DNA of 64,000 bases from Prevotella scopos JCM 17725. Its GTDB lineage: Bacteria > Bacteroidota > Bacteroidia > Bacteroidales > Bacteroidaceae. This document shows, piece by piece, positions 1-64,000 of the stretch (positions are counted from its first letter, which is position 1; each line of letters starts with the position of its first letter). The stretch covers positions 1,736,001 through 1,800,000 of the forward strand of contig NZ_CP072390.1 in assembly GCF_018127785.1 (NCBI RefSeq), given 5' to 3'. The position numbers were made by a program, and so were the translations under genes. The notes beneath the pieces are model-generated. The model saw only the letters and a list, made by a program, of their open reading frames with translations. It was not told the origin of the DNA and did no database searches.

Positions 1-1
1 A

Positions 2-232
2 TGTAACCGCTATACCACTAACGAAGTCCTCAAAAAACAGGGCAAGAACTATGGAGTTGGTGCATTACTCTTCCGTCCTTTCTGGCGTTTCTTCAAATCC
101 TACTTTATGAATGGAGAAATAAGAAATGGCGTCACCGGCTTTATTGATAGCGTGATGACAGGTTTTTATCAGTTTATTGTAGTGGCCAAGATAATTGAAG
201 CTAAGATAAAGAAACAGACAGAAGATGAATAA
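2..232 (+). CDS. C-terminal end of a family 2 glycosyltransferase (partial)
   Basis: The reading frame is open from the window edge to TAA at 230-232 and encodes about 76 residues. The sequence has the character of the tail of WaaE/KdtX-like family 2 glycosyltransferases of the cell envelope: a short motif LLFRPFWRFFKSYF, then a glycine-rich turn (GVTGFIDSV), then a hydrophobic helix (GFYQFIVVAKI) and a lysine-rich end. These tails lie after the catalytic GT-A domain and probably touch the membrane. The catalytic part lies outside the window, so substrate and exact class cannot be judged. A hairpin terminator follows 26 bp after the stop. Identification rests only on the tail and is moderate. 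Confidence 0.6.
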   Translation, partial: CNRYTTNEVLKKQGKNYGVGALLFRPFWRFFKSYFMNGEIRNGVTGFIDSVMTGFYQFIVVAKIIEAKIKKQTEDE

Positions 233-258
233 AAATAAACAAAAAAGGTCATAAAGAT

Positions 259-290
259 AGAGGGTGTAAGCGTAAAAGCATACACCCTCT
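259..290 (+). terminator. Hairpin terminator after the glycosyltransferase gene
   Basis: A perfect 10-bp stem (AGAGGGTGTA at 259-268 with TACACCCTCT at 281-290) encloses a 12-nt loop and is followed by ATTTG. It lies 26 bp after the stop at 232, in the position of an intrinsic terminator. The U tract is short because a group II intron sequence begins almost at once (296), which may have displaced the original tail. Confidence 0.7.
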
Positions 291-295
291 ATTTG

Positions 296-650
296 GTACG
301 CTCGGCATGAGCATTGTCTAGTGGGTGTAAGTCCCGAGTAAGCCCTAATATCGGGAATTATATAGGCAAGGGTGTTCATCGTGAGTTAAATCTGAAGGAA
401 GCCATCGGCAAACATCTGACCTAACGGACAGAAACTTCATATAAGGCAAATGACCGTGGATGAGATTGCCAACCAAATCAAAGTCCCATAGCTATTCGGA
501 ACGGTTGGTGGAGTTTCCTTGAGCGAAGCGAAAAAATGAAGTAGATATAAGGTGGAAAGACAATGCCCTTATCCGAGGAGGTCTCACGGACGTGAGGATT
601 AGTTGTCTTTACGAAAGTCGCAGAGCAAAACTTGTCGTGAGAAGTCAGCG
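296..650 (+). mobile_element. Truncated group II intron (5' domains only)
   Basis: The sequence begins GTACGCTCGGCATGAGC, a close variant of the GUGCGCCCGGCAUGGGUG 5' end seen in bacterial group II introns. The expected landmarks follow in order: a GTCCCGAG block, CAAGGGTGT, AATCTGAAGGAAGC, CGGCAAAC, AACTTCATATAAGGC, a GGAGGTCTCACGGACGTGAGGAT hairpin region (first 20 bases GGAGGTCTCACGGACGTGAG), and GTGAGAAGTCAGC at about 634-646, where domain IV with the maturase gene normally starts. No reverse transcriptase/maturase frame and no domain V/VI sequence follow, so the element is a 5' fragment that cannot splice by itself. It starts 5 nt behind a terminator stem, the kind of site group IIC introns favour. 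The class is not assigned. Confidence 0.8.
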
Positions 651-695
651 GAATCTCTGTCAACTGTGGCAGCCGCAACGAGGTGATCCCTACAG

Positions 696-836
696 ATGAA
701 AGAATGGAAGAGCATTGAACTGGGTTATGAGAAATTCGATGTCACATCCATCAACATGAACAACTTAATAGAAGGAAGAACATACCTTTATGCTTTCAAA
801 CTTCCCATTAGTTTTGGTGGGATATTTCGTGTATAG
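696..836 (+). pseudogene. Short orphan frame of unknown origin behind the intron fragment
   Basis: A 46-residue frame (MKEWKSIELGYEKF... ending SFGGIFRV) runs from ATG 696 to TAG 834-836. A second protein-like stretch (ISVNCGSRNEVIPTDERMEE) sits in another frame just upstream and overlaps it. The composition looks like real coding sequence broken by a frameshift, so this may be debris of a gene cut by the intron insertion or its later deletion. I recognise no family. It could equally be chance. Confidence 0.25.
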
Positions 837-963
837 GCAAGAACCACGCCCACGCCCCCTCATATATCAATGTATAATGCTCCAAAAGACATCTCAATAT
901 ATAAAATTATCTCACAAGCAGTAATGCTGCCACATTAAGGTACAACACTAACTCCTTGCAACT

Positions 964-1965
964 TTATGAATATAAATCATCATTATTCCTCCTATTCTGA
1001 ATAGAGAATATTGCCGTTTTTTCCACAATATACTTGAATAGTTTTAAGTTCTTACAGAGCAATGTATATCGGATAAAATACTTTAAGCCTAACATTTTAT
1101 AAGGAGAAGAAATATGAACACGCTGAATTTCAGACAAAGCTAACCTTAATAAATTCAATTTAAACTCACTACTATACGGAGCACGAACTAGATCTTTTGC
1201 TCCTTTCACCAAGATACGAACATAAGCAACATTAAAACGGGAGATATTATCCTGTAGGAAGTTCGCACTTTTTATCAATTCATAACGCTCGATACTCGCA
1301 TTAAACCAATCTATATTATTTTGTTCCATATGATTATGAAGACAACTATAGACCGATTGTCTGTAATGATAAAGGGGAGTATGCAATAAGACAACTCTAC
1401 TGGCATGAACCATCCATGCAAAAACGATTGCATAATCCTCATAAGCATGATAAGTACCAAAACGTTCCTTTGCTATATATCTTCGCATAATCATTGCCCA
1501 CAGATAACTTTTTATCTTGTCTTGAAAAGATAGATAAAGAGCCTCTTCTCTATTCAGAACGTCTACAGAATGGTCTCCTTTACTTCGCATAACTGAATTC
1601 TGAGAATACTCTTGATAAAAATCGGATACAACAATATCTGCATCATATTCCTTTGCTGTTGTATACAAACGCTCCAACCAATCAGGCTCTACCCAGTCGT
1701 CACTATCAGCAAAAGCTAAAAACTCTCCTCTGGACATTTCAATCGCTTGATTACGAGCAGAAGCAACACCCCCATTGGCTTTATGGAAGACACGTATTCT
1801 TTTATCTTTTTGAGCATAACGATCGCAGATTTCTGCTGAACCATCCGTGCTACCATCGTCTATCAGCAGCAATTCCCAGTCACGGTATGTCTGATTAAGA
1901 ATAGAGTTTATAAGTTTTTCTAAGTATCTCTCACTTTGAAAAACAGGTGTTATTATACTTATCAT
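964..1965 (-). CDS. Family 2 glycosyltransferase
   Basis: The 333-residue protein starts MISIITPVFQSERYLEKLI, the classic GT-A opening (SIITPVFN, then LLIDDGSTDGS at about 36-46). The sequence ANGGVASARNQAIEMSRGEFLAFADSDDW at about 63-92 contains the DxD-type metal/nucleotide-sugar site (DSDD). This fold transfers a sugar from a nucleotide donor to an envelope glycan (LPS or exopolysaccharide) at the cytoplasmic face of the inner membrane. The C-terminal 150 residues are less conserved and rich in Tyr and Arg. It lies 53 bp downstream of the LtaS-like gene and on the same strand, so the two may be co-transcribed. The acceptor cannot be read from sequence. Confidence 0.88.
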   Translation of the reverse strand: MISIITPVFQSERYLEKLINSILNQTYRDWELLLIDDGSTDGSAEICDRYAQKDKRIRVFHKANGGVASARNQAIEMSRGEFLAFADSDDWVEPDWLERLYTTAKEYDADIVVSDFYQEYSQNSVMRSKGDHSVDVLNREEALYLSFQDKIKSYLWAMIMRRYIAKERFGTYHAYEDYAIVFAWMVHASRVVLLHTPLYHYRQSVYSCLHNHMEQNNIDWFNASIERYELIKSANFLQDNISRFNVAYVRILVKGAKDLVRAPYSSEFKLNLLRLALSEIQRVHISSPYKMLGLKYFIRYTLLCKNLKLFKYIVEKTAIFSIQNRRNNDDLYS

Positions 1966-2018
1966 CGTTTTTTATTATTTTAAGATGAATGAAAATAATC
2001 AAATTATAAAAGAATATA

Positions 2019-3992
2019 TCAACGAAACAGTTTTGCAAAGTAAACCTGTCTAAGAAAGTTGCGAGCTGCAGTAAGTCGCTCAGCCTTCTTTTGATAGGTT
2101 GGTATAGCTTCTATCTGGTCAACGTTTGCACTATAATAAGTACTATCTGAAACGGACGTATCTAAGAGATTCTTACCCATCTTGAAATACTTTGTATTAC
2201 GGAAAGCAAAAGGAGCTAATGTCGCTAAGATATCATCATGACTTCCCCATCGATTAGTTAGCTTGTTATAAACCTCCTTGCGTAGGTAAGGTGGGAGATA
2301 GACATAGAGCGGAACGGAATGTTCATACCGCTTGTCGATTGTATCATAATTAAGGATAGAACGCACGTTATGGTCGCCCGTAATAACGAGTATCGTATTC
2401 TTTGCTGCTGTAGAGGCTTTGAAGCGATTGAGGAAGTCGTTCAGTGCTTTGTTATAATAGCGGAATCCAGTGAGATACTTATCCAAAACCTTACGATTAT
2501 GCTCTGCAAAACACTTCTTACCATAGAAAGAATCGGGCAAAGGAGGAAGTCTCAAGTCCTTTGGGAACTCAAAAGGTGGATGATTTGTCGTCGTCATCAC
2601 AGTTATCATCTGCCGTTTCTTTGACGGTTTATTTAACTTATCTAACAACGCTTGGAAGAGGTATTCATCGTAAACACCAATACTATTATAAGTCGCATGG
2701 GGATAGTCTTTCAAGAGAAAGAACTTATCATAGATAGCATCGAATTGCTGATGAATCAATGCCTCAGCACAATTTTCCCACGCAGCATCCATTCCCGACA
2801 TGAACATCGTTGTATAATTGTTGGCTTTGAAAGGCAAGGCTATCGATGTTGGGAGCATCTTGAATCGATAGGCGGAGGCAAAGAAGCGTGGAAAAGGAGT
2901 AGAGACATAGAGGTTCTCAAGCGAAGCTACTGTACCATTCTGTACAGATTGGAAGTTACGAAAGAACAGGTCTTCTTTGAAATGACGCTCTAAACCGAAG
3001 TACATCTCCGCATCTTTCTGCTGAAGATTGAACAGATAATTGCTCCAACTCTCACTGTAAATAATAACTATATTGGGTTGTGATTGCTTCAATCCATGGT
3101 CCACTTCTGCAAAGAGTGCATGCTGCAGCGCTGTTAGCGTATCGTTCTTCACTATCCTTACTTTACCACCAGTATAGATATCCAGTGCCTCTTGCAAGCT
3201 CTTGAACTTATATTGCTTCAACAAGTCAGTCGTATTCTCAATCTTAAAAGCATTCCTCTTCTCCTTGTAAGCCTTCTTCAACATATAAACAGCATTCGGA
3301 ACAAGGTCGTTAAGAGCTTTCTGATTTGATACAAAGGTATCCTCTATCTGCAATGGGAAACGCCATACTGAACCACGCAAACCAATAGCCAAAAAGACGA
3401 TATATAACAAAATAATAATCGACAGATTAATTGTATTGCGACGCGATGAGTTCCGACTATTTGACGAGCGTACAGAAAGACGAGAAGATAAGTTCCCTGA
3501 CTCTAATCTACGGATTAGTAAAAGAACTGGCAATGCAATAAGCAGAAAGATAATAGCTTCATAAACACAATGATATTCCTCCCATATAGTCTGTATCAAA
3601 CTCATCGGACCTTCATTGAAGAAATCAAAGAACGTAAGGTTGATATGGCTGTTGAAATTAGCATAAAACCCCATATCTATACCACTAATCATCAACAGAA
3701 GAACACTGACAATAGAGAAATAAATCAAACGAAAACGGCTCAACACATGGTCAGTCCAAGGCTTACGAAGGACTACTAAGATGAATGTTAGAGCCGTAGG
3801 TAGTAACAACACATAGCATATCACCTGCACATCAAAGCGCAAAAGATTAAAAAACAAACGAGGGAGAACCGACAGATTACTGCTGATAACACTCATCGGA
3901 ACGAACACAACAGCAAAGCAAATGCGAACGAACAAGAGGATAACAAGGATTACGGCAGAATGTTTGATTAAGTAATTTAAGTTCTTATACAT
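2019..3992 (-). CDS. LtaS/MdoB-like membrane sulfatase-fold transferase (first copy)
   Basis: The 657-residue protein has about five hydrophobic segments in the first 230 residues, then a large extracytoplasmic domain of the alkaline phosphatase/sulfatase fold. Family landmarks: NIVIIYSESWSN (metal-ligand Glu and region of the catalytic Ser/Thr), MFMSGMDAAWEN, TTTNHPPFEFP and TILVITGDHN near the end (metal-binding Asp-His). In Gram-negatives such enzymes move phosphoglycerol or phosphoethanolamine from phospholipid to periplasmic glucans, LPS or surface glycans; LtaS itself makes lipoteichoic acid in Firmicutes. The gene lies downstream of the acyltransferase gene but across a 442-bp gap, so it probably has its own promoter. 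The head group transferred is unknown. Confidence 0.82.
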   Translation of the reverse strand: MYKNLNYLIKHSAVILVILLFVRICFAVVFVPMSVISSNLSVLPRLFFNLLRFDVQVICYVLLLPTALTFILVVLRKPWTDHVLSRFRLIYFSIVSVLLLMISGIDMGFYANFNSHINLTFFDFFNEGPMSLIQTIWEEYHCVYEAIIFLLIALPVLLLIRRLESGNLSSRLSVRSSNSRNSSRRNTINLSIIILLYIVFLAIGLRGSVWRFPLQIEDTFVSNQKALNDLVPNAVYMLKKAYKEKRNAFKIENTTDLLKQYKFKSLQEALDIYTGGKVRIVKNDTLTALQHALFAEVDHGLKQSQPNIVIIYSESWSNYLFNLQQKDAEMYFGLERHFKEDLFFRNFQSVQNGTVASLENLYVSTPFPRFFASAYRFKMLPTSIALPFKANNYTTMFMSGMDAAWENCAEALIHQQFDAIYDKFFLLKDYPHATYNSIGVYDEYLFQALLDKLNKPSKKRQMITVMTTTNHPPFEFPKDLRLPPLPDSFYGKKCFAEHNRKVLDKYLTGFRYYNKALNDFLNRFKASTAAKNTILVITGDHNVRSILNYDTIDKRYEHSVPLYVYLPPYLRKEVYNKLTNRWGSHDDILATLAPFAFRNTKYFKMGKNLLDTSVSDSTYYSANVDQIEAIPTYQKKAERLTAARNFLRQVYFAKLFR

Positions 3993-4434
3993 TATTTGAT
4001 TTGTTTATTTCGGGTTTATGATAGTAGGATTACAATAAGAAAGAAGTATTAATCGTCAATGTCTTTACCATTCTTACAATACTGAAAGGGATTTATGAGT
4101 AGGTTCTCTGATTAGCTATTGGCATTTATTTTTACGACAATAAATATTTCTCACCATGAAAAAAAATCATATTTGACCACTCTGATAGAACATATAAGAA
4201 GGAATAAGCATCAGCAAAAGATAACTTAAACAACCATTAAGGGCTCTTTTCGATGTATTAAACAAATGTATTCCAAGGGTTACTTGCATCGTGTAGCAGG
4301 TTTATTGTTAATGTTCATAGTGGGAAAGACAACAAAAATTGCAAGCTCTCCCGTTGTTTCTTTAAAGATTTATTACTTTCTCCTCCACCACTATCGATTG
4401 AGGAAGAAACGAGGCTTTGACGTTAATGAGCGAT
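3993..4434. other. Intergenic region with partial repeat
   Basis: No gene is supported in these 442 bases; frames on the plus strand read into the coding strand of the acyltransferase gene and are shadows. At about 4123-4170 there is a stretch (TTTTTACGACAATAAATATTT, first 20 bases TTTTTACGACAATAAATATT, then CATGAAAAAAAATC) that resembles half of the 88-bp palindromic repeat found at 27134 and 33696. The region probably also holds the promoter of the gene starting at 3992. Confidence 0.45.
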
Positions 4435-5391
4435 TTAGTAAATCATTTCTTTGCCCTCACGCAGGCGTACCTTTCCATCAATCTCCTCAAAATATTCATC
4501 AAAGCGAGCACGTGTACGCTTCCAACGGTTGTGACTCCAGAGATAAATTTCAGGTTGACGACGAATTGATTGTTCAAGCTCTTTGAAGTAGAGGTCGGTT
4601 ATCTCATAATCTGGTAGTCCTTTGGTCTCTTCACGAATGATGCGGAACTCACAGTTATAATGCCCACGACGGGTACGGGTCACGTCACCATAAACGAAGA
4701 CCTGGCTCATGTGCTTTACGATTCTTTCTCCTCCTGTGAGTACAGGAGTCTCCTGATTCATAAACTGAACCCAATGATGGATACTCCACCAGAAGGGTGC
4801 TTGGTCAGATATATAACCCACAACGAGTGGCTTGCCACTACGACCAAATTGTATAATCTTACGCAAAGACTCTTGCATAGGAATACAAAGCGCACCCTGA
4901 CGCTCACGTACAAACTTGAAAAGACGATCGAAGTATTCGTTTTCCAATGGGTGATAAAGTTCGCAGCAAAGTGCGTTATTTACCCAATAAGGTAAGGATG
5001 TAATCCATTCCCAGTTACCTAAATGTCCTAAGTAAACAGCAGCTGATTTGCCTTCAAAAAGCACCCTGTTCAGTTCGTCTGTACCCGTAAAGGTCATACG
5101 CTTCATCAGTTGTTTCTTACTCATTGTCATCAGCTTCAGCGTCTCAACAATGTAATCACAGAACCAATGATAAAATCCCAGCTCTATCTGACGGAGTTCA
5201 TCATCACTCTTCTCAGGGAAGCTGTTCTTGAGGTTCTTCCATATCACCTTATGACGATACTTTACCGCCCTTGCCATCAATAGATAAAGACCATCGGAGA
5301 GCAAATACAACACAGGGAATGGTAGCAAAGCCACTAAATACCAGAAGCCGTAAGCAAGGAAGTAAAGGGTTTTATAAAAGGCTTTTTTCAT
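4435..5391 (-). CDS. HtrB/LpxL-type lipid A (lysophospholipid) acyltransferase
   Basis: The 318-residue protein has one N-terminal membrane segment (about 8-38) and the LpxL/LpxM family signature HX4E at His123-Glu128 (HLGNWEW), the catalytic dyad that moves an acyl chain onto the lipid A precursor. The family end motif PEIYLWSHNRWK is at about 280-291. It acts at the cytoplasmic side of the inner membrane in late lipid A synthesis; in Bacteroidales a sister role in ornithine or glycine lipid synthesis is possible. The ATG overlaps the stop of the upstream LtaS-like gene by 4 bp (5388-5391), which implies translational coupling. Upstream lies an MsbA-like exporter, a sensible partner for lipid A maturation. 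Confidence 0.88.
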   Translation of the reverse strand: MKKAFYKTLYFLAYGFWYLVALLPFPVLYLLSDGLYLLMARAVKYRHKVIWKNLKNSFPEKSDDELRQIELGFYHWFCDYIVETLKLMTMSKKQLMKRMTFTGTDELNRVLFEGKSAAVYLGHLGNWEWITSLPYWVNNALCCELYHPLENEYFDRLFKFVRERQGALCIPMQESLRKIIQFGRSGKPLVVGYISDQAPFWWSIHHWVQFMNQETPVLTGGERIVKHMSQVFVYGDVTRTRRGHYNCEFRIIREETKGLPDYEITDLYFKELEQSIRRQPEIYLWSHNRWKRTRARFDEYFEEIDGKVRLREGKEMIY

Positions 5392-7400
5392 TGAATCTCT
5401 GGGGTTTTAATCGTTGGATGCATCTTATCATTCACCATACGATACATATACTGATAGATGATAGCCTTCAGTTCTCGTTCCATCTTTGCCTGCTCAGGCA
5501 CGTGTCCGAGAAGATTGTGCTTCATCAGTGCGTCGGTTACTCGATAGATAGCTTTAGTCTGTTTACCGTCCCATTGGAGTACATAACCATACTTAACGTA
5601 TTGATAGATACCGTTCAGATAGTTGACAGCCCAAGTTTCCTTCGCCGGTGTATGTAGTAGGTCTTTACCGAAAGCAAGGTATGGTCCATCGTCATAACCT
5701 ATGTGGAAGAGCAGAGTTGGCATAATATCAATCTGCTGCGCCACGCCATCTACACGTCCTGGCTTTATCTCTCCAGATGGGTCATATATAATAATAGGTG
5801 AACAGAAGCCGCCTATGTCGGTCTTATACTGCTCATGGTCACTCTGGTTAGTATGGTCGCTTGTGAGGACAAAGATAGTATTCTTAAACCAAGGTTGCTT
5901 GCTGGCAGACTCGAAGAACTTGCCTATCGCCATGTCGGTATAGCGGATGCACTTTTGGATAGGGAGGTGTTCTTCCTTATAGACATCCTTATACTTCTCA
6001 GGAACAACAAATGGGTCGTGACTTGAGACGGTAAAGAGAGCGGTCATAAAAGGTTGTTTCATCTCACCCATCTTCGTACAATAGTACTGTAAGAAAGGTT
6101 CGTCCCAAATACCCCAGTTGCCATCAAAGTCCTTATCCCCACCAAAGCGAGGGTCTTCGTCATAGTCTTGTCGACCATAGTAGTGCTGAAATCCAATCTT
6201 ATTAGCAAATGCAAGGAACCCCATAGAACCACGATTAGCACCATGAAAGAAGGCCGTTTGATAGCCCCACTTACTAAGGAGTCCAGGCATACCAGTATAG
6301 TTGTTCATTGAAGCTGGGGTCAGGATGAAGGGTTCTCCGAAGCGAGGAATACTGCAGAGTATTGATGGCATGCCATCAATACTCTTACGTCCATTACAGT
6401 AAGAGAAGCGGTAGACGAGGCTCTTATCAATGAGCTTGTCTACATTCGGAGTGTATCCCTTGTATTTACCATCGAAGAAGTCACGATTAAACCCTCCTAT
6501 ATACTCACGTCCGAAACTCTCGACAATGAGGATGACGATGTTCTTCTTGTTAGGAAGTCGTACGTTTGAGTTTGGCCCTGGAGCCTTATAAGCCATCCAC
6601 TTAATAGGGTTGTAGACCTCGCTGGCAGCCGCCAAGGATGGGAAATAATCGGGAACAACAAAGTCGGACTTGCCTATCGTGCGGATTAGCGCAAAGGGGG
6701 TATTGAGCACCAAGGCGCAGTCAGTAGGACGTTCTACGTACTGGTTGGCGTTACTGATGGTTATCGGACGCACACCCGACTGTAGTCCACCTCGACAACC
6801 AGCCACTGTAAGGACGGCAGCAACGGCAAGACATACGAAAAGTTGTGCTCCATAGACTAAGCGTTGACGCAGACTTTTATAGTGGCTGTGGTCGGTATGT
6901 GGCATAACATACAGTTTATTGGTAAGCCACAGGACGAGAATAAAAATAAGGATAAGGTACCAGTGTGTGATAGCATTGTGGAACAAGATGCCAGCAATAT
7001 TGTTTTCATTATCGAACTCACGGAACACACTGGTTGTTGTGCGGCGCAATGTGAAAGGAAAATACACCGAGTCGGCAAGGTTAATGGCAAGTGAAAGCGC
7101 ATTGATAACCATGAATATCCACTTACAAAGCCTGTGATAGGCTTGGTTCTCCTTCCTCCATAGTGGCAAGAGCATCATTACGATGTAGAGAATATGTGTA
7201 TAAAGTATGGCTGTTGTATCAAAGAGAAGACTTCCTCTCACCCACATCCAGAGTGAAGAAGCACTAAGTCCGTCGATGAAGTAACTGTAATTGACAAAAA
7301 AGTATGCCAATCGTGCTACAAAGAAAATGGCATACGCCAATAGCAAGTTGAGCACTAATGCTATTGGCGAACCAAATGTTGTTGTTAATAATCTCTTCAT
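5388..7400 (-). CDS. LtaS/sulfatase-fold membrane transferase (second copy)
   Basis: About 670 residues from MKRLLTTTFGSPIALVLNLL. The ATG at 7400 is chosen because a purine-rich AAAGGATTGAAAG lies just before it, and because the longer frame from 7481 runs back into the ABC transporter gene. Four to five membrane helices fill the first 210 residues. The periplasmic sulfatase-fold domain shows NIVILIVESFGREYIGGF, GMPSILCSIP (catalytic Ser/Thr region), SSHDPFVVPEKY and TIFVLTSDHT. It is a paralogue of the gene at 2019-3992 but clearly diverged. It lies 22 bp behind the ABC exporter and overlaps the acyltransferase gene by 4 bp, so these three genes form a tight operon. Likely role: a head-group transferase for lipid A/LPS or another envelope glycan. 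Confidence 0.83.
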   Translation of the reverse strand: MKRLLTTTFGSPIALVLNLLLAYAIFFVARLAYFFVNYSYFIDGLSASSLWMWVRGSLLFDTTAILYTHILYIVMMLLPLWRKENQAYHRLCKWIFMVINALSLAINLADSVYFPFTLRRTTTSVFREFDNENNIAGILFHNAITHWYLILIFILVLWLTNKLYVMPHTDHSHYKSLRQRLVYGAQLFVCLAVAAVLTVAGCRGGLQSGVRPITISNANQYVERPTDCALVLNTPFALIRTIGKSDFVVPDYFPSLAAASEVYNPIKWMAYKAPGPNSNVRLPNKKNIVILIVESFGREYIGGFNRDFFDGKYKGYTPNVDKLIDKSLVYRFSYCNGRKSIDGMPSILCSIPRFGEPFILTPASMNNYTGMPGLLSKWGYQTAFFHGANRGSMGFLAFANKIGFQHYYGRQDYDEDPRFGGDKDFDGNWGIWDEPFLQYYCTKMGEMKQPFMTALFTVSSHDPFVVPEKYKDVYKEEHLPIQKCIRYTDMAIGKFFESASKQPWFKNTIFVLTSDHTNQSDHEQYKTDIGGFCSPIIIYDPSGEIKPGRVDGVAQQIDIMPTLLFHIGYDDGPYLAFGKDLLHTPAKETWAVNYLNGIYQYVKYGYVLQWDGKQTKAIYRVTDALMKHNLLGHVPEQAKMERELKAIIYQYMYRMVNDKMHPTIKTPEIQ

Positions 7401-7422
7401 ATCTTTCAATCCTTTTGAGCCT

Positions 7423-9285
7423 TTATATCTCTTGCATGTCATGTAGTTTCTTATAGTAACCTTCGATGTCCATAAGCTCATCGTGCGTTCCTCGCTCTAC
7501 AATCTCACCTTCATGCAGTACGCAAATCTCATCAGAATTCTTAATAGTTGATAGTCGATGAGCCACAGCAATAGTCGTTCGAGTCTTCATTAACTTATAA
7601 AGAGCATCCTGTACAAGGCGTTCGCTCTCTGTATCGAGGGCTGATGTAGCTTCGTCAAGGATGAGGATTGGAGGATTCTTAAGGATAGCACGCGCAATAC
7701 TTACACGCTGACGCTGTCCACCAGAGAGCCTACCGCCACGGTCGCCGATGTTTGTGTCGTATCCATGCTCACTATGAAGGATAAACTCATGAGCGTTGGC
7801 AATCTTCGCAGCTTCGGCTATTGCCTCGTCTGTTGCATTGACACCGAAGGAGATGTTGTTCTTGAAACTATCGTTGAAGAGAATTGCCTCTTGGTTTACA
7901 TTACCAATCAGCTGGCGGAGGTCATGTACTCCTAAGTCCTTAACATTGATTCCGTCAATGAGAATCTCACCTTCCTGCACATCGTAGTAACGTGGGATGA
8001 GGTCGAGCAAGGTTGACTTTCCGCTACCGCTCTGTCCTACCAAGGCAACCGTCTTACCTTTTGGAATAACAAGATTAATATTCTTCAATACCCAGTGTAG
8101 CTCTGGATAATCTTCATCGTCCTTACCATCAGTATAAGCAAAACTGACGTTACGGAACTCTATCTCATGCTCGAAACTATCAATATGAACAGGTTTCTCA
8201 GGGTCTTGTATCTTCACTTCTGCCTTAAGAATCTTATCAATGCGCTCCATTGAGGCAAGTCCCTTAGGGATATTGTAGCCTGCACGAGAGAATTCCTTCA
8301 GTGGATTGATAATGCTGTAGAGGATAACAAGATAGTAGATGAAGGTAGGACCGCTGATAATTGGAGATTCGCCCAAGACAAGGGTACCACCAAACCAAAG
8401 TACGACAACAATCATAACCGTTCCGAGGAACTCACTCATCGGGTGTGCTAACTGCTGACGGATGTTCACGCGCATGATGTCGCTGCGGTATTGTGAGTTA
8501 ATCTTGTTAAAGCGTTCGTTCATCATTCCTTCAGCACAGAAGGCTTTGATGACTCTCAAACCACCCAAGGTCTCTTCTACCTGACTCATCGTGTCACTCC
8601 ACAACTTCTGTGCTGTCATACTATTCTGCTTTAGCTTTCTACCAACAAAGCCCATGAACCATCCGAAGATAGGTACGAAGATGAGCGTGAAGAGGGTCAA
8701 CTGCCAAGAGATAACAAGTAGTGTGGTAAAATAAATAATGATAAGAACAGGGTTCTTAAAGAGCATGTCAATAGATGACATGATAGAATTGTCAACCTCT
8801 TGTACGTCACCACTCATGCGAGCGATGATGTCTCCTTTTCGCTCCTCACTAAAGAAACCAAGAGAAAGGGATGTTATCTTTTCATAGAGTTGGTTACGAA
8901 TGTCACGAACTACACCTGTTCGGATAGGAATGATTGATGCAGAAGAAAGGAAATAGGCACCAGTCTTTAGGAAAGTCATAAAGGCAAGTAGCAATCCAAT
9001 AACCAATAAGACAGTTGTTGGACCCCAACTAGTGATGTATATCTGCGTATAATAATCTGCATTGTTCGATAGTACCTCCTTGAAAGAGCCTTCACTCCAA
9101 GCCATTGCACGCATCGCTCCCGTTCCTGCATCAACTTTAAAAAGAATCTGAAGGAGAGGGATAAGGGTTGCAAAGGAGAATATATTGAGAATTGCTGACA
9201 ATATGTTGAAAATGATTGACAGCACAAGATACTTCTTATAGGGCGGTACGAACCTGCGTAGTACGTGTATGAATTCCTTCATCAA
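7423..9285 (-). CDS. MsbA-like ABC exporter (fused membrane and ATPase domains)
   Basis: The 620-residue protein joins an ABC exporter membrane domain (six helices, about 18-330) to an ATPase. Walker A is GQSGSGKST at 417-425, the signature LSGGQ at 520-524, Walker B LILDE at 541-545, and the switch His in VAHRL at about 576. All catalytic residues are present. MsbA-type half-transporters dimerise and flip lipid A-core across the inner membrane. The genes downstream (sulfatase-fold transferase, lipid A acyltransferase) support a lipid or LPS substrate over a drug. Either of two adjacent ATGs (9285 or 9282) can be the start. A -7 element TATATTTGC is at 9314-9322. Confidence 0.88.
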   Translation of the reverse strand: MMKEFIHVLRRFVPPYKKYLVLSIIFNILSAILNIFSFATLIPLLQILFKVDAGTGAMRAMAWSEGSFKEVLSNNADYYTQIYITSWGPTTVLLVIGLLLAFMTFLKTGAYFLSSASIIPIRTGVVRDIRNQLYEKITSLSLGFFSEERKGDIIARMSGDVQEVDNSIMSSIDMLFKNPVLIIIYFTTLLVISWQLTLFTLIFVPIFGWFMGFVGRKLKQNSMTAQKLWSDTMSQVEETLGGLRVIKAFCAEGMMNERFNKINSQYRSDIMRVNIRQQLAHPMSEFLGTVMIVVVLWFGGTLVLGESPIISGPTFIYYLVILYSIINPLKEFSRAGYNIPKGLASMERIDKILKAEVKIQDPEKPVHIDSFEHEIEFRNVSFAYTDGKDDEDYPELHWVLKNINLVIPKGKTVALVGQSGSGKSTLLDLIPRYYDVQEGEILIDGINVKDLGVHDLRQLIGNVNQEAILFNDSFKNNISFGVNATDEAIAEAAKIANAHEFILHSEHGYDTNIGDRGGRLSGGQRQRVSIARAILKNPPILILDEATSALDTESERLVQDALYKLMKTRTTIAVAHRLSTIKNSDEICVLHEGEIVERGTHDELMDIEGYYKKLHDMQEI

Positions 9286-9313
9286 CTAATCTTCTTATCT
9301 TATATTCAATTTT

Positions 9314-9322
9314 GCAAATATA
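9314..9322 (-). promoter_or_regulatory. Promoter -7 element for the ABC exporter operon
   Basis: Read on the minus strand the bases are TATATTTGC, a full match to the Bacteroidetes -7 box TAnnTTTG. It lies 29 bp before the ABC exporter ATG. No clear -33 TTG partner was seen. Confidence 0.6.
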
Positions 9323-9334
9323 GCTATAAATAGT

Positions 9335-9361
9335 AAAACCGCAAAATTGTTTTGCGGTTTT
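9335..9361. terminator. Terminator hairpin between miaB and the ABC exporter
   Basis: A perfect 12-bp stem (AAAACCGCAAAA with TTTTGCGGTTTT) around a 3-nt loop. It lies 22 bp beyond the miaB stop and ahead of the exporter promoter. It has T runs on both strands, so it should separate the two transcription units. Confidence 0.85.
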
Positions 9362-9382
9362 ATCTTTATATGTAAAGTATAT

Positions 9383-10711
9383 TTATACTTCTTCTCCAAA
9401 GAGTGTGGCACTGGTTGAGCCTGTAATACGTACACGGACTGTCTCACCAATATGATGATTGCCACGTGGCATGACTACAGCCTTATTCTGTGGAGTACGT
9501 CCCATCAGCTGTTCACGACTACGTTTTCCAAAGCGTTCGATGAGGATATCAAACTCCTTGCCCTCGTCTTTCTTGTTCTGTTCAGCTGAGATCTCGGTCT
9601 GTAAGCGAATCAACTCATTCAAACGACGTATCTTAACTTCCTCTGATATGTTATCAGGAAGATGTTTTGCAGCATAAGTACCTGGTCGTTCAGAATACTT
9701 GAACATAAAGGCTGAATCGAAACCAACCTCACGCATCAACGAGAGCGTTTCTTGGAAGTCTTCTTCCGACTCATCGTGATAACCGATAAAGATATCAGTT
9801 GTAAGTCCACAGTCAGGGACAAGACGACGAATAGCAGCCACTTTCTCAAGGTAGTCCTCACGGGTGTACTTTCTGTTCATCAGTTTCAACACTTTGTTAC
9901 TACCGCTCTGAGCAGGGAAGTGGATGTGATTACAGAGGTTAGGCTCAGTAGCTACCGCCTCAATAATATCCTCTGTCATATCTTCTGGGTTAGAAGTCGT
10001 GAAGCGCACACGCATATCTGGTACGCTCTGTGCCACCTTATGCAACAATTCTGCAAAGGAAACACCATTCTCAGGACGCTTACCATTAGGCAACAAGCCG
10101 TACGAATTAACGTTCTGACCTAAGAGTGTAACCTCCTTAAAGCCCTTGTCATGCAAGTCCTTAACCTCCTTCAAGATACTTTCAACATCACGTGAGCGCT
10201 CACGACCACGGGTGAAAGGCACAATACAATAGTGACAGAAGTTATTACAACCACGCATGATACTAACGAAGCCCGACACTCTATTGCCACCAATACGCTG
10301 TGGAATCACATCACGATAGGTCTCAGTAGTAGAGAGTTCGATATCCAATGCGTTTCTACCATTCTCACACTGCGCTATCATATCAGGCAAATTAAGGTAA
10401 GAGTCAGGTCCACACACAAGGTTGGCGTGGTGATTTTCAACTAGGTCATCCCTTACTCTCTCTGCCATACATCCCAACACACCTAGAATTAAGTCGCGAC
10501 CTTTCCTCTTCTCTGCGTGTAATGCCTCTAAACGATTGTATATCTTGTTCTCTGCGTTCTCACGTATAGAGCAAGTATTGAGAAAGATAGCATCAGCCTC
10601 ATCCTCGTTTTCACATACGTCATAGCCTGCCATCTTCATGACAGAAGCCACAACCTCAGAGTCTGCCACATTCATTTGGCAGCCGTATGTCTCAATATAT
10701 AGTTTCTTCAT
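9383..10711 (-). CDS. miaB: tRNA methylthiotransferase MiaB
   Basis: The 442-residue protein has the three MiaB domains. The N-terminal UPF0004 domain has its cluster-binding cysteines (YGCQMN, LNTCSIRENAE, LGCMAER). The radical SAM domain has the CX3CX2C motif in RGCNNFCHYCIVPFTRGRERSR, where the RG-RER pattern is typical of MiaB, not MtaB or RimO. A C-terminal TRAM domain carries RNA binding. It adds the methylthio group to N6-isopentenyl-A37 of tRNAs that read codons starting with U, using two 4Fe-4S clusters. Length is normal. It has its own promoter box (10740-10748) and a strong terminator. Confidence 0.97.
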   Translation of the reverse strand: MKKLYIETYGCQMNVADSEVVASVMKMAGYDVCENEDEADAIFLNTCSIRENAENKIYNRLEALHAEKRKGRDLILGVLGCMAERVRDDLVENHHANLVCGPDSYLNLPDMIAQCENGRNALDIELSTTETYRDVIPQRIGGNRVSGFVSIMRGCNNFCHYCIVPFTRGRERSRDVESILKEVKDLHDKGFKEVTLLGQNVNSYGLLPNGKRPENGVSFAELLHKVAQSVPDMRVRFTTSNPEDMTEDIIEAVATEPNLCNHIHFPAQSGSNKVLKLMNRKYTREDYLEKVAAIRRLVPDCGLTTDIFIGYHDESEEDFQETLSLMREVGFDSAFMFKYSERPGTYAAKHLPDNISEEVKIRRLNELIRLQTEISAEQNKKDEGKEFDILIERFGKRSREQLMGRTPQNKAVVMPRGNHHIGETVRVRITGSTSATLFGEEV

Positions 10712-10739
10712 TCTGTTGTTATCTCGAAAAATTTAGCAT

Positions 10740-10748
10740 GCAAAGATA
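10740..10748 (-). promoter_or_regulatory. Promoter -7 element for miaB
   Basis: On the minus strand the bases are TATCTTTGC, a perfect Bacteroidetes -7 box, 29 bp ahead of the miaB ATG. Confidence 0.6.
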
Positions 10749-11167
10749 CAAAATTTATCGCATATCATCGAAAAACCACCTGACTATTTGAGTCTTATGG
10801 CGTGCTAACACAGTCTTTTTATCTAATTAAGTCGCTTAATAAACATTTCTCATACAAGTTTTGTCAGTGATATTTCATTAATATTATAAAGGCATTTATT
10901 GTTCTTCCGAAATATGGAGCGATAAACTAATCTATTACATAATAAGGTACACAGAGAAAGAGAGAACAGAGCTAAAGTAGCACAAAGAGCGACAGAGGTG
11001 AAGCGTATAGATTCCTGATAACTTTTGGAATAAAGGCTATTCATAAACCTTGTGCATAAAATCTCTAATAAAACTACCAAACACCCTCCGTGACTCCACG
11101 CATCGATAGTACCTCCGTGACTACCATAACGTTGTATTTAACTGCCCTCCGTTCCCTCTATTTATTT

Positions 11168-11229
11168 GTGTTATATTTCTTAAAATTATAAACGCAAGAG
11201 ACAAACCTTACCACTCTAAAGACCCATAA
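11168..11229 (+). repeat. Left direct repeat flanking the ietAS-like cassette
   Basis: The core AACGCAAGAGACAAACCTTA followed by CCACTCT (11191-11217) recurs at 15287-15313 with one base changed. Similarity extends on both sides (GTG...ATTTCTTAAAA before; AAGACC-ATA after). The two copies are in the same orientation about 4.1 kb apart and enclose only the two-gene cassette. Confidence 0.75.
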
Positions 11230-11330
11230 AATGTTATTCATGCAAGAAAATAACTTTTATCTCTCACAAAACACAAACTAAGATTAAGAGGAAACCATTG
11301 CAAAACAGCTATTTTAGTTTTTTTTAGGTT

Positions 11331-11410
11331 GCTGTCATTTTAACATCCTCAATTAACATTATGTATAATAGCACTTTACACGCTTCTATAAGATGATAGA
11401 ATGACAGGAA
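11331..11410 (+). repeat. 80-bp repeat, copy 1
   Basis: It starts GCTGTCATTTTAACAT and ends ATGACAGGAA. The same ends occur in inverted orientation at 57743-57823 with almost the same total length. The ends GCTGTCA and TGACAGG are near-inverted repeats of each other, so this may be a very small mobile or structured element. Confidence 0.5.
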
Positions 11411-11760
11411 ACTATTTCTGGATATTTTCATTATATATGCAAAAGATTATGGATGAAACAAAAGGGGCTAAGAAAATTAAGTTTAAAACAACTTATTATT
11501 ATGTCTTATTTTCTTCCTCCACAAATTTCCACAGAATAAAAAAAACACATAATTGATAATCATCGCTTTATACGAAACAACCACAGAGTTAGCAACAGTT
11601 TCTCACAGATTTTTTATGAACTTTCTTTATGGAATTCCGCGAGAATTAACTAAGAAAAAAGTGGGAGTTTCAGAAACCAACAACTTATGTCGATGATTCT
11701 TATCACTCCAGCTTTCTTCAATTGATAATCAATTAGGATTGTCTGTAAAGAAAGTTGGCT

Positions 11761-14163
11761 CTATGTTCCTTGTGCTATTTGTATTCCAATACGATTTTCA
11801 ATAGCCGCTTCTACAGCATTATATATATCTGTTTCTTTCGTTTCTATAGCTACAATAAGAGAATAGGACACTACATTATCCACGTTAGTTAATTTCCGAT
11901 TTTTCCACCATCCTGGTCCAGGAAATACAACTATTTTATCCATCTCTGCTAAATCTGCAGCGGTACATTTTATCCAATCAGACTGTACAGTTCCCCTTTC
12001 TCTTCTTTGCTGTTTGACATTCCACCTATCAGGTTCATTATCAGTAGTCTTTTCCCCTTCATACTTATTTCGACGACAAAGAAATTCTTCTTGTGTTTCT
12101 GTAGCAGTCTTTAGATCAAAGCGTAATGTTGCGGATGGATAACGATACTTATTGGTTCTTCCCGTATAACCTGGCGAAGGCTTTACATAATAAGATAAAG
12201 TAATACGAATCCTTACGTCTTCGCTACCCATTTCTTCCAATAATTCTTTTGGCCAAGGCAAATCATAGTAGTGCATTTGACCATAAATATTACAGTTGTC
12301 TCCTTCTGTATAAGGTTTTAGATGATTCTCAAAGATATAGGTAGCACATTTTTCATTGCTAAATAGTGCTATATCCTCATCAGGTACACCATATCCACAT
12401 AAAGACATACGCTCCTCTATGCTATTAATACGCTTCATTTCATCAGTCCATTGAGCGGAATGTATCATAAGTCCACGAATAGAAAGCATAGACAATTGCG
12501 GATTCTCAACCTTTATCCGCGCAGCAAGTCTTGCAGCTAATCCTGTTGCACCACTTGTAGCACAAAATGACTCTAAAGGCTCTTGTAAATTATTACTGGT
12601 AGTAACAAGACTCAAATCAGGATGTGATGTTTCTTTGTATATGTTGTGGAAAGCCACATTGCCACCTTCCATTACAATATCAGGTTTGTTACGCTTTTCT
12701 TTCCATGGAAATGAACTACAAGAATATGGCGAAATACCTCCTAAGGCTGCTAAGGGTCTATAAGCAGGATTATTTATAGTTGCCTTTTCTGTATAAGCTC
12801 CAACTGTCAGCGCATTCCATGCTTGTGCAGGGCTTTTTACAGTATACGCTTTACAAGATTCAATATAATTGTTAGAATCAACACCACTAATCTCTACATT
12901 TCCTGCAGAAACTAAGACTAATCTATCACACAGCCCTTGGTGGTAGATACTTTCATCAAGTGCTGCTGAGCTTGAAGTGGCTATTCCATTGTATGAGCTT
13001 TCGTCTGTAATAGCCATACATTGTATTGAAGCTCCCATATTTGAAGCTTTATCAACGGCTTCTTCTATGACAGCTCCATAAAACTCTTTGAGGGTTTCAT
13101 ATCCTTCTTCATAAATTTTAATAGAGGACAATGAATGATGTACGTCTACCGACATATTTCTTTGGTAAGCTATATCAGTCAAATCACCTAACAAGGCAAG
13201 TCCAGCCATACCTGTACCATGGTTGGTTTTGTCTATTGCATCCTGCACACCTATGGCTACATCCATACGTTTGTCTGGAAGTGAAAAATTTAGCAACTCA
13301 TGCGCATTGTTTACTCCAGAATCCAATATACCTACTATTACATTCTCCGCATCATCACAAAATGTAATCTGATTTTTTATGAGTTCACTCCATTCCCGAT
13401 TCTCTGTATTAGTCCCTATGAGAATGGAAGGTTCTTTGTAAGGGCGAATACTTTCAATATAGCCCAATGAAAAAGGAAGTGAGCATAATTGTTGCTTGCT
13501 TGCCCCAATCAACCACACGTTAACACCATCGAAACGCAAGGGCTCTGTAAGCTTTTCAATTCCAAGTTGTAACAAAGTTGTTTCAATTGTTTCGTCGGTA
13601 TTTTCTTTACTATGACTTAACCACAATTCATAACGATAAAAACCATCCTCTGGTATCGCATCAAATTCTGCTGCTGATACGTAGAGGGTTCTGATATCAG
13701 TTGCTACTATATTATTAATTGGAGCTATTATTTTTTCATTGCAAGGAATCCCTTTTGGTGTGTTCTTTTTTTCATAATCGTCAACTTTCTTATCAAGCCA
13801 GTTCTTCTTGTCTTTTTTCACGAATACAGTTACGTCGACACTCGACTCATTACCTTTATCCGTGACTTTCATGATAGTAGCACCTCCATGCCCATCTTGT
13901 TTGCCCAACGAAACAGGTATAAACTTCTTATCCATCTCTATATCAACATATACTCCGTTCGCCATGGGAAAACCTTGCTTGTTTCTTTCTTCTTGACAAG
14001 CAATAGCATGAGCAATTGCAGCTTTATAACATTCTCTCACTAACGTAGCGTGTGCTGTTCTATCTCTTTGAGGAAGTTGCTCCCCCTTAAAAGGAGTGTT
14101 CCATGGTGAAAAATCATAATCTTCGGCTATATTGTTGCCTAAAAAGAAATGTTTTTTATGCAT
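11761..14163 (-). CDS. ietS: Subtilisin-like serine protease of an IetAS-type defence pair
   Basis: The 800-residue protein has no signal peptide and is therefore probably cytoplasmic. The N-terminal 260 residues are unassigned. The S8 peptidase domain follows with an intact catalytic set: Asp281 (VGILDSGVN), His315 (NHGTGMAG), oxyanion Asn422 (SAGN) and Ser537 (CATSGATGLAAR). The last 200 residues look like a beta-rich C-terminal domain. The gene starts 15 bp after the AAA ATPase gene on the same strand, the arrangement of the IetA (ATPase)/IetS (S8 protease) pair. That pair is known from plasmid incompatibility in Agrobacterium and is listed as an anti-phage system. That the pair acts here in defence is inference; the chemistry is clear from the motifs. 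Confidence 0.85.
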   Translation of the reverse strand: MHKKHFFLGNNIAEDYDFSPWNTPFKGEQLPQRDRTAHATLVRECYKAAIAHAIACQEERNKQGFPMANGVYVDIEMDKKFIPVSLGKQDGHGGATIMKVTDKGNESSVDVTVFVKKDKKNWLDKKVDDYEKKNTPKGIPCNEKIIAPINNIVATDIRTLYVSAAEFDAIPEDGFYRYELWLSHSKENTDETIETTLLQLGIEKLTEPLRFDGVNVWLIGASKQQLCSLPFSLGYIESIRPYKEPSILIGTNTENREWSELIKNQITFCDDAENVIVGILDSGVNNAHELLNFSLPDKRMDVAIGVQDAIDKTNHGTGMAGLALLGDLTDIAYQRNMSVDVHHSLSSIKIYEEGYETLKEFYGAVIEEAVDKASNMGASIQCMAITDESSYNGIATSSSAALDESIYHQGLCDRLVLVSAGNVEISGVDSNNYIESCKAYTVKSPAQAWNALTVGAYTEKATINNPAYRPLAALGGISPYSCSSFPWKEKRNKPDIVMEGGNVAFHNIYKETSHPDLSLVTTSNNLQEPLESFCATSGATGLAARLAARIKVENPQLSMLSIRGLMIHSAQWTDEMKRINSIEERMSLCGYGVPDEDIALFSNEKCATYIFENHLKPYTEGDNCNIYGQMHYYDLPWPKELLEEMGSEDVRIRITLSYYVKPSPGYTGRTNKYRYPSATLRFDLKTATETQEEFLCRRNKYEGEKTTDNEPDRWNVKQQRRERGTVQSDWIKCTAADLAEMDKIVVFPGPGWWKNRKLTNVDNVVSYSLIVAIETKETDIYNAVEAAIENRIGIQIAQGT

Positions 14164-14178
14164 ATCGTTCTACTTTGT

Positions 14179-15138
14179 TCAGCTAATTTGATAACTTAAC
14201 TGATGACGCATATTTACAATAGTCTGAACCAGTGAAAAATCTATCTTCTTGTCATTAAGAAGAGACTCCTTGAAGATGTCAGAACATAACATTTTTATTT
14301 CAGCGTGACTCATACCTTCAAACAAGGGTTCCGCTGATGCAAAATCTAAATCCTTAGCCGTATAAAGATATTCATGCAACAATGCTAATCGCTGCTCTCT
14401 ATCTGGTAAATTGTACTCTATGACATCATCAAACCGCCTAAACATTGCTTTGTCTATAGATTCAATACTGTTAGTAGCAGCTATAATAAAACTATCAGAA
14501 TCGTCACGCTCCAATAACTGAAGAAAAGTATTGAGTATTCTTCGCTGCTCTCCGACCTCATTATCCATACCACGCTGAGAACCAATAGCATCAAATTCAT
14601 CAAACAGGTACACAGCTGGCACTTCGTCTATAAAGTCAAAGATACGACCAAGCTTCTGTCCCGTTTCACCCATAAACTTGGTCACCACTTTTTCAGTTCT
14701 AACAACAAAGAAAGGAAGGTTGAATTCCTTTGCAAGTACACTTGCAGTCATTGTCTTACCTGTTCCAGAAGCCCCATATAGCAAAAGTTTTCTACGATTG
14801 ACAAGCCCATATTTCCTTAGTGTTTCTTTTTTAAGGTATTCTTTGATTATTCTATCCAATTTTTCCTCCACACTATTACTCAGGATAAGGCTCTTTATAT
14901 CGTCATAAGTCTCTAACTGAAGCAACAAGTCATCTACTTCTTTATTCTTTGATACTAAACGAACAGTCCCTGAAGATGTGTTCTTTTGCCTAAGCAACTC
15001 TTGTATAGTTCGTGCAATTATAGCATGACCATTCCTTGCCTCCACAGCGGAAATCTGTAGGGCAACCTTTCTGAACTGCGTATCATCATTGTTTACATGA
15101 TTACGTATCAGTGATAATATTTGATCAGCTGTAGCCAT
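14179..15138 (-). CDS. ietA: AAA ATPase of an IetAS-type defence pair
   Basis: The 319-residue protein has an N-terminal helical region (1-105) and one AAA module. Walker A is GASGTGKT at 122-129, Walker B YLFDEFDAIG with Asp180/Glu181, sensor 1 Asn in AATNS at about 223, and arginine-finger type residues in FRRFDD at about 234. It should form a ring and couple ATP hydrolysis to activation of, or substrate delivery to, the protease encoded 15 bp downstream. A strong -7 box lies upstream (15167-15175), so the pair is a two-gene operon. Similar classic AAA proteins serve in many pathways; assignment to IetA rests on its partner. Confidence 0.85.
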   Translation of the reverse strand: MATADQILSLIRNHVNNDDTQFRKVALQISAVEARNGHAIIARTIQELLRQKNTSSGTVRLVSKNKEVDDLLLQLETYDDIKSLILSNSVEEKLDRIIKEYLKKETLRKYGLVNRRKLLLYGASGTGKTMTASVLAKEFNLPFFVVRTEKVVTKFMGETGQKLGRIFDFIDEVPAVYLFDEFDAIGSQRGMDNEVGEQRRILNTFLQLLERDDSDSFIIAATNSIESIDKAMFRRFDDVIEYNLPDREQRLALLHEYLYTAKDLDFASAEPLFEGMSHAEIKMLCSDIFKESLLNDKKIDFSLVQTIVNMRHQLSYQIS

Positions 15139-15166
15139 AAATAAGATATATACAATATTTGCTATT

Positions 15167-15175
15167 GCAAAGATA
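15167..15175 (-). promoter_or_regulatory. Promoter -7 element for the ietAS-like operon
   Basis: Minus-strand TATCTTTGC matches the -7 consensus and lies 29 bp ahead of the AAA ATPase start. A TTG at 15190-15192 is only 14 bp upstream, closer than usual for a -33 box. Confidence 0.6.
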
Positions 15176-15263
15176 GCATCTTATATTGACAATAAAGACT
15201 TTTATGCTCAAAAAAATGTCATTTCATGTTTTTAACTATAAAAAAGAAGCTTTCTATTTCTCT

Positions 15264-15333
15264 GTGTGTCATTTCTTAAAAAACTTAACGCAAGAGACAA
15301 ACCTTATCACTCTTAATTTCTGAAGACCTATAT
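15264..15333 (+). repeat. Right direct repeat flanking the ietAS-like cassette
   Basis: It repeats 11168-11229 in the same orientation. The 27-bp core at 15287-15313 differs by a single base (T for C), and weaker similarity extends to about 70 bp. Confidence 0.75.
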
Positions 15334-15370
15334 TTATGACTTGTCTTACTTATATTTTACCAATGTATTA

Positions 15371-15439
15371 AGGTTCAGCACGAGTGGTGCGAAGGCTTAG
15401 TACATGTGGTGCGGAGGCTTAATACCATGTGTGCGGAGG
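15371..15439. repeat. 22-bp phased palindromic array (GCACC type), locus 1
   Basis: On the minus strand three units of 22 bp follow each other, each beginning CCTCCGCAC or CCTTCGCAC and containing a short dyad such as GCACCACTCGTGC. The units are spaced exactly 22 bp. The same unit type occurs at 29984, 40978, 50624 and 57517. Confidence 0.75.
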
Positions 15440-15581
15440 AACAAATATCCTACAATATACCATCAATATAGATAAAACTTATTATCAAGAAAGGGCTAAA
15501 CAAACGCTATTTAGGTTTATTAGATAGTAAGATTTGCAAAACTTACAATCTCGTTTACGCCCTTTATCGGATATTTTTCCG

Positions 15582-15590
15582 TACCTTTGC
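15582..15590 (+). promoter_or_regulatory. Promoter -7 element for the U32 peptidase gene
   Basis: TACCTTTGC matches TAnnTTTG. The start codon is 128 bp further on, which leaves a long untranslated leader in which I see no known riboswitch. Confidence 0.6.
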
Positions 15591-15717
15591 AGACCGATTA
15601 GACACATTCACAATAAATAAAGGATAGCAACAAGGCAGATAAAGTATTGGGATAAACCTACGAAAGGTTACTAACAAAACCAATGCCTGATAACTACCTG
15701 GTAATGAAAATAAAACA

Positions 15718-16974
15718 ATGAATAAGAATACAAATGAATATGAGATAATGGCACCCGTTGGCTCACGAGAGTCACTCGCAGCTGCCATCAATGCTGGAGC
15801 TAACTCTGTTTACTTCGGTATCGGAAAGCTGAATATGCGTTCGCACTCAGCTAACCATTTCACCATAGACGACCTCAAAGAGATTGCCGAGACTTGTAAT
15901 GTAAAGGGGATAAAGACTTATCTTACGGTAAACACCGTCATCTATGGTGAGGATATTGAGACTATGCACGAGATTATCGACGCTGCTAAGGCCGCCAACA
16001 TCACCGCTGTCATTGCAAGTGACGTTGCCGTAATGATGTATTGCCGCCAAGTAGGTGTTGAGGTTCACCTCTCTACACAATTGAACATCTCTAACATTGA
16101 TGCCTTGAAGTTCTACGCTCAGTTTGCTGATGTTGCCGTTTTGGCACGTGAGCTGAATATGGATCAGGTGAAGGAGATACACGAACAGATTATCAAACAG
16201 AATATCTGCGGACCAAAGGGAGAGCCTGTGCGCATTGAAATGTTCTGCCATGGTGCGTTCTGTATGGCAATTTCGGGTAAGTGTTATATGAGTCTTCACG
16301 ACTCTAACCGCTCTGCTAACCGTGGTGCTTGCACCCAGATATGCCGCCGTAGCTATACGGTTACAGACAATGAGACGGGCAACCAACTTGAGATTGACAA
16401 CAAGTACATCATGAGTCCAAAGGACTTAAAGAGCGTTCGCTTCATTGATAAGATGATGGATGCCGGTGTACGTGTGTTCAAGATTGAGGGTCGTGCGCGT
16501 GGACCAGAGTATGTTCACACCGTTGTGAGCTGTTACAAAGAAGCTATTGAGAGCGTACTCGATGGCACTTTCACCGAAGAGAAGAAAGACCAATGGGACG
16601 AACGTCTCTCAACAGTCTTCAACCGTGGCTTCTGGGATGGCTACTATCAAGGTCAGAAGATGGGCGAATGGACCAAGGATTATGGTAATAAGGCTACAGA
16701 GAAGAAGGTACTCATCGGTAAAGTAATAAAGTATTTCTCACGTCTTGGTGTGGCTGAGGTGGCTGTTGAGGCTAATACCTTTGTAAAGGGAGAAAAGCTT
16801 CTTATCACTGGTAACAGCACTGGAGCAATGTTCCTCAATGCAGAAGAAATCCGCTACGACCTCAATCCTGTTGATAAAGCAGAACAAGGTTGGCGCGTTT
16901 CTATCCCTGTTCCTGATAAGGTGCGCCCAAATGATAAACTATTTAAGTTGATAAGTGAACGAGTTAGCAAGTGA
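15718..16974 (+). CDS. U32 family peptidase-like protein (tRNA/rRNA hydroxylation type)
   Basis: The 418-residue protein opens YEIMAPVGSRESLAAAINAGANSVYFG, a TIM-barrel start typical of U32 proteins. It carries the family signature EMFCHGAFCMAISGKC at about 180-195 with its conserved cysteines, followed by CRRSY. U32 members were named collagenases, but the closest well-studied bacterial ones (TrhP, RlhA) help hydroxylate tRNA U34 or 23S rRNA. Which one applies here is not resolved. Its last codons run into a GT-rich tandem motif (AACAAGTTGACGAGTTAACA) common between Prevotella genes. The SufE gene follows 99 bp later and could be co-transcribed. Confidence 0.87.
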   Translation: MNKNTNEYEIMAPVGSRESLAAAINAGANSVYFGIGKLNMRSHSANHFTIDDLKEIAETCNVKGIKTYLTVNTVIYGEDIETMHEIIDAAKAANITAVIASDVAVMMYCRQVGVEVHLSTQLNISNIDALKFYAQFADVAVLARELNMDQVKEIHEQIIKQNICGPKGEPVRIEMFCHGAFCMAISGKCYMSLHDSNRSANRGACTQICRRSYTVTDNETGNQLEIDNKYIMSPKDLKSVRFIDKMMDAGVRVFKIEGRARGPEYVHTVVSCYKEAIESVLDGTFTEEKKDQWDERLSTVFNRGFWDGYYQGQKMGEWTKDYGNKATEKKVLIGKVIKYFSRLGVAEVAVEANTFVKGEKLLITGNSTGAMFLNAEEIRYDLNPVDKAEQGWRVSIPVPDKVRPNDKLFKLISERVSK

Positions 16975-17073
16975 ACAAGTTGACGAGTTAACAAGTTGCT
17001 TGTAGCGATAAACTCTGCCCACAGAAGTAATCATAATTATGAATTATGAATTGTGAATTAAAAATAAGGATCT

Positions 17074-17490
17074 ATGACAATAAACGAAGCACAAGATGCA
17101 GTAATCGCTGAGTTTGAGGACTTCACCGATTGGATGGACAAATATCAGATGCTCATTGACTTGGGCAACGAGTTAGAGCCATTAGACGAGCAGTATAAGA
17201 ACGAACAGAACCTCATTGATGGCTGTCAGAGCCGTGTATGGCTGCAGTGTGACTATGTAGAGGGTAAGCTCATCTTCACTGCTGACTCTGATGCACTTAT
17301 CACAAAGGGTATCATCGCCCTTCTGATACGTGTTTTGAGTAATCATACACCACAAGAGATTATTGATGCCGACCTGTATTTCATTGAGCAGATTGGTCTT
17401 CGCCAGCATCTCTCACCTACACGTAGCAACGGCTTGCTATCTATGGTGACAAAGATTAAGGCGTACGCTGTAGGGTTTAGTTTGCAGTAA
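17074..17490 (+). CDS. sufE: SufE family sulfur acceptor
   Basis: The 138-residue protein matches SufE in length and order: an N-terminal helix with the family DLG and LEPL segments (about 30-38), then NLIDGCQSRVWL with the sulfur-accepting Cys at about 51, then GLRQHLSPTRSNGLLSMVTKIK near the end (SPTR-NGL is the family mark). It takes persulfide sulfur from a SufS-type cysteine desulfurase for iron-sulfur assembly. No suf genes adjoin. Its stop is followed directly by a repeat cluster. Confidence 0.93.
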   Translation: MTINEAQDAVIAEFEDFTDWMDKYQMLIDLGNELEPLDEQYKNEQNLIDGCQSRVWLQCDYVEGKLIFTADSDALITKGIIALLIRVLSNHTPQEIIDADLYFIEQIGLRQHLSPTRSNGLLSMVTKIKAYAVGFSLQ

Positions 17491-17493
17491 GAA

Positions 17494-17706
17494 AGTCTCC
17501 CCCAACCCCTCCGAAAGGAGAAAGCCTCCCCCAACCCCTCCGAAAGGAGGGGAGTGCAGATAACAAAGGGAGAATAATACAGGTTCGCTCTGTTGAGACT
17601 TCTATATAATATTTAGCATATATCCCTATTCTATAATAATATTCTACAAGTATAACCCACATACAAGCTAACACTCCTCCCCTTTCGGGGAGGCCGGGTG
17701 GGGCTT
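17494..17706. repeat. GC-rich REP-like cluster between sufE and the TrmH-type gene
   Basis: CTCCCCCAACCCCTCCGAAAG occurs twice in tandem (17496 and about 17527; first 20 bases CTCCCCCAACCCCTCCGAAA). A related inverted form (CTCCCCTTTCGGGGAGGCCG) lies at about 17675-17694. The inner dyads can form hairpins and the last one is followed by GGGGCTTTTATTT, so it may also end transcription. It is far richer in G+C than its surroundings. Confidence 0.65.
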
Positions 17707-17712
17707 TTATTT

Positions 17713-18255
17713 ATGAGAAAACTACGCACAATAGAAATGAATAGGCTTTCCCTTGAGGAGTTCAAGGAGGCTGATAAGTTACCACTCATCGTTGTGTTAG
17801 ACGATGTGCGGTCGTTACATAATGTGGGAAGTGTCTTCCGCTCTGCTGATGCTTTCCGTGTGGAAGCAGTCTATCTATGCGGTATCACTGCCACACCACC
17901 CAATGCTGAGATTCATAAGACGGCACTTGGTGGTGAGGATTCAGTTGACTGGCGTTACTTTGAACGTACTGAGGATGCCATTGAAGAACTCCATCGTCAA
18001 GGCGTATTCGTGTATAGCGTAGAACAAGTGGAAGGCTCAACAAAGCTGCAAGACCTCAATACCCAACACCCAACACCCAACACCCACTATGCCATCGTCA
18101 TGGGCAACGAGGTGAAAGGGGTTAAGCAGAGTGTCGTAGATATAAGTGATGGCTGTCTTGAAATTCCACAATTCGGAACCAAACACTCACTGAATGTAAG
18201 TGTAACAACCGGTATTGTCATTTGGGAGTTTACTCGTCAGTTGCTTATAAAATAA
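17713..18255 (+). CDS. TrmH/SpoU family RNA 2'-O-methyltransferase
   Basis: About 180 residues from MRKLRTIEMNRLSLEEF; the longer frame from GTG 17698 starts inside the repeat cluster and is not favoured. Three SPOUT motifs are present: LDDVRSLHNVGSVFRSADAF, YAIVMGNEVKGV and CLEIPQFGTKHSLNVSVTTGIVIWE (knotted SAM site, shown in part as IPQFGTKHSLNVS). It should methylate a ribose in tRNA or rRNA; the target is unknown. An odd insert (QDLNTQHPTPNTHYA) is encoded by a heptanucleotide tandem repeat at 18061-18085, just before motif 2. Confidence 0.88.
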   Translation: MRKLRTIEMNRLSLEEFKEADKLPLIVVLDDVRSLHNVGSVFRSADAFRVEAVYLCGITATPPNAEIHKTALGGEDSVDWRYFERTEDAIEELHRQGVFVYSVEQVEGSTKLQDLNTQHPTPNTHYAIVMGNEVKGVKQSVVDISDGCLEIPQFGTKHSLNVSVTTGIVIWEFTRQLLIK

Positions 18256-18282
18256 GTATAACCAACTACCAACATAAGATAC

Positions 18283-18307
18283 AGGGGACGTATTCGTCCC
18301 CTTTTTT
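18283..18307 (+). terminator. Terminator after the TrmH-type gene
   Basis: AGGGGACG (18283-18290) pairs with CGTCCCCT (18295-18302) around a TATT loop, then a run of T. It also stands between this gene and the convergent C1 peptidase gene. Confidence 0.9.
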
Positions 18308-18358
18308 ATTATCAACTATTTGGAATAAACCGATGAAAAACAGACGATTAAATACGTC

Positions 18359-19360
18359 TTATACATTACGAAGCACAACAGCAATCGTCTTCATGCGTAC
18401 ATAGTTCTCACTTAAGAACATAAAACCATGGTAGCGATTGGCTGTTCCCCAGCTATTCTTGCAAAGGAAGAAGCGACGTCCGTGTTGGTCGTGAGCCAAT
18501 CCGACGATTTCCATGACATGATCATCCGTTGTGCGGTGTGCCTCAAACGCAGCCTGACGGCGCTCTGCTGTTACCTTTTTGTCTTCATGTTTCAACACTG
18601 CAAAGCCATCTCCAAATAAGAAACCAGGTTCCGATATGTCGCCTTCCCAGCACACTGGATGTCCTGAACGCAAACTCTGAACAATTCGGTTCATCATCGT
18701 GTCAAGTGGAACATTGAGGAAAGTGTTATGAAAGTAATTATCAGGTACTTCCAAAGGAAAGCGTTGTCCGTAAGGATGATGTGTGAAACTCGTTAATGCT
18801 ATGTACTCATCATCAGTGCATACGCTATGGGCAAACTCTAATGGAGTGTATAATGCGCCAAACATAAAAACCTGTTTAGGTAGCGGTCCGATATACTCAT
18901 CCAACAGTTTCTCCGTATCGTGTCCATAATCCAACTTACGACAGAGAACATTATAGTCCATATCTGCCTTACGATGATAGGCATCATCATGCTGCAAACC
19001 GTATGTTTGTATCAGATCGAGTGCCATTGTGGACATTCCACGTGTGGTGATAGAAGGTAGATTTTTCGCCACTTTATTAGGAAGCAGACGATGTCGGTCA
19101 GCCTGCTCACTAAGGTACATACGTGCCACATAGTCAGGACTTAGGTTTATAGAATCACCCCGCATGATATGCTCTGTCTCAAGGGTTGCAAGCATGCCAT
19201 ACACCCAGCAGAGCGAACTTGTTCCCTGATCTTTTACTGGGGTAGTAGGCAGTCGCAACTCAACAGTGAACTTCTCCTCTGGAACATTTACTTTATCACG
19301 CTGCTTTCCACAGCTGATCAAAACTAAACAAGATAAGAATAAAAAGACTGCTTTCTTCAT
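18359..19360 (-). CDS. Lipoprotein cysteine peptidase of the C1 (papain/bleomycin hydrolase-like) type
   Basis: The 333-residue protein has a lipoprotein signal (MKKAVFLFLSCLVLISCGK, lipid Cys17). The catalytic Cys lies in TPVKDQGTSSLCWVYGMLATLE (Gln of the oxyanion hole in VKDQG, Cys in SSLCW). The His is in DDHVMEIVGLAHD and the Asn in FFLCKNSWGT. This is the C1 triad in order with C1B-like spacing. It should act as a protease or aminopeptidase anchored in the envelope. The next gene downstream on the other strand is convergent; the gene upstream (19479-20294) is on the same strand 118 bp away. Confidence 0.85.
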   Translation of the reverse strand: MKKAVFLFLSCLVLISCGKQRDKVNVPEEKFTVELRLPTTPVKDQGTSSLCWVYGMLATLETEHIMRGDSINLSPDYVARMYLSEQADRHRLLPNKVAKNLPSITTRGMSTMALDLIQTYGLQHDDAYHRKADMDYNVLCRKLDYGHDTEKLLDEYIGPLPKQVFMFGALYTPLEFAHSVCTDDEYIALTSFTHHPYGQRFPLEVPDNYFHNTFLNVPLDTMMNRIVQSLRSGHPVCWEGDISEPGFLFGDGFAVLKHEDKKVTAERRQAAFEAHRTTDDHVMEIVGLAHDQHGRRFFLCKNSWGTANRYHGFMFLSENYVRMKTIAVVLRNV

Positions 19361-19478
19361 CCTTCAACTCAATATTATCGTTTCTTTCTTGCACTCACTT
19401 GTAGATATTACCTACATGACATTCGTCTTAACTCCGTTTCACTCCTTACTCCTTCACTCCTAAGACCATCCTTTCCAC

Positions 19479-20294
19479 TCAATACTCCACCATCTTCGTC
19501 CAAGCCTCAGCCACTTCCTTGTCTAATGGTGGGACAACAGCAGGAACGGAGAAGGTCCAAACGTTGTTCTTCTCTTTCTTAATACGTTTGAGTTCGCTCT
19601 CTGTAATAGTCATACGATCCGACACATAGAATTCACTCCACACATCAATTCGCTCGTCATCATCCTCTCCACGATAATGAGCGAAGAAGGTTTGATGCTT
19701 TTGTGAGGCAAGGAGGAGATTATTAGAGAGGTAGCTCTCGCTCTCATCATACTGTGTCATACGAGCCACAATACCATACATACGCAGCTGACTCATATCT
19801 ATTTCGTGCTTTGGTTGTCCTACAAGTTCATCCATCTCAATGGTTGTCACATTCTCTGCCTTTTCATTAATCTTCCGCTTTTCCGTGCTTATCTTACCGC
19901 ATTTATCTGCCCATCGGTACACATCCCCATTGTTCCGTGTCGAATACTCCTCACCTTTAATACTCTCAAGAAGCGTCTGCCGTTCCAGATTAGGCAGTGA
20001 GATACGCACAAAGGTGTCGTCACCATTCGCCTTCGGAGCCTTCCGACGACGTTCACCCAAGAACTTTCGCTCAACAAAGGGCGAACCTTTCTTCCCTTCT
20101 GAAACCACATCAGATGAATCGGTTAGTGGGACATAAAACTCCATCATACCATCTATGAAATAACTAAGCATAGAGTTTGTTGCCTGATAGGCACGATAAT
20201 AGCCTTTCAGACGCATGTATTTCCGTTCCTGTGCCTGCGTATGTAAGACGGCAAGAAGAAGGATGATAGAGAGGAAAACACTACGTTTCAACAT
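19479..20294 (-). CDS. Secreted protein of unknown function
   Basis: The 271-residue protein has a clear signal peptide (MLKRSVFLSIILLLAVLHTQAQ, cleaved after AQA-type residues). The rest is charged, with a basic tract (FLGERRRKAPKANG) and many Glu/Lys pairs. I recognise no domain or motif. It lies 27 bp downstream of the hemolysin III-like gene on the same strand, so it is probably in that transcript. Export to the periplasm or surface is the only safe inference. Confidence 0.75.
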   Translation of the reverse strand: MLKRSVFLSIILLLAVLHTQAQERKYMRLKGYYRAYQATNSMLSYFIDGMMEFYVPLTDSSDVVSEGKKGSPFVERKFLGERRRKAPKANGDDTFVRISLPNLERQTLLESIKGEEYSTRNNGDVYRWADKCGKISTEKRKINEKAENVTTIEMDELVGQPKHEIDMSQLRMYGIVARMTQYDESESYLSNNLLLASQKHQTFFAHYRGEDDDERIDVWSEFYVSDRMTITESELKRIKKEKNNVWTFSVPAVVPPLDKEVAEAWTKMVEY

Positions 20295-20321
20295 TCCTTT
20301 AAGTTTTTATTCGAAAACAAC

Positions 20322-20978
20322 TCACAGATACACCTTCAATATTCCCCACACGGCTATGATATGACAGATACTACCTGCAAGGACAAAGAAGTGGAACACT
20401 GTGTGCATATACTTCTTTTTGTTGAGCGAATAGAACGCCGCACCAGTAATATACATCACGCCCTCTGCAATGATCCATACGAGCGATGATGTCGCCAATG
20501 TGTCTATTAATGGTTTGAAAGCTACCAATACGGATAGCCCCATACCAATGAATGTCAACGTTTCTAAGTTACTATGGTCACGCAGTTTACGGAAGGAAGA
20601 GATGGTGCCAAGGATTGTACAAAGCCATACAAAGGCAAACAAGCCCCAGCCCCAAGCACCGTGATTGCGCAAAGCTATCAGTGTTATGGGCGAATAAGAA
20701 CCTGCTATGTGCCAATAGATGGCGGCATGGTCCCATTTTCTCAGCCGTTCTTTCCATACTGAATGGGCAGAGAGTGCATGATAGCCGGTTGACGTGATAT
20801 AGCTAAAAAGCATTCCAATAAGATACAATATCACACCTGCTGTTGCCCAACCAGCCCTCTCATGAAAGCACCAAACAAGGAAAATCGTACCGAACACTAC
20901 GCCCAGTACGATTCCTCCACTATGACTCCATGCGTTCCATAGCTCCTCCTTGTGTGAAAAGAATATCTTCCGCCTCAC
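20322..20978 (-). CDS. Hemolysin III family (YqfA/PAQR-type) membrane protein
   Basis: The 218-residue protein has seven hydrophobic segments and the family's conserved polar residues: HSGGIVLG near the start, TSTGYHALS, the WDHAAIYWHIAGSYSPI block at about 85-101, and a late H-x3-H (MHTVFHFFVLAGSICH). These His/Asp residues bind a metal in the PAQR superfamily, which has lipid hydrolase-like chemistry. The name hemolysin III comes from one Bacillus protein and need not mean haemolysis. Only 8 bp separate its ATG from the rnr stop, so it is co-transcribed with RNase R. Confidence 0.92.
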   Translation of the reverse strand: MRRKIFFSHKEELWNAWSHSGGIVLGVVFGTIFLVWCFHERAGWATAGVILYLIGMLFSYITSTGYHALSAHSVWKERLRKWDHAAIYWHIAGSYSPITLIALRNHGAWGWGLFAFVWLCTILGTISSFRKLRDHSNLETLTFIGMGLSVLVAFKPLIDTLATSSLVWIIAEGVMYITGAAFYSLNKKKYMHTVFHFFVLAGSICHIIAVWGILKVYL

Positions 20979-20986
20979 TTTATTTA

Positions 20987-23284
20987 TTACTTTCTTCTGC
21001 GGCTCTTGCTACTACGCTTGCTGCTCTTTCGGTCGTTCTTTCTGTTTACAGCATACTCTGCAGCGGTTTGTTTTGCCTTCAATGGACGACCATCATCAAG
21101 TACGAAATCGAGCTGCCTACGCTCCAAATCGGCCTTAGCCACCTGTATGCGGATAGGATCACCAAGCTGATAGACATGGTGACGACGACGACCAACAAGG
21201 CAATAGTTCTTCTCATCGAAGTCATAGTAGTCATCATCGAGGTCGCGCATAGGAATCATACCTTCACAATGGTTCTCATCTATCTCCGCATAGATACCAA
21301 AGCTCTGAATACCAGATATGTGTGCATCATAACATTCACCGATATGCTCACCCATAAACTCAACCATCTTATACTTGATAGAGTCGCGTTCAGCACTCTG
21401 TGCAACGAGTTCCATATCTGAACAGTGCTCACAAAGTTCCTCGTAATGTTCCTTGTTAGCCGAGCGACCACCATTCTGGTAGCGTGTTATCAAGCGGTGA
21501 ACCATCGTGTCAGGATAACGACGAATAGGCGAAGTGAAGTGGGTATAGTAATCGAAAGCCAGACCGAAGTGTCCGATGTTGTGCGTGGTATATTTTGCCT
21601 TCATCATCGAACGGAGTGCAATCGTCTGTATCACCTTCTCCTCACGCTTACCCTGCACCTCGTCCATCAGCTTGTTCAGTGCGCGAGCAGTGGCACCCTT
21701 GGTGCTGGCAGACTTGAGTTTATAACCAAACTTAGCGCTGAACTCACGCAAGTTCTCGAACTTCTGTGGGTCAGGATTATCATGAACACGATAAGGAAGG
21801 GTCTTGGCTTTCTTGCCCTTCTTCACTATGCCGACGCTTTCTGCTACTGTCTTATTAGCCAAGAGCATAAACTCTTCAATCAACTTATTGGCATCCTTTG
21901 AACGCTTAAAGTAACAACGGATTGGCTTACCCTTCTCATCAATGTCGAAGTGGAGCTCTTCAGAATCAAACTTCACGCTTCCTGCCTTCATACGACGCGC
22001 ACGAATCTGTTTTGCAAGACGATCGAGTGTGATGATTTGTTCGGCATTTTCGCCCTTATATCCTGCTTTTCCTGGATCTGGTGCAGGCTCACCTGTACCA
22101 TCAACAACGCCATTGTCTTCCAATATCTGCTGTGCCTCTTCGTAGGCATAACGACGATTCGACTTGATAACCGTGTGCACAATGCGGTAAGCCTTTACGT
22201 TTGCTTCCTCGTCAAGGTTGAAGATACAACTAAAAGCAAGCTTCTCCTCATCTGGGCGGAGCGAACAGATGAAATTGCACAGACGTTCAGGAAGCATCGG
22301 AATCGTGCGGTCAACGAGGTAAATGGATGTTGCACGCTGCTGTGCTTCACGATCGATGATATCGCCTTCCTTAACATAATGCGATACATCAGCAATATGT
22401 ACGCCCACTTCCCATAATCCATTCTCGAGTTTTCGGATAGAGAGCGCATCATCAAAGTCCTTGGCGTCCTTTGGGTCTATCGTACAAGTCCACACGTCAC
22501 GGAAGTCTTCACGTTCCGCATAGTCCTGTGCTGTAATCTCTGCACTAATTTTCTCAGCAGCCTCCTCGACACGTTTCGGATACTTATAAGGCAAGCCATA
22601 CTGTGCAAGGATGGTATTCATCTCTACATCATTGTCACCAGCTTCACCCAAGACGTCCACCACTTCGCCCACAAGGTTCTTATGGTCGGCATCAGGCCAC
22701 TTGGTTATCTTCACCAAAGCACGGTCATCTGTCTTTCCTCCCTTAAGTTTCTTCTTAGGGATAAGGATATCGTGAATATAGAGATTCTCCTGTGTTACAA
22801 GGAAGGCAATGTCCTTCTCGACACGCAACCTTCCCACGAAGGTGTCTTTCTTCCGTTGCAGAATCGCGATGACCATTGCCTCTTTGATATGGTTCTGGCG
22901 GCGTGCCATAAACTGAACCCTCACTTGGTCGCCATTCAAAGCCGCCATAGAATTACGCTCAGAGACAAAGACTGGTGTACCACCATCCTCAGGCAGGAAG
23001 GTATTCTTACCATTTGCCTTACGGATAAAGGTACCCTCTTGCACCTGTCCCTTGGTATTCAACATATAAGCACTCTCACCAACCTTTGACAGGAAGTCGT
23101 CCCATGCCAATTCCTCCATTACATCGATAGCCAACATCTTGGCTGGATGGGTGGTAAGCTTGAGTGCATGAAATATCTGTTTAAAGCTAAATGTCTCGTC
23201 GGGCTGTGTCTGAAAGAAACTTATGAGTTTCTCTGCAAGCTGTTTCTTTGTCAATCGCTTACTTGCTTTCTTTTCTTTCCTCAT
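20987..23284 (-). CDS. rnr: Ribonuclease R
   Basis: The 765-residue protein has the RNase II/R order: N-terminal winged-helix region, cold-shock domains, the RNB catalytic core and a C-terminal S1 domain with a basic tail (KNDRKSSKRSSKSRRRK). The core shows the Asp-rich active site TIDPKDAKDFDDALS, HIADVSHYVKEG and the RNB signature YTHFTSPIRRYPD. It degrades structured RNA 3' to 5'. The basic tail fits RNase R, which uses it to enter duplexes. Length is normal. Confidence 0.96.
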   Translation of the reverse strand: MRKEKKASKRLTKKQLAEKLISFFQTQPDETFSFKQIFHALKLTTHPAKMLAIDVMEELAWDDFLSKVGESAYMLNTKGQVQEGTFIRKANGKNTFLPEDGGTPVFVSERNSMAALNGDQVRVQFMARRQNHIKEAMVIAILQRKKDTFVGRLRVEKDIAFLVTQENLYIHDILIPKKKLKGGKTDDRALVKITKWPDADHKNLVGEVVDVLGEAGDNDVEMNTILAQYGLPYKYPKRVEEAAEKISAEITAQDYAEREDFRDVWTCTIDPKDAKDFDDALSIRKLENGLWEVGVHIADVSHYVKEGDIIDREAQQRATSIYLVDRTIPMLPERLCNFICSLRPDEEKLAFSCIFNLDEEANVKAYRIVHTVIKSNRRYAYEEAQQILEDNGVVDGTGEPAPDPGKAGYKGENAEQIITLDRLAKQIRARRMKAGSVKFDSEELHFDIDEKGKPIRCYFKRSKDANKLIEEFMLLANKTVAESVGIVKKGKKAKTLPYRVHDNPDPQKFENLREFSAKFGYKLKSASTKGATARALNKLMDEVQGKREEKVIQTIALRSMMKAKYTTHNIGHFGLAFDYYTHFTSPIRRYPDTMVHRLITRYQNGGRSANKEHYEELCEHCSDMELVAQSAERDSIKYKMVEFMGEHIGECYDAHISGIQSFGIYAEIDENHCEGMIPMRDLDDDYYDFDEKNYCLVGRRRHHVYQLGDPIRIQVAKADLERRQLDFVLDDGRPLKAKQTAAEYAVNRKNDRKSSKRSSKSRRRK

Positions 23285-23352
23285 AGTGGAATTAGTAGTT
23301 TGAACTCAAGTAATGGTTATCCTTTTTTAGTTCAACAGACTTCCGCACAATT

Positions 23353-23416
23353 TGTCCGGAGCATCCGGACAAGTTGTCCGAGATAGTCGGAACGTGTGTC
23401 CGGAGCATCCGGACAA
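23353..23416. repeat. 22-bp phased palindromic array (TCCGGA type)
   Basis: TGTCCGGAGCATCCGGACAA stands at 23353-23372 and again at 23397-23416. A degenerate copy (TGTCCGAGATAGTCGGAAC) begins at 23375. The starts are exactly 22 bp apart. Each unit is a dyad (TCCGGA on both arms). The array lies between divergent rnr and epimerase genes. Confidence 0.85.
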
Positions 23417-23517
23417 AATCGTTTGATGCTTAGTTGCCATGTACTTCATTCTAAACAAAACAACTAAAAACCGAAACTTGAGTTTTGTTATTTTCTACAA
23501 AGTAACGAAAAAGTTTG

Positions 23518-23526
23518 TATCTTTGC
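23518..23526 (+). promoter_or_regulatory. Promoter -7 element for the epimerase gene
   Basis: TATCTTTGC is a perfect -7 box 24 bp before the ATG at 23550. It also supports that start over the upstream in-frame ATG at 23439, which lies before the promoter. Confidence 0.7.
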
Positions 23527-23549
23527 AAACGTTTGCAACGAAATTTTTA

Positions 23550-24539
23550 ATGAAAAAGATACTTATAACAGGCGCATCGGGCTTCATTGGCTCCTTTATC
23601 GTGGAGGAAGCACTGCGCAGAGGTATGGAGACTTGGGCAGTGGTACGTCGTACATCCTCACGAGAATACCTCCAAGATGAACGAATTCATTTCATAGAAT
23701 TAGACTTCTCATCTGTCGATAAACTAAAAGAACAACTCTCTGGACATCAGTTTGACTATGTTGTTCATGCCGCTGGTGTTACGAAATGTCTGAACAAGGA
23801 AGATTTCTTCCGTGTCAATCGTGATGGTACCCGCAATTTCGTACAGGCTCTACAGAAACTTAATCAGCCTTTGGAGCGATTCGTTTTCCTCTCAAGTCTT
23901 AGCATCTTCGGTGCTATCAGAGAGCAACAACCTTACAAAGAGATTGAGCCAACAGACACTCCACATCCTAACACGGCATACGGCAAGAGTAAGCTAGAGG
24001 CTGAACAGTTGCTCCCTTCTTCCTTCCCATACGTCATCTTGCGCCCAACTGGCGTGTATGGACCACGTGAGAAGGATTACTTCCTGATGGCGAAGAGTAT
24101 TAAGGGGCATAGCGACTTCGCTGTTGGCTACAAACAACAGGATATCACCTTCGTATATGTTAAGGACGTGGTGCAGGCTACCTTCCTTGCACTTGACCAC
24201 GGAAAGACGGGCAGTGCCTACTTCCTAAGTGATGGAAAGGTCTATCAGAGTACTACCTTCAGCGACCTCATCCACGAGGAGTTAGGTCGGCCTTGGTGGG
24301 TTCGCATCACTGCTCCGATATGGGTACTGCGTGTCGTAACCTTCTTCGGCGACCTCATCGCACAGATGACGGGAAAGATTTCTGCTTTGAACAATGATAA
24401 ATACCAGATTCTGAAGCAGCGTAACTGGCGTTGTAACGTCCGTCCTGCGATTGAAGAATTAGGCTATAAGCCTGAATATGACCTCAAACGAGGCGTGAAA
24501 GAAACTATAGAATGGTATAAAAAAGAAGGCTGGCTATAA
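23550..24539 (+). CDS. NAD(P)-dependent epimerase/dehydratase family protein (extended SDR)
   Basis: About 329 residues from MKKILITGASGFIGSFIVEEAL; the GASGFIG loop binds NAD(P). The SDR catalytic set follows: SSLSIFG (Ser), then YGKSKLEAE (Tyr-x3-Lys, about residue 145), then RPTGVYGPRE. Such enzymes act on nucleotide sugars or, in some Bacteroidetes lineages, on sphingolipid intermediates. The PAP2 membrane enzyme downstream (81 bp) makes a lipid pathway worth considering but does not prove it. Confidence 0.88.
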   Translation: MKKILITGASGFIGSFIVEEALRRGMETWAVVRRTSSREYLQDERIHFIELDFSSVDKLKEQLSGHQFDYVVHAAGVTKCLNKEDFFRVNRDGTRNFVQALQKLNQPLERFVFLSSLSIFGAIREQQPYKEIEPTDTPHPNTAYGKSKLEAEQLLPSSFPYVILRPTGVYGPREKDYFLMAKSIKGHSDFAVGYKQQDITFVYVKDVVQATFLALDHGKTGSAYFLSDGKVYQSTTFSDLIHEELGRPWWVRITAPIWVLRVVTFFGDLIAQMTGKISALNNDKYQILKQRNWRCNVRPAIEELGYKPEYDLKRGVKETIEWYKKEGWL

Positions 24540-24555
24540 AATAGCTAATTATTAT

Positions 24556-24612
24556 TAGGCTTATTGGCCCTATTGGGCTAATATGCCTAATAAGCCCAAT
24601 TAGCCCAATAAC
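24556..24612. repeat. AT/GCCC inverted repeat between epimerase and PAP2 genes
   Basis: Short runs such as ATTGGGCTAA (24572-24581) and TTAGCCCAAT (24600-24609) are inverted repeats; TAATAAGCCCAATTAGCCCA shows the same words in tandem. This is a typical Prevotella/Bacteroides intergenic patch and may form a weak hairpin. Confidence 0.5.
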
Positions 24613-24620
24613 AACAAACA

Positions 24621-25589
24621 ATGAAACAATTCATCATAGACTTATTTAAATTAGAAAAGAAGCCCGTAAAGGGACTTATGGCTTACGAATGGGTGGTAAT
24701 GGCATACTTACTATTTACACTCATCGTCATCTTCTTTATGTACACAACCATAGATAACCCGCAGGCAATGATCTTCGGACGACTTCGCATCGTCGCATTG
24801 ACAGCTGCCATGTGGCTTGTCTATCGCATGGCACCTTGTAGAGCAACGCGATTTGCACGTGTTGGCGTACAGTTAGGACTACTGGCTTGGTGGTATCCTG
24901 ACACCTTTGAAATCAATAGGCACCTGCCCAACCTCGACCACCTCTTTGCGCAATGGGAGCAAGACCTCTTTGGTTATCAGCCAGCATTGCTCTTCTCAAA
25001 GGCTTTGCCGGGTCCTGTCTTCAGCGAGTTATTCGATATGGGTTATGCAGCTTATTATCCAATGATTGCCGCAACGGCTGTTTATTATTTCGGCTGGTAC
25101 TATAAGGAGTTTAACAGAGCAACCTTCATCATCTTGTCTTCGTTCTTCCTTTATTACATTGTCTTCCTCTTTGTGCCCGTTGCTGGTCCTACGTTCTATT
25201 ACAAGGCAATTGGTATGCAGAACGTTGCAGCAGGTATCTTCCCTAACATACACGATTACTTCAACCACAACCAGACTTGTTTACCCAGTCCTGGCTATAC
25301 GGATGGTATCTTCTACCACCTTGTTGAGAGTGCAAAAGCCGCTGGAGAACGCCCTACTGCAGCCTTCCCAAGCTCGCACGTGGGTGTCAGCACAATTTGT
25401 ATGTTGCTCCTTTGGCACGACCGCAACTATAAGCTCTTAGCAGTATTGGCACCATTCTATCTCCTTCTCTGCTGTGCCACAGTTTATATCCAAGCTCATT
25501 ATCTCATTGATGCTATCGTAGGTTTCATCACAGCAGTCATCCTCTTCGCCATCCTCCTACGTGTATCACGTAAGATGATAACAGAGTAA
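24621..25589 (+). CDS. PAP2-fold membrane enzyme (inositolphosphotransferase/IPC synthase-like)
   Basis: The 322-residue protein has about six membrane helices. The PAP2 acid phosphatase fold motifs are present: AAFPSSHVGVST (second motif, catalytic His) and VYIQAHYLIDAIVG (third motif, His-x3-Asp). The first motif is weak, as in the Aur1/Ipt1-like branch that moves phospho-head groups onto ceramide. Prevotella make sphingolipids, so a ceramide phospho-transferase role is plausible; a simple lipid phosphatase is the alternative. It follows the epimerase gene and is probably in the same transcript. Confidence 0.82.
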   Translation: MKQFIIDLFKLEKKPVKGLMAYEWVVMAYLLFTLIVIFFMYTTIDNPQAMIFGRLRIVALTAAMWLVYRMAPCRATRFARVGVQLGLLAWWYPDTFEINRHLPNLDHLFAQWEQDLFGYQPALLFSKALPGPVFSELFDMGYAAYYPMIAATAVYYFGWYYKEFNRATFIILSSFFLYYIVFLFVPVAGPTFYYKAIGMQNVAAGIFPNIHDYFNHNQTCLPSPGYTDGIFYHLVESAKAAGERPTAAFPSSHVGVSTICMLLLWHDRNYKLLAVLAPFYLLLCCATVYIQAHYLIDAIVGFITAVILFAILLRVSRKMITE

Positions 25590-25632
25590 TGCGACACTAT
25601 GAATAAGAAATAAAACTAAAATAAAGTCAATT

Positions 25633-25707
25633 AAAGGAGTCAAGTCAATCGTTTCTTCGTATAAAAAAAGCATGTAATACAATAAAAACTATTGACTTGA
25701 CTCCTTT
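25633..25707. terminator. Long inverted repeat between convergent genes
   Basis: A 17-bp perfect inverted repeat (AAAGGAGTCAAGTCAAT at 25633-25649; ATTGACTTGACTCCTTT at 25691-25707) encloses 41 bases. It lies between the PAP2 gene and the convergent ATPase gene and can act as a two-way terminator. The long loop is unusual. Confidence 0.65.
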
Positions 25708-25729
25708 TACTTTTCTACTTCTCTAATCT

Positions 25730-26863
25730 TTAAAATACCATTTTCCGTTGGAACCACTTGGCAAACACAGGGTCAGTAATAGCCAGCTCTGTCCCGCGTT
25801 TCTCTATCAAGTCGCGCTCAAGGAGTGCTTTCTGCAATCGGCTGATATTCGAGTAACTACCCAACTGATATTTTTCTCGTATCTTTGCAAGTCCAAAGTC
25901 CTTCGTAACACCAGAGGTAATGGCACGTAGAAAGTTAAGCTGATACTCCGAAAGGGGTTCAACCATCTGCATAAAGAGTACCTCATTCGTCGCTAAGAGA
26001 TCATCTGTTGCCTGCTTGATATCGGTTTCATCCACCGTCTCTCCTTCTTCCTTCTGTGTATAAACAAGCCAAGATAACTGCTGAACGTATGCTGAATAGT
26101 TGTCGGTGAAGCTGCATATTTCCTCTGCAAGGGCTGGACTGATAGCCCTATTACCGTCTGCAAAATGGCTAACAATGTACTCTACCCATTCAGCCGTTGA
26201 AATCTTGTCCAATATAATCAAGTCACCAAACTGATAGAAAGGCATACTGCGATGTAGGAAGATGCTACTCATCAAGTGATGCTTACTACCGAAGAGACAA
26301 TAAGAAACGTACTTCTGATGTTGCCATACGCTCCTTAATCGTGCCTGTACATGCTTACTATCGGTCATCTCACCTATCTGCTGGAACTCATCTATGCAGA
26401 CAACGATCCGCTTTCCTCTCTTTATGGCAATCTTTTCAACCACCTCAAGTACTTCTTCTGGCGTATGCGTCTTCGGTGTTATACCCAAGGAAATAGCAAA
26501 ATCACTGTTCGGTTCGGGACTGAATGATATCTTTGGCGTAAGCCTATACAAGAACTCCTTTGCCTCCTCGAGCCACATACTCTGCTTCGATGCCGTCTGC
26601 TTCAGTACTTCTGACGTCAAACGGTTGTAAAAGTCATACTCGCTCTTACATCCAAAGATGTCTAAATAAATCGTAATAATATCTTCTGACTTCAGCTTTT
26701 CACACACGCGCATCACCAAGGAAGTCTTTCCCAGTCGACGAGGAGACATCAGAATGGTATTGATACCACCTCTGAAATTATTCATTAATCGCTTTGTTTC
26801 CACTTCTCTCCCTATGAAGTTATAATCAGAAACAGCTACTCCATAAACGAATTTCTTGCACAT
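25730..26863 (-). CDS. ATPase_2-type (archaeal-type STAND-like) ATP-binding protein
   Basis: About 377 residues from MCKKFVYGVAVSDYNFIGRE; the ATG at 26863 is chosen because a promoter box lies just before it and the longer frame runs through that promoter. Motifs: FIGREVETKRLMNNF (N-terminal box of the family), Walker A MSPRRLGKTSLV, Walker B IVVCIDEFQQIG, and a C-terminal winged-helix-like part (DFGLAKIREKYQLGSYSNISRLQKALLERDLIEKRG, in part YSNISRLQKALLERDL). Many Bacteroidales carry lone genes of this type; they are thought to be signalling or toxin-like ATPases but the function is unknown. The upstream operator-like repeats suggest tight, perhaps self, control. Confidence 0.8.
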   Translation of the reverse strand: MCKKFVYGVAVSDYNFIGREVETKRLMNNFRGGINTILMSPRRLGKTSLVMRVCEKLKSEDIITIYLDIFGCKSEYDFYNRLTSEVLKQTASKQSMWLEEAKEFLYRLTPKISFSPEPNSDFAISLGITPKTHTPEEVLEVVEKIAIKRGKRIVVCIDEFQQIGEMTDSKHVQARLRSVWQHQKYVSYCLFGSKHHLMSSIFLHRSMPFYQFGDLIILDKISTAEWVEYIVSHFADGNRAISPALAEEICSFTDNYSAYVQQLSWLVYTQKEEGETVDETDIKQATDDLLATNEVLFMQMVEPLSEYQLNFLRAITSGVTKDFGLAKIREKYQLGSYSNISRLQKALLERDLIEKRGTELAITDPVFAKWFQRKMVF

Positions 26864-26894
26864 AACGATTACAATTTTAGCTTGTCTTACGACT

Positions 26895-26903
26895 GCAAAT
26901 ATA
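26895..26903 (-). promoter_or_regulatory. Promoter (-7 and -33) for the ATPase_2-type gene
   Basis: Minus-strand TATATTTGC at 26895-26903, with TTG at 26924-26926, spaced 20 bp, fits both boxes of the Bacteroidetes promoter. The -33 lies inside the first of the operator-like repeats. Confidence 0.75.
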
Positions 26904-26918
26904 GTAATAAAATAACAA

Positions 26919-26967
26919 TCACACAAGTTTGTGTGATACAAACTTGTGTGACACAAACTTGTGTGAC
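26919..26967. promoter_or_regulatory. Iterated operator-like repeats
   Basis: TCACACAAGTTTGTGTGA is followed by two copies of ACAAACTTGTGTGA, all within 49 bp. Each unit is nearly its own inverted complement (CACAA...TTGTG). They overlap the -33 box of the ATPase_2-type gene and extend upstream, as expected for a cooperative repressor or activator site. Confidence 0.7.
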
Positions 26968-27012
26968 AACTAACACGCTTACTAACAATCAATTATAATA
27001 TACAAGAAAAGG

Positions 27013-27055
27013 AAGAAGCGATATCAAAAACACCTTGATATCGCTTCTTTTTTAT
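27013..27055. terminator. Terminator beyond the TonB-receptor-type gene
   Basis: AAGAAGCGATATCAA (27013-27027) and TTGATATCGCTTCTT (27035-27049) form a perfect 15-bp stem with a 7-nt loop, followed on the plus strand by a T run and on the minus strand by a pyrimidine-rich tail. Confidence 0.85.
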
Positions 27056-27133
27056 GCTCTTTTTACGTAGAATAAACATGTGGGAAACCTACATTCTACC
27101 TGTGTTTATCATACAGAAAGACCACAACTATGA

Positions 27134-27221
27134 ATTTTATTCATGAACAAAAAGAATTATTTTCACGACAAGAAATATTTGTTTTCATGATAAGAAATAT
27201 TTATTTTCATGAAAATAATTC
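27134..27221. repeat. 88-bp palindromic repeat, copy 1
   Basis: It has the same length and layout as 33696-33783 and differs at roughly one base in seven. The ends (AATTTTATTCATGAAC... and ...TTTCATGAAAATAATT) are imperfect inverted repeats. Inside, TTTTCAYGAYAARAAATATTT-like words (first part TTTTCATGATAAGAAATATT) recur in tandem. It ends 10 bp before the stop of the receptor-type gene. Confidence 0.75.
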
Positions 27222-27231
27222 GGCGATAGGG

Positions 27232-29709
27232 CTACATACCACTGCCAGCGCCCAGTCCAACACCATTCATTTGTTGGTCATTCTTCTTCTCTTGGAAGTC
27301 ATTTGAAATCTTACTCTCATGTGTTTGGAACTGCTTCTTAGTATTTCCAAAATTCCAAGTAATGGTCAATGCTACTTGTTGTGCTGGTACCGTGATGTTC
27401 ATGTAGTTCTCAAAGTTAGCACCATGGCTGTATTGTTTGATGTGCATCTTTCCTGTCAGCGGTACGAAATACATCAAACTGAGGTTGAGTTTGTCCTTGA
27501 TGAAACTCTTTGAAAGGGTTGATGTGAACATATTAAAACCTCCATTATGTCCCTGCAATAAGTATTTCTTTGTCAGTCCACCCATAAACACACTCCAATT
27601 TATCTTCCATGGGAAGGTTTGTTGTACGCCCAAGAATGCACTTGCTTGCCATCCAAAGTTGTGTTCACCCAACTGTTCTGAACGAATATCTCCATAGTCA
27701 ACGCCACCATTGAGCATGATACGTGTCTTAGGGGTGACAGCATAATTCATAAAAGTAGTAAAATTGGTCCAACGACTACGCACAATATTGCCGTAGGTAG
27801 TATTCAATACGGTTCCATTCATAAATGAATACTGCTCTATCTGGTTATTAGCAAAAGCTTCACCAAGCGTCATATTCATCATAAACTTCGGTGTAAAGTA
27901 ATTGAATACTAAGCTAACGTTGTGGCTCTTCTCAACTGATAGGTTCGGATTACCATAACTCAAGACTGTTGGGTTGGAACGATCGATATATGGGTTGAGG
28001 TAACTAACACCCGGACGACTGATGCGCATGTTGTAATTCAAGCCTAAGTTGATACCGCCAGAGATGTTATAACTGAAGCTGGCAGAGGGAACAAGACTTC
28101 CATAATTCTTCTTAAAGTCGGCACCAGAACCAACAATAAAGTTCACCTTCTCCCACGTATGCTCATAACGTAAGCCTGCCTTTGCACCAAACTTACCCAT
28201 TGTCGCACTGTACTCAGCATACTCTGCCAAGATACTCTGTGTGTTCTTATAGTTCACACTGTTAGCTGCATTATAGACTTCTGCACCTCCTGTGATGTCA
28301 TAGAACTTAGAATCAGACGAGTTGCGATGAGAAATAAACTTCAAACCAGTACTCAATGTCTGTCCTTTTGCTAATGGAGTCGTAAAGTCAACCTGCACAG
28401 TATGCTCCGTTCCACGCATCTTTGCAGCCGAATAAAGGTCTGTTAAAGGGATCGACACACCTGCTGGTAAGGCATCATAAATGCGTCGATTGTTGTTTTC
28501 TGCAGGTGAGGTTGTAAGGAGATAACTCAATGTCAGACTACTTGTACGTGCCTTATTAAAGAAACGTTGATAGTCAACACTACCATTAAAAGACATGTTT
28601 TTATTCTCCATTGTCATCTCATTACCATACGTAAAACCAGTGCCATAGGCTCCACCTGAGAAGGTTGTCGTAGGATGACCATCGTTTTTCATTGTGTGAC
28701 CAGTCAACCCAAAGGTAGCACCGATATTACTCATAGAGTCGAGTTCATAGCCTAAGCTGATGTTAGCCATCGTAAAATTGATTTTTGTATTGCCCTTTTG
28801 CCAATAGGACATAGCAGACCCATCAGATGAAGTACGGCGCATTTCGGTTTCTGTTCCGTTTGACTTGAATTTCGCTCCCATGACATTGGCACTGTAGGTG
28901 AGCTTTCCTTGCTGTCCACTAAAGAAGGTTGTGGTGCGAGAACCATTGTTGCCTAAGGTAAGAGCTACACTGCCATTATATCCATTCATCATTGTCTTGC
29001 TCTTTCCATCAGCGCCGTTCATAATGATATTCAGCACACCACCGACACCTTCTGCATCATATTTTGCGCCGGGGTTTGTGACTACTTCGATTGATTTCAC
29101 AGCCGATGCAGGCATTGCCTTGAATATCTGTGAGGGATTGGAAGAGAACATTACGTTAGGTTTTCCGTCCACATAGACCTTGAAAGAACCTTGTCCATTG
29201 ACAGTAATATTGTCCTGTCCATCCACTGTTACCATCGGAACCTTACGCAACATATCAAGTACGGTGTTTGTCTTGACATCGTTATCGCTCTGAACATCGT
29301 AGGTCATCTTATCGGTTTCCATCTTCACAAGCGGCTTCTGTGCCACCACTTCCACACCCTTCAACTGCTTTGTATCATCTTGTACAAGGAGGTTTCCGAG
29401 GTCAATAGTGCCACCAGCCTCTGTAAGGTTTACCCTACGCTGAATCTCCTTACGTCCCATCGAAGTGAAAGAAACGATATAACTACCCTGTCCTTCCACC
29501 TTTTGAGAGAACTTTCCGTCTGCTGCCGTCACCGACATAGCCACCGGTTTGTCGCTTTTCTTACCTTTATAGACTCTGATAGTGGCGTATGGTTCCCCCT
29601 CGTGGGTCAAAGAATCGAGTAATACACCCGATATCGTTGAGGTCTGACCATGTGCGGTTATGGCAATAGCCATCATACCCAAAGTAAAAATTAATCTATT
29701 AATTTTCAT
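27232..29709 (-). CDS. TonB-dependent-receptor-like outer membrane protein (OMP_b-brl_3 type)
   Basis: About 825 residues from MKINRLIFTLGMMAIAITAHGQ, a signal peptide; the longer frame from 29802 adds an unlikely extra hydrophobic lead. Next comes a carboxypeptidase-D-like regulatory domain (TISGVLLDSLTHEGEPYATIRV), then a plug-like domain (DVKTNTVLDMLRKVPMV and IEVVTNPGAKYDAEGVGGVLNI, in part EVVTNPGAKYDAEGVGGVLN), then a large beta-barrel. The barrel is of the outer-membrane-protein beta-barrel family often controlled by hybrid regulators or metal. There is no SusD partner here. It follows the PUL on the same strand but behind its own upstream gap and weak -7 box (CATCTTTGC at 29731-29739). 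Cargo unknown. Confidence 0.88.
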   Translation of the reverse strand: MKINRLIFTLGMMAIAITAHGQTSTISGVLLDSLTHEGEPYATIRVYKGKKSDKPVAMSVTAADGKFSQKVEGQGSYIVSFTSMGRKEIQRRVNLTEAGGTIDLGNLLVQDDTKQLKGVEVVAQKPLVKMETDKMTYDVQSDNDVKTNTVLDMLRKVPMVTVDGQDNITVNGQGSFKVYVDGKPNVMFSSNPSQIFKAMPASAVKSIEVVTNPGAKYDAEGVGGVLNIIMNGADGKSKTMMNGYNGSVALTLGNNGSRTTTFFSGQQGKLTYSANVMGAKFKSNGTETEMRRTSSDGSAMSYWQKGNTKINFTMANISLGYELDSMSNIGATFGLTGHTMKNDGHPTTTFSGGAYGTGFTYGNEMTMENKNMSFNGSVDYQRFFNKARTSSLTLSYLLTTSPAENNNRRIYDALPAGVSIPLTDLYSAAKMRGTEHTVQVDFTTPLAKGQTLSTGLKFISHRNSSDSKFYDITGGAEVYNAANSVNYKNTQSILAEYAEYSATMGKFGAKAGLRYEHTWEKVNFIVGSGADFKKNYGSLVPSASFSYNISGGINLGLNYNMRISRPGVSYLNPYIDRSNPTVLSYGNPNLSVEKSHNVSLVFNYFTPKFMMNMTLGEAFANNQIEQYSFMNGTVLNTTYGNIVRSRWTNFTTFMNYAVTPKTRIMLNGGVDYGDIRSEQLGEHNFGWQASAFLGVQQTFPWKINWSVFMGGLTKKYLLQGHNGGFNMFTSTLSKSFIKDKLNLSLMYFVPLTGKMHIKQYSHGANFENYMNITVPAQQVALTITWNFGNTKKQFQTHESKISNDFQEKKNDQQMNGVGLGAGSGM

Positions 29710-29983
29710 ATTCTCTATGTTTTTACGGCTGCAAAGATGATATAGATGTAATATAAAGTTGTTTCCCATTACGACAAACAACATCAATAAAATCATTATC
29801 AATCACCTAACCAGTAGTGTTTTACTATCTAATCTATGTGCGCATTATACAATGCAAAACTAACGAAAATATTCTAATAAAACAAGTTTTGAAGGTAAAA
29901 AAGAGCAACTTAAAATAGGATCCTTTCCTATCATTTCTATGATATACAATAACTATACTAACAACGTATTGCATCGTGATTAA

Positions 29984-30049
29984 CCCTCCGCACCATTGGT
30001 GCTAACGCCCCGCACCACTCGTGCTAACGCTCCGCACATTATGTGCGGG
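29984..30049. repeat. 22-bp phased palindromic array (GCACC type), locus 2
   Basis: Three successive units: CCGCACCATTGGTGCTAACG + CC, CCGCACCACTCGTGCTAACG + CT, CCGCACATTATGTGCGGG. The period is 22 bp. Each centre is a short dyad (GCACCA-TGGTGC). It lies in the 524-bp gap between the receptor-type gene and the GH97 gene, which otherwise shows only a terminator. Confidence 0.85.
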
Positions 30050-30161
30050 ATATCAACAAAGTAATAGAAAAGGGTTCTGGAGAATCATTATTGGCATGAT
30101 AAGAGGTATCGTAAGGCGTTAATGACCCACTTCATAAGGGTAGACATTTACCCCATAATAC

Positions 30162-30222
30162 AAAAGAAAAGATGATTACCAAGCCCAGATAGACAATCGT
30201 AAAGACTTGATAATCATCTTTT
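30162..30222 (-). terminator. Terminator of the PUL operon
   Basis: AAAAGATGATTA (30167-30178) and TAATCATCTTTT (30211-30222) form a perfect 12-bp stem. On the minus strand the stem is followed by CTTTTG. It lies 11 bp after the GH97 stop. Confidence 0.7.
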
Positions 30223-30233
30223 AAAAAGTTATC

Positions 30234-32255
30234 TTACTTCAAACAAACCAACTGGATAGCAAAGCCACCACTCTTAGCCAAGTGCAAGTTAAGTACTGTT
30301 TCGTTGTTAACCACCTGCTGTTCAATCGTCATAGAGTAAGGATTCTTATCGTATTCAGCATCAGGACCATCCTTATAGATGATTGCCTTGTAGCTTTTAC
30401 CGGGTGAAAGGAAGTCGAGTTTCAACTTGATATCACGTGCATTCTCGTCACTCATACCTCCAACAAACCAGTTCTCACTATCGCGATCCTTACGTGCTGT
30501 AACAATATACTTGCCTATCTCCGCCATAGGAATCACAGTCTTTTGCCAATTAGAAGGCATTGCCTCAATGAAAGCAAAGGCTGGTTGGTCCTTGTAGTTT
30601 TCGATTTCGTCGGCTGCCATCTGCCATGGAGTATAAATAACAACATACTCAGCCAACTGCTTAGCAAGTGTTGTATGTGGATGCGTATTAGGGAAAACCT
30701 TACCTTCAAGATTAAAGATACCTGGCGTAAAGTCTATCGGTCCAGCCAACTGACGGGTGAAAGGAAGCACACAAAGATGGTAAGGAGGATTGCCACCATT
30801 GCCGTCCCAAGCATTCCACTCTTGTCCTCTAACACCCTCACTGGCAATGAGGTTTGGATAAGTGCGCTGTAAACCCGTTGGCATAGCAGGCTCATGATTA
30901 ACCACCATAATGTGATGGCGAGCTGCAGCCTCTATTACCTTGCGATAGTGACGCACACCATATTGAGAGTGTTGGTGCTCCTTATCGTCCATTAGATTAT
31001 TGACATAACCCGTCTTAACAGCCTTGATTCCCATCTTCTCATAGAGAGAGAAGGCTTCTTCTAACTGGTTTTCATAGTTCTTTGCAGCACCACCTGTCTC
31101 GTTGTGAGCGATGAGCGAGACACCCTTTGACAGTGCATACTTCTGCAATCCCTCAAAGTCATAATCAGGATAAGCCTTTGTGAAGTTGAATTTATCACCC
31201 TCTTTACCCCAGTCGTTTTCCCATCCATAGTTCCAACCTTCAACCAATACACCCTTGAAACCATGCTGTGCAGCAAAGTCGATGTAGCGTTTTGTATTCT
31301 CGGTTGTGGCACCATGCTTAGGACCAGGAGCCCAAGTTGCTGTCTGCATGTGATAAGACCACCATACACCTACGTACTTTCCTGTTGTAATCCATGATGT
31401 ATCCTTAATCTTACAAGGGTCGTTGAGGTTCAACATGACACGGTTTGTAATCAAACCACCCGCCTTATTCTCCACTGACAACATACGCCAAGGACTAACG
31501 AAAGGAGCTTTTGCACGCACCAAGTCGCCATTTGACCATGGAACTAACTCAGCCTTCAAACTTACGTTACCACCTTTTGTCTCTACAGGCTTGACGTTCA
31601 GCGAAGAATAGTCTGTCAGATTTGCCTCGTGAAGCATCATATAAAGGTCTGGTTTCGCCTCGATAGTAACTGGAGTACACACCTTTCCCTTCTTACTCAG
31701 ATGTTCCTTTGTCCACAGTCCCTCATAGTAACTAGCATCGTATGGTAATGTCCAAGCCTCTGGATCGCCCTTAAAGCAAAATTCTGTAGCCTCATCCGTG
31801 ATGACAAAGTCCTTTAACTGCTTTTGTTCGGGGAACACATAACGGAAGCCCATACCATCGTCAAAGACACGGAAGACGATATTCAGCTGTCGCTGCAGTC
31901 CTTTCTTCTGTGCCAACTTCATAGTCAACTCGTTATAATGGTTGCGCACATCGACTTCTTCTCCCCATGGCTGGCGCCACGTTTCGTCCTTTGTTGCTCT
32001 TGCAAAAGCCACAACACGGAAGTCACTATCAAGACTTCCATCTTTCAGTTTCATTCCCAAAGCTGAAGGGAGAAGGATTACTTCCCCGCCACGACGCAAA
32101 GAATAATAAGGTCGTCCAGCATTATCAACACCTGCAGTCAGTGTCAGATTGCCCGAAGGTGAACTTACCGTAGCTTCTTGCTTTGCCATCATTGTCATTG
32201 GAAGGAGTGCAAAGCACAGCACTAAAAAGAGATTTTTAAAACGTTCTGTTGTCAT
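30234..32255 (-). CDS. GH97 family alpha-glycosidase (inverting, SusB-like type)
   Basis: The 673-residue protein has a signal peptide (cut near Ala24) and the GH97 layout: N-terminal beta-super-sandwich, (beta/alpha)8 barrel, C-terminal beta domain. Glutamates equivalent to the calcium and catalytic set of SusB are all visible: Glu210 (LHEANLTDY), Glu339 (LVEGWNYG), Glu386 (AHNETGG), Glu455 (VNHEPAMPTG) and Glu479 (SEGVRGQEW). The position that holds the nucleophile Asp in retaining GH97 enzymes is Gly here (VKTGYV, about 416), so the enzyme should be inverting, like the SusB alpha-glucosidase. It is the last gene of the PUL and would cut oligosaccharides in the periplasm to glucose. Confidence 0.93.
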   Translation of the reverse strand: MTTERFKNLFLVLCFALLPMTMMAKQEATVSSPSGNLTLTAGVDNAGRPYYSLRRGGEVILLPSALGMKLKDGSLDSDFRVVAFARATKDETWRQPWGEEVDVRNHYNELTMKLAQKKGLQRQLNIVFRVFDDGMGFRYVFPEQKQLKDFVITDEATEFCFKGDPEAWTLPYDASYYEGLWTKEHLSKKGKVCTPVTIEAKPDLYMMLHEANLTDYSSLNVKPVETKGGNVSLKAELVPWSNGDLVRAKAPFVSPWRMLSVENKAGGLITNRVMLNLNDPCKIKDTSWITTGKYVGVWWSYHMQTATWAPGPKHGATTENTKRYIDFAAQHGFKGVLVEGWNYGWENDWGKEGDKFNFTKAYPDYDFEGLQKYALSKGVSLIAHNETGGAAKNYENQLEEAFSLYEKMGIKAVKTGYVNNLMDDKEHQHSQYGVRHYRKVIEAAARHHIMVVNHEPAMPTGLQRTYPNLIASEGVRGQEWNAWDGNGGNPPYHLCVLPFTRQLAGPIDFTPGIFNLEGKVFPNTHPHTTLAKQLAEYVVIYTPWQMAADEIENYKDQPAFAFIEAMPSNWQKTVIPMAEIGKYIVTARKDRDSENWFVGGMSDENARDIKLKLDFLSPGKSYKAIIYKDGPDAEYDKNPYSMTIEQQVVNNETVLNLHLAKSGGFAIQLVCLK

Positions 32256-32275
32256 TTATTGAGATTTTAATAATA

Positions 32276-33508
32276 TTAATTCTTACCATTAACTGCGTCT
32301 AACAGTGCCTTTGCTTCAGCTGTCTTCAACTGTACAAGGGCGTTATAAGCCTCCTTTACCTTCGTATTATTAGGTTGTGCAACACGTGCTTGATACCAAC
32401 GATAGATAAGTTCCAAGTCGGCTTGCTGATAACTTACACCCATGAACTTCTGCAACATAACAAGGTATTTATACCCATACTCCAATGTTGGTTCGATAGT
32501 AGTTCCCTCGCCATAGTCGTTCCATGTGCTTATTTGCAGATACTTCAGACCTGCCTGTCGGGCTGCATCAAGCTGTCGCTGGAACAACGCTCCGTTCTCA
32601 GCACTGTATGTCTGATAACCTGTACCGCCCTCACCTTCTTTGTAATAGTCCCAGAAACTAGGCATAGCACCGCCTACAAAGCACTTATAATCCTTAGCTA
32701 TAGCATAGTTAGGATTAGGATTTACCCACGTATAAACACCTTGTGCATTGTCTGAATAAGTAGTATTATTAACGCTGCCCATCTTTCCTTCCAGTACAAG
32801 GAACATTGGTTTTGTGGTGAGGATAGAGAAACTACGATACCAGTCTTTTGGTGATTCCATCTGAATAGGACCGAAGTCTAATAACAATGGACGATCCTCA
32901 ACCTTCACATAACTATCATCTTTAAAGAAGTTCTCAGCTAAATAACGTAAGTCCTGACGTACTGTTCCAACCTTATCTGTCACTCCTTCGAGTGTTCTGT
33001 CTTCATAAACGACACTCATCTTGAGCCCTGCACGCTTCAAAGCACGGAAGAGTGCTTCGGTATTCGACTTATGTAAGGCAATAGAATTATCACTATTAAC
33101 GCCATACCAGTCAACCATTACACCATCTAAGCCAGCATATTTCATCAGCAAACACTGATAATCCAGCACTGCCTCATCACCACTTGCATAAGGACCCGTC
33201 TGTGGATAATAGTGGGAAGCGATCTGCCTTTTACCATTAGTATCGGTCTTATTCGGGTCACAGTTCTTCATTGTCCAGTGATAACCCCACTTCCCTTCGT
33301 TCTTAGGGTTGGATGTGGTGGTTTCAAACCAAGGCATATAATGTGCATATACCTGCATGGTGTTTGACTTTGTAACGGCAACAGGCACTACTTGACCAGC
33401 CGACTGAATGGCTTCAGGCTTCTTAGGTGCACCCTCATAGCTGTCTGCACAAGACGCAAAAAGCAATCCTGAGACAGCTGCAAATGTAAATACTGATTTT
33501 AACTTCAT
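32276..33508 (-). CDS. GH71/GH99-like glycoside hydrolase lipoprotein
   Basis: About 410 residues from MKLKSVFTFAAVSGLLFASC (lipobox, Cys20). The upstream in-frame Met at 33547 is rejected because the lipoprotein signal begins at the later one. Family features: YAHYMPWFE at the first strand, GLDGVMVDWYG, RPLLLDFGP, and WNDYGEGTTIEP at 329-340. GH99 enzymes have WNEWHEGTQIEP-like residues there with two Glu; here the first is Asp331 and the second Glu334, closer to the WNDYGES of GH71 alpha-1,3-glucanases. So the target could be alpha-1,3-glucan (GH71) or alpha-mannan (GH99). It lies 20 bp before the GH97 gene, clearly in one transcript. Confidence 0.82.
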   Translation of the reverse strand: MKLKSVFTFAAVSGLLFASCADSYEGAPKKPEAIQSAGQVVPVAVTKSNTMQVYAHYMPWFETTTSNPKNEGKWGYHWTMKNCDPNKTDTNGKRQIASHYYPQTGPYASGDEAVLDYQCLLMKYAGLDGVMVDWYGVNSDNSIALHKSNTEALFRALKRAGLKMSVVYEDRTLEGVTDKVGTVRQDLRYLAENFFKDDSYVKVEDRPLLLDFGPIQMESPKDWYRSFSILTTKPMFLVLEGKMGSVNNTTYSDNAQGVYTWVNPNPNYAIAKDYKCFVGGAMPSFWDYYKEGEGGTGYQTYSAENGALFQRQLDAARQAGLKYLQISTWNDYGEGTTIEPTLEYGYKYLVMLQKFMGVSYQQADLELIYRWYQARVAQPNNTKVKEAYNALVQLKTAEAKALLDAVNGKN

Positions 33509-34001
33509 CTCGTTTAATGTTCTCTTAGCTGACTTTCCTATTCCCAAAGCAGGTGCAGAAAGATTCCTACTTCTTATATTGATACCGCTATCCTACTCTC
33601 TGCCACTATACAAAAGCTATCCTTTCATAAGCACAAAGATAAACTTTAAATACCATAAAGGTAAACTCTAATAGTATAAAAAGTCATCTTCTCCGAATTA
33701 TTTTCATGAAGAAAAAGAATTCTTTTCATGATAATAAATATTTCTTTTCACGATAAAAAATATTTTTCTTCATGAAAATAATTTGCCACAGACAGCTTTT
33801 CTATAGGAGAAAGTCATGTTATTAATATGATATTACGTGGTATATTGCATCATAAAAGAGGCTGTTTTCGTAAGCGTTAGTAGCTTATTCCAAGCTGTAT
33901 AAAGCTTCTCTAATAAAGCCCTTAATACCCAATGGCAACTGCATGGACCTAAAATCCCTGCCGTACCATTGGGCATCTTTATAATATAAACCCTTCTAAA
34001 A
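33509..34001. other. Intergenic region inside the PUL between susD-like and GH71/99-like genes
   Basis: These 493 bases hold no gene. They contain the 88-bp palindromic repeat (33696-33783) and, nearer the SusD gene, an inverted repeat with CCCAATGGCA (33931-33940) and ACCATTGGGCA (about 33964-33974). In the direction of transcription this would form a hairpin of about 8-10 bp behind susD, perhaps an attenuator separating the transporter genes from the enzymes. Confidence 0.55.
33696..33783. repeat. 88-bp palindromic repeat, copy 2
   Basis: The ends AATTATTTTCATGAAGAAAA(A) at 33696-33716 and its exact reverse complement at 33763-33783 form a perfect 21-bp inverted repeat. The centre has CATGATAATAAATATTT and CACGATAAAAAATATTT in tandem. 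It is the same length as the copy at 27134-27221. Confidence 0.85.
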
Positions 34002-35564
34002 TTAACTTTCGTAACCGGGATTCTGCTTTAAGTTAGGGTTCTTGCTCAACTCCTCTTGTGGAATTGGATAGATACCTGTATGCTTGTCGGCAGGGTCAGC
34101 TGGTTTCTCCCACCATGCTTTGAAGTAAGTTCCGAAGCGGATGTTGGTTGTACGGCGCAGATTCTCAAATACAAACTCATGCTTCCACTCTGTGTCAAGA
34201 TCGTCGAGGGTGAGCGTTGTGAGGTCGTCAAGGCCTGCACGCTTTCGGATCTGATTGATATAAGTGAGTGCTGTTGAGGTGTAACCTAAGCGGAAGTTGC
34301 ACTCTGCTTGCATCATCAAAATCTCTGCATAGCGCATTAGTACCCAGTCGTTGTCGCGCTCCCAAGAGTCATTAGCACTCCATTCGTACTTGTTCAGACG
34401 TGCACCAGCATTCTTAGCAGCATCGGTGAAGTTGTCAATCTCCTCCGTATAGTTCAATGGTGAGCCATCATCCATCAGTACTTCAGAACCATCCTTAGCA
34501 CTATACTGCTGACCGATGAGCAGACTTTGGCGACGTACATCCTTCGCATCGTATGATGAGTAGAGTCCCGGCTGTGCGCAGATACCGTTACCACACCACT
34601 GATAAACGCCAGCTGGATCGAAAGCCAACTTCTGATTATAGTGGTAGGTCATACTTGCAAGATAGTTACCTACGGTTCCCTGCTTGTGATCGTAAGGTAT
34701 TGCGAAGATGATTTCAGGAGATTTCTCGTTCTGAATAGCGAAACTTGCCTTATAATTTGCTGTCAACGAATAGCCTTGAACCTTATTGCAGGCATCAAGA
34801 CAATCCTGCCAACGAGCTGTACCAGTAAACACCTCGGCATTGAGATAGAGTCGTGCTAAGAGCGTATTGGCTACGTTCTGGGTAAAACGACCGTAGGTAA
34901 TGCCAGAAGGCAAGAGTGGGATAATCTCCTTGAGTTCCTTCTCTATGAAAGCAAAGACATCCTTACGCGGAGTATTCGTTGGGAGTTCCTTCTGCGTGAA
35001 GTCGGTCACAACAGGTACGTTTCCAAAGCAATCAAGTAGGTTGTAATAGTAGTAAGCACGCAAACCACGCAACTCTGCCTCCACTTTCCGCTTATCCTCT
35101 GTGGTCAGTCCACTCTGTTCTACCTGATAGATGATGGCATTCACCTTTGAAACACCAGTGAAGTTATATCGCCAAACAGAGAGGATACCAGAGTTCTTAG
35201 CGTCCCAGTTGTGGCGTTGGAACTGTTGATAGCGACCACCATCATACCAGTCTGTACCACGGGTTGGGATACATGCCTCATCACTTGAGCACTCCTGTGT
35301 GAAGAAGACATACTCACAAGTAGGATAACAGATGATACCTGCGCCCTCAGGAGTACCAGAACCATAGCCTCGAAGGGTAGCGTAAGCACCTCCAACGATA
35401 GTTGCTACCTCAGAAGAAGTCTTGCCATAGTCATCCTGCGACACCTTATCGTAGAGTTGTTCGTTAAGGTCAGTACAGGAAGCCATTGCCAAGAGCAGTC
35501 CTACTCCTAACCAAGCCTTCCGTACAGGAAGGATATTTGATATGCTAATATTCAATCGTTTCAT
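34002..35564 (-). CDS. SusD/RagB family glycan-binding lipoprotein
   Basis: The 520-residue protein has a lipoprotein signal ending LLLAMASC (Cys about 30) and then the SusD start TDLNEQLYDKVSQDDYGKTSSEV. TPR-like helices and the family motifs LRAYYYYNLLDCFGNVP (about 170-187) and LMRYAEILMMQAECNFRLG (about 420-438) are present. It binds oligosaccharide at the cell surface and closes over the SusC channel. It lies 39 bp behind susC. Confidence 0.96.
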   Translation of the reverse strand: MKRLNISISNILPVRKAWLGVGLLLAMASCTDLNEQLYDKVSQDDYGKTSSEVATIVGGAYATLRGYGSGTPEGAGIICYPTCEYVFFTQECSSDEACIPTRGTDWYDGGRYQQFQRHNWDAKNSGILSVWRYNFTGVSKVNAIIYQVEQSGLTTEDKRKVEAELRGLRAYYYYNLLDCFGNVPVVTDFTQKELPTNTPRKDVFAFIEKELKEIIPLLPSGITYGRFTQNVANTLLARLYLNAEVFTGTARWQDCLDACNKVQGYSLTANYKASFAIQNEKSPEIIFAIPYDHKQGTVGNYLASMTYHYNQKLAFDPAGVYQWCGNGICAQPGLYSSYDAKDVRRQSLLIGQQYSAKDGSEVLMDDGSPLNYTEEIDNFTDAAKNAGARLNKYEWSANDSWERDNDWVLMRYAEILMMQAECNFRLGYTSTALTYINQIRKRAGLDDLTTLTLDDLDTEWKHEFVFENLRRTTNIRFGTYFKAWWEKPADPADKHTGIYPIPQEELSKNPNLKQNPGYES

Positions 35565-35603
35565 AATAATTATGTTCTTATAATGTTGAATGTTACGGTA
35601 AGA

Positions 35604-38540
35604 TTAGAAGCCGATGTTCACACCCAATGAGAAAGTGCGTGGTCGTGGGTAACTGTTGAAGAAGTCAATACCAGGTGAGTTCAGTACGTTGTCTGGTACA
35701 CTTACTTCTGGATCGATACCCTTATAGCCTGTGATACAGAAGAGGTTTTCGCCTGTCACGTAGAAACGTAGACGACTAAGACCCATCTTCTTCACTGCAT
35801 TCATCGGAACAGAATAACCCAAAGTGATAGACTGTAGACGGAAGAAATCACCATTCTCTATGAAGTAATCAGAGAAAGTTGGATTATCTGTAATACCGCT
35901 CTTCATGAAGTCGTCGAGGGTGTTTTGTGATGGGAAGCGTGTTGGATCATACATCACCATGCGGCTAACATTCAGTACCTTCTGTCCAAACATACCGTAT
36001 GCAGCTACGCTTGCATCGAAGTCGTGCCATGTTGCATTGAGTGAAAGACCAAGGTTCCACTTAGGCATTGCGGAGCCTAAATAGCCTTCCTTCACCTTTC
36101 CATTCTCGTCTTTCTCAAGCATATACTTGCCGTCGTCTGATATTCCTGTGCAATGAGGACCCCAGAAGGCACCTGCTGGAAAGCCCTCTTTGATGACCTG
36201 TGCGTAGGTGTTTGACATACCACGAACACTGTGCAGAGGACCTGCTTGAAGTCCAACTGCCTGATATTGGTCGTTTGAAAGCTTCGTAATCTCTTGATGG
36301 TTGTAGGCAAGAGAGAGGTTAGCATCAAGTGTCCAATCCTTCGTGCGGACTGCTTTATAACCCAAAGTAAGCTCAAATCCCTTGTTTACTAAGTCACCAA
36401 CATTCGCCAACATCGTACCCACAAGGTATGGAGGTTGTGGCACTGGATAAGTCCAAAGGAGGTCGGAAGTCTTCTTATAGTAAAGTTCTAACGTACCATT
36501 CAATCTATTGTATAAAGAGAAATCAACACCAAGGTTCCACTGTGCTGTTGACTCCCATTTAAGGTCAGGGTTAGGGTTTTGAATCTGTGTGTAGGAGTTC
36601 TTCCATGTTCCCGTAGTCCCATCGTAGTAGGCAGAACCTGCTGCAGAGAGGATAGAGAGCGACTTATATTCGCCAATACCATTCTGATTACCAGTCACAC
36701 CGAAGCCTGCACGAAGCTTTAAGTTGTCGAGCCACTCACGTGTTGAAGCCATGAAAGGCTCTTCAGAGATACGCCAAGCCAAAGAAAGAGATGGGAATAC
36801 GCCCCACTTATGGTGCTGACCGAAGCGAGAAGAACCATCATTACGTAGCGTAGCAGTAAGCATATAGCGGTCCATCAGGCTGTAATTCACACGACCAAAG
36901 AACGAAATGAGCTTTGATTCACCCTTATAAGAACCCACATCTCCCTGTCTGTGGTCTGTTCCTGCACCAAGATTGTTATATCCGAAAGCATCAGAATCGA
37001 AGCCAGAGCGTGTTGAACTGAAGCCTTCATAGGTGTTATCGAGGTAAGAATAACCACCCATAAGATTCAAATGGTGGATGTCTGCGAACTTTTTATCGTA
37101 TGTTAAGTAAAGTTCTAACTGCTTATTTGTATAGTCATCATAGATTCTTTGACCCCATCCATGCTCACTCTGTCCCTCCATTCGAGCGTAAGTAGGCTTG
37201 TATAAACCCGACTTAACAGAGTTAAATTCGTATGATGTATTCACCGTAGCAACCAATCCTTCGAGGAGAGAAAGCTCTGCCTTCAAGTAGCCTAAGAAAC
37301 GATGACGCTTGCGGTCTTCGGTTCTGTTGTTGTTTAACTCAACTGGATTCTCTGTGTTAGTACCATTGAATTGAGCATAGCTGCCATCTTGATTATAGAC
37401 AGGGAAGGTTGGTTGAAGGTTAGTCATGCGTTCAAAGATACGGTTATCGACTGGATGCCAACTGTCAAAGTTGGTATTGATGCCCTCATCCAAACGTAAA
37501 CGACCATTCATTCCAGTCTGATAGGCAGAGAGAGAACCTGCAAGTCGGTTCATTGTATTGTTCTTAATGACACCTTCGTTGTTGTTATAAGTGAAGCTGG
37601 CACGATATCCATGCTTCTTCTTTGACGATGAGAAGTTGATATTATGCCCATGAGAGACAGCCGTACGCATAAGTTCTTTCTGCCAGTCGGTACTTGCTCC
37701 GAAGTCTAAAGCACTCATATTGCCTGTTGAACGAACATAACTACGCCACTGATTTGCTGACAGTAAGTCGAGCGTTTTGGCTGCAGAAGCTAAGGCAACA
37801 TAGCCATTATACTGAATAGTATTCACCTCAGTGTCTGAGCCTTGACGATTGGTAGTAATGATGATAACACCATTTGCACCACGAGAACCATAGATAGCCG
37901 CTGCAGAGGCGTCCTTAAGAATATCCATACTGACAATCTCTGAAGGCTGAACAGAGTTGATATCAACACCCGGAATACCATCTACAACAACCAACGGACC
38001 ATTACTTGCTGACAAAGATGTACCACCACGAAGACGGATAGAAGCACCAGACTCAACAGCTCCAGAGCTCTGAACAATAGAAAGACCAGCCACCTTACCT
38101 TGCAACAACTGCTCTGTAGAGGTGATAACACCCTGTTTCATATCCTTAGAATTGACTGAGGCAATGGCACCCGTAAGGTCGCTCTTGCGCATCTTACCGT
38201 ATCCGACGCCCACGATAGTCACCTCATCAAGTGTCTTGGCATCTTCTTCCATCACGACTTTCAAGCCTTTTCCTGCCTGCACCTTACGACTTGTATAACC
38301 CACATAGGTGATTTCGAGCATATCGCCCTGCTTACACTGAATACTGAAATGACCATCAATATCAGTGATAGCACCCACTTTACCGCCTACAACACTCACC
38401 GAGGCACCGATAAGTGGTTCATGACCGCTATCAGATACCGTACCAGTAGCAGTGAAATCCTGTGCTGATACCTGACTACAGAACATCATCAACACAAAGA
38501 GGATGAGTCCCGATAGTTTATTTTTTATTGTTAGTTTCAT
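35604..38540 (-). CDS. SusC/RagA family TonB-linked outer membrane transporter
   Basis: About 978 residues from MKLTIKNKLSGLILFVLMMF; the earlier Met at 38582 is rejected because this one begins the signal peptide. A carboxypeptidase-D-like domain (TATGTVSDSGHEPLIGASVSV), the TonB box region (LDEVTIVGVGYGKMRKSDLTGA), the plug with the SusC mark DILKDASAAAIYGSRGANGVIIITT (in part KDASAAAIYGSRGANGV) and a 22-strand barrel ending in aromatic Phe follow. It imports oligosaccharides with its SusD lid. The gene is complete and of normal length. Confidence 0.97.
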   Translation of the reverse strand: MKLTIKNKLSGLILFVLMMFCSQVSAQDFTATGTVSDSGHEPLIGASVSVVGGKVGAITDIDGHFSIQCKQGDMLEITYVGYTSRKVQAGKGLKVVMEEDAKTLDEVTIVGVGYGKMRKSDLTGAIASVNSKDMKQGVITSTEQLLQGKVAGLSIVQSSGAVESGASIRLRGGTSLSASNGPLVVVDGIPGVDINSVQPSEIVSMDILKDASAAAIYGSRGANGVIIITTNRQGSDTEVNTIQYNGYVALASAAKTLDLLSANQWRSYVRSTGNMSALDFGASTDWQKELMRTAVSHGHNINFSSSKKKHGYRASFTYNNNEGVIKNNTMNRLAGSLSAYQTGMNGRLRLDEGINTNFDSWHPVDNRIFERMTNLQPTFPVYNQDGSYAQFNGTNTENPVELNNNRTEDRKRHRFLGYLKAELSLLEGLVATVNTSYEFNSVKSGLYKPTYARMEGQSEHGWGQRIYDDYTNKQLELYLTYDKKFADIHHLNLMGGYSYLDNTYEGFSSTRSGFDSDAFGYNNLGAGTDHRQGDVGSYKGESKLISFFGRVNYSLMDRYMLTATLRNDGSSRFGQHHKWGVFPSLSLAWRISEEPFMASTREWLDNLKLRAGFGVTGNQNGIGEYKSLSILSAAGSAYYDGTTGTWKNSYTQIQNPNPDLKWESTAQWNLGVDFSLYNRLNGTLELYYKKTSDLLWTYPVPQPPYLVGTMLANVGDLVNKGFELTLGYKAVRTKDWTLDANLSLAYNHQEITKLSNDQYQAVGLQAGPLHSVRGMSNTYAQVIKEGFPAGAFWGPHCTGISDDGKYMLEKDENGKVKEGYLGSAMPKWNLGLSLNATWHDFDASVAAYGMFGQKVLNVSRMVMYDPTRFPSQNTLDDFMKSGITDNPTFSDYFIENGDFFRLQSITLGYSVPMNAVKKMGLSRLRFYVTGENLFCITGYKGIDPEVSVPDNVLNSPGIDFFNSYPRPRTFSLGVNIGF

Positions 38541-38599
38541 AGAATTTAATGCTTTTATGGATTGAATAAGACGAGGAATCATTCTCTCCTCTTCCGTTA

Positions 38600-39820
38600 T
38601 TAATCAGCCACAACGAGCGGTATTGTTGATGTAACGACCGTCTTATCATGCTGATCTTTTATTGTTACTTTCAGTTCAGAAGCCTCTACTCCCTGCAACT
38701 CCTTGTTCAAGTCGAGTGTTGCCTCACGCTTATCACGCACGCCAGGCATAGTACCAGTAATCGTCTTTGTACCTGCAACGATTGTATATTTCAAGTCACC
38801 AGCTGTACGCTCGTTGTATTCACGTGTCAAGGTAAGGATATCCTTACTGCTTAGACGTGTTGGGAAATAAGAGAAAACAGGGTCTGGATAAGGAGTAGCC
38901 GTACCTGCCTTCTGCTTTTGGTCACCACTATTCACACCCCACTGGTTAGCTCCTGCAGCATCCTTAATGACCTTAACGATAAGATAAGTCATATTTTCGA
39001 GCTGAAAAGCTGCCTTTTCATCGGGATCGGCAAGGATTGTTGGCTTGTCTGCCTGACCAGCATCCTGTGGGTTATAAGCATAGTATTCACTTGGAACACC
39101 TACATTCCAAACATACAAACCATTAGAAAGTTTCTTCAAACCTGTCTTTGCCAACACCGCAGGACGCCATACATCCAAGGTCTGTTGTACGGTCCAATCG
39201 TTCAAACCTGAGTGTGCAGCAAACTCTACGAAGTCGGCATCTTTTGCCAATTCTGTTAATGTCTTCTCACCCAACTTATAGACATCAGGATTGAAGACTA
39301 CCGTCAACGGCTCGTCTAAGGTGAACTTATCGGTGAAACCCTTGTCTTTCTTACCACTGAAAAAACGGATTCCATCACCCGACTTCTTAAACTCCTTGAA
39401 TTCAGAACGGCTATCAGGAGCTGCGAAAACACCCGACCACATACTACCATCCTTCGTCTTCAAACGCTGCCAAAAGCCTGGCCATGCATCGTCTTCAAAC
39501 TTTGATACATCACTATTAAAATACTGTGTTGGCACCATTGTCTTCTTATAGATGTTGTTACCAACGTATTCCAACTTCGCAAAGTCAGACGAATTGCCAC
39601 CATGACCAGCATCAGGCTCAGTTGGCTGCCATGCCCATAGATAGAGGTCAACGCCCTCCTGAAAACCGACATCGGTCAAATCATAATAGAAAGTAACCTC
39701 TTCATCAGCCGTGAAGACAGCTGGAACTGTCCAGCACTTTGGTGCCTTCGGTAGTTCTACACCATCAGCAAACAATGCCAAGGGGAACAAGCACATCAAT
39801 GCAAATAATATCTTCTTCAT
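38600..39820 (-). CDS. Secreted PUL protein, candidate surface glycan-binding protein
   Basis: The 406-residue protein has a signal peptide (MKKILFALMCLFPLALFADG). Segments VTFYYDLTDVGFQEGVDLYLWAWQPTEP look like the beta-sandwich starch-binding modules found in SusE/SusF-position proteins (an aromatic LYLWAW strand). Two more repeats of mixed beta type may follow. There is no hydrolase motif. It lies 59 bp upstream of the susC start on the same strand, not in the usual place after SusD, so the assignment comes from sequence feel and context. I do not assign a Pfam family. Confidence 0.7.
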   Translation of the reverse strand: MKKILFALMCLFPLALFADGVELPKAPKCWTVPAVFTADEEVTFYYDLTDVGFQEGVDLYLWAWQPTEPDAGHGGNSSDFAKLEYVGNNIYKKTMVPTQYFNSDVSKFEDDAWPGFWQRLKTKDGSMWSGVFAAPDSRSEFKEFKKSGDGIRFFSGKKDKGFTDKFTLDEPLTVVFNPDVYKLGEKTLTELAKDADFVEFAAHSGLNDWTVQQTLDVWRPAVLAKTGLKKLSNGLYVWNVGVPSEYYAYNPQDAGQADKPTILADPDEKAAFQLENMTYLIVKVIKDAAGANQWGVNSGDQKQKAGTATPYPDPVFSYFPTRLSSKDILTLTREYNERTAGDLKYTIVAGTKTITGTMPGVRDKREATLDLNKELQGVEASELKVTIKDQHDKTVVTSTIPLVVAD

Positions 39821-39956
39821 ATTGATTCTGTCATTTTAGGGGAGTTAGGAAGTTATAACATAAGATTGTGACTTATAGTAAAGTCCTTGAGAAGGGAAAC
39901 TTTGAAGCTTTGATAAGCCTAAGAGAATAAGTACTGATAACTTCCACGCTCCGAAT

Positions 39957-40463
39957 TTACTTAACTGCCTGTGTCAGATTATAAGTGTAAGAAACAAAAG
40001 GCTGGCCGTTTGTCTTGCGTGTCAAACGATATTCCAGTGTCTTCGTATTACCCGGCACAGCCGTTACAGTGAGTGCTGTCTCAGCCTTTCCGTCATTGAG
40101 AAGGAGCCGACTTGGCGTATTATCACTCTTTGTGAAATTGTAATCCATCTTCCATGTACCACTTGTAGGCAACAAAAGTGGTGCACTACCTTCTACCGTG
40201 AAGGTCGATGGATTGCCAGCCTCATCTTGGTTTAGATTGATGACAAACGTATCAAAATCGAGTAGGTCTGTCAATGTCTTTGTACGAGCATTCGCCTCAT
40301 CAGTCTGCAAAACAGAATTAACCACCCACTTACCGCCAATCTTTTCGCTCAGCGTTATCGGTGCTGTGAAACTTCCGTCATCAACTGTAGAACATCCCGT
40401 GAACGCCATTGCCGTAGAAAAGAGTAGCCCAATAGCGAACAAATAACCTCTGATTGTTCTCAT
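39957..40463 (-). CDS. Small lipoprotein, lipocalin-like (DUF5004-type)
   Basis: The 168-residue protein has a lipobox (MAFTGCS, Cys24), then about 140 residues of beta-rich sequence with GGKWVVNS and SGTWKMDYNF, the pattern of lipocalin-like proteins found in Bacteroidetes. It is the first gene of the PUL transcript, 136 bp before the next gene, and has a promoter box at 40520-40528. A role in glycan binding at the surface is likely but not proven. Confidence 0.72.
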   Translation of the reverse strand: MRTIRGYLFAIGLLFSTAMAFTGCSTVDDGSFTAPITLSEKIGGKWVVNSVLQTDEANARTKTLTDLLDFDTFVINLNQDEAGNPSTFTVEGSAPLLLPTSGTWKMDYNFTKSDNTPSRLLLNDGKAETALTVTAVPGNTKTLEYRLTRKTNGQPFVSYTYNLTQAVK

Positions 40464-40519
40464 AGTGAATCTTGTTTTTAGTTATTAAATTTTTATTTTT
40501 GTTGATTATTTCTTTATTG

Positions 40520-40528
40520 GCAAAGTTA
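40520..40528 (-). promoter_or_regulatory. Promoter -7 element for the PUL operon
   Basis: On the minus strand TAACTTTGC, 57 bp ahead of the first PUL gene. It matches TAnnTTTG. Confidence 0.65.
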
Positions 40529-40820
40529 GTTATCTTTATTCATTAAGTAAAGAAAACAGATAATTGTATAAACGTAAATCAACCATAGTGAATCCTAAAT
40601 AGCTGATAATCAAACTATATTTATTATCGTATAGAGCAAATAATATAACTTAAATATTAGCTTTTTAGCCATTTCGTAGCCTCAAAACAACAAACTTTCA
40701 CCTAAAAGGAATGCAATTATTAACATTTAAAACATATCTGTCATTAGACCACAAAAGGTATAGTTCTTCTTGAAAAGCTTCTTTCATTAAATACGCAGGC
40801 ATTTTTCGTATAGCTTAAAT

Positions 40821-41101
40821 GGCTCTATAATGAATCATGTGGGTTATTCGTCATAGAGCCTAAAATATTTTCAAGAAGTATAGCCTCCAACAAAATACAA
40901 CTCCAAATTGACCTTTGTTTTAATACATTTAACTCACATTTAATTCCTACCCTTCAATATACAGCAATGGTGTTAATCCTTCGCACATGTGGTGCATACC
41001 ATCCGCACCATTAGTGCTTAGCACCCGCACCACATGTGCTTAGCACCCGCACCAAACCGGTGGAATATCAACACACAACCCACACGATTAGTTATAGAGC
41101 C
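40821..41101 (-). mobile_element. 281-bp miniature inverted-repeat element, copy A
   Basis: It starts GGCTCTATAATGAATCATGT and ends with the inverse of GGCTCTATAACTAATCGTGT (three mismatches in 24). One end carries a second inner inverted copy (CGTCATAGAGCC) that makes a hairpin. It has no gene and holds a 22-bp array (40978-41072) in its middle. It matches copy C (50587-50867) in length to the base but lies in opposite orientation. Flanks (TTAAAT before, ATAAAT after) give only an eroded target duplication. It lies between the PUL operon and the GH87 gene. Confidence 0.85.
40978..41072. repeat. 22-bp phased palindromic array (GCACC type), locus 3 inside element A
   Basis: Four units (TTCGCACATGTGGTGCATAC, TCCGCACCATTAGTGCTTAG, CCGCACCACATGTGCTTAGC, CCGCACCAAACCGGTGG) follow at 22-23 bp. 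The inner dyads differ between units while the CCGCACC start is kept. Confidence 0.8.
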
Positions 41102-41919
41102 ATAAATATGCTAATGGATAGACCTAATTATTAATTTGACTGATATGCATTATAGCTTTAAATTAATCCCACTTTGAAAGACCATCTGATTTGAGATATT
41201 AATATTATACAAGTGTATAAGCCTTTATTCTATTTACAATCCATGTATTTAGCAGAATAGAAAACAAAAAGTTAGAGCCTGTCTCACGACAAGCTCTAAC
41301 TTCTTTAATTAACTTATAAAATGCGTCTAATTAAATCTATATTACTTAAATTACCCAAATAACAAATATATATACCAAATATCATTCTGAAGTTTGCACT
41401 TCGTTAAACTAAACCTAACTTTAATTCATTAACCTAATAGGTCTATATTCCACTGAACAAAAACCAAACAATTCTTATTGTATCAGGTAAAAATACCAAG
41501 CATTTATTATCATTTTCTGATAGCGAAATTACTAAAAAAAATGCTGATGTCAATTATTTTTAAAGCTTGTCATTTATAAATATAAAGAAAAGAGAGCTAT
41601 ATAAGTACCCATGTATAACATAATGAACTAATTATCAACACCTTGTATTTAAATGTTATCACCCTACAATATAACCTTGTTATTTAAGGGGAATAGGGCA
41701 ATATATAACCTATTTGCCCTTTCTAATACACTGACTTTATTTGTATTAAACTCAATTAAGATACTTATAATTACCTGATAATCAAGATAATAATATTTAT
41801 ATACACTTAAAAGACTTGTAATTGACTTTTTTAACTTTACATTGTAGCATGAAAAGTCTATTTTTGTCATAACAAAGTTAATCTCAAAAACTCATTTTAT
41901 AAGAACAAAATCAAGTAAT
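41102..41919. other. Upstream region of the GH87-type gene
   Basis: These 818 bases are very AT-rich and hold no convincing gene; the minus-strand frame at 41664-41870 has no features. A hairpin with TAGAGCCTGTCTC... and GACAAGCTCTAA (about 41273-41300) may be a small terminator-like structure (GAGCCTGTCTC/ GACAAGCTC). The promoter of the GH87-type gene must lie here but I see no perfect -7 box near the start. Confidence 0.5.
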
Positions 41920-44823
41920 ATGATGAAGAAAAAAATATTTATTGCTCTGACACTTCTATTGTCTTGTACGATGGTGTCAAAGGCATCTTACGCTGATGAC
42001 TGGAATATCCCGTCAGCTGATGCCAAGGGACGAGTGGGTGCTTTGATGCCTTACACACGTTATGACTCTGAAACAGCAAGTCTTGGAGGAGGTGCCACCT
42101 TGAAGACCTCTCCTACTTGGGACCGTAAGAATATAGCTTCACAGGCTTCTCGTCAGTCATATGTTGAGCTTCCTTCTAATGGCTCCTACGCCGAATGGAC
42201 CATGAAGGGAGATGCTAATGGTGTGACAATGCGCTTTACAATGCCTGATTCTGGTGACGGAATGGGTTTGAATGGTTCGTTGGATGTCTATGTAAATGAT
42301 AAGAAGGTGCAGACAGTTAATCTGACATCTTATTATATGTATCAGTACTTTTCTGGTGGTAATCCAGCTGATGTAAATGATGGTGGACCAGCTTGTTTTG
42401 CCTTTGATGAGACCCACTTCCTTCTTAATAAGTCACTTCGAGCAGGTGATAGAATCCGCATTCAGAGTTCTGGTGCCAATGGTCATAAATATGGAGTAGA
42501 TTTCATTGAGACCGAGGTTGTGCCAGAAGAGATTGAATGCCCTGCTGGTGCGGTGAGCGTTACAGATGCCAAATATAGCAAGTATATCAAAGGGAATGAT
42601 TATCTGAAGGCTTTTGAAGAAGCTTTGAAGGATGCTGACGCAGGCTCAAAGATTCTTTATATTCCTGCTGGAACATTCGAATTGAGCGGTATCTGGTACA
42701 TCTTTGGATCCGACGTAAAGATTACTGGTGCTGGTATGTGGTACACTAACCTTAAGTTTACGAACCCTAATCGTTTCGGAGGTGGTATCTCTGGCGGTAA
42801 TGGCTCACACGGACCAGATGGCTACTGCAACAATGTTGAAATCTGTAACCTCTATCTGAACTCTAATTTGAGAAGTCGTCATAACCAGCAAGCAGTATAT
42901 AAATGCTTCATGGATATCTTCAAGGGTGGAAGTGTTATCCATCATGTATGGGAAGATCACTTTGAGTGTGGCTTCTGGTTAGGCGATTACAATGGTAAAG
43001 TAGATTATAGCAATGGTGTGAAGATTATCAGCTGTCGTATCCGTAATAACTTCGCTGACGGTGTGAACTTCTGTCAAGGAACATCTAATGCAACAGTTTA
43101 TAATTGTAGTGTTCGTAACAACGGAGATGATGGTTTGGCAATGTGGAACGATGAAACAATGGGTGCTGTAGATGAAAAGAACAATACCTTTGCTTACAAT
43201 ACCATTGAACTTATTTGGCGTGCAGGCGGTATTGCCCTCTATGGTGGTGATGGTCATAAGATTTATAATAACTATATTGCTGATATGTTCATGGCTGCAG
43301 GTATTCATCTGAATGATGTATTCCCTGGTCCAAAGTATAAGAATACACAGAAGATTAGCTTTGACAACAACATACTTGTACGCTGTGGAACCAACAATGA
43401 CAGTTGGCATGAGGACTTAGCTGCCATTGATATCAAAGGTGGTGTGCGCAATGTTGTCTTCAACAATACGAAGATCTATGACTCACCTTTCGATGCTATC
43501 CGTGTCATGTCAGGCCCAACAGGCATTGAATTTAAGAACACAGAGATTCTTGGTGCTTCTCTTGCAGGACAGACAACCAAGTATTCTACTTGGGAACACT
43601 CTACTGGTGCTATTCGTTTGGACGTTGATGGTGTAAAGTTTAGCAATGGCATTAAGATTGCAAACGTTAGCGAGGACAAGATTAAAAACAATCAGACATG
43701 GCCTGTATGGACTGATAATAACAAGGCACGTGCGGCTGCTATCGGTTATGAGTACCTGAGTGATGCTACATATAAAGTACCAGATTTCCCTGAAGCAGAC
43801 ACAAGTCAGCAGGGAGGTATCGTCAATCCGTTGGAAGGTATCAAAGGGTATGACATTGCTTTACAAGGTTTAAGATGGGAGAATGCCGAAGGTAATACTT
43901 CACTGAAGGAAGGAGATGATGTTACCTTTAAGTTTGCTCTTAAGAACGTAAGTAATGTTGACATTCCTGCTGGTGCAAATATCGGCATAAAGATAACCAT
44001 TGATGGCGAGCAAAGTTTCGTCACCGCAAGCTATAAGAATGGACTGAAAGCAAAGCAGACCGTCATCCTTACAACTCAATCAGCATGGAAAGCAACAGCT
44101 GGAGGACACATTGTAAAGGCTGGAGCTGACTATCGTAACAAGCTTACTGATGAGTTAACAAGAGACAATAACAGCCGTGAGAAGAAGTTTAATGTGACTG
44201 AGAAAGATGACAACGAAGACTATACTCCTGTTACGGGAGGCTATGACCTTGTTGTTACAAAGGTTGCTTTTGATAAGAAAACTATCAATGCTGGCGATGA
44301 AGTACGCTTCACAGCAACGATTGTTAATGCTGGTGATAAAGACGTACCAGCAGGTACAAAACTTGGTGTACAGTTCCAGATAGATGGCAATACTAGCGTT
44401 ATCACATGGAACGACAAGCACTATAGCGGTTTGAAGTCACATCAGAAGATTACGCTTTCAGCAACTGGCGGTACGAATGGAAAGAATACTTGGACTGCAA
44501 CAAATGGTGTTCATACGCTCACCGCATGGGTAAATGATACTCATGATTATAGAGATGAGGTAAATGGAAGTGATGATGCTAATAAAAAGACTATTGAGTT
44601 GAAGATTCCATTGGGTGCTATCAGATTCTTCTCTGATGCTGAAGTTAATTCACCAGACGACTTGAATAACCTCGATCAAAGCAATCGTATCAATGGCTTG
44701 ACAAATAGAATTGAATCGGATGAAGCCTACTATGACCTGCAAGGAAATAAGGTTTCAATATCCAAGGAGAGTCTGAAACCAGGTCTTTATATCCATAAGG
44801 GAAAGAAAATCATCGTAAGATAA
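41920..44823 (+). CDS. GH87-type alpha-glucanase (mycodextranase/alpha-1,3-glucanase) with sorting tail
   Basis: The 967-residue secreted protein has a signal peptide, then a GH87-like carbohydrate-binding start (DWNIPSADAKGRVGALMPYTRYDSE), then a right-handed beta-helix. In the helix FADGVNFCQGTSNAT and VRNNGDDGLAMWND carry Asp380 and Asp403/404, spaced like the three Asp residues reported as catalytic in GH87 alpha-1,3-glucanase. After residue 640 come two CARDB-like domains (each starts GYDLVV or GYDIAL, with INAGDEV or LKEGDDV). The tail YDLQGNKV...LKPGLYIHKGKKIIVR is a sorting-type C-terminus. It would cut alpha-1,3-linked glucan outside the cell. Two Met start choices (41920 or 41923). 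Confidence 0.87.
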   Translation: MMKKKIFIALTLLLSCTMVSKASYADDWNIPSADAKGRVGALMPYTRYDSETASLGGGATLKTSPTWDRKNIASQASRQSYVELPSNGSYAEWTMKGDANGVTMRFTMPDSGDGMGLNGSLDVYVNDKKVQTVNLTSYYMYQYFSGGNPADVNDGGPACFAFDETHFLLNKSLRAGDRIRIQSSGANGHKYGVDFIETEVVPEEIECPAGAVSVTDAKYSKYIKGNDYLKAFEEALKDADAGSKILYIPAGTFELSGIWYIFGSDVKITGAGMWYTNLKFTNPNRFGGGISGGNGSHGPDGYCNNVEICNLYLNSNLRSRHNQQAVYKCFMDIFKGGSVIHHVWEDHFECGFWLGDYNGKVDYSNGVKIISCRIRNNFADGVNFCQGTSNATVYNCSVRNNGDDGLAMWNDETMGAVDEKNNTFAYNTIELIWRAGGIALYGGDGHKIYNNYIADMFMAAGIHLNDVFPGPKYKNTQKISFDNNILVRCGTNNDSWHEDLAAIDIKGGVRNVVFNNTKIYDSPFDAIRVMSGPTGIEFKNTEILGASLAGQTTKYSTWEHSTGAIRLDVDGVKFSNGIKIANVSEDKIKNNQTWPVWTDNNKARAAAIGYEYLSDATYKVPDFPEADTSQQGGIVNPLEGIKGYDIALQGLRWENAEGNTSLKEGDDVTFKFALKNVSNVDIPAGANIGIKITIDGEQSFVTASYKNGLKAKQTVILTTQSAWKATAGGHIVKAGADYRNKLTDELTRDNNSREKKFNVTEKDDNEDYTPVTGGYDLVVTKVAFDKKTINAGDEVRFTATIVNAGDKDVPAGTKLGVQFQIDGNTSVITWNDKHYSGLKSHQKITLSATGGTNGKNTWTATNGVHTLTAWVNDTHDYRDEVNGSDDANKKTIELKIPLGAIRFFSDAEVNSPDDLNNLDQSNRINGLTNRIESDEAYYDLQGNKVSISKESLKPGLYIHKGKKIIVR

Positions 44824-44882
44824 TATCCAAGCTGCCTATGGGGAAGTATCTAATACATATTTTCCCATAGGATATATAATGT

Positions 44883-44916
44883 ATCGGCTGGACAGAAGTT
44901 CCAGTCGATATTTTTT
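44883..44916 (+). terminator. Terminator after the GH87-type gene
   Basis: ATCGGCTGGA pairs with TCCAGTCGAT (one G-U) around CAGAAGT, followed by a run of T. A second hairpin (CTATGGGGAA / TTTCCCATAG, 44836-44870) stands just before it. Confidence 0.85.
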
Positions 44917-44936
44917 GTAGTTATTAATAAAAGATT

Positions 44937-44945
44937 TATTTTTGC
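44937..44945 (+). promoter_or_regulatory. Promoter -7 element for the SusR-like gene
   Basis: TATTTTTGC matches TAnnTTTG and lies 52 bp ahead of the SusR-like start, beyond the terminator, so the regulator has its own transcript. Confidence 0.6.
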
Positions 44946-44996
44946 AGATAGATTAGATGATTAAAAACATCTGATAATCAACAAACAATACCTCAG

Positions 44997-46592
44997 ATGA
45001 ATACGCTTATGAAGTTATATCTGTCATTATTTTTACTTGTTATTCCCTTATTCAGTATTGCAAATAATGAGAAATGGGAAGAACGACTAAACCAACTCGA
45101 TCAAAGTTTGGAAAAAAAGAAGCTGTTTGAGCATGAAAAACTTGAAAAAATCAAACGATTAAAAGGCCGTTTGAAAACGATTCCAGCGAAAGACAGATTT
45201 GAAATAAACAGACAGTTATTTAAAGCATATTCATCTTATCAATACGATTCTGCCTACGTCTATGCTAATCATCTGCTTTCTGAAGCCCGTAAACTGAAGA
45301 ATCCTGACTATGAGGTTGAGGCACATTGCGACTTAGTCTTCTGCTTGTTGTCTGCAGGACTCTATACTGAGGCTTTCAATGAACTACACTCTATTCACAC
45401 GGAAGGAACGACTCCCAATGCTCGAAAGCTATATTACACAATGGCATCACGCCTTTATTATGACGTATCTGACTATACACGCACTGAACCCTACCAGAGT
45501 CAGTATGTGAGACAAGCAGGCATCTATACTGATTCTTTGCTCCATTATCTTCCAGAAGGCTCTACGGAATGGCTCTATGCGATAGGAATGAAACAAATGA
45601 AGGAACGAAAATACGAGGCTTCTCTCGATACTTTCAAGCAGTTCTTACAAAGGAAAGGGGTGGATTTGCACCACAAGGCGATTGTTACATCTTGTATCGG
45701 ATGGATTTATCTCTTTCTAAAAGAGAATGATCAGGCAATGGATTATCTTGCACAAGCAGCCATATATGACAACGAAGGAGTGGTCAGAGAGACTACTGCT
45801 CTTTGTACATTGGCTAATCTTCTCTATAAAGAAGGAGACATACAGCACGCTACGGAGTATGTAAGAGAGTCACTTGCAAATGCTAACTTCTATGGAGCAA
45901 GACAGCGTGTGATTGAGGTTAGCAGCGTATTACCTATCATTGAACAGGATAGATACAAGATAATGCAGGGACAACGCAATGCTATTGCTATGGCTGCAAT
46001 AATCTTCATCCTCTTTGTCATTGGACTGTTGATGGCAGGATGGTTTATCCGTAGGCAAATGATAAAGCTGAAGAAGGCACAAGCACTTATCGCACAGCGA
46101 AATCAACAGTTGGAAGTTAAGAACGAACAGTTGGAGGAGGTGAATAAAATCAAAGATGAATACATTGGTAGGTCATTCTATATCAACTCGGAATACATCA
46201 ATAAGGTAGAGAAACTTTATCGTTCTATTGACCGTAAGATTTCCATGCACAGATTTGAAGACTTGCGTTCTTCATTAAAAGAGAGTGAATTAGGAGAAGA
46301 AAGAAAGTCGATGTTTGTAGATTTTGATGAGACCTTTTTGAAGCTTTTCCCACATTTCATCGAGCGATACAACGAACTCTTTGACGAACCAGACCAGAAG
46401 CCTCTCGATAGGAAACAACTTACGACAGAGATGCGTATCTTTGCGCTTATCCGATTGGGAATCACTGATTCTGAACGTATCGCAAACTTCCTGAACTATT
46501 CTGTACACACCATAAATACCTATAAGACACGTGTAAAGAACCGCTCACACATTGATAATGATAAGTTTGAAAGCCGTATTATGGAGTTCTAA
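44997..46592 (+). CDS. SusR-like membrane regulator (DUF6377 type)
   Basis: The 531-residue protein has a signal-like N-terminus, a TPR-rich periplasmic sensor part (about 60-320), one membrane helix (about 332-352), a coiled coil (LIAQRNQQLEVKNEQLEEVNK) and a C-terminal helix-turn-helix (ITDSERIANFLNYSVHTINTYKTRVKNRS, in part NFLNYSVHTINTYKTRV) like LuxR-type DNA-binding parts. SusR of the Bacteroides starch system has this form and size: it senses maltose-type sugar in the periplasm and turns on sus genes. Beside a GH97/GH87/SusCD locus it is very likely the regulator. A later Met (45009) is an alternative start. Confidence 0.85.
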   Translation: MNTLMKLYLSLFLLVIPLFSIANNEKWEERLNQLDQSLEKKKLFEHEKLEKIKRLKGRLKTIPAKDRFEINRQLFKAYSSYQYDSAYVYANHLLSEARKLKNPDYEVEAHCDLVFCLLSAGLYTEAFNELHSIHTEGTTPNARKLYYTMASRLYYDVSDYTRTEPYQSQYVRQAGIYTDSLLHYLPEGSTEWLYAIGMKQMKERKYEASLDTFKQFLQRKGVDLHHKAIVTSCIGWIYLFLKENDQAMDYLAQAAIYDNEGVVRETTALCTLANLLYKEGDIQHATEYVRESLANANFYGARQRVIEVSSVLPIIEQDRYKIMQGQRNAIAMAAIIFILFVIGLLMAGWFIRRQMIKLKKAQALIAQRNQQLEVKNEQLEEVNKIKDEYIGRSFYINSEYINKVEKLYRSIDRKISMHRFEDLRSSLKESELGEERKSMFVDFDETFLKLFPHFIERYNELFDEPDQKPLDRKQLTTEMRIFALIRLGITDSERIANFLNYSVHTINTYKTRVKNRSHIDNDKFESRIMEF

Positions 46593-46599
46593 AAAACAT

Positions 46600-46848
46600 T
46601 AGTAAGAGAGCTAGAGCGTAATCTTGGGGGAAGAGAAGGAAAGGATATGAGAAGATGTTTGAGCTATATTACAGAGTTCCTTCTCAGAATCGGAAGTCAA
46701 AGAACAAAGTATATTCTTTGCACGAACCAGATGTAGTTTGCATCAGCAAAGGTAAGGAACATAAACAATATAAGTTTGGCAATAAAGTACTTATTCTTCG
46801 CTCATGGTCAGGAATTTTTCTTGGTACATGTTCTTTTAGGAATGAAAT
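46600..46848 (+). pseudogene. IS5-family transposase fragment
   Basis: In one frame the bases give YRVPSQNRKSKNKVYSLHEP, DVVCISKGKEHKQYKFGNKV and SWSGIFLGTCSFRNE. This is the mid-part of IS5-type transposases of Bacteroidetes (YSLHEPDV-CI-KGKEHKKYEFGNKV, then SFRNEYDGHT). An in-frame stop lies at about 46617-46619, and the frame is cut after SFRNE where a piece of the 281-bp element begins. Both ends of the IS are missing, so it is dead. Confidence 0.75.
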
Positions 46849-47014
46849 GTGCGAAGGTATAACACCATTGCTGTATATGCCAGGGTAGGGATTTAATGTG
46901 AGTTAAGCATATTAAAATGAAGGTCAATCAGGAGTTGTGTCTAGTTGGAGGCTATACCTTTCAACAATATTTTAGGTTCTATGACGAATTACCCACACGA
47001 TTCGTTATAGAACC
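46849..47014 (+). mobile_element. Truncated 281-bp miniature element, copy B
   Basis: From ATGTGCGAAGG to the end GATTCGTTATAGAACC it follows the right-hand 166 bases of copy C with few changes, including the terminal hairpin (46975-47014). The left half with the 22-bp array is absent, replaced by the IS5 fragment. Confidence 0.8.
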
Positions 47015-47155
47015 CTAATTATGTTTTTTATATCCATAATATCTTAGTGTACATGTGTTTATAAGGTATTAGAGTTTTAAAAACTTGCTAATTATAAAAA
47101 TTATTTATAATATTGCAGTAGAATAAGAACATCTAAATCTAAATAAAGCTAATTC

Positions 47156-48916
47156 ATGAAAAGAAGAATACTAACAATAATCTGCCTATTGATAGCAATA
47201 ATTGCGTATGCTCAGAATTCTTCATCAAGTATTAACAAGAAGAAAACAAATTTGAGTGGAAAGCATAATACAGAATACCATAGTAATACAAACGAACCAA
47301 ACTATAATTCAGAAAACCATTTAACAGATTTCAAAACATATTCTAACGAAGTTCTGCTTAGAGAAGCATCTGTTTATATGGACAAAAAAAATATTTTGGA
47401 TAGTGCACTGATGTGTTACAGCATTATCTATAAGAGATATGCAGAAAACAAAGGAATTATCAACGATTCGATGCTTACAAAGACGCTCGGAGGACTGTGG
47501 TATATCTACTTTTTTCACTACTACGACTATATCAAATCGAACGAGATCCTAAAAGAAAGTCTTAACGTTTGCAAGGAAAGAAAACTAAATTCTGCATGGG
47601 TCTATCTCAATTTTGGTTTTATGTATCAGATGATTGCCGAACAAAGTATGGAAAAGAATTTGTATCGAAAAGCACTTAGGCATTACAAATCAGCCTTTTA
47701 TGAAGCACGAAAATATAACGATTGGGGAGTAATGCTCAATGCTTTCGGCAACATTATCATAGTAGTATCCGAAATGCGGGAATTAAATTCTATACATTCT
47801 GAAGTTGCTGTCTTTAAACAAATTCCTAAGAGCTTTTGTGTTTTGGAATACGAATACGACTCTTTACTCTATTTAGGCACTTTAGCCTTAGAAAAGAAAA
47901 ATGCAGAATTGGCATTGACTTATTTCAAAGCACAATTGCAATTGTTTAAAGAGCCTTCTCTCGAATATTCCCGTTATATTTATTTAGCACATATCAATTT
48001 AGCTAAAAGTTATTGTCTTCAAAGAAAATATGAGGAAGCACTGCAAGAATTAAAAACAGGAGAAAATATCAGTGCGGATTTTGAAACAAAGGATACGAAA
48101 CTGGAGGCTTACAAACTCTTGCATGAAACCTATAGCAAGATAGGGAACGCGCAGAAAGCGGCAGAATATCAGAACAAATATGTCTTGTTAAAAGATTCTC
48201 TGCTCAATTATCGTCTTATTGCAGGTATCAACGAAATGGAATTTGAGAATAAGATGAAGGATGTGGAATCGCATCTTAAACAATTAGAGCACCAAAAGGA
48301 AATTCAGAGAATTGTTATTTTCCTATTTTTGATAATTGGTTTTATCATTGCATTTTTTTTATATTTAGTAGCTTCCAAGAATAAAAAACTTAATCAATCT
48401 AACCAAGCACTGTTTCAAAAAAATATCGAACTCTTTCAATCTGAAGAAAAAGAACGCCTGCGCCGACAAGCTTTAGAGGAACAGTTTACTGAAGATAAAC
48501 AGGAAAGAAAATATAAGTCAAGCAATCTTAGCGACCAACGCAAGGAAGAATTACTTCAGAAAATACTCACACTGATGGATAATGATGAGAGCATTTTCCT
48601 TTGCGATTTCTCAGCAAACCAGTTGGCTGCTAAAGTTGGAGTAAACTACAAATACATTTCTCAAGTTATTAACGAAAGAATACAATGCAGTTTCTCTAAC
48701 CTTCTTAACAAATATAGAATTAAAGAAGCGTGTAAACGCATAGAAGATAAGGAGCAGTATGGTGGTTTTACTTTGGAAGCTATTGGAAACAGCGTAGGCT
48801 TTAAATCCCGCTCATCATTCATAGCTGCATTTAAGCAAGTAACTGGTTTAACACCTTTCGACTTTCAAAGAAACATCGACGCTAAGATTAAGGAAAAATA
48901 TTCTGATTTTGTCTGA
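47156..48916 (+). CDS. Membrane TPR-AraC one-component regulator
   Basis: The 586-residue protein has a signal peptide or anchor (1-20), TPR helices (about 60-365) and a coiled coil to residue 380. A membrane helix follows (IVIFLFLIIGFIIAFFLYLV, about 383-402), a second coiled coil, and then an AraC-type HTH at about 478-575. The last shows NQLAAKVGVNYKYISQVINE for the first helix pair and GNSVGFKSRSSFIAAFKQVTG for the second, ending TPFDFQR. It should sense outside or periplasmic signals and regulate genes directly. It lies just before two secreted-protein genes, its most likely targets. It is distinct from the SusR-like gene. Confidence 0.88.
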   Translation: MKRRILTIICLLIAIIAYAQNSSSSINKKKTNLSGKHNTEYHSNTNEPNYNSENHLTDFKTYSNEVLLREASVYMDKKNILDSALMCYSIIYKRYAENKGIINDSMLTKTLGGLWYIYFFHYYDYIKSNEILKESLNVCKERKLNSAWVYLNFGFMYQMIAEQSMEKNLYRKALRHYKSAFYEARKYNDWGVMLNAFGNIIIVVSEMRELNSIHSEVAVFKQIPKSFCVLEYEYDSLLYLGTLALEKKNAELALTYFKAQLQLFKEPSLEYSRYIYLAHINLAKSYCLQRKYEEALQELKTGENISADFETKDTKLEAYKLLHETYSKIGNAQKAAEYQNKYVLLKDSLLNYRLIAGINEMEFENKMKDVESHLKQLEHQKEIQRIVIFLFLIIGFIIAFFLYLVASKNKKLNQSNQALFQKNIELFQSEEKERLRRQALEEQFTEDKQERKYKSSNLSDQRKEELLQKILTLMDNDESIFLCDFSANQLAAKVGVNYKYISQVINERIQCSFSNLLNKYRIKEACKRIEDKEQYGGFTLEAIGNSVGFKSRSSFIAAFKQVTGLTPFDFQRNIDAKIKEKYSDFV

Positions 48917-48974
48917 ATTCAAGAATTCAAACAAGCAAAAACCTTTAAAAGTCCTTCTTCTCAGCAATAACCAC

Positions 48975-48983
48975 TAACTTTGT
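48975..48983 (+). promoter_or_regulatory. Promoter -7 element for the 522-residue secreted protein gene
   Basis: TAACTTTGT fits TAnnTTTG, 45 bp before the ATG at 49028. Confidence 0.6.
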
Positions 48984-49027
48984 GAACAATCCTAATTATA
49001 ATAACCACCTCAAATAGTATAGTATTT

Positions 49028-50596
49028 ATGAAACATTATTTTTACATTTCGTTAATTAGTGCAGCATTTGCTGTTCAAGTATCTGCTCAATCCCAAACTG
49101 GAAATAATCCTCAAGTTATTTTTACAGGTACTTCTGTAAACGTAAAGGGTATTTCCAACAATGGCAGGTATATTTGCGGAGCACGCATGTATGAAGAAGC
49201 TTATCGATTCGATTTAGAAGAGAAAGCACTTATCACAATACCTGCTACTGATTCTTATTCGGATATGGCAGCTTTAGATGTAACAGACGACGGAACTTTA
49301 GTTGGCAAAAACGATAAGAAACAACCTGCAATTTATCGTGATAGTGTAATTGGTTGGGAAGCACTTCCTTATCCTGAAGGCGAATGGCAAGATGGTTGTT
49401 GTGCACAATGTACAGGCGATGGTAAATATATTACAGGTTACATCATTGGTAAAGGAAATGCAAGTAGCCCTTATAAAACTATTCCAGCATTATGGGAAAA
49501 GCAGGAAGACGACAACTATAAATATATAGGATTGCCTAATCCTGAAACTGATTTTTTAGGTGGCAAGACACAGTTTATTTCTCCTCGAGCAATCTCGCCT
49601 GATGGAAAAACTATTATTGGTGTTATGATGGAACAACGTGGTTCCTATTCTCAAGTCATCATATACCATAAGAAAGATAATGGTGAATGGGAATATGAAA
49701 CTCCTTTTGTTGCCTTATCTTATAACATGGACGTCTATAAAACTTGGATGAACAAAGAACCACAAACGAAAGATTATATTACTGCTCATTCTGGAGAAAG
49801 CGATTATGCCGAACAAGTTAAAGCTTATCAAAAAGCATTTGCTAAGTGGCAATATGAATTTTTCAAAGCTTGGAAGAAAGGTCCTGAATTTACTTCTGTT
49901 CCTGTTATCATGAGCGAAAACGGGAAATTCGTTGCTCCAACTGTTGTAATAAATCAATATTCATATACTGAGGGGGCTACAAGTTTAGAACGTGTTGGAC
50001 AATTGGTTTATCCTTGTCGTTACAATACTGAAACGAAAGAGGCAGAAATTATTAAGTCTGTACCTGATTTTATTCCTATTGCAGTTTCTAATTATGGTGA
50101 TATGTTGTCATCTAATGGCGAGAAGATAGAACTTTTACTCCATGATAGCAATGAAAAGATAGAACTTTCAGATTGGTTTAAAAATCAATACGGATTTAAT
50201 CTGTATAAGGAGTTGCCTTCTAATACGAAATATTTAAATTGTCAGACAATAGGTTCAGACCTTAGTTTGATTGTTGCTTCTTATCGCTCTGTACTCGACA
50301 ATGGCGATTTAGATAAGAAAGAAGTTATCTGTATTAAAACTCCTATAGTCAATAACATCATTGAAACACTCAACACACCTTCTTCTGCATCTATATACTT
50401 CAAAGACAATATGCTTACTGTCTCTCAAAAAGCAGAAAAGATTAGCATTTACGACTTAGCAGGAGAAAAAGTGTTTGAATCTACCTCAAAGCAAGAAAGC
50501 TATAACGTAAGTAATCTTTCTAAAGGTATTTACATTGTAGTTGCCCAAATTGGTAGACAAAATGTTAAAGCCAAAGTATATAAGAAGGCTCTATAA
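49028..50596 (+). CDS. Secreted protein with T9SS-type sorting tail; stop codon supplied by a mobile element
   Basis: The 522-residue protein has a signal peptide (cut after VSAQ) and beta-propeller-like repeats with GISNNGRYICG, ALDVTDDGTLVG, CTGDGKYITGY and AISPDGKTIIG (HAF-like spacing). It ends in a sorting domain (ISIYDLAGEKVFESTSK, LSKGIYIVVAQIG). Its last residues are KVYKK-AL. The codons for AL and the TAA lie inside the 281-bp element that starts at 50587; without the element the frame would read KVYKKT and stop at TGA. Function unknown. The AraC-type gene upstream may control it. Confidence 0.82.
   Translation: MKHYFYISLISAAFAVQVSAQSQTGNNPQVIFTGTSVNVKGISNNGRYICGARMYEEAYRFDLEEKALITIPATDSYSDMAALDVTDDGTLVGKNDKKQPAIYRDSVIGWEALPYPEGEWQDGCCAQCTGDGKYITGYIIGKGNASSPYKTIPALWEKQEDDNYKYIGLPNPETDFLGGKTQFISPRAISPDGKTIIGVMMEQRGSYSQVIIYHKKDNGEWEYETPFVALSYNMDVYKTWMNKEPQTKDYITAHSGESDYAEQVKAYQKAFAKWQYEFFKAWKKGPEFTSVPVIMSENGKFVAPTVVINQYSYTEGATSLERVGQLVYPCRYNTETKEAEIIKSVPDFIPIAVSNYGDMLSSNGEKIELLLHDSNEKIELSDWFKNQYGFNLYKELPSNTKYLNCQTIGSDLSLIVASYRSVLDNGDLDKKEVICIKTPIVNNIIETLNTPSSASIYFKDNMLTVSQKAEKISIYDLAGEKVFESTSKQESYNVSNLSKGIYIVVAQIGRQNVKAKVYKKAL
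50579..50586 (+). repeat. Target-site duplication (left) of element copy C
   Basis: TATAAGAA at 50579-50586 repeats exactly at 50868-50875, directly at both element ends. Confidence 0.9.
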
Positions 50597-50867
50597 CGAA
50601 TCGTTTGGGCTGTGTGTTGATATTCCACACGTGTGGTGCGGGTGCTTAGCACATGTGGTGCGGGTGCTTAACACTAATGGTGCGGATGGTATGCACCACA
50701 TGTGCGAAGGGCTAACACCATTACTGTATATGGAAGGCTAGGAATTTCATGTGCGTTAAGCTATTGAAACTAAGGTCAACCTGGAGTTTTGTTTATTTCG
50801 AGGCTATACTTTTTTACAATATTTTTAGGTTCTATGACGAATTACCCACACGATTCGTTATAGAACC
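50587..50867 (+). mobile_element. 281-bp miniature inverted-repeat element, copy C (intact)
   Basis: It begins GGCTCTATAACGAATCGTTT and ends with the inverse of GGTTCTATAACGAATCGTGT, with an extra inner copy at the right (50828-50867) that folds as a 15-bp hairpin. It has no coding region and a 22-bp array at 50624-50709. A perfect 8-bp duplication TATAAGAA brackets it. GG-start termini and 8-bp duplications are the marks of the ISL3 family, so an ISL3-type transposase acting in trans is the likely mover. No such transposase is in the window. Confidence 0.92.
50624..50709. repeat. 22-bp phased palindromic array (GCACC type), locus 4 inside element C
   Basis: Read on the minus strand, units begin TTCGCACATGTGGTGCATAC, ATCCGCACCATTAGTGTTAA, CCCGCACCACATGTGCTAAG and CCCGCACCACACGTGTGG, again about 22-23 bp apart. 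Confidence 0.8.
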
Positions 50868-50902
50868 TATAAGAAAACTTGATTTTAAATTGCATACCAA
50901 CT

Positions 50903-53900
50903 ATGAGAAAGTTATTTTTTATACTCTTTTTCTTCTCTACACTTCTGACGACGGCACAAATACAGCCTACTCTGAAGAAAGAAAATATGGAAACATATCG
51001 CATAAAGTTCCAACAAGCTCCTGATGGTACGTTAGCAAAAACTGAGGAGAAAAAGATCCTGGAGCAATATTTTTACGACAAAAAAGGTAGGTTAATACAA
51101 AGTAGCAAATATAATTTTACACGAGATGGGAAATTACAAACTCCTGTAAATACTATCTATACCTACGATTCACAATCACGTTTACTTTCCGACAGTACTG
51201 ATAGAGTTAAATCTTGCTACTATTACAATGATGGTGGACTATTAAAATATTCTACCCAATATAATTATAAAACCAATATTGCCCGTCGTATTGACTCTAT
51301 TGCTTGTGAATATGACCAACAAAATAGGTTGTCTATCATTACACACTTTACAAATAAAGGAGAGAAAAATACTGAAGAACAACATACTTATGATGAAAAA
51401 GGCAGGCCAGCAACTATTACTTACTCATCGTATAGCAATGGAGGAAATACGGCTAAAAAGCAACGTCAAACTATCTTTAGCTATAATGACGATAATCTGT
51501 TATGCGAAACAAAGGTTATTAGATTTACTGCGACAAGCGGAGATGTACAAGAACGTAAGGTTTTTGCTTACGATGATCAAAAACGTCTTTTGTGTGATAC
51601 CATTTATAAGAAGATAACAGAACCAAGTGGTTCTACAGCTTTCCGCTTATATCAAAAACGCAATTACGCTTATACAGCCTCTGACACAATTCCTTATGAA
51701 GTAGAAGAATACAAATTTAATACAACCTCACAGCAATTTCTGCAAACTTACAAGTTTGCTTATTTGAATCATCTTTATAATCAAGACAAAACGCCACAAG
51801 CAAGTATAACAGCTAAAGCAGGAACACTTGGAGATATAGAAATTCAAGTAACTCCTCCAACAGATAATACTGGCTTGAAAGGCTATAAAGTTCTTGTAGA
51901 TTACAATTTACAAGATGAGTTGTTTACCGATATGCATTTCACTTTGCATAATCAATCACGCGGCGTACACTTCTATCGTATCGTCCCTATTTACGAACAA
52001 GATATGATGGGTAATTGTAGTAATATGCTCACCCATACTATCAAAATGAATTTGCCTGCTCCAACAAATCCTGAATTATCTTTTAAAGAATACTATACTA
52101 AATGGAATGTAAAGTTTAAGTTCTCTGCGCCACAATATCAAGGACTTACATTGAAAGGTTACAAATGGGTTGTTTCTAATAACGGACATCAAGTAACAGG
52201 TAAAACTGATTCTCCTAATCAAAACTTTGGAACTTTCACTTATTACGATAAAGAGAAAGTTAAAGTCGAACTTTATGCTGTTTATGAAGAAGGTGATTCT
52301 GACCCTTTGACATTCGAAATTGACTTGTCCGATGTTGCTGACCAAGTTACAGAGCATTGGAAGAATCAATATTCTATACTTAAAGACGAGACTGATAATG
52401 TAAAACAAACCAATAAATTCTATTATACAAGTGACTCAATGGGGGAAACGCTTGCATTTAGTGTTGGATACGATGCATTCGGACAACCAAAAGAACGTAC
52501 AACGGTAACTTTACGTAAGTATTCATCTAAGACAGAATCGGAAGAAATCGATATCTACGACCCAGCAAAAAAGAATTGGGAAAAGAACCAGAAAATACTA
52601 TATATTTACAATTCTGCAGGATCTTTATCTGGAAAGCAAATTTTTGTATTCAACAAAGATAAACAAGATTATGTAATGGACAAGGCGGAATATTACTTCT
52701 TTGATACTAATATTTCTTACCAACACCCGATACAAACTATTGCTTACAAATTCAATGAACAAGGAGATTCTGTTCTAACCTCTTTTACAAAGAGCGATTT
52801 GGAGTTTGAGGGAAAATATCTTATTCACCAATTAGACACAATTTACTCATCATTAGATACAAAGAACCCGCCAATAGCATCTATAGAAAAGGTATTCGAC
52901 GATAAGGGTAAGATTAAATCATCGGTAGAAACAAAACTCGACAACGAAAAGCTTATTCCTCATCAGAGAATACAATATGAATATACTACAGAAACTGAAC
53001 TTCTGACTCGCATTGTTCGATCTTCTTTCCAAAACAATAACTGGAAAATGGGTTCTACTGAAGATTTCGTTGCATCTAAAGAGTATCATTTCACGCACAT
53101 AGCAAAAACGCTTACACTTACAAAAGACTCTTTGCGTTGGAAAGTACCAGACCGTATGAAGGATTTAAGTGGTTATAAGGTCTTGGTAAATGGTATTGAG
53201 ACTGCAATTACAGATACTTGCTGTTGGTCGGCTATATCTCTTCCTAATGGTGTTTATACCTTCCAGGTTGTACCTATATACAACGAAAAAGAGGCAAGCA
53301 TTTCTGAATCGTTCAAAATTAGATATAAAAACAAGACTTTTATTGCCGATGTAACAGCTTTGCGCAAAGCAAAAGCAAATGCTGATTATACTTACACGCT
53401 TACTGGCGAAGTATTAGTTACTGGACAGGTTGACGCTAATCCAAACTATACTTTCTTTGAAGACGATAAAAGTGGTATCGCAGTGGATTCAAGAGAACTT
53501 GCAAGCTATGGTATAGAAGTTGGCGATAAGATAGGTAAATTAAAAGGAAAACTTGTTGAGGAAGCAAATGGCTTATTACATTTTAAGCCTACTTATCTTT
53601 CTATTCTTTCTTCTAATCATCCTGTTTCAGCCAAGCCATCAGACCTTAAAACTCTCTTGGATAATACAGAAACTCTCGAAGCACGACTCATTAGCTTGGA
53701 AGGAATTTTATTTAAACAAGGTAATGATGGTAAGATGTTGATAAGCGATGCTGGTAAGCAACTTACTATATTTGTACCAAATAATGCAAACGAACAACCT
53801 ACTGCTGGTGGTAAAGGAAATGTTGAAGGATTCCTCAGTCGTTCTGTCGAAGGTTTTATCTTCTTGCCAACACGTATTTTCAATATTACAGGTATTCAGT

Positions 53901-54109
53901 CTATCACCGAAAACGAAACACCTGTTGTTATAGATGAACAATTAATGCTTAAACAGGCACAAGAAATTCGAATCTATAATTTGCAAGGAAAACTTATAAC
54001 TATTACTCAAAATAATTTTGTAGATTTATCAACAATGCCAAAAGGCACACTCTTATTACAAATCTACTATAAAAATGGCTCAATAAAGACATTTAAATTC
54101 TTACACTAA
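50903..54109 (+). CDS. Large secreted YD-repeat-like protein with sorting tail
   Basis: About 1068 residues from MRKLFFILFFFSTLLTTAQI; this ATG is taken over 50879 because it begins the signal peptide. The first 350 residues contain YD/RHS-like units (YFYDKKGRLIQSSKYNF, YTYDSQSRLLSDSTDR, HTYDEKGRPATITYSS, FAYDDQKRLLCDT). Fibronectin-like segments follow, then a nucleic-acid-binding-like beta domain (YTYTLTGEVLVTGQVDANPN). The end is a sorting domain (IRIYNLQGKLITI...MPKGTLLLQIYYKNG). It is probably exported by the type IX system and held at or released from the surface. It follows the 522-residue gene, from which it is split by element C. Partner and role unknown. Confidence 0.82.
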   Translation: MRKLFFILFFFSTLLTTAQIQPTLKKENMETYRIKFQQAPDGTLAKTEEKKILEQYFYDKKGRLIQSSKYNFTRDGKLQTPVNTIYTYDSQSRLLSDSTDRVKSCYYYNDGGLLKYSTQYNYKTNIARRIDSIACEYDQQNRLSIITHFTNKGEKNTEEQHTYDEKGRPATITYSSYSNGGNTAKKQRQTIFSYNDDNLLCETKVIRFTATSGDVQERKVFAYDDQKRLLCDTIYKKITEPSGSTAFRLYQKRNYAYTASDTIPYEVEEYKFNTTSQQFLQTYKFAYLNHLYNQDKTPQASITAKAGTLGDIEIQVTPPTDNTGLKGYKVLVDYNLQDELFTDMHFTLHNQSRGVHFYRIVPIYEQDMMGNCSNMLTHTIKMNLPAPTNPELSFKEYYTKWNVKFKFSAPQYQGLTLKGYKWVVSNNGHQVTGKTDSPNQNFGTFTYYDKEKVKVELYAVYEEGDSDPLTFEIDLSDVADQVTEHWKNQYSILKDETDNVKQTNKFYYTSDSMGETLAFSVGYDAFGQPKERTTVTLRKYSSKTESEEIDIYDPAKKNWEKNQKILYIYNSAGSLSGKQIFVFNKDKQDYVMDKAEYYFFDTNISYQHPIQTIAYKFNEQGDSVLTSFTKSDLEFEGKYLIHQLDTIYSSLDTKNPPIASIEKVFDDKGKIKSSVETKLDNEKLIPHQRIQYEYTTETELLTRIVRSSFQNNNWKMGSTEDFVASKEYHFTHIAKTLTLTKDSLRWKVPDRMKDLSGYKVLVNGIETAITDTCCWSAISLPNGVYTFQVVPIYNEKEASISESFKIRYKNKTFIADVTALRKAKANADYTYTLTGEVLVTGQVDANPNYTFFEDDKSGIAVDSRELASYGIEVGDKIGKLKGKLVEEANGLLHFKPTYLSILSSNHPVSAKPSDLKTLLDNTETLEARLISLEGILFKQGNDGKMLISDAGKQLTIFVPNNANEQPTAGGKGNVEGFLSRSVEGFIFLPTRIFNITGIQSITENETPVVIDEQLMLKQAQEIRIYNLQGKLITITQNNFVDLSTMPKGTLLLQIYYKNGSIKTFKFLH

Positions 54110-54122
54110 CAGGTAATAATGA

Positions 54123-54358
54123 TTTTTATTGCTGTCCTGGAATCTTTTCTACATATAAAAGTTAAGGGCTAAAATCCTTATTTGGATTTCAGCCCTTTTT
54201 GTTACCTTTGTTTCTGCAATTAATTTTCAATAACATGGGCAAAAGTACACATCTTATTAGGGGGCTTGGATTACAAAAAATAATATGGAATTACCTATAT
54301 AAAGGCAATTCCGCAAGGATTTATAGGCTTTTTAAGTTTTACCGGACAGCAATAAAAA
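54123..54358 (+). mobile_element. Internally deleted IS remnant (IS4/DUF4372-like)
   Basis: TTTTTATTGCTGTCC (54123-54137) and GGACAGCAATAAAAA (54344-54358) are perfect 15-bp inverted repeats about 236 bp apart. Between them lie a strong hairpin (AAGGGCTAAAATCC / GGATTTCAGCCCTT, 54164-54199), a -7 box TTACCTTTG and a start codon at 54235. The encoded MGKSTHLIRGLG resembles the N-terminus of IS4-type DUF4372 transposases (MGKSTHL-GQP). The frame then shifts to unrelated residues and ends at 54405. It looks like a transposon shrunk by internal deletion. The hairpin may also serve as terminator for the gene before it. Confidence 0.6.
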
Positions 54359-54485
54359 AGAATCAGCATAGAGATTGTCAGAACAAGCTTTATGCTGAAA
54401 TATAGTTTTTAAGGGAGGACTAATTACCTATTATCACTAACCAAAGGCTGTAAACGTCTGTCTTTTATTCTTCTATGCTCGCTAT

Positions 54486-55553
54486 TTATTTGTTTTCAAA
54501 CGCTTCTGCCTCAGCAGCTGCAATGATAGCTTCGCGGTCAATAGACTTAGAATGAGAAATATCAGAGAGGTCAAAATCCTCGTTGTTAGTCTTTTCTCCT
54601 CCCTCAACAGAGGAATCAGTCAGTTCTTCTTTCACTTCATCAGCAGCCGATGACTTCTCATCAAAGACTTCTGTTTGGAAAGGATTCTCATGTTTCTCAA
54701 CCTTTGGTTCAGAACCTTCGATGAAGTTCATGTCCTGTGAAGTCTCAGGAACATTGAGCACTGGTTCTTCTTCCATCTTTGTACGATTAGCTTTTGCAGC
54801 AAATACCTCATCTATAAACTGAGGTTCACGACGCAAACGTTGGAGCGTAAGTTTGGAAGCTTCTTGCTGACTTTCCTTCTTTGAATAACCATGTCCCTCA
54901 CCACATGGTATTCCCTCCATAATAACTTGGAAGTGGAAGGTAGGACTACCCTGCTGGTCTTTTTGGTTTTCAATCAGCTTGAACTCCATCTTAACCTTGT
55001 TCTTCTGGCTCCATTCGATGAGTTTTGACTTGAAGTTTACCTCCTTGTAAGCAACCTTATCAATATTAATAAGCTTCCCAAGGACTTGTTGCTTCATAAA
55101 CCTCATGCAAGCATTGTATCCATGGTCAAGATAGAGAGCACCTACGAGTGCTTCAAAAGCATTACCACCAAGATAACTATTATGCGAAGACGTATGTCCG
55201 TTGGAGAGAATCAACTGACAGATTCCCATCTCTTTAGCCAAACGATTTAGCGTATCGCGTTGTACTATCTTTGAACGGGTGTTCGTCAGGAAACCTTCAC
55301 GTTTGCCTGGGAAATGCTCATAAACAATGTCACCGACAATGGCATCGAGAATGGCATCACCTAAAAACTCAAGGCGTTCATTGTTAACAGGCTTACCCTT
55401 TGCGTTACGACGCGCTACGCTCTTGTGCAAGAGTGCAGTCTTATAATAACTGATATCGTGCGGGATAATACCAATAATTTGGTACAAAGACAAATAAAGC
55501 TCCTTCTCCTTACGGAAAGGGAGCTTTATTCTATCAATTATGTTATTCAGCAT
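54486..55553 (-). CDS. rnc: Ribonuclease III with acidic C-terminal extension
   Basis: About 355 residues from MLNNIIDRIKLPFRKEKELY. The ATG at 55553 lies inside the end of fabF (11-bp overlap) and is preferred to 55625. The RNase III signature NERLEFLGDAILD (Glu62, Asp66) and a dsRNA-binding domain (to about 245) are intact. It cleaves double-stranded RNA in rRNA and mRNA processing. Unlike the usual 220-250 residues, about 110 acidic, low-complexity residues follow (PNVPETSQD-like, EEL, DEVKEELTDSSVEGGEKTN), ending AIIAAAEAEAFENK. The overlap with fabF indicates translational coupling. Confidence 0.95.
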   Translation of the reverse strand: MLNNIIDRIKLPFRKEKELYLSLYQIIGIIPHDISYYKTALLHKSVARRNAKGKPVNNERLEFLGDAILDAIVGDIVYEHFPGKREGFLTNTRSKIVQRDTLNRLAKEMGICQLILSNGHTSSHNSYLGGNAFEALVGALYLDHGYNACMRFMKQQVLGKLINIDKVAYKEVNFKSKLIEWSQKNKVKMEFKLIENQKDQQGSPTFHFQVIMEGIPCGEGHGYSKKESQQEASKLTLQRLRREPQFIDEVFAAKANRTKMEEEPVLNVPETSQDMNFIEGSEPKVEKHENPFQTEVFDEKSSAADEVKEELTDSSVEGGEKTNNEDFDLSDISHSKSIDREAIIAAAEAEAFENK

Positions 55554-56805
55554 ACTTCTTGAATACAACACAAGCATTGTGACCACCGAAGCCGAAGGTG
55601 TTGCTAAGTGCAGCACGAACCTCACGCTTCTGCGCCTTGTTGAACGTAAAGTTCAGGTTGTAATCCAATTCTGGATCTTTGTCATCATCCTCGTGGTTGA
55701 TCGTTGGAGGAACGATATCTTCTTTCACAGACATAACACATGCCAAAGCCTCTACAGCACCAGCTGCACCGAGGAGGTGACCTGTCATACTCTTTGTAGA
55801 AGAGATGTTCAGCTTGTAAGCAGCATCACCAAACAAAGCCTTGATAGCCTTTGCCTCTGAGATATCACCTACAGGAGTTGATGTACCATGAACATTGATA
55901 TAGTCGATATCTTCTGGCTTCAAACCAGCATCCTCAAGGGCTGCCTTCATAACGAGCTTAGCACCAAGACCCTCTGGGTGAGAAGCAGTAATATGATGAG
56001 CGTCAGCTGACTCGCCTTCACCAACCATCTCTGCATAAATCTTAGCACCACGAGCCTTTGCATGCTCCAACTCCTCAAGGACAAGACAACCAGCACCCTC
56101 ACCCATTACAAAGCCATCGCGGCTTGCAGAGAATGGACGTGAAGCGTGTTCTGGGTCATCATTGCGTGTAGAAAGTGCATGCATAGCATTAAAACCACCT
56201 ACACCACAAGCGCAGATAGCTGCCTCAGCACCACCACTAACAATAACATCAGCCTTACCCAAACGAATCTGGTTGAATGCTGAAGCCAAAGCGTTAGTTG
56301 AAGAAGCACAAGCAGATGTTGTTGTATAGTTAGGACCGTGGAATCCAAACATAATACTAATCTGTCCAGAAGCAATATCTGCAATCATCTTCGGAATGAA
56401 GAAAGGATTGAACTTTGGACCATTCTCTGGATGCTGTGCGTAATAACTCACCTCATCCTCAAAAGTCTTAATACCACCAATACCTACACCATAGATAACA
56501 CCGACACGGTTCTTATCAAGCTTCTCCATATCGAAGTTAGCATCCTTAACACCCTGAATAGCACTAATGATTGCTAACTGAGTGTAACGGTCGAGCTTAC
56601 GAGCCTCCTTACGGTCAATGTAATCATTGATGTTAAGGTCTTTTACCTCACAAGCAAACTTCGTCTTAAACTGGGTTGTATCGAAATGTGTAATAGGAGC
56701 AGCGCCACTCTTACCTGCCAGCATGTTCTGCCAGGTCTCCTCTGGAGTGTTACCCAATGGAGTAACGGCGCCAAGACCTGTTACAACTACTCTTTTTAAT
56801 TCCAT
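55543..56805 (-). CDS. fabF: Beta-ketoacyl-ACP synthase II
   Basis: The 420-residue protein shows the KAS catalytic triad: Cys in TTTSACASSTNALASA (about 165), His in NVHGTSTPVGD (about 305) and His in KSMTGHLLGAAGAVEA (about 343), plus the final GFGGHNACVVF. It condenses malonyl-ACP with acyl-ACP in fatty acid elongation. It lies 87 bp behind acpP and overlaps rnc. Such acpP-fabF-rnc order is common in bacteria. Confidence 0.97.
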   Translation of the reverse strand: MELKRVVVTGLGAVTPLGNTPEETWQNMLAGKSGAAPITHFDTTQFKTKFACEVKDLNINDYIDRKEARKLDRYTQLAIISAIQGVKDANFDMEKLDKNRVGVIYGVGIGGIKTFEDEVSYYAQHPENGPKFNPFFIPKMIADIASGQISIMFGFHGPNYTTTSACASSTNALASAFNQIRLGKADVIVSGGAEAAICACGVGGFNAMHALSTRNDDPEHASRPFSASRDGFVMGEGAGCLVLEELEHAKARGAKIYAEMVGEGESADAHHITASHPEGLGAKLVMKAALEDAGLKPEDIDYINVHGTSTPVGDISEAKAIKALFGDAAYKLNISSTKSMTGHLLGAAGAVEALACVMSVKEDIVPPTINHEDDDKDPELDYNLNFTFNKAQKREVRAALSNTFGFGGHNACVVFKKYAE

Positions 56806-56892
56806 GCGTGAAATATAAATTAAAAAAGTAAAGTAAAAAAAAAGCCAAGCAAAGACATACGCTTTGCTTGGTACTTTTATCTTGAGTAAACC

Positions 56893-57129
56893 TTACTTAG
56901 CGTTCTCCTCAATGTAAGAGATAGCATCGCCTACTGTAGAGATTTTCTCAGCCTTATCGTCTGGAATAGAAATACCGAACTCCTTCTCGAACTCCATGAT
57001 GAGCTCTACAGTGTCCAAAGAGTCAGCACCAAGGTCATTTGTGAAACTTGCCTCTGGCTTTACCTCAGCCTCATCAACACCGAGTTTCTCTACGATAATA
57101 GCCTTTACTTTTGATTCAATTTCTGACAT
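56893..57129 (-). CDS. acpP: Acyl carrier protein
   Basis: The 78-residue acidic protein has the phosphopantetheine Ser in [20 protein letters not shown] (Ser39 or so) and ends [17 protein letters not shown]. It carries growing acyl chains in fatty acid synthesis. It is the first gene of the acpP-fabF-rnc unit and has a good promoter upstream. Confidence 0.98.
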
Positions 57130-57181
57130 AATTGTAAGTTTTAAAATGTTTAATATTGATTTCCAAATTCAAAATGCGGTT

Positions 57182-57190
57182 GCAAAGGAA
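57182..57190 (-). promoter_or_regulatory. Promoter (-7 and -33) for acpP-fabF-rnc
   Basis: Minus-strand TTCCTTTGC at 57182-57190 with TTG at 57211-57213, spaced 20 bp. The first base departs from TAnnTTTG but spacing and -33 fit. Confidence 0.65.
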
Positions 57191-57516
57191 CTGTTTTTTT
57201 TCCATGTATGCAAGTTTTTTGTTTAAAAAAGCACTCTTCGTTGCACAAACCATATACCTTTGTGCAGGTTTTTGGGCGTTTTTACACTTAATTGTACGAT
57301 AAATCAAACAATTATATCGGATTATTCAAAACTTTATTTATGCCACTGATTGAAATTAAACTTATTTTATAAACTACCACACCTTATTATTATTAAAACA
57401 AAAATACAATAACGTTATTTGTTATCAATCATCATGCGTATTCTAATCCGCCACAATGCAACACGTTAATATTCGTTCCCACTTTGATTGTAATAGGTTC
57501 TTTACATGGATATAAA

Positions 57517-57562
57517 CCATCCGCACCATTGGTGTTCACCATCCGCACCATCCGTGCTGGAC
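57517..57562. repeat. 22-bp phased palindromic array (GCACC type), locus 5
   Basis: Two units, CCATCCGCACCATTGGTGTT and CCATCCGCACCATCCGTGCT, with starts 22 bp apart. Confidence 0.75.
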
Positions 57563-57742
57563 CTCTATACGCTGATAAAAAGGGAAGAAAGCTTTATTAT
57601 GGCTCATCCGTAAAATACGAAAGAATAGCATATATTAACTAAGAAATATCATTAGTATGGAGGAAACTATATCACTCCATATTTAGAACAAACAAGAAAT
57701 AAACGGAATTCTATCGTTGATAGGCAGTATGGGGAAATAATT

Positions 57743-57823
57743 TTCCTGTCACTCCTGTCAGGGTTTGTAAATGTATAAACAGTTAGTTTACAAGTAATTA
57801 ATACTAAATGTTAAAATGACAGC
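57743..57823 (-). repeat. 80-bp repeat, copy 2
   Basis: Read on the minus strand it starts GCTGTCATTTTAACAT and ends AGTGACAGGAA, the same ends as 11331-11410 and one base longer. The middles differ. TGACAGG occurs twice near one end. Confidence 0.5.
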
Positions 57824-57917
57824 AAACAAAATATAAACTTATAGTGTAGATATGTGTGATATTCAGAAGGTCTTATAAGAGCATGAAATCCACTTAGAAG
57901 GGATATTTCTTATCGGT

Positions 57918-58016
57918 ATGTTGTCAATCTTTGTTACTGGATGTAGTTCACTACACCTACAAATAAAGACAGACAATCTGTTCGATAATAAAACAAAACA
58001 GGTTTTTAGGCGCTAA
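57918..58016 (+). pseudogene. Remnant of a small lipoprotein gene
   Basis: The frame around 57897-58016 gives GIFLIGMLSIFVTGCSSLHLQ, with a lipobox (VTGC) and then a short polar tail ending FRR. A likely former start (ATGAAATCC at 57883) is in another frame and meets a stop at once, so a frameshift has probably killed it. It could also be a tiny live lipoprotein of 32 residues from 57918. Confidence 0.35.
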
Positions 58017-58088
58017 TGAACGATTTGGCTTTTAGTGATAAACAATGAAAAACAAGAGCTTTTATTTTGTCCTTTAAGGAATTTACTA

Positions 58089-58097
58089 TATATTTGC
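58089..58097 (+). promoter_or_regulatory. Promoter -7 element for the DUF4254 gene
   Basis: TATATTTGC is a full match and lies 27 bp ahead of the ATG at 58124. It excludes the longer frame starting at 58067. Confidence 0.75.
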
Positions 58098-58123
58098 AAA
58101 ATAAACAGAAAAATAAAAACCGA

Positions 58124-58729
58124 ATGTCATTTACAGAACATTGTAACGAGATTTTCAATCAGGCTATCCGTGATTACCATATTACGGACAATGTAGATAC
58201 GCCTATTAACAACCCTTACGACAGAGATTCCATTGAAAACCGTCTCTATTTGAAATGCTGGATTGACACAGTACAGTGGCACTTTGAGGACCTTATCCGT
58301 GACCCACATATCAACCCGGAAGAAGGAATGAGTCTTAAGCATCGTATTGATCGTTCTAATCAGGATCGTACTGACCTTGTTGAACAGATTGATTCATATT
58401 TCCGTCAGCTCTACTCTGACGTAACACCACTCCCAGAAGCAACTATCAATACTGAGAGTCCAGCATGGGCAGTTGACCGTCTGTCTATTCTTGCATTGAA
58501 GATTTATCACATGAAGGAGCAGACTGAGCGCACGGATGCTTCAGCCGAGCATGTTGAGAAATGTAAGTCTAAACTGAATATCCTTCTCGAACAACAGAAG
58601 GATCTCAGTCTTGCCATCGACCAATTGCTCGATGACATTGAACATGGCCGTAAGTACATGAAGGTTTATCGTCAGATGAAGATGTACAACGACCCTGCAA
58701 CCAATCCGATTCTTTACAACAAGAAATAA
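58124..58729 (+). CDS. DUF4254 family protein
   Basis: About 201 residues from MSFTEHCNEIFNQAIRDYH. The sequence has the DUF4254 layout: NPYDRDSIENRLYLKCWIDTVQWHFEDLIRDP, then a middle WAVDRLSILALKIYHM-E-TER block, then a coiled-coil LLEQQKDLSLAIDQLLDDIEHGRKYMKVYRQMKMYNDP end (in part QLLDDIEHGRKYMKVYRQMK). The function is unknown. In Bacteroidetes it often sits before a GT9 gene as here, which hints at an envelope-glycan link. A hairpin follows its stop. Confidence 0.88.
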   Translation: MSFTEHCNEIFNQAIRDYHITDNVDTPINNPYDRDSIENRLYLKCWIDTVQWHFEDLIRDPHINPEEGMSLKHRIDRSNQDRTDLVEQIDSYFRQLYSDVTPLPEATINTESPAWAVDRLSILALKIYHMKEQTERTDASAEHVEKCKSKLNILLEQQKDLSLAIDQLLDDIEHGRKYMKVYRQMKMYNDPATNPILYNKK

Positions 58730-58735
58730 TATGAT

Positions 58736-58763
58736 GCCCCTCCCACTTTGCATAGGGAGGGGC
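58736..58763 (+). terminator. Hairpin after the DUF4254 gene
   Basis: GCCCCTCCC (58736-58744) pairs with GGGAGGGGC (58755-58763) round a 10-nt loop, 6 bp behind the stop. There is no T run, so it may be a stability element or weak terminator. Confidence 0.6.
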
Positions 58764-58893
58764 GTAATTACTTGCTCAGAGTAAACATCAATGCGCTTTA
58801 TTAGTTATTGAATAAGCATATCTTATTGCTTATCTTTATCAATAATAGCCTTTTTCTCTATTCTTTATCCTGCTTATTTATTTCTGTTAGCCT

Positions 58894-59943
58894 ATGAAAA
58901 CCCCACATATTCTTATCATTCGATTCTCTGCTATGGGTGACATTGCTATGACAGTCCCTATTGTTTATTCGCTTGCAAAGCAGTATCCAAATGTGAGAAT
59001 AAGTGTGCTTTCTCGTCCTTTTGCCCAGCCATTCTTCCAGCATTTAGCACCAAATGTTGAGTTTATGGCTGCCGACTTGAAAGAAGAATATAAAGGTTTT
59101 AGAGGACTTAATGCGCTTTACCGTCGATTGGTAGCAAAGCAATTTACAGCAGTAGCCGATTTCCATAACGTACTCCGAACACGTTTCCTCCGCTTACGTT
59201 TCCTTCTCGATGGTAACTCTGTGGCACATATCAACAAGCATAAACAAGGTAAGAAACGACTTTGTCGGAAAGCAAACAAGGTTTTCATACAGCAGCCTAC
59301 ATCTTTCCAGAACTATGCTGATGTACTTGAAGCATTAGGTTATCCTATTAAACCCGAATTTACAAGTATCTTCCCAACGGAAGGTGGCGACTTACAGCTT
59401 CTCCCTAATATGATAGGTGTAAAGCAACCAGCGGAACGATGGATAGGTATAGCCCCTTTTGCAGCCCATGCAGGGAAGATGTATCCACAAGAAAGGATGG
59501 AACAAGTGGTACGCAAACTGACCGAAACGCATCCTTCTTGGCGTATCTTCCTCTTTGGTGGTGGTAAACATGAAATAGAAGTGTTGAACCAATGGGCAGC
59601 ACAATATCCACAATGTCTCTGCGTTGCTAACGTCCTTAAAGGACTCGAAAAGGAACTCATCCTTATGAGTCATCTCGACACTATGGTTTCAATGGATAGT
59701 GCTAACATGCACCTTGCTTCCCTCACTGGTACACGCGTGGTAAGTGTATGGGGTGCAACCCATCCTTATTGTGGCTTTATGGGTTGGCAACAGAAGGAAG
59801 AAGATACTGTTCAAATAAATACACTCTCTTGTCGTCCTTGCTCTGTCTTTGGTAACAAACCCTGTCATCGGGGTGACTTCGCTTGTATGAATAATATTCT
59901 TCCAGAAGAGATTATTCAGCGTATTGAAGAGGGATTGCTGTAG
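58894..59943 (+). CDS. GT9 family (LPS heptosyltransferase-like) glycosyltransferase
   Basis: The 349-residue protein starts ILIIRFSAMGDIAMTVPIVYSLAKQYP, the GT9 N-terminal donor/acceptor loop (RFSAMGDI with the conserved Asp). The C-terminal domain has WIGIAPFAAHAGKMYP (lysine of the donor site), FLFGGGKHE and SMDSANMHLASLTGTRVVSVWGATHP. It transfers a heptose or related sugar in LPS core assembly inside the cell. Near the end three cysteines (LSCRPCSVFGNKPCHRGDFAC) may bind a metal, as in some GT9 proteins of this group. Confidence 0.92.
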   Translation: MKTPHILIIRFSAMGDIAMTVPIVYSLAKQYPNVRISVLSRPFAQPFFQHLAPNVEFMAADLKEEYKGFRGLNALYRRLVAKQFTAVADFHNVLRTRFLRLRFLLDGNSVAHINKHKQGKKRLCRKANKVFIQQPTSFQNYADVLEALGYPIKPEFTSIFPTEGGDLQLLPNMIGVKQPAERWIGIAPFAAHAGKMYPQERMEQVVRKLTETHPSWRIFLFGGGKHEIEVLNQWAAQYPQCLCVANVLKGLEKELILMSHLDTMVSMDSANMHLASLTGTRVVSVWGATHPYCGFMGWQQKEEDTVQINTLSCRPCSVFGNKPCHRGDFACMNNILPEEIIQRIEEGLL

Positions 59944-60002
59944 GAATAGAATATAGAAAGATTTTAAATAACAAAGATATAAGACTTCAACATCATAAAA
60001 GT

Positions 60003-60623
60003 ATGAAACAAACTGCACTCTTCTTCGTCTTTCTTCTTACTCTCCTATCCTCCTGTTGTAATAAGACTTGTCAAAAATCAACAGACAATAATCCATTAGA
60101 CAGTCTTGTTCTTGTTGACACTACAGAGATGAAATCAGCCTTTTTGGGATGTATTCATCGTTTTATTAAGCAATATCCTAAGGATAGTACGTTTATTCTT
60201 AAATGTGGATATGGATATGAAGACCACGGTGTTTATACAAATGGTGTCTATATCAACAGTGACGTTTTTCTTATCTATCCTGCTTATTATGACGCGTTTA
60301 TGGATGGAGGATGGACTGTTGATGATATGTATCCTTCACATTATTTTAAGGTTGACAACCGCATCGTCTTCCTCTGCTCACGTTCAGATTCCTTTATGAA
60401 GCAGGAGAAATACCGGAAAGCCTACCATCAGATAGTGTCTGATAGACTACGTAAACACTATGAGGATTTTGCTTTTATCCTTGTTGAACATAAAGACAAT
60501 AAGGCTACATTGTTGTCAAGTGATGAAATAAGAAAGCGTAAGATTAGTCCTATCAGTGCTTTTAGAACAGTTGTCAAGTTTGAAGCTCCAAAGCTTACGG
60601 ATGAATCATCAGATGACGAATAA
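60003..60623 (+). CDS. Lipoprotein of unknown function
   Basis: The 206-residue protein has a lipobox (LLTLLSSCCN; Cys18 or 19). The mature part is polar, with CGYGYEDHGVYTNGVYINSD and a tyrosine-rich centre, and it ends acidic (DESSDDE). It lies 59 bp behind the GT9 gene on the same strand. I recognise no family. Confidence 0.75.
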   Translation: MKQTALFFVFLLTLLSSCCNKTCQKSTDNNPLDSLVLVDTTEMKSAFLGCIHRFIKQYPKDSTFILKCGYGYEDHGVYTNGVYINSDVFLIYPAYYDAFMDGGWTVDDMYPSHYFKVDNRIVFLCSRSDSFMKQEKYRKAYHQIVSDRLRKHYEDFAFILVEHKDNKATLLSSDEIRKRKISPISAFRTVVKFEAPKLTDESSDDE

Positions 60624-61183
60624 GCCAATCAAGGAACAATAAGGGGTATTTTTAAAAACAATAATAGTATTAATAAACTCTCAATCGGCTTACTTTTCTC
60701 CTTACTTTCTCTATCATTATTCTTCTAATCATTGTCTTTAGCGAAATTATGTTTATGAGAATAATTCGCAATAAATAGACAAAAGAAATTAAAGAAACAA
60801 TAACAAAAATAAGAAATCAAATTTTATGAGAATAGTGATAGGCATTTATTTCATTTGATAAAGCCATAAACTATAATTTTAGATAGCGAAATAAATGCTT
60901 TTTGTAAGCTGTAAATAAAGATTTTGAATAGCTAAAATTATTACAATATTAAACAAAAAAAAACACTTAATTCTTTTATATTTTGGGAAACAATTAAAAG
61001 TAAATTTGTTCTCAAAATATTCCGTTTTGTATAACTATCATCTCACTTTTTTTTCTTAACTTTGTCCATACGAAAGCCTATTAAAATGCATAAATAACTA
61101 ATAACATGTTAGTTATGCATAAATAAGGAAATCTCAATAGAGGGTCAAAGTAGAATAAAAAGGAAAACTTTATAAAACTAGTA
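60624..61183. other. nrdA upstream region
   Basis: These 560 bases have no gene. A -7 box TAACTTTGT lies at 61057-61065. Between it and the start codon stand two direct copies of ATGCATAAATAA (61086-61097 and 61115-61126), and the inner part reads as an inverted repeat (TAACTAATAACATGTTAGTTA). The dyad lies just after the predicted start of transcription, where a repressor such as NrdR could act; it does not match the enterobacterial NrdR box well. Confidence 0.6.
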
Positions 61184-63703
61184 ATGAATATAACAAAACG
61201 TAATGGAGAAGTAGAAGTCTATAATAACGAAAAGATTTCAATAGCCATTAAAAAGAGTTTTATCAGCACCGGAAAGGATGTTTCAGATAGTGAGATAGCC
61301 GGAATGGTCAGCGAAGTAGAGCAGTTCATCACCGAGAACCCTGAACTGCGTACTGTGGAGGATATCCAGAACCGTGTGGAGAAGTGTCTTATGGCACATG
61401 GTTATTACGATGAAGCGAAGAATTACATCCTCTTCCGTTATCAACGTAATGAGCAACGACAGGCTATCAACTACATTGCGTGGTCAGCAGACGATCGTGA
61501 GTTGGCTGATGTATTGCATAGTGTAGCCCGAGAATACCGCGAGCGTTCTTATAGTATGGTGACACTTCAGGAGAAGTTTGCCAGTTTCACTAAGCCAGGT
61601 ATGTCACAGAAGGATGCTATCGAAGCACTTATCAAGGCAGCTGTGGAGTTGACAACACCTGAAGCCCCAGCATGGGAGATGATTTCAGCACGTATTCTTT
61701 CTTATCGTTCTGAAAAGAAAATCACTCGTTTGGAAGAAGAATTGGGACTCAAAAGCTTCTATCGTAAGGTTAAGTATATGACCGAAGAAGGACTTTATGG
61801 TGACTATATTCTTCAGAACTATAGCGAAGAAGAAATCAATGAGGCTGCTACCTTCATTGATCTTGAACGCAATAAACTCCTTAATTATTCTGGTCTTGAT
61901 CTCCTTCTAAAACGTTATGTTATAAAGAATTATTCTGGTAAGGTGATTGAGCGTGTACAGGAAATGTTCCTTGGTATTGCGCTTCATCTTGCTATGCCAG
62001 AGAAGGATGACCGTCTTATATGGGTACGTCGTATCTATGACTCACTCAGTAAGTTAGAAGTAACGATGGCAACACCTACCCTTTCTAATGCGCGTAAGCC
62101 AAGTCATCAGCTTTCAAGTTGCTTCATTGATACCGTACCAGATAGTTTGGATGGTATCTATCGTAGCTTGGACAACTTCTCACAGGTGAGCAAGTTTGGT
62201 GGTGGTATGGGTATGTACTTCGGTAAGGTACGTGCTACGGGTGGTAATATTCGTGGTTTTAAGGGTGTTGCAGGTGGTGTTATCCGTTGGATGCGACTTG
62301 TTAATGACACTGCTGTAGCTGTTGATCAGTTGGGAATGCGCCAAGGTGCTGTTGCCGTTTACTTAGATGTATGGCACAAAGACCTACCAGAGTTCCTACA
62401 ACTTCGTACCAACAACGGTGATGACCGTATGAAGGCACACGATATTTTCCCTGCAATCTGCTATCCAGACTTATTCTGGAAAATGGCAGAGGAAGACATA
62501 AATCAGAACTGGTCACTCTTTTGTCCTAACGAGATTATGCGTATCAAGGGTTATTGTCTTGAGGATTGTTATGGAGAAGAGTGGGAACGTAAGTATCTTG
62601 ATTGTGTCAACGACCAGCGTATCTCTCGACGTGTCATCAGCATTAAGGATATAATTAGATTGGTTCTTCGTTCTGCTGTTGAGACTGGAACACCATTTAC
62701 ATTCAACCGTGACACAGTAAACAGAGCTAATCCTAACGGTCATAAGGGTATGATTTACTGCTCTAATCTCTGTACTGAGATTGCTCAGAATATGGCTCCT
62801 ATTGAGACCGTATCTAAGGAAATAGAGACAAAAGATGGTGATACTGTTGTTGTTACGACTACTCGTCCAGGTGAGTTAGTAGTATGTAACTTGGCAAGTC
62901 TTTCACTTGGAAGACTTCCATTGGAAGATGAGGAGAAAATGAAAGAAAAGGTAGCAACCGTTGTTCGTGCTCTTGATAACGTTATCAACCTTAACTTCTA
63001 CCCTATTCCTTACGCAGAGCTAACGAACCAGCGTTATCGTTCTATTGGCTTGGGTATTAGCGGATATCATCATGCTCTTGCTAAACGTCGCATCAAATGG
63101 GAGAGTGAAGAGCATCTGCAGTTTATGGATAAGGTGTTCGAGACTATCAACCGAGCAGCTATCCTTGCTAGCTCAAATCTTGCTAAGGAGAAGGGAAGCT
63201 ATCAATTCTTTGAGGGAAGTGACTGGCAGACGGGTGCTTACTTTGATAAGCGTGGTTATGATAGTGCTGAATGGCAAGATGTTCGTAAGACAGTTGCATC
63301 GCAGGGTATGCGCAATGCTTATCTACTTGCAGTCGCACCAACCAGCAGTACAAGTATTATTGCAGGTACAACAGCCGGTTTAGACCCTATCATGAAGCGT
63401 TTCTTCTTGGAAGAGAAGAAGGGAAGTATGCTCCCACGTGTCGCTCCTGAGCTTTCAGATGAGACTTACTGGATGTATAAGAGTGCTTATCTTATCAACC
63501 AGAAGTGGAGTGTTCGAGCTTCTGGTGTACGTCAGCGTCATATTGACCAGGCACAGAGTATGAACCTCTATATCACCAATGACTTCACAATGCGTCAGAT
63601 ACTCGACCTTTACTTACTTGCTTGGAAAGAGGGTGTTAAGACTATCTATTATGTGCGTAGTAAGTCATTAGAGGTAGAAGAGTGTGAGAGCTGCTCATCA
63701 TAA
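61184..63703 (+). CDS. nrdA: Class I ribonucleoside-diphosphate reductase, alpha subunit
   Basis: The 839-residue protein opens with an ATP-cone (KRNGEVEVYNNEKISIAIKKSF, residues 4-90). This is the dATP/ATP activity switch. The barrel domain shows SHQLSSCFIDT (active-site Cys), the substrate loop NPNGHKGMIYCSNLCTEI with its Cys and Glu, and the second Cys block. The C-terminal end EECESCSS has the redox Cys pair that takes electrons from thioredoxin. It makes deoxynucleotides with the NrdB radical subunit, whose gene starts 70 bp later. Confidence 0.97.
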   Translation: MNITKRNGEVEVYNNEKISIAIKKSFISTGKDVSDSEIAGMVSEVEQFITENPELRTVEDIQNRVEKCLMAHGYYDEAKNYILFRYQRNEQRQAINYIAWSADDRELADVLHSVAREYRERSYSMVTLQEKFASFTKPGMSQKDAIEALIKAAVELTTPEAPAWEMISARILSYRSEKKITRLEEELGLKSFYRKVKYMTEEGLYGDYILQNYSEEEINEAATFIDLERNKLLNYSGLDLLLKRYVIKNYSGKVIERVQEMFLGIALHLAMPEKDDRLIWVRRIYDSLSKLEVTMATPTLSNARKPSHQLSSCFIDTVPDSLDGIYRSLDNFSQVSKFGGGMGMYFGKVRATGGNIRGFKGVAGGVIRWMRLVNDTAVAVDQLGMRQGAVAVYLDVWHKDLPEFLQLRTNNGDDRMKAHDIFPAICYPDLFWKMAEEDINQNWSLFCPNEIMRIKGYCLEDCYGEEWERKYLDCVNDQRISRRVISIKDIIRLVLRSAVETGTPFTFNRDTVNRANPNGHKGMIYCSNLCTEIAQNMAPIETVSKEIETKDGDTVVVTTTRPGELVVCNLASLSLGRLPLEDEEKMKEKVATVVRALDNVINLNFYPIPYAELTNQRYRSIGLGISGYHHALAKRRIKWESEEHLQFMDKVFETINRAAILASSNLAKEKGSYQFFEGSDWQTGAYFDKRGYDSAEWQDVRKTVASQGMRNAYLLAVAPTSSTSIIAGTTAGLDPIMKRFFLEEKKGSMLPRVAPELSDETYWMYKSAYLINQKWSVRASGVRQRHIDQAQSMNLYITNDFTMRQILDLYLLAWKEGVKTIYYVRSKSLEVEECESCSS

Positions 63704-63772
63704 TAATTCATAATTATGATTACTTCTCTTGATAAATACTAGAAGAATGATAGAATAAATATATAAGAAATA

Positions 63773-64000
63773 ATGGACAATCAATTAAAACGTAATACCT
63801 TATTCAATCCTTCAGGCGATATAGAATTGCGCTTGAGACGAATGATTGGTGGCAATACTACTAATTTGAATGACTTCAATAATATGAAGTATTCATGGGT
63901 AAGTGACTGGTACAGACAAGCAATGAATAACTTCTGGATTCCAGAAGAAATCAATCTTTCACAAGACTTTAAGGACTATCCACGTCTTGAAAAGGCTGAA
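63773..64000 (+). CDS. nrdB: Class I ribonucleotide reductase, beta subunit (partial)
   Basis: The frame runs open from ATG 63773 to the window edge (76 codons). It begins MDNQLKRNTLFNPSGDIELR and continues NMKYSWVSDWYRQAMNNFWIPEEINLSQDFKDY, whose WIPEEI-L--D motif is the NrdB N-terminal region. The radical Tyr and the iron ligands lie beyond the window. It follows nrdA on the same strand, so the two form an operon. Confidence 0.93.
   Translation, partial: MDNQLKRNTLFNPSGDIELRLRRMIGGNTTNLNDFNNMKYSWVSDWYRQAMNNFWIPEEINLSQDFKDYPRLEKAE

Follow-up and report, generated by a model that had tools for sequence, protein, structure and literature searches.

The question raised by this locus in Prevotella scopos, a gene for an AAA ATPase followed by one for a protease, is what family the pair belongs to, how it came to lie where it does, and what it might do for the cell. 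The genome comprises 3 contigs totalling 3.3 Mb, the pair is on the 1.86-Mb contig, and the window is the whole 64,000-nucleotide stretch that was analysed, in which all positions below are given. Both open reading frames stand where the original prediction had placed them, on the same strand with the ATPase gene first, and 15 bp separate the ietA stop from the ietS ATG. The features of the operon are as follows.

14179..15138, minus strand: ietA, 319 aa, with an N-terminal bundle of three helices (residues 4-55) followed by a classical AAA module (about 70-319).
11761..14163, minus strand: ietS, 800 aa, with a variable N-terminal part (1 to about 150), a putative pro-domain-like fold (176-241), an S8 catalytic domain (about 258-605) and a C-terminal beta domain (about 605-775).
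13321..13323, minus strand: codon for catalytic Asp281 of IetS (residue from the IetS alignment, position computed from the start at 14163).
13219..13221, minus strand: codon for catalytic His315 (residue from the same alignment, position computed).
12553..12555, minus strand: codon for catalytic Ser537 (residue from the same alignment, position computed).
15168..15175, minus strand: TATCTTTG, a possible but weak Bacteroidota -7 promoter box, starting 37 bp before the ietA ATG.

The operon had been credited with its own promoter, for which the evidence is weak. There is a possible -7 box, TATCTTTG, by the Bacteroidota consensus, but no -33 box was seen at the usual spacing from it upstream of ietA, and a Bacteroidota-type -7 box is also present in 20% of shuffled 200-bp stretches.

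With regard to family, profile searches put both proteins in IetA and IetS, as proposed, and in no other named pair. In PADLOC the top models for IetA are PDLC02196 (E 5.3e-66, residues 2-310) and PDLC04232 (E 1.1e-65, 1-306 of 330 positions), and that for IetS is PDLC02198 (E 2e-35, residues 275-792 on model positions 254-783 of 795), the assignment being made on E-values and not on PADLOC's own calling thresholds. The nearest other ATPase family in PADLOC is TRIP13, at E 3.5e-13 as against 5.3e-66 for IetA. The TRIP13 of CBASS is partnered by a HORMA protein and a nucleotidyltransferase, and with these E-values and a subtilase as the partner gene the pair does not fit a TRIP13/HORMA module of CBASS. 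In NCBIfam the best matches are NF042959 (IteA) for IetA and NF042956 (IteS) for IetS, but the scores of 182.5 and 67.1 bits are far under the curated cut-offs of 510 and 900 bits respectively, and we have therefore not filed the pair under these equivalogs. The plasmid pairs of Rhizobium etli and Geminocystis that served as yardsticks have PADLOC scores like those of our pair and also miss the NCBIfam cut-offs (the R. etli IetS has no NCBIfam match at E 1e-10), and it is thus a narrower group that these cut-offs describe.

The domain content agrees with this, Pfam giving AAA for IetA (7e-28, residues 118-242) and Peptidase_S8 for IetS (1.1e-41, residues 273-573). The ATPase had been said to have all its motor residues, and the key residues are indeed invariant in an alignment of 10 IetA proteins; we take these to be Walker A (G122, G125, G127, K128 and T129), Walker B (D180 and E181), a sensor (N223) and an RR pair (R234 and R235). 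The Asp281-His315-Ser537 set of the protease is likewise borne out, being kept in 76/76, 75/76 and 76/76 respectively of the IetS proteins of at least 780 aa (n=76, own included). This is a subset of the 120 proteins listed among 1,305 matched, own included, and over all 120 Asp281 is aligned in 117 (3 gaps), His315 in 116 (3 gaps, 1 Tyr) and Ser537 in 105 (15 gaps). By eye the start of the protein has no hydrophobic stretch, in keeping with its description as signal-less. Judged on sequence, with adjacency, gene order, triad and AAA motifs all as in the family, the P. scopos locus is an IetAS in the PADLOC sense, and it is a sound, ordinary member of that listed defence family.

Some of the listed IetS proteins are shortened. 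Thirteen, each 646 aa long, lack part of the region at about 450-600, and in the 3 checked the gap maps to residues 441-593, which removes Ser537; 2 proteins of 553 aa are without residues 283-528, which removes His315. These alleles (P0044-P0046, P0048-P0057, P0106 and P0107) may be natural silenced toxins, or may be due to assembly error. In another case (L080, about 7412-9867, in genome G403) a frame change near residue 695 splits IetS, and the copies in G329 and G170 are whole.

The first 260 residues of IetS had been left unassigned, with a sensor or a pro-part suggested. The N-terminal part is unmatched by PADLOC, as the best match covers residues 275-792 and all matches start at residue 185 or later. 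It is also variable, the mean share of the commonest residue in the alignment table being about 0.59 over residues 21-220 as against 0.76 over 281-800. Behind the variable part, residues 176-241 probably resemble a subtilase pro-domain: the order of strands and helices is compatible with an I9-type pro-domain, and a Foldseek list has the pro-subtilase 3afg at the top, but with an rmsd of 21 A, and Pfam I9 had no match in 59 IetS members at E up to 5. The VIA-align rows are a scant test of IetS before residue 248 and of IetA before residue 57.

The pair had been described as an island among housekeeping genes, and this can now be made exact: it lies in an insert, absent in three relatives, between miaB and a U32 peptidase gene.

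10792..15532, no strand: inserted segment, unmatched in G003, where the site is empty and the alignment breaks off after 10791 to start again at 15533.
11157..11220, plus strand: left copy of a 64-nt direct repeat that brackets the operon, the copies being 83% identical.
15253..15316, plus strand: right copy of the same repeat.

The miaB and U32 genes are divergent neighbours in G003 and G026 (302 bp apart in each) and in G010 (about 100 bp). In P. scopos the spacing is 5,006 bp, with about 4.7 kb inserted that holds only the IetAS operon and AT-rich flanks; the GC content is 0.31-0.32 in the flanks, 0.38 in the operon and 0.44-0.46 in the neighbour genes. The other 9 of the 12 stretches fetched are without the divergent pair (8 do not have miaB beside U32, and in G028 the two genes point the same way about 1 kb apart), so this arrangement varies within the genus. 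Because the empty site in relatives is exact, insertion and loss are open to direct comparison.

At first sight the 64-nt repeats could be the unique ends of a mobile element, as their exact 20-mer core is found at just two places in the 3.3-Mb genome. Looser searches found degenerate copies elsewhere, in stretches 67-81% identical, and for this reason we rejected the idea and do not regard the repeats as att sites or as the ends of a transposon. An intergenic repeat interspersed through the genome, with no fewer than 38 related places, occupies positions 15370-15440. Imperfect direct repeats flank the operon region on both sides in G024; none on both sides are listed for L080, L081, L082 and L065, and L079 ends too close to the operon for a judgement. 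No mobility genes were recognised in the insert, nor, by eye, any defence genes among the open reading frames adjoining the pair.

Within the genus, 7 of the 398 genomes, ours among them, carry a close relative of IetA (E 1e-100 or better), and most of the remaining matches are distant AAA proteins. There is a more distant IetA in 7 further genomes (G183, G034, G007, G019, G390, G010 and G255), each with an adjoining IetS relative. The operon is away from miaB and U32 in G024, G104, G403, G329 and G170, and for G067 the contig is too short to tell. The IetA loci of the genus (L078-L091) comprise 12 that are paired, one in which the genes are tail-to-tail (L085) and one whose contig shows no IetA (L084). 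Some database proteins almost identical to IetA carry the names Prevotella melaninogenica and P. jejuni. The pair also occurs on a plasmid of Segatella hominis, where the DNA is 75% identical over the operon only, and where genes annotated as phospholipase D-like and as metallophosphoesterase lie just upstream (L065, 5401-6528). In all, 452 plasmid records have an IetS relative, and 328 of them are predicted to be conjugative. The IetAS pair is an accessory and probably horizontally acquired module.

In all five pairs compared with that of P. scopos, IetA is the better conserved of the two proteins, identities for IetA and IetS being 89 and 76% for the Segatella plasmid, 72 and 54% for G024, 76 and 57% for G104, 75 and 54% for G170, and 52 and 37% for G067.

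A search of genome and viral contigs with the single IetS protein, by which close relatives only are detectable, found no relatives. The IetS profile found 37 loci on viral contigs, 3 of which begin at a contig end, and in all 34 with upstream sequence IetA is directly upstream. The converse fails: the 138 viral matches to IetA gave 80 that were kept, of which 52 are paired with IetS, 5 have an IetS fragment, 8 are cut and 15 are without IetS. The counts of Huguet 2016 agree, as 412 homologues of SgiA are reported there as against 187 of SgiT, with SgiT always beside SgiA (PMC5006074), and a protease seen only with the ATPase, together with an ATPase seen also without the protease, fits toxin-antitoxin logic.

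The 15 lone viral copies are 13 different proteins, since L131-L133 are identical, or 12 if L154 is excluded, as it can be because its downstream open reading frame reads by eye like the start of IetS. The 12 contigs with no recognisable IetS by IetA are L120, L122, L131, L134, L144, L148, L161, L166, L167, L172, L174 and L182. A PHROG search with 10 neighbour proteins from 9 of these loci (L166, L167 and L172 were left out) matched 8 of them, as a head-tail adaptor (L120), tail protein (L122), terminase (L131), major head protein (L144), RecT-like protein (L161), endolysin (L174), portal (L182) and integrase (L148); there was no PHROG match for L144:6679-7593 or the L134 neighbour. All lone copies listed have intact Walker A and B motifs and an intact RR pair, and the N-terminal helices are missing in the alignment from three (L166, L167 and L182). 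Among literature titles and the beginnings of abstracts we found no report of a lone IetA carried by phage.

Lone IetA is not a phage speciality, a proposal that we rejected on finding it in bacterial genomes as well. In a sample of 296 Bacteroidota genomes 31, own included, have an IetA match at E 1e-60 or better, and 29 loci beyond our own were read, with two listed places giving no locus and about 1.3-1.5 kb readable downstream. Nineteen are paired, two are tail-to-tail (L213 and L214), two are cut (L202 and L212), two are ambiguous (L215 and L216) and four are lone (L188, L191, L206 and L208). In L206 and L208 the lone IetA is followed directly by a gene whose product resembles, by eye, the specificity subunit of a type I restriction system. 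For a tree we dropped rows that were cut, identical or shorter than 200 aa, as well as L215 and L216, and counted L154 as paired; on the resulting tree of 105 IetA proteins the 16 lone rows need at least 12 changes, each a gain or a loss, against a shuffled mean of 15.2. As only 4 of 500 shuffles are as low as 12 the lone label is somewhat clustered, and with at least 12 changes the lone state has been reached many times. L085, L213 and L214, in which IetS is tail-to-tail with IetA and not downstream in an operon, form a clade of IetA with support of 100/100.

As to function, IetAS is listed in many genome surveys; the family is known but poorly understood, and in 2023 its mechanism was described as still awaiting description (PMC9958689). 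We think that the P. scopos pair is probably a horizontally acquired abortive-infection module of toxin-antitoxin type, in which IetA would restrain IetS until a phage trigger appears. IetA, as an AAA motor of the kind represented by PAN, Vps4 and FtsH, possibly assembled as a ring, would be the antitoxin or regulator, and IetS, a cytoplasmic subtilase presumably made with its own pro-domain-like segment, the toxin. In the uninfected cell IetA would stop IetS from cutting cell proteins; once a phage infects, IetS would be freed by one of its replication proteins or because IetA activity is lost, and would then cut intracellular proteins and halt the cell before phage are produced.

We favour restraint and release because in two relatives the protease is reported to be toxic and the ATPase to neutralise it, and because ietAS is said to respond to phage components. 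In SGI1, SgiT is toxic and is neutralised by the SgiA that every SgiT adjoins (PMC5006074). In mycoplasma, T133 cut the counts of E. coli, by 5 logs in one assay and by 3 in a second, and is neutralised by A132 (PMC8562856). The ietAS system is said, citing others, to be activated by phage replication proteins (PMC10732053), and a row of a review table groups it with phage DNA polymerase, helicase, terminase and the like (PMC10286901). Counting against our reading are the wide shortfall of both proteins in NCBIfam, the unmatched N-terminal part of IetS, the lack of a recognised defence gene adjoining the pair, and the report that sgiAT of SGI1 under its own putative promoter gives no post-segregational killing (PMC5006074). 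The original prediction of a candidate defence pair may be refined, in that such pairs behave in the SGI1 and mycoplasma experiments, as described, as toxin-antitoxin pairs with the protease as toxin.

It is rather unlikely, though to be taken seriously, that the pair is instead a selfish addiction or incompatibility module, in which IetS would poison cells that lose the element and IetA would be the antidote, so stabilising plasmids or islands with any effect on phage secondary. Such a role has been described for pTiC58, as cited by others, and for SGI1 (PMC5006074), and it suits the many plasmid records with IetS, most of them predicted conjugative; however the P. scopos pair is on a 1.86-Mb contig in an insert with no recognised mobility gene, and the activation by phage replication proteins that is claimed for ietAS (PMC10732053) also counts against it. 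The best mechanistic rival, because the fold of IetA is that of an unfoldase, makes IetA an activator that unfolds chosen proteins, perhaps those of phage, and feeds them to IetS as in PAN or FtsH. Subtilases are not known to form closed chambers, which counts against it, as does the frequency with which IetA has no IetS nearby, and with the ATPase neutralising protease toxicity in two relatives (PMC8562856, PMC5006074) we regard it as unlikely. An ordinary housekeeping or stress protease pair with no defence role, for which one could cite the core genes around it and the want of a recognised defence gene adjoining, is highly improbable for a pair whose site is empty in three relatives, which is rare in the genus and which has relatives on plasmids and viral contigs.

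The lone phage genes are the most interesting by-product of the analysis. We put forward tentatively, as an idea that could well be wrong, that the IetA copies lying with phage genes for head, tail and packaging are captured antitoxins with which the phage disarms a host IetAS, and that, taken with the pro-domain-like segment of IetS, IetA would be the controlling part throughout the family, including in Prevotella. If so it would be anti-defence built from half of the defence system itself, and arrived at many times. P. scopos adds a full, clean copy of IetAS from a human-associated genus, and the one-sided dependence, with IetS only where there is IetA and IetA also alone, together with the lone phage copies makes the mechanism testable. 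The interest of the locus lies in these lone phage genes, in the exact empty site and in the mechanism.

In comparison with known systems, the locus is closest to IetAS as modelled in PADLOC, which is named after ietA-ietS of pTiC58 and likewise has the ATPase gene before the protease gene, an AAA protein and an S8 protease with intact triad; the likeness to pTiC58 itself comes through the PADLOC models and not by direct sequence comparison. It differs in that the N-terminal part of IetS is outside the models and in being a chromosomal insert without recognised mobility genes. The NCBIfam anti-phage equivalogs NF042959 and NF042956 give the best NCBIfam names for both proteins, at scores far below the cut-offs. 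Two further systems are set beside ours by description and not by sequence. In sgiA-sgiT of SGI1 (S026-S025) an AAA antitoxin is likewise upstream of a subtilase toxin, but unlike the P. scopos pair it sits on an integrative mobilizable element. TA132/3 of Mycoplasma (A132-T133), reported as a toxin-antitoxin system, is likewise a single operon for an AAA ATPase and a subtilase, and it too has direct repeats beside one copy (PMC8562856).
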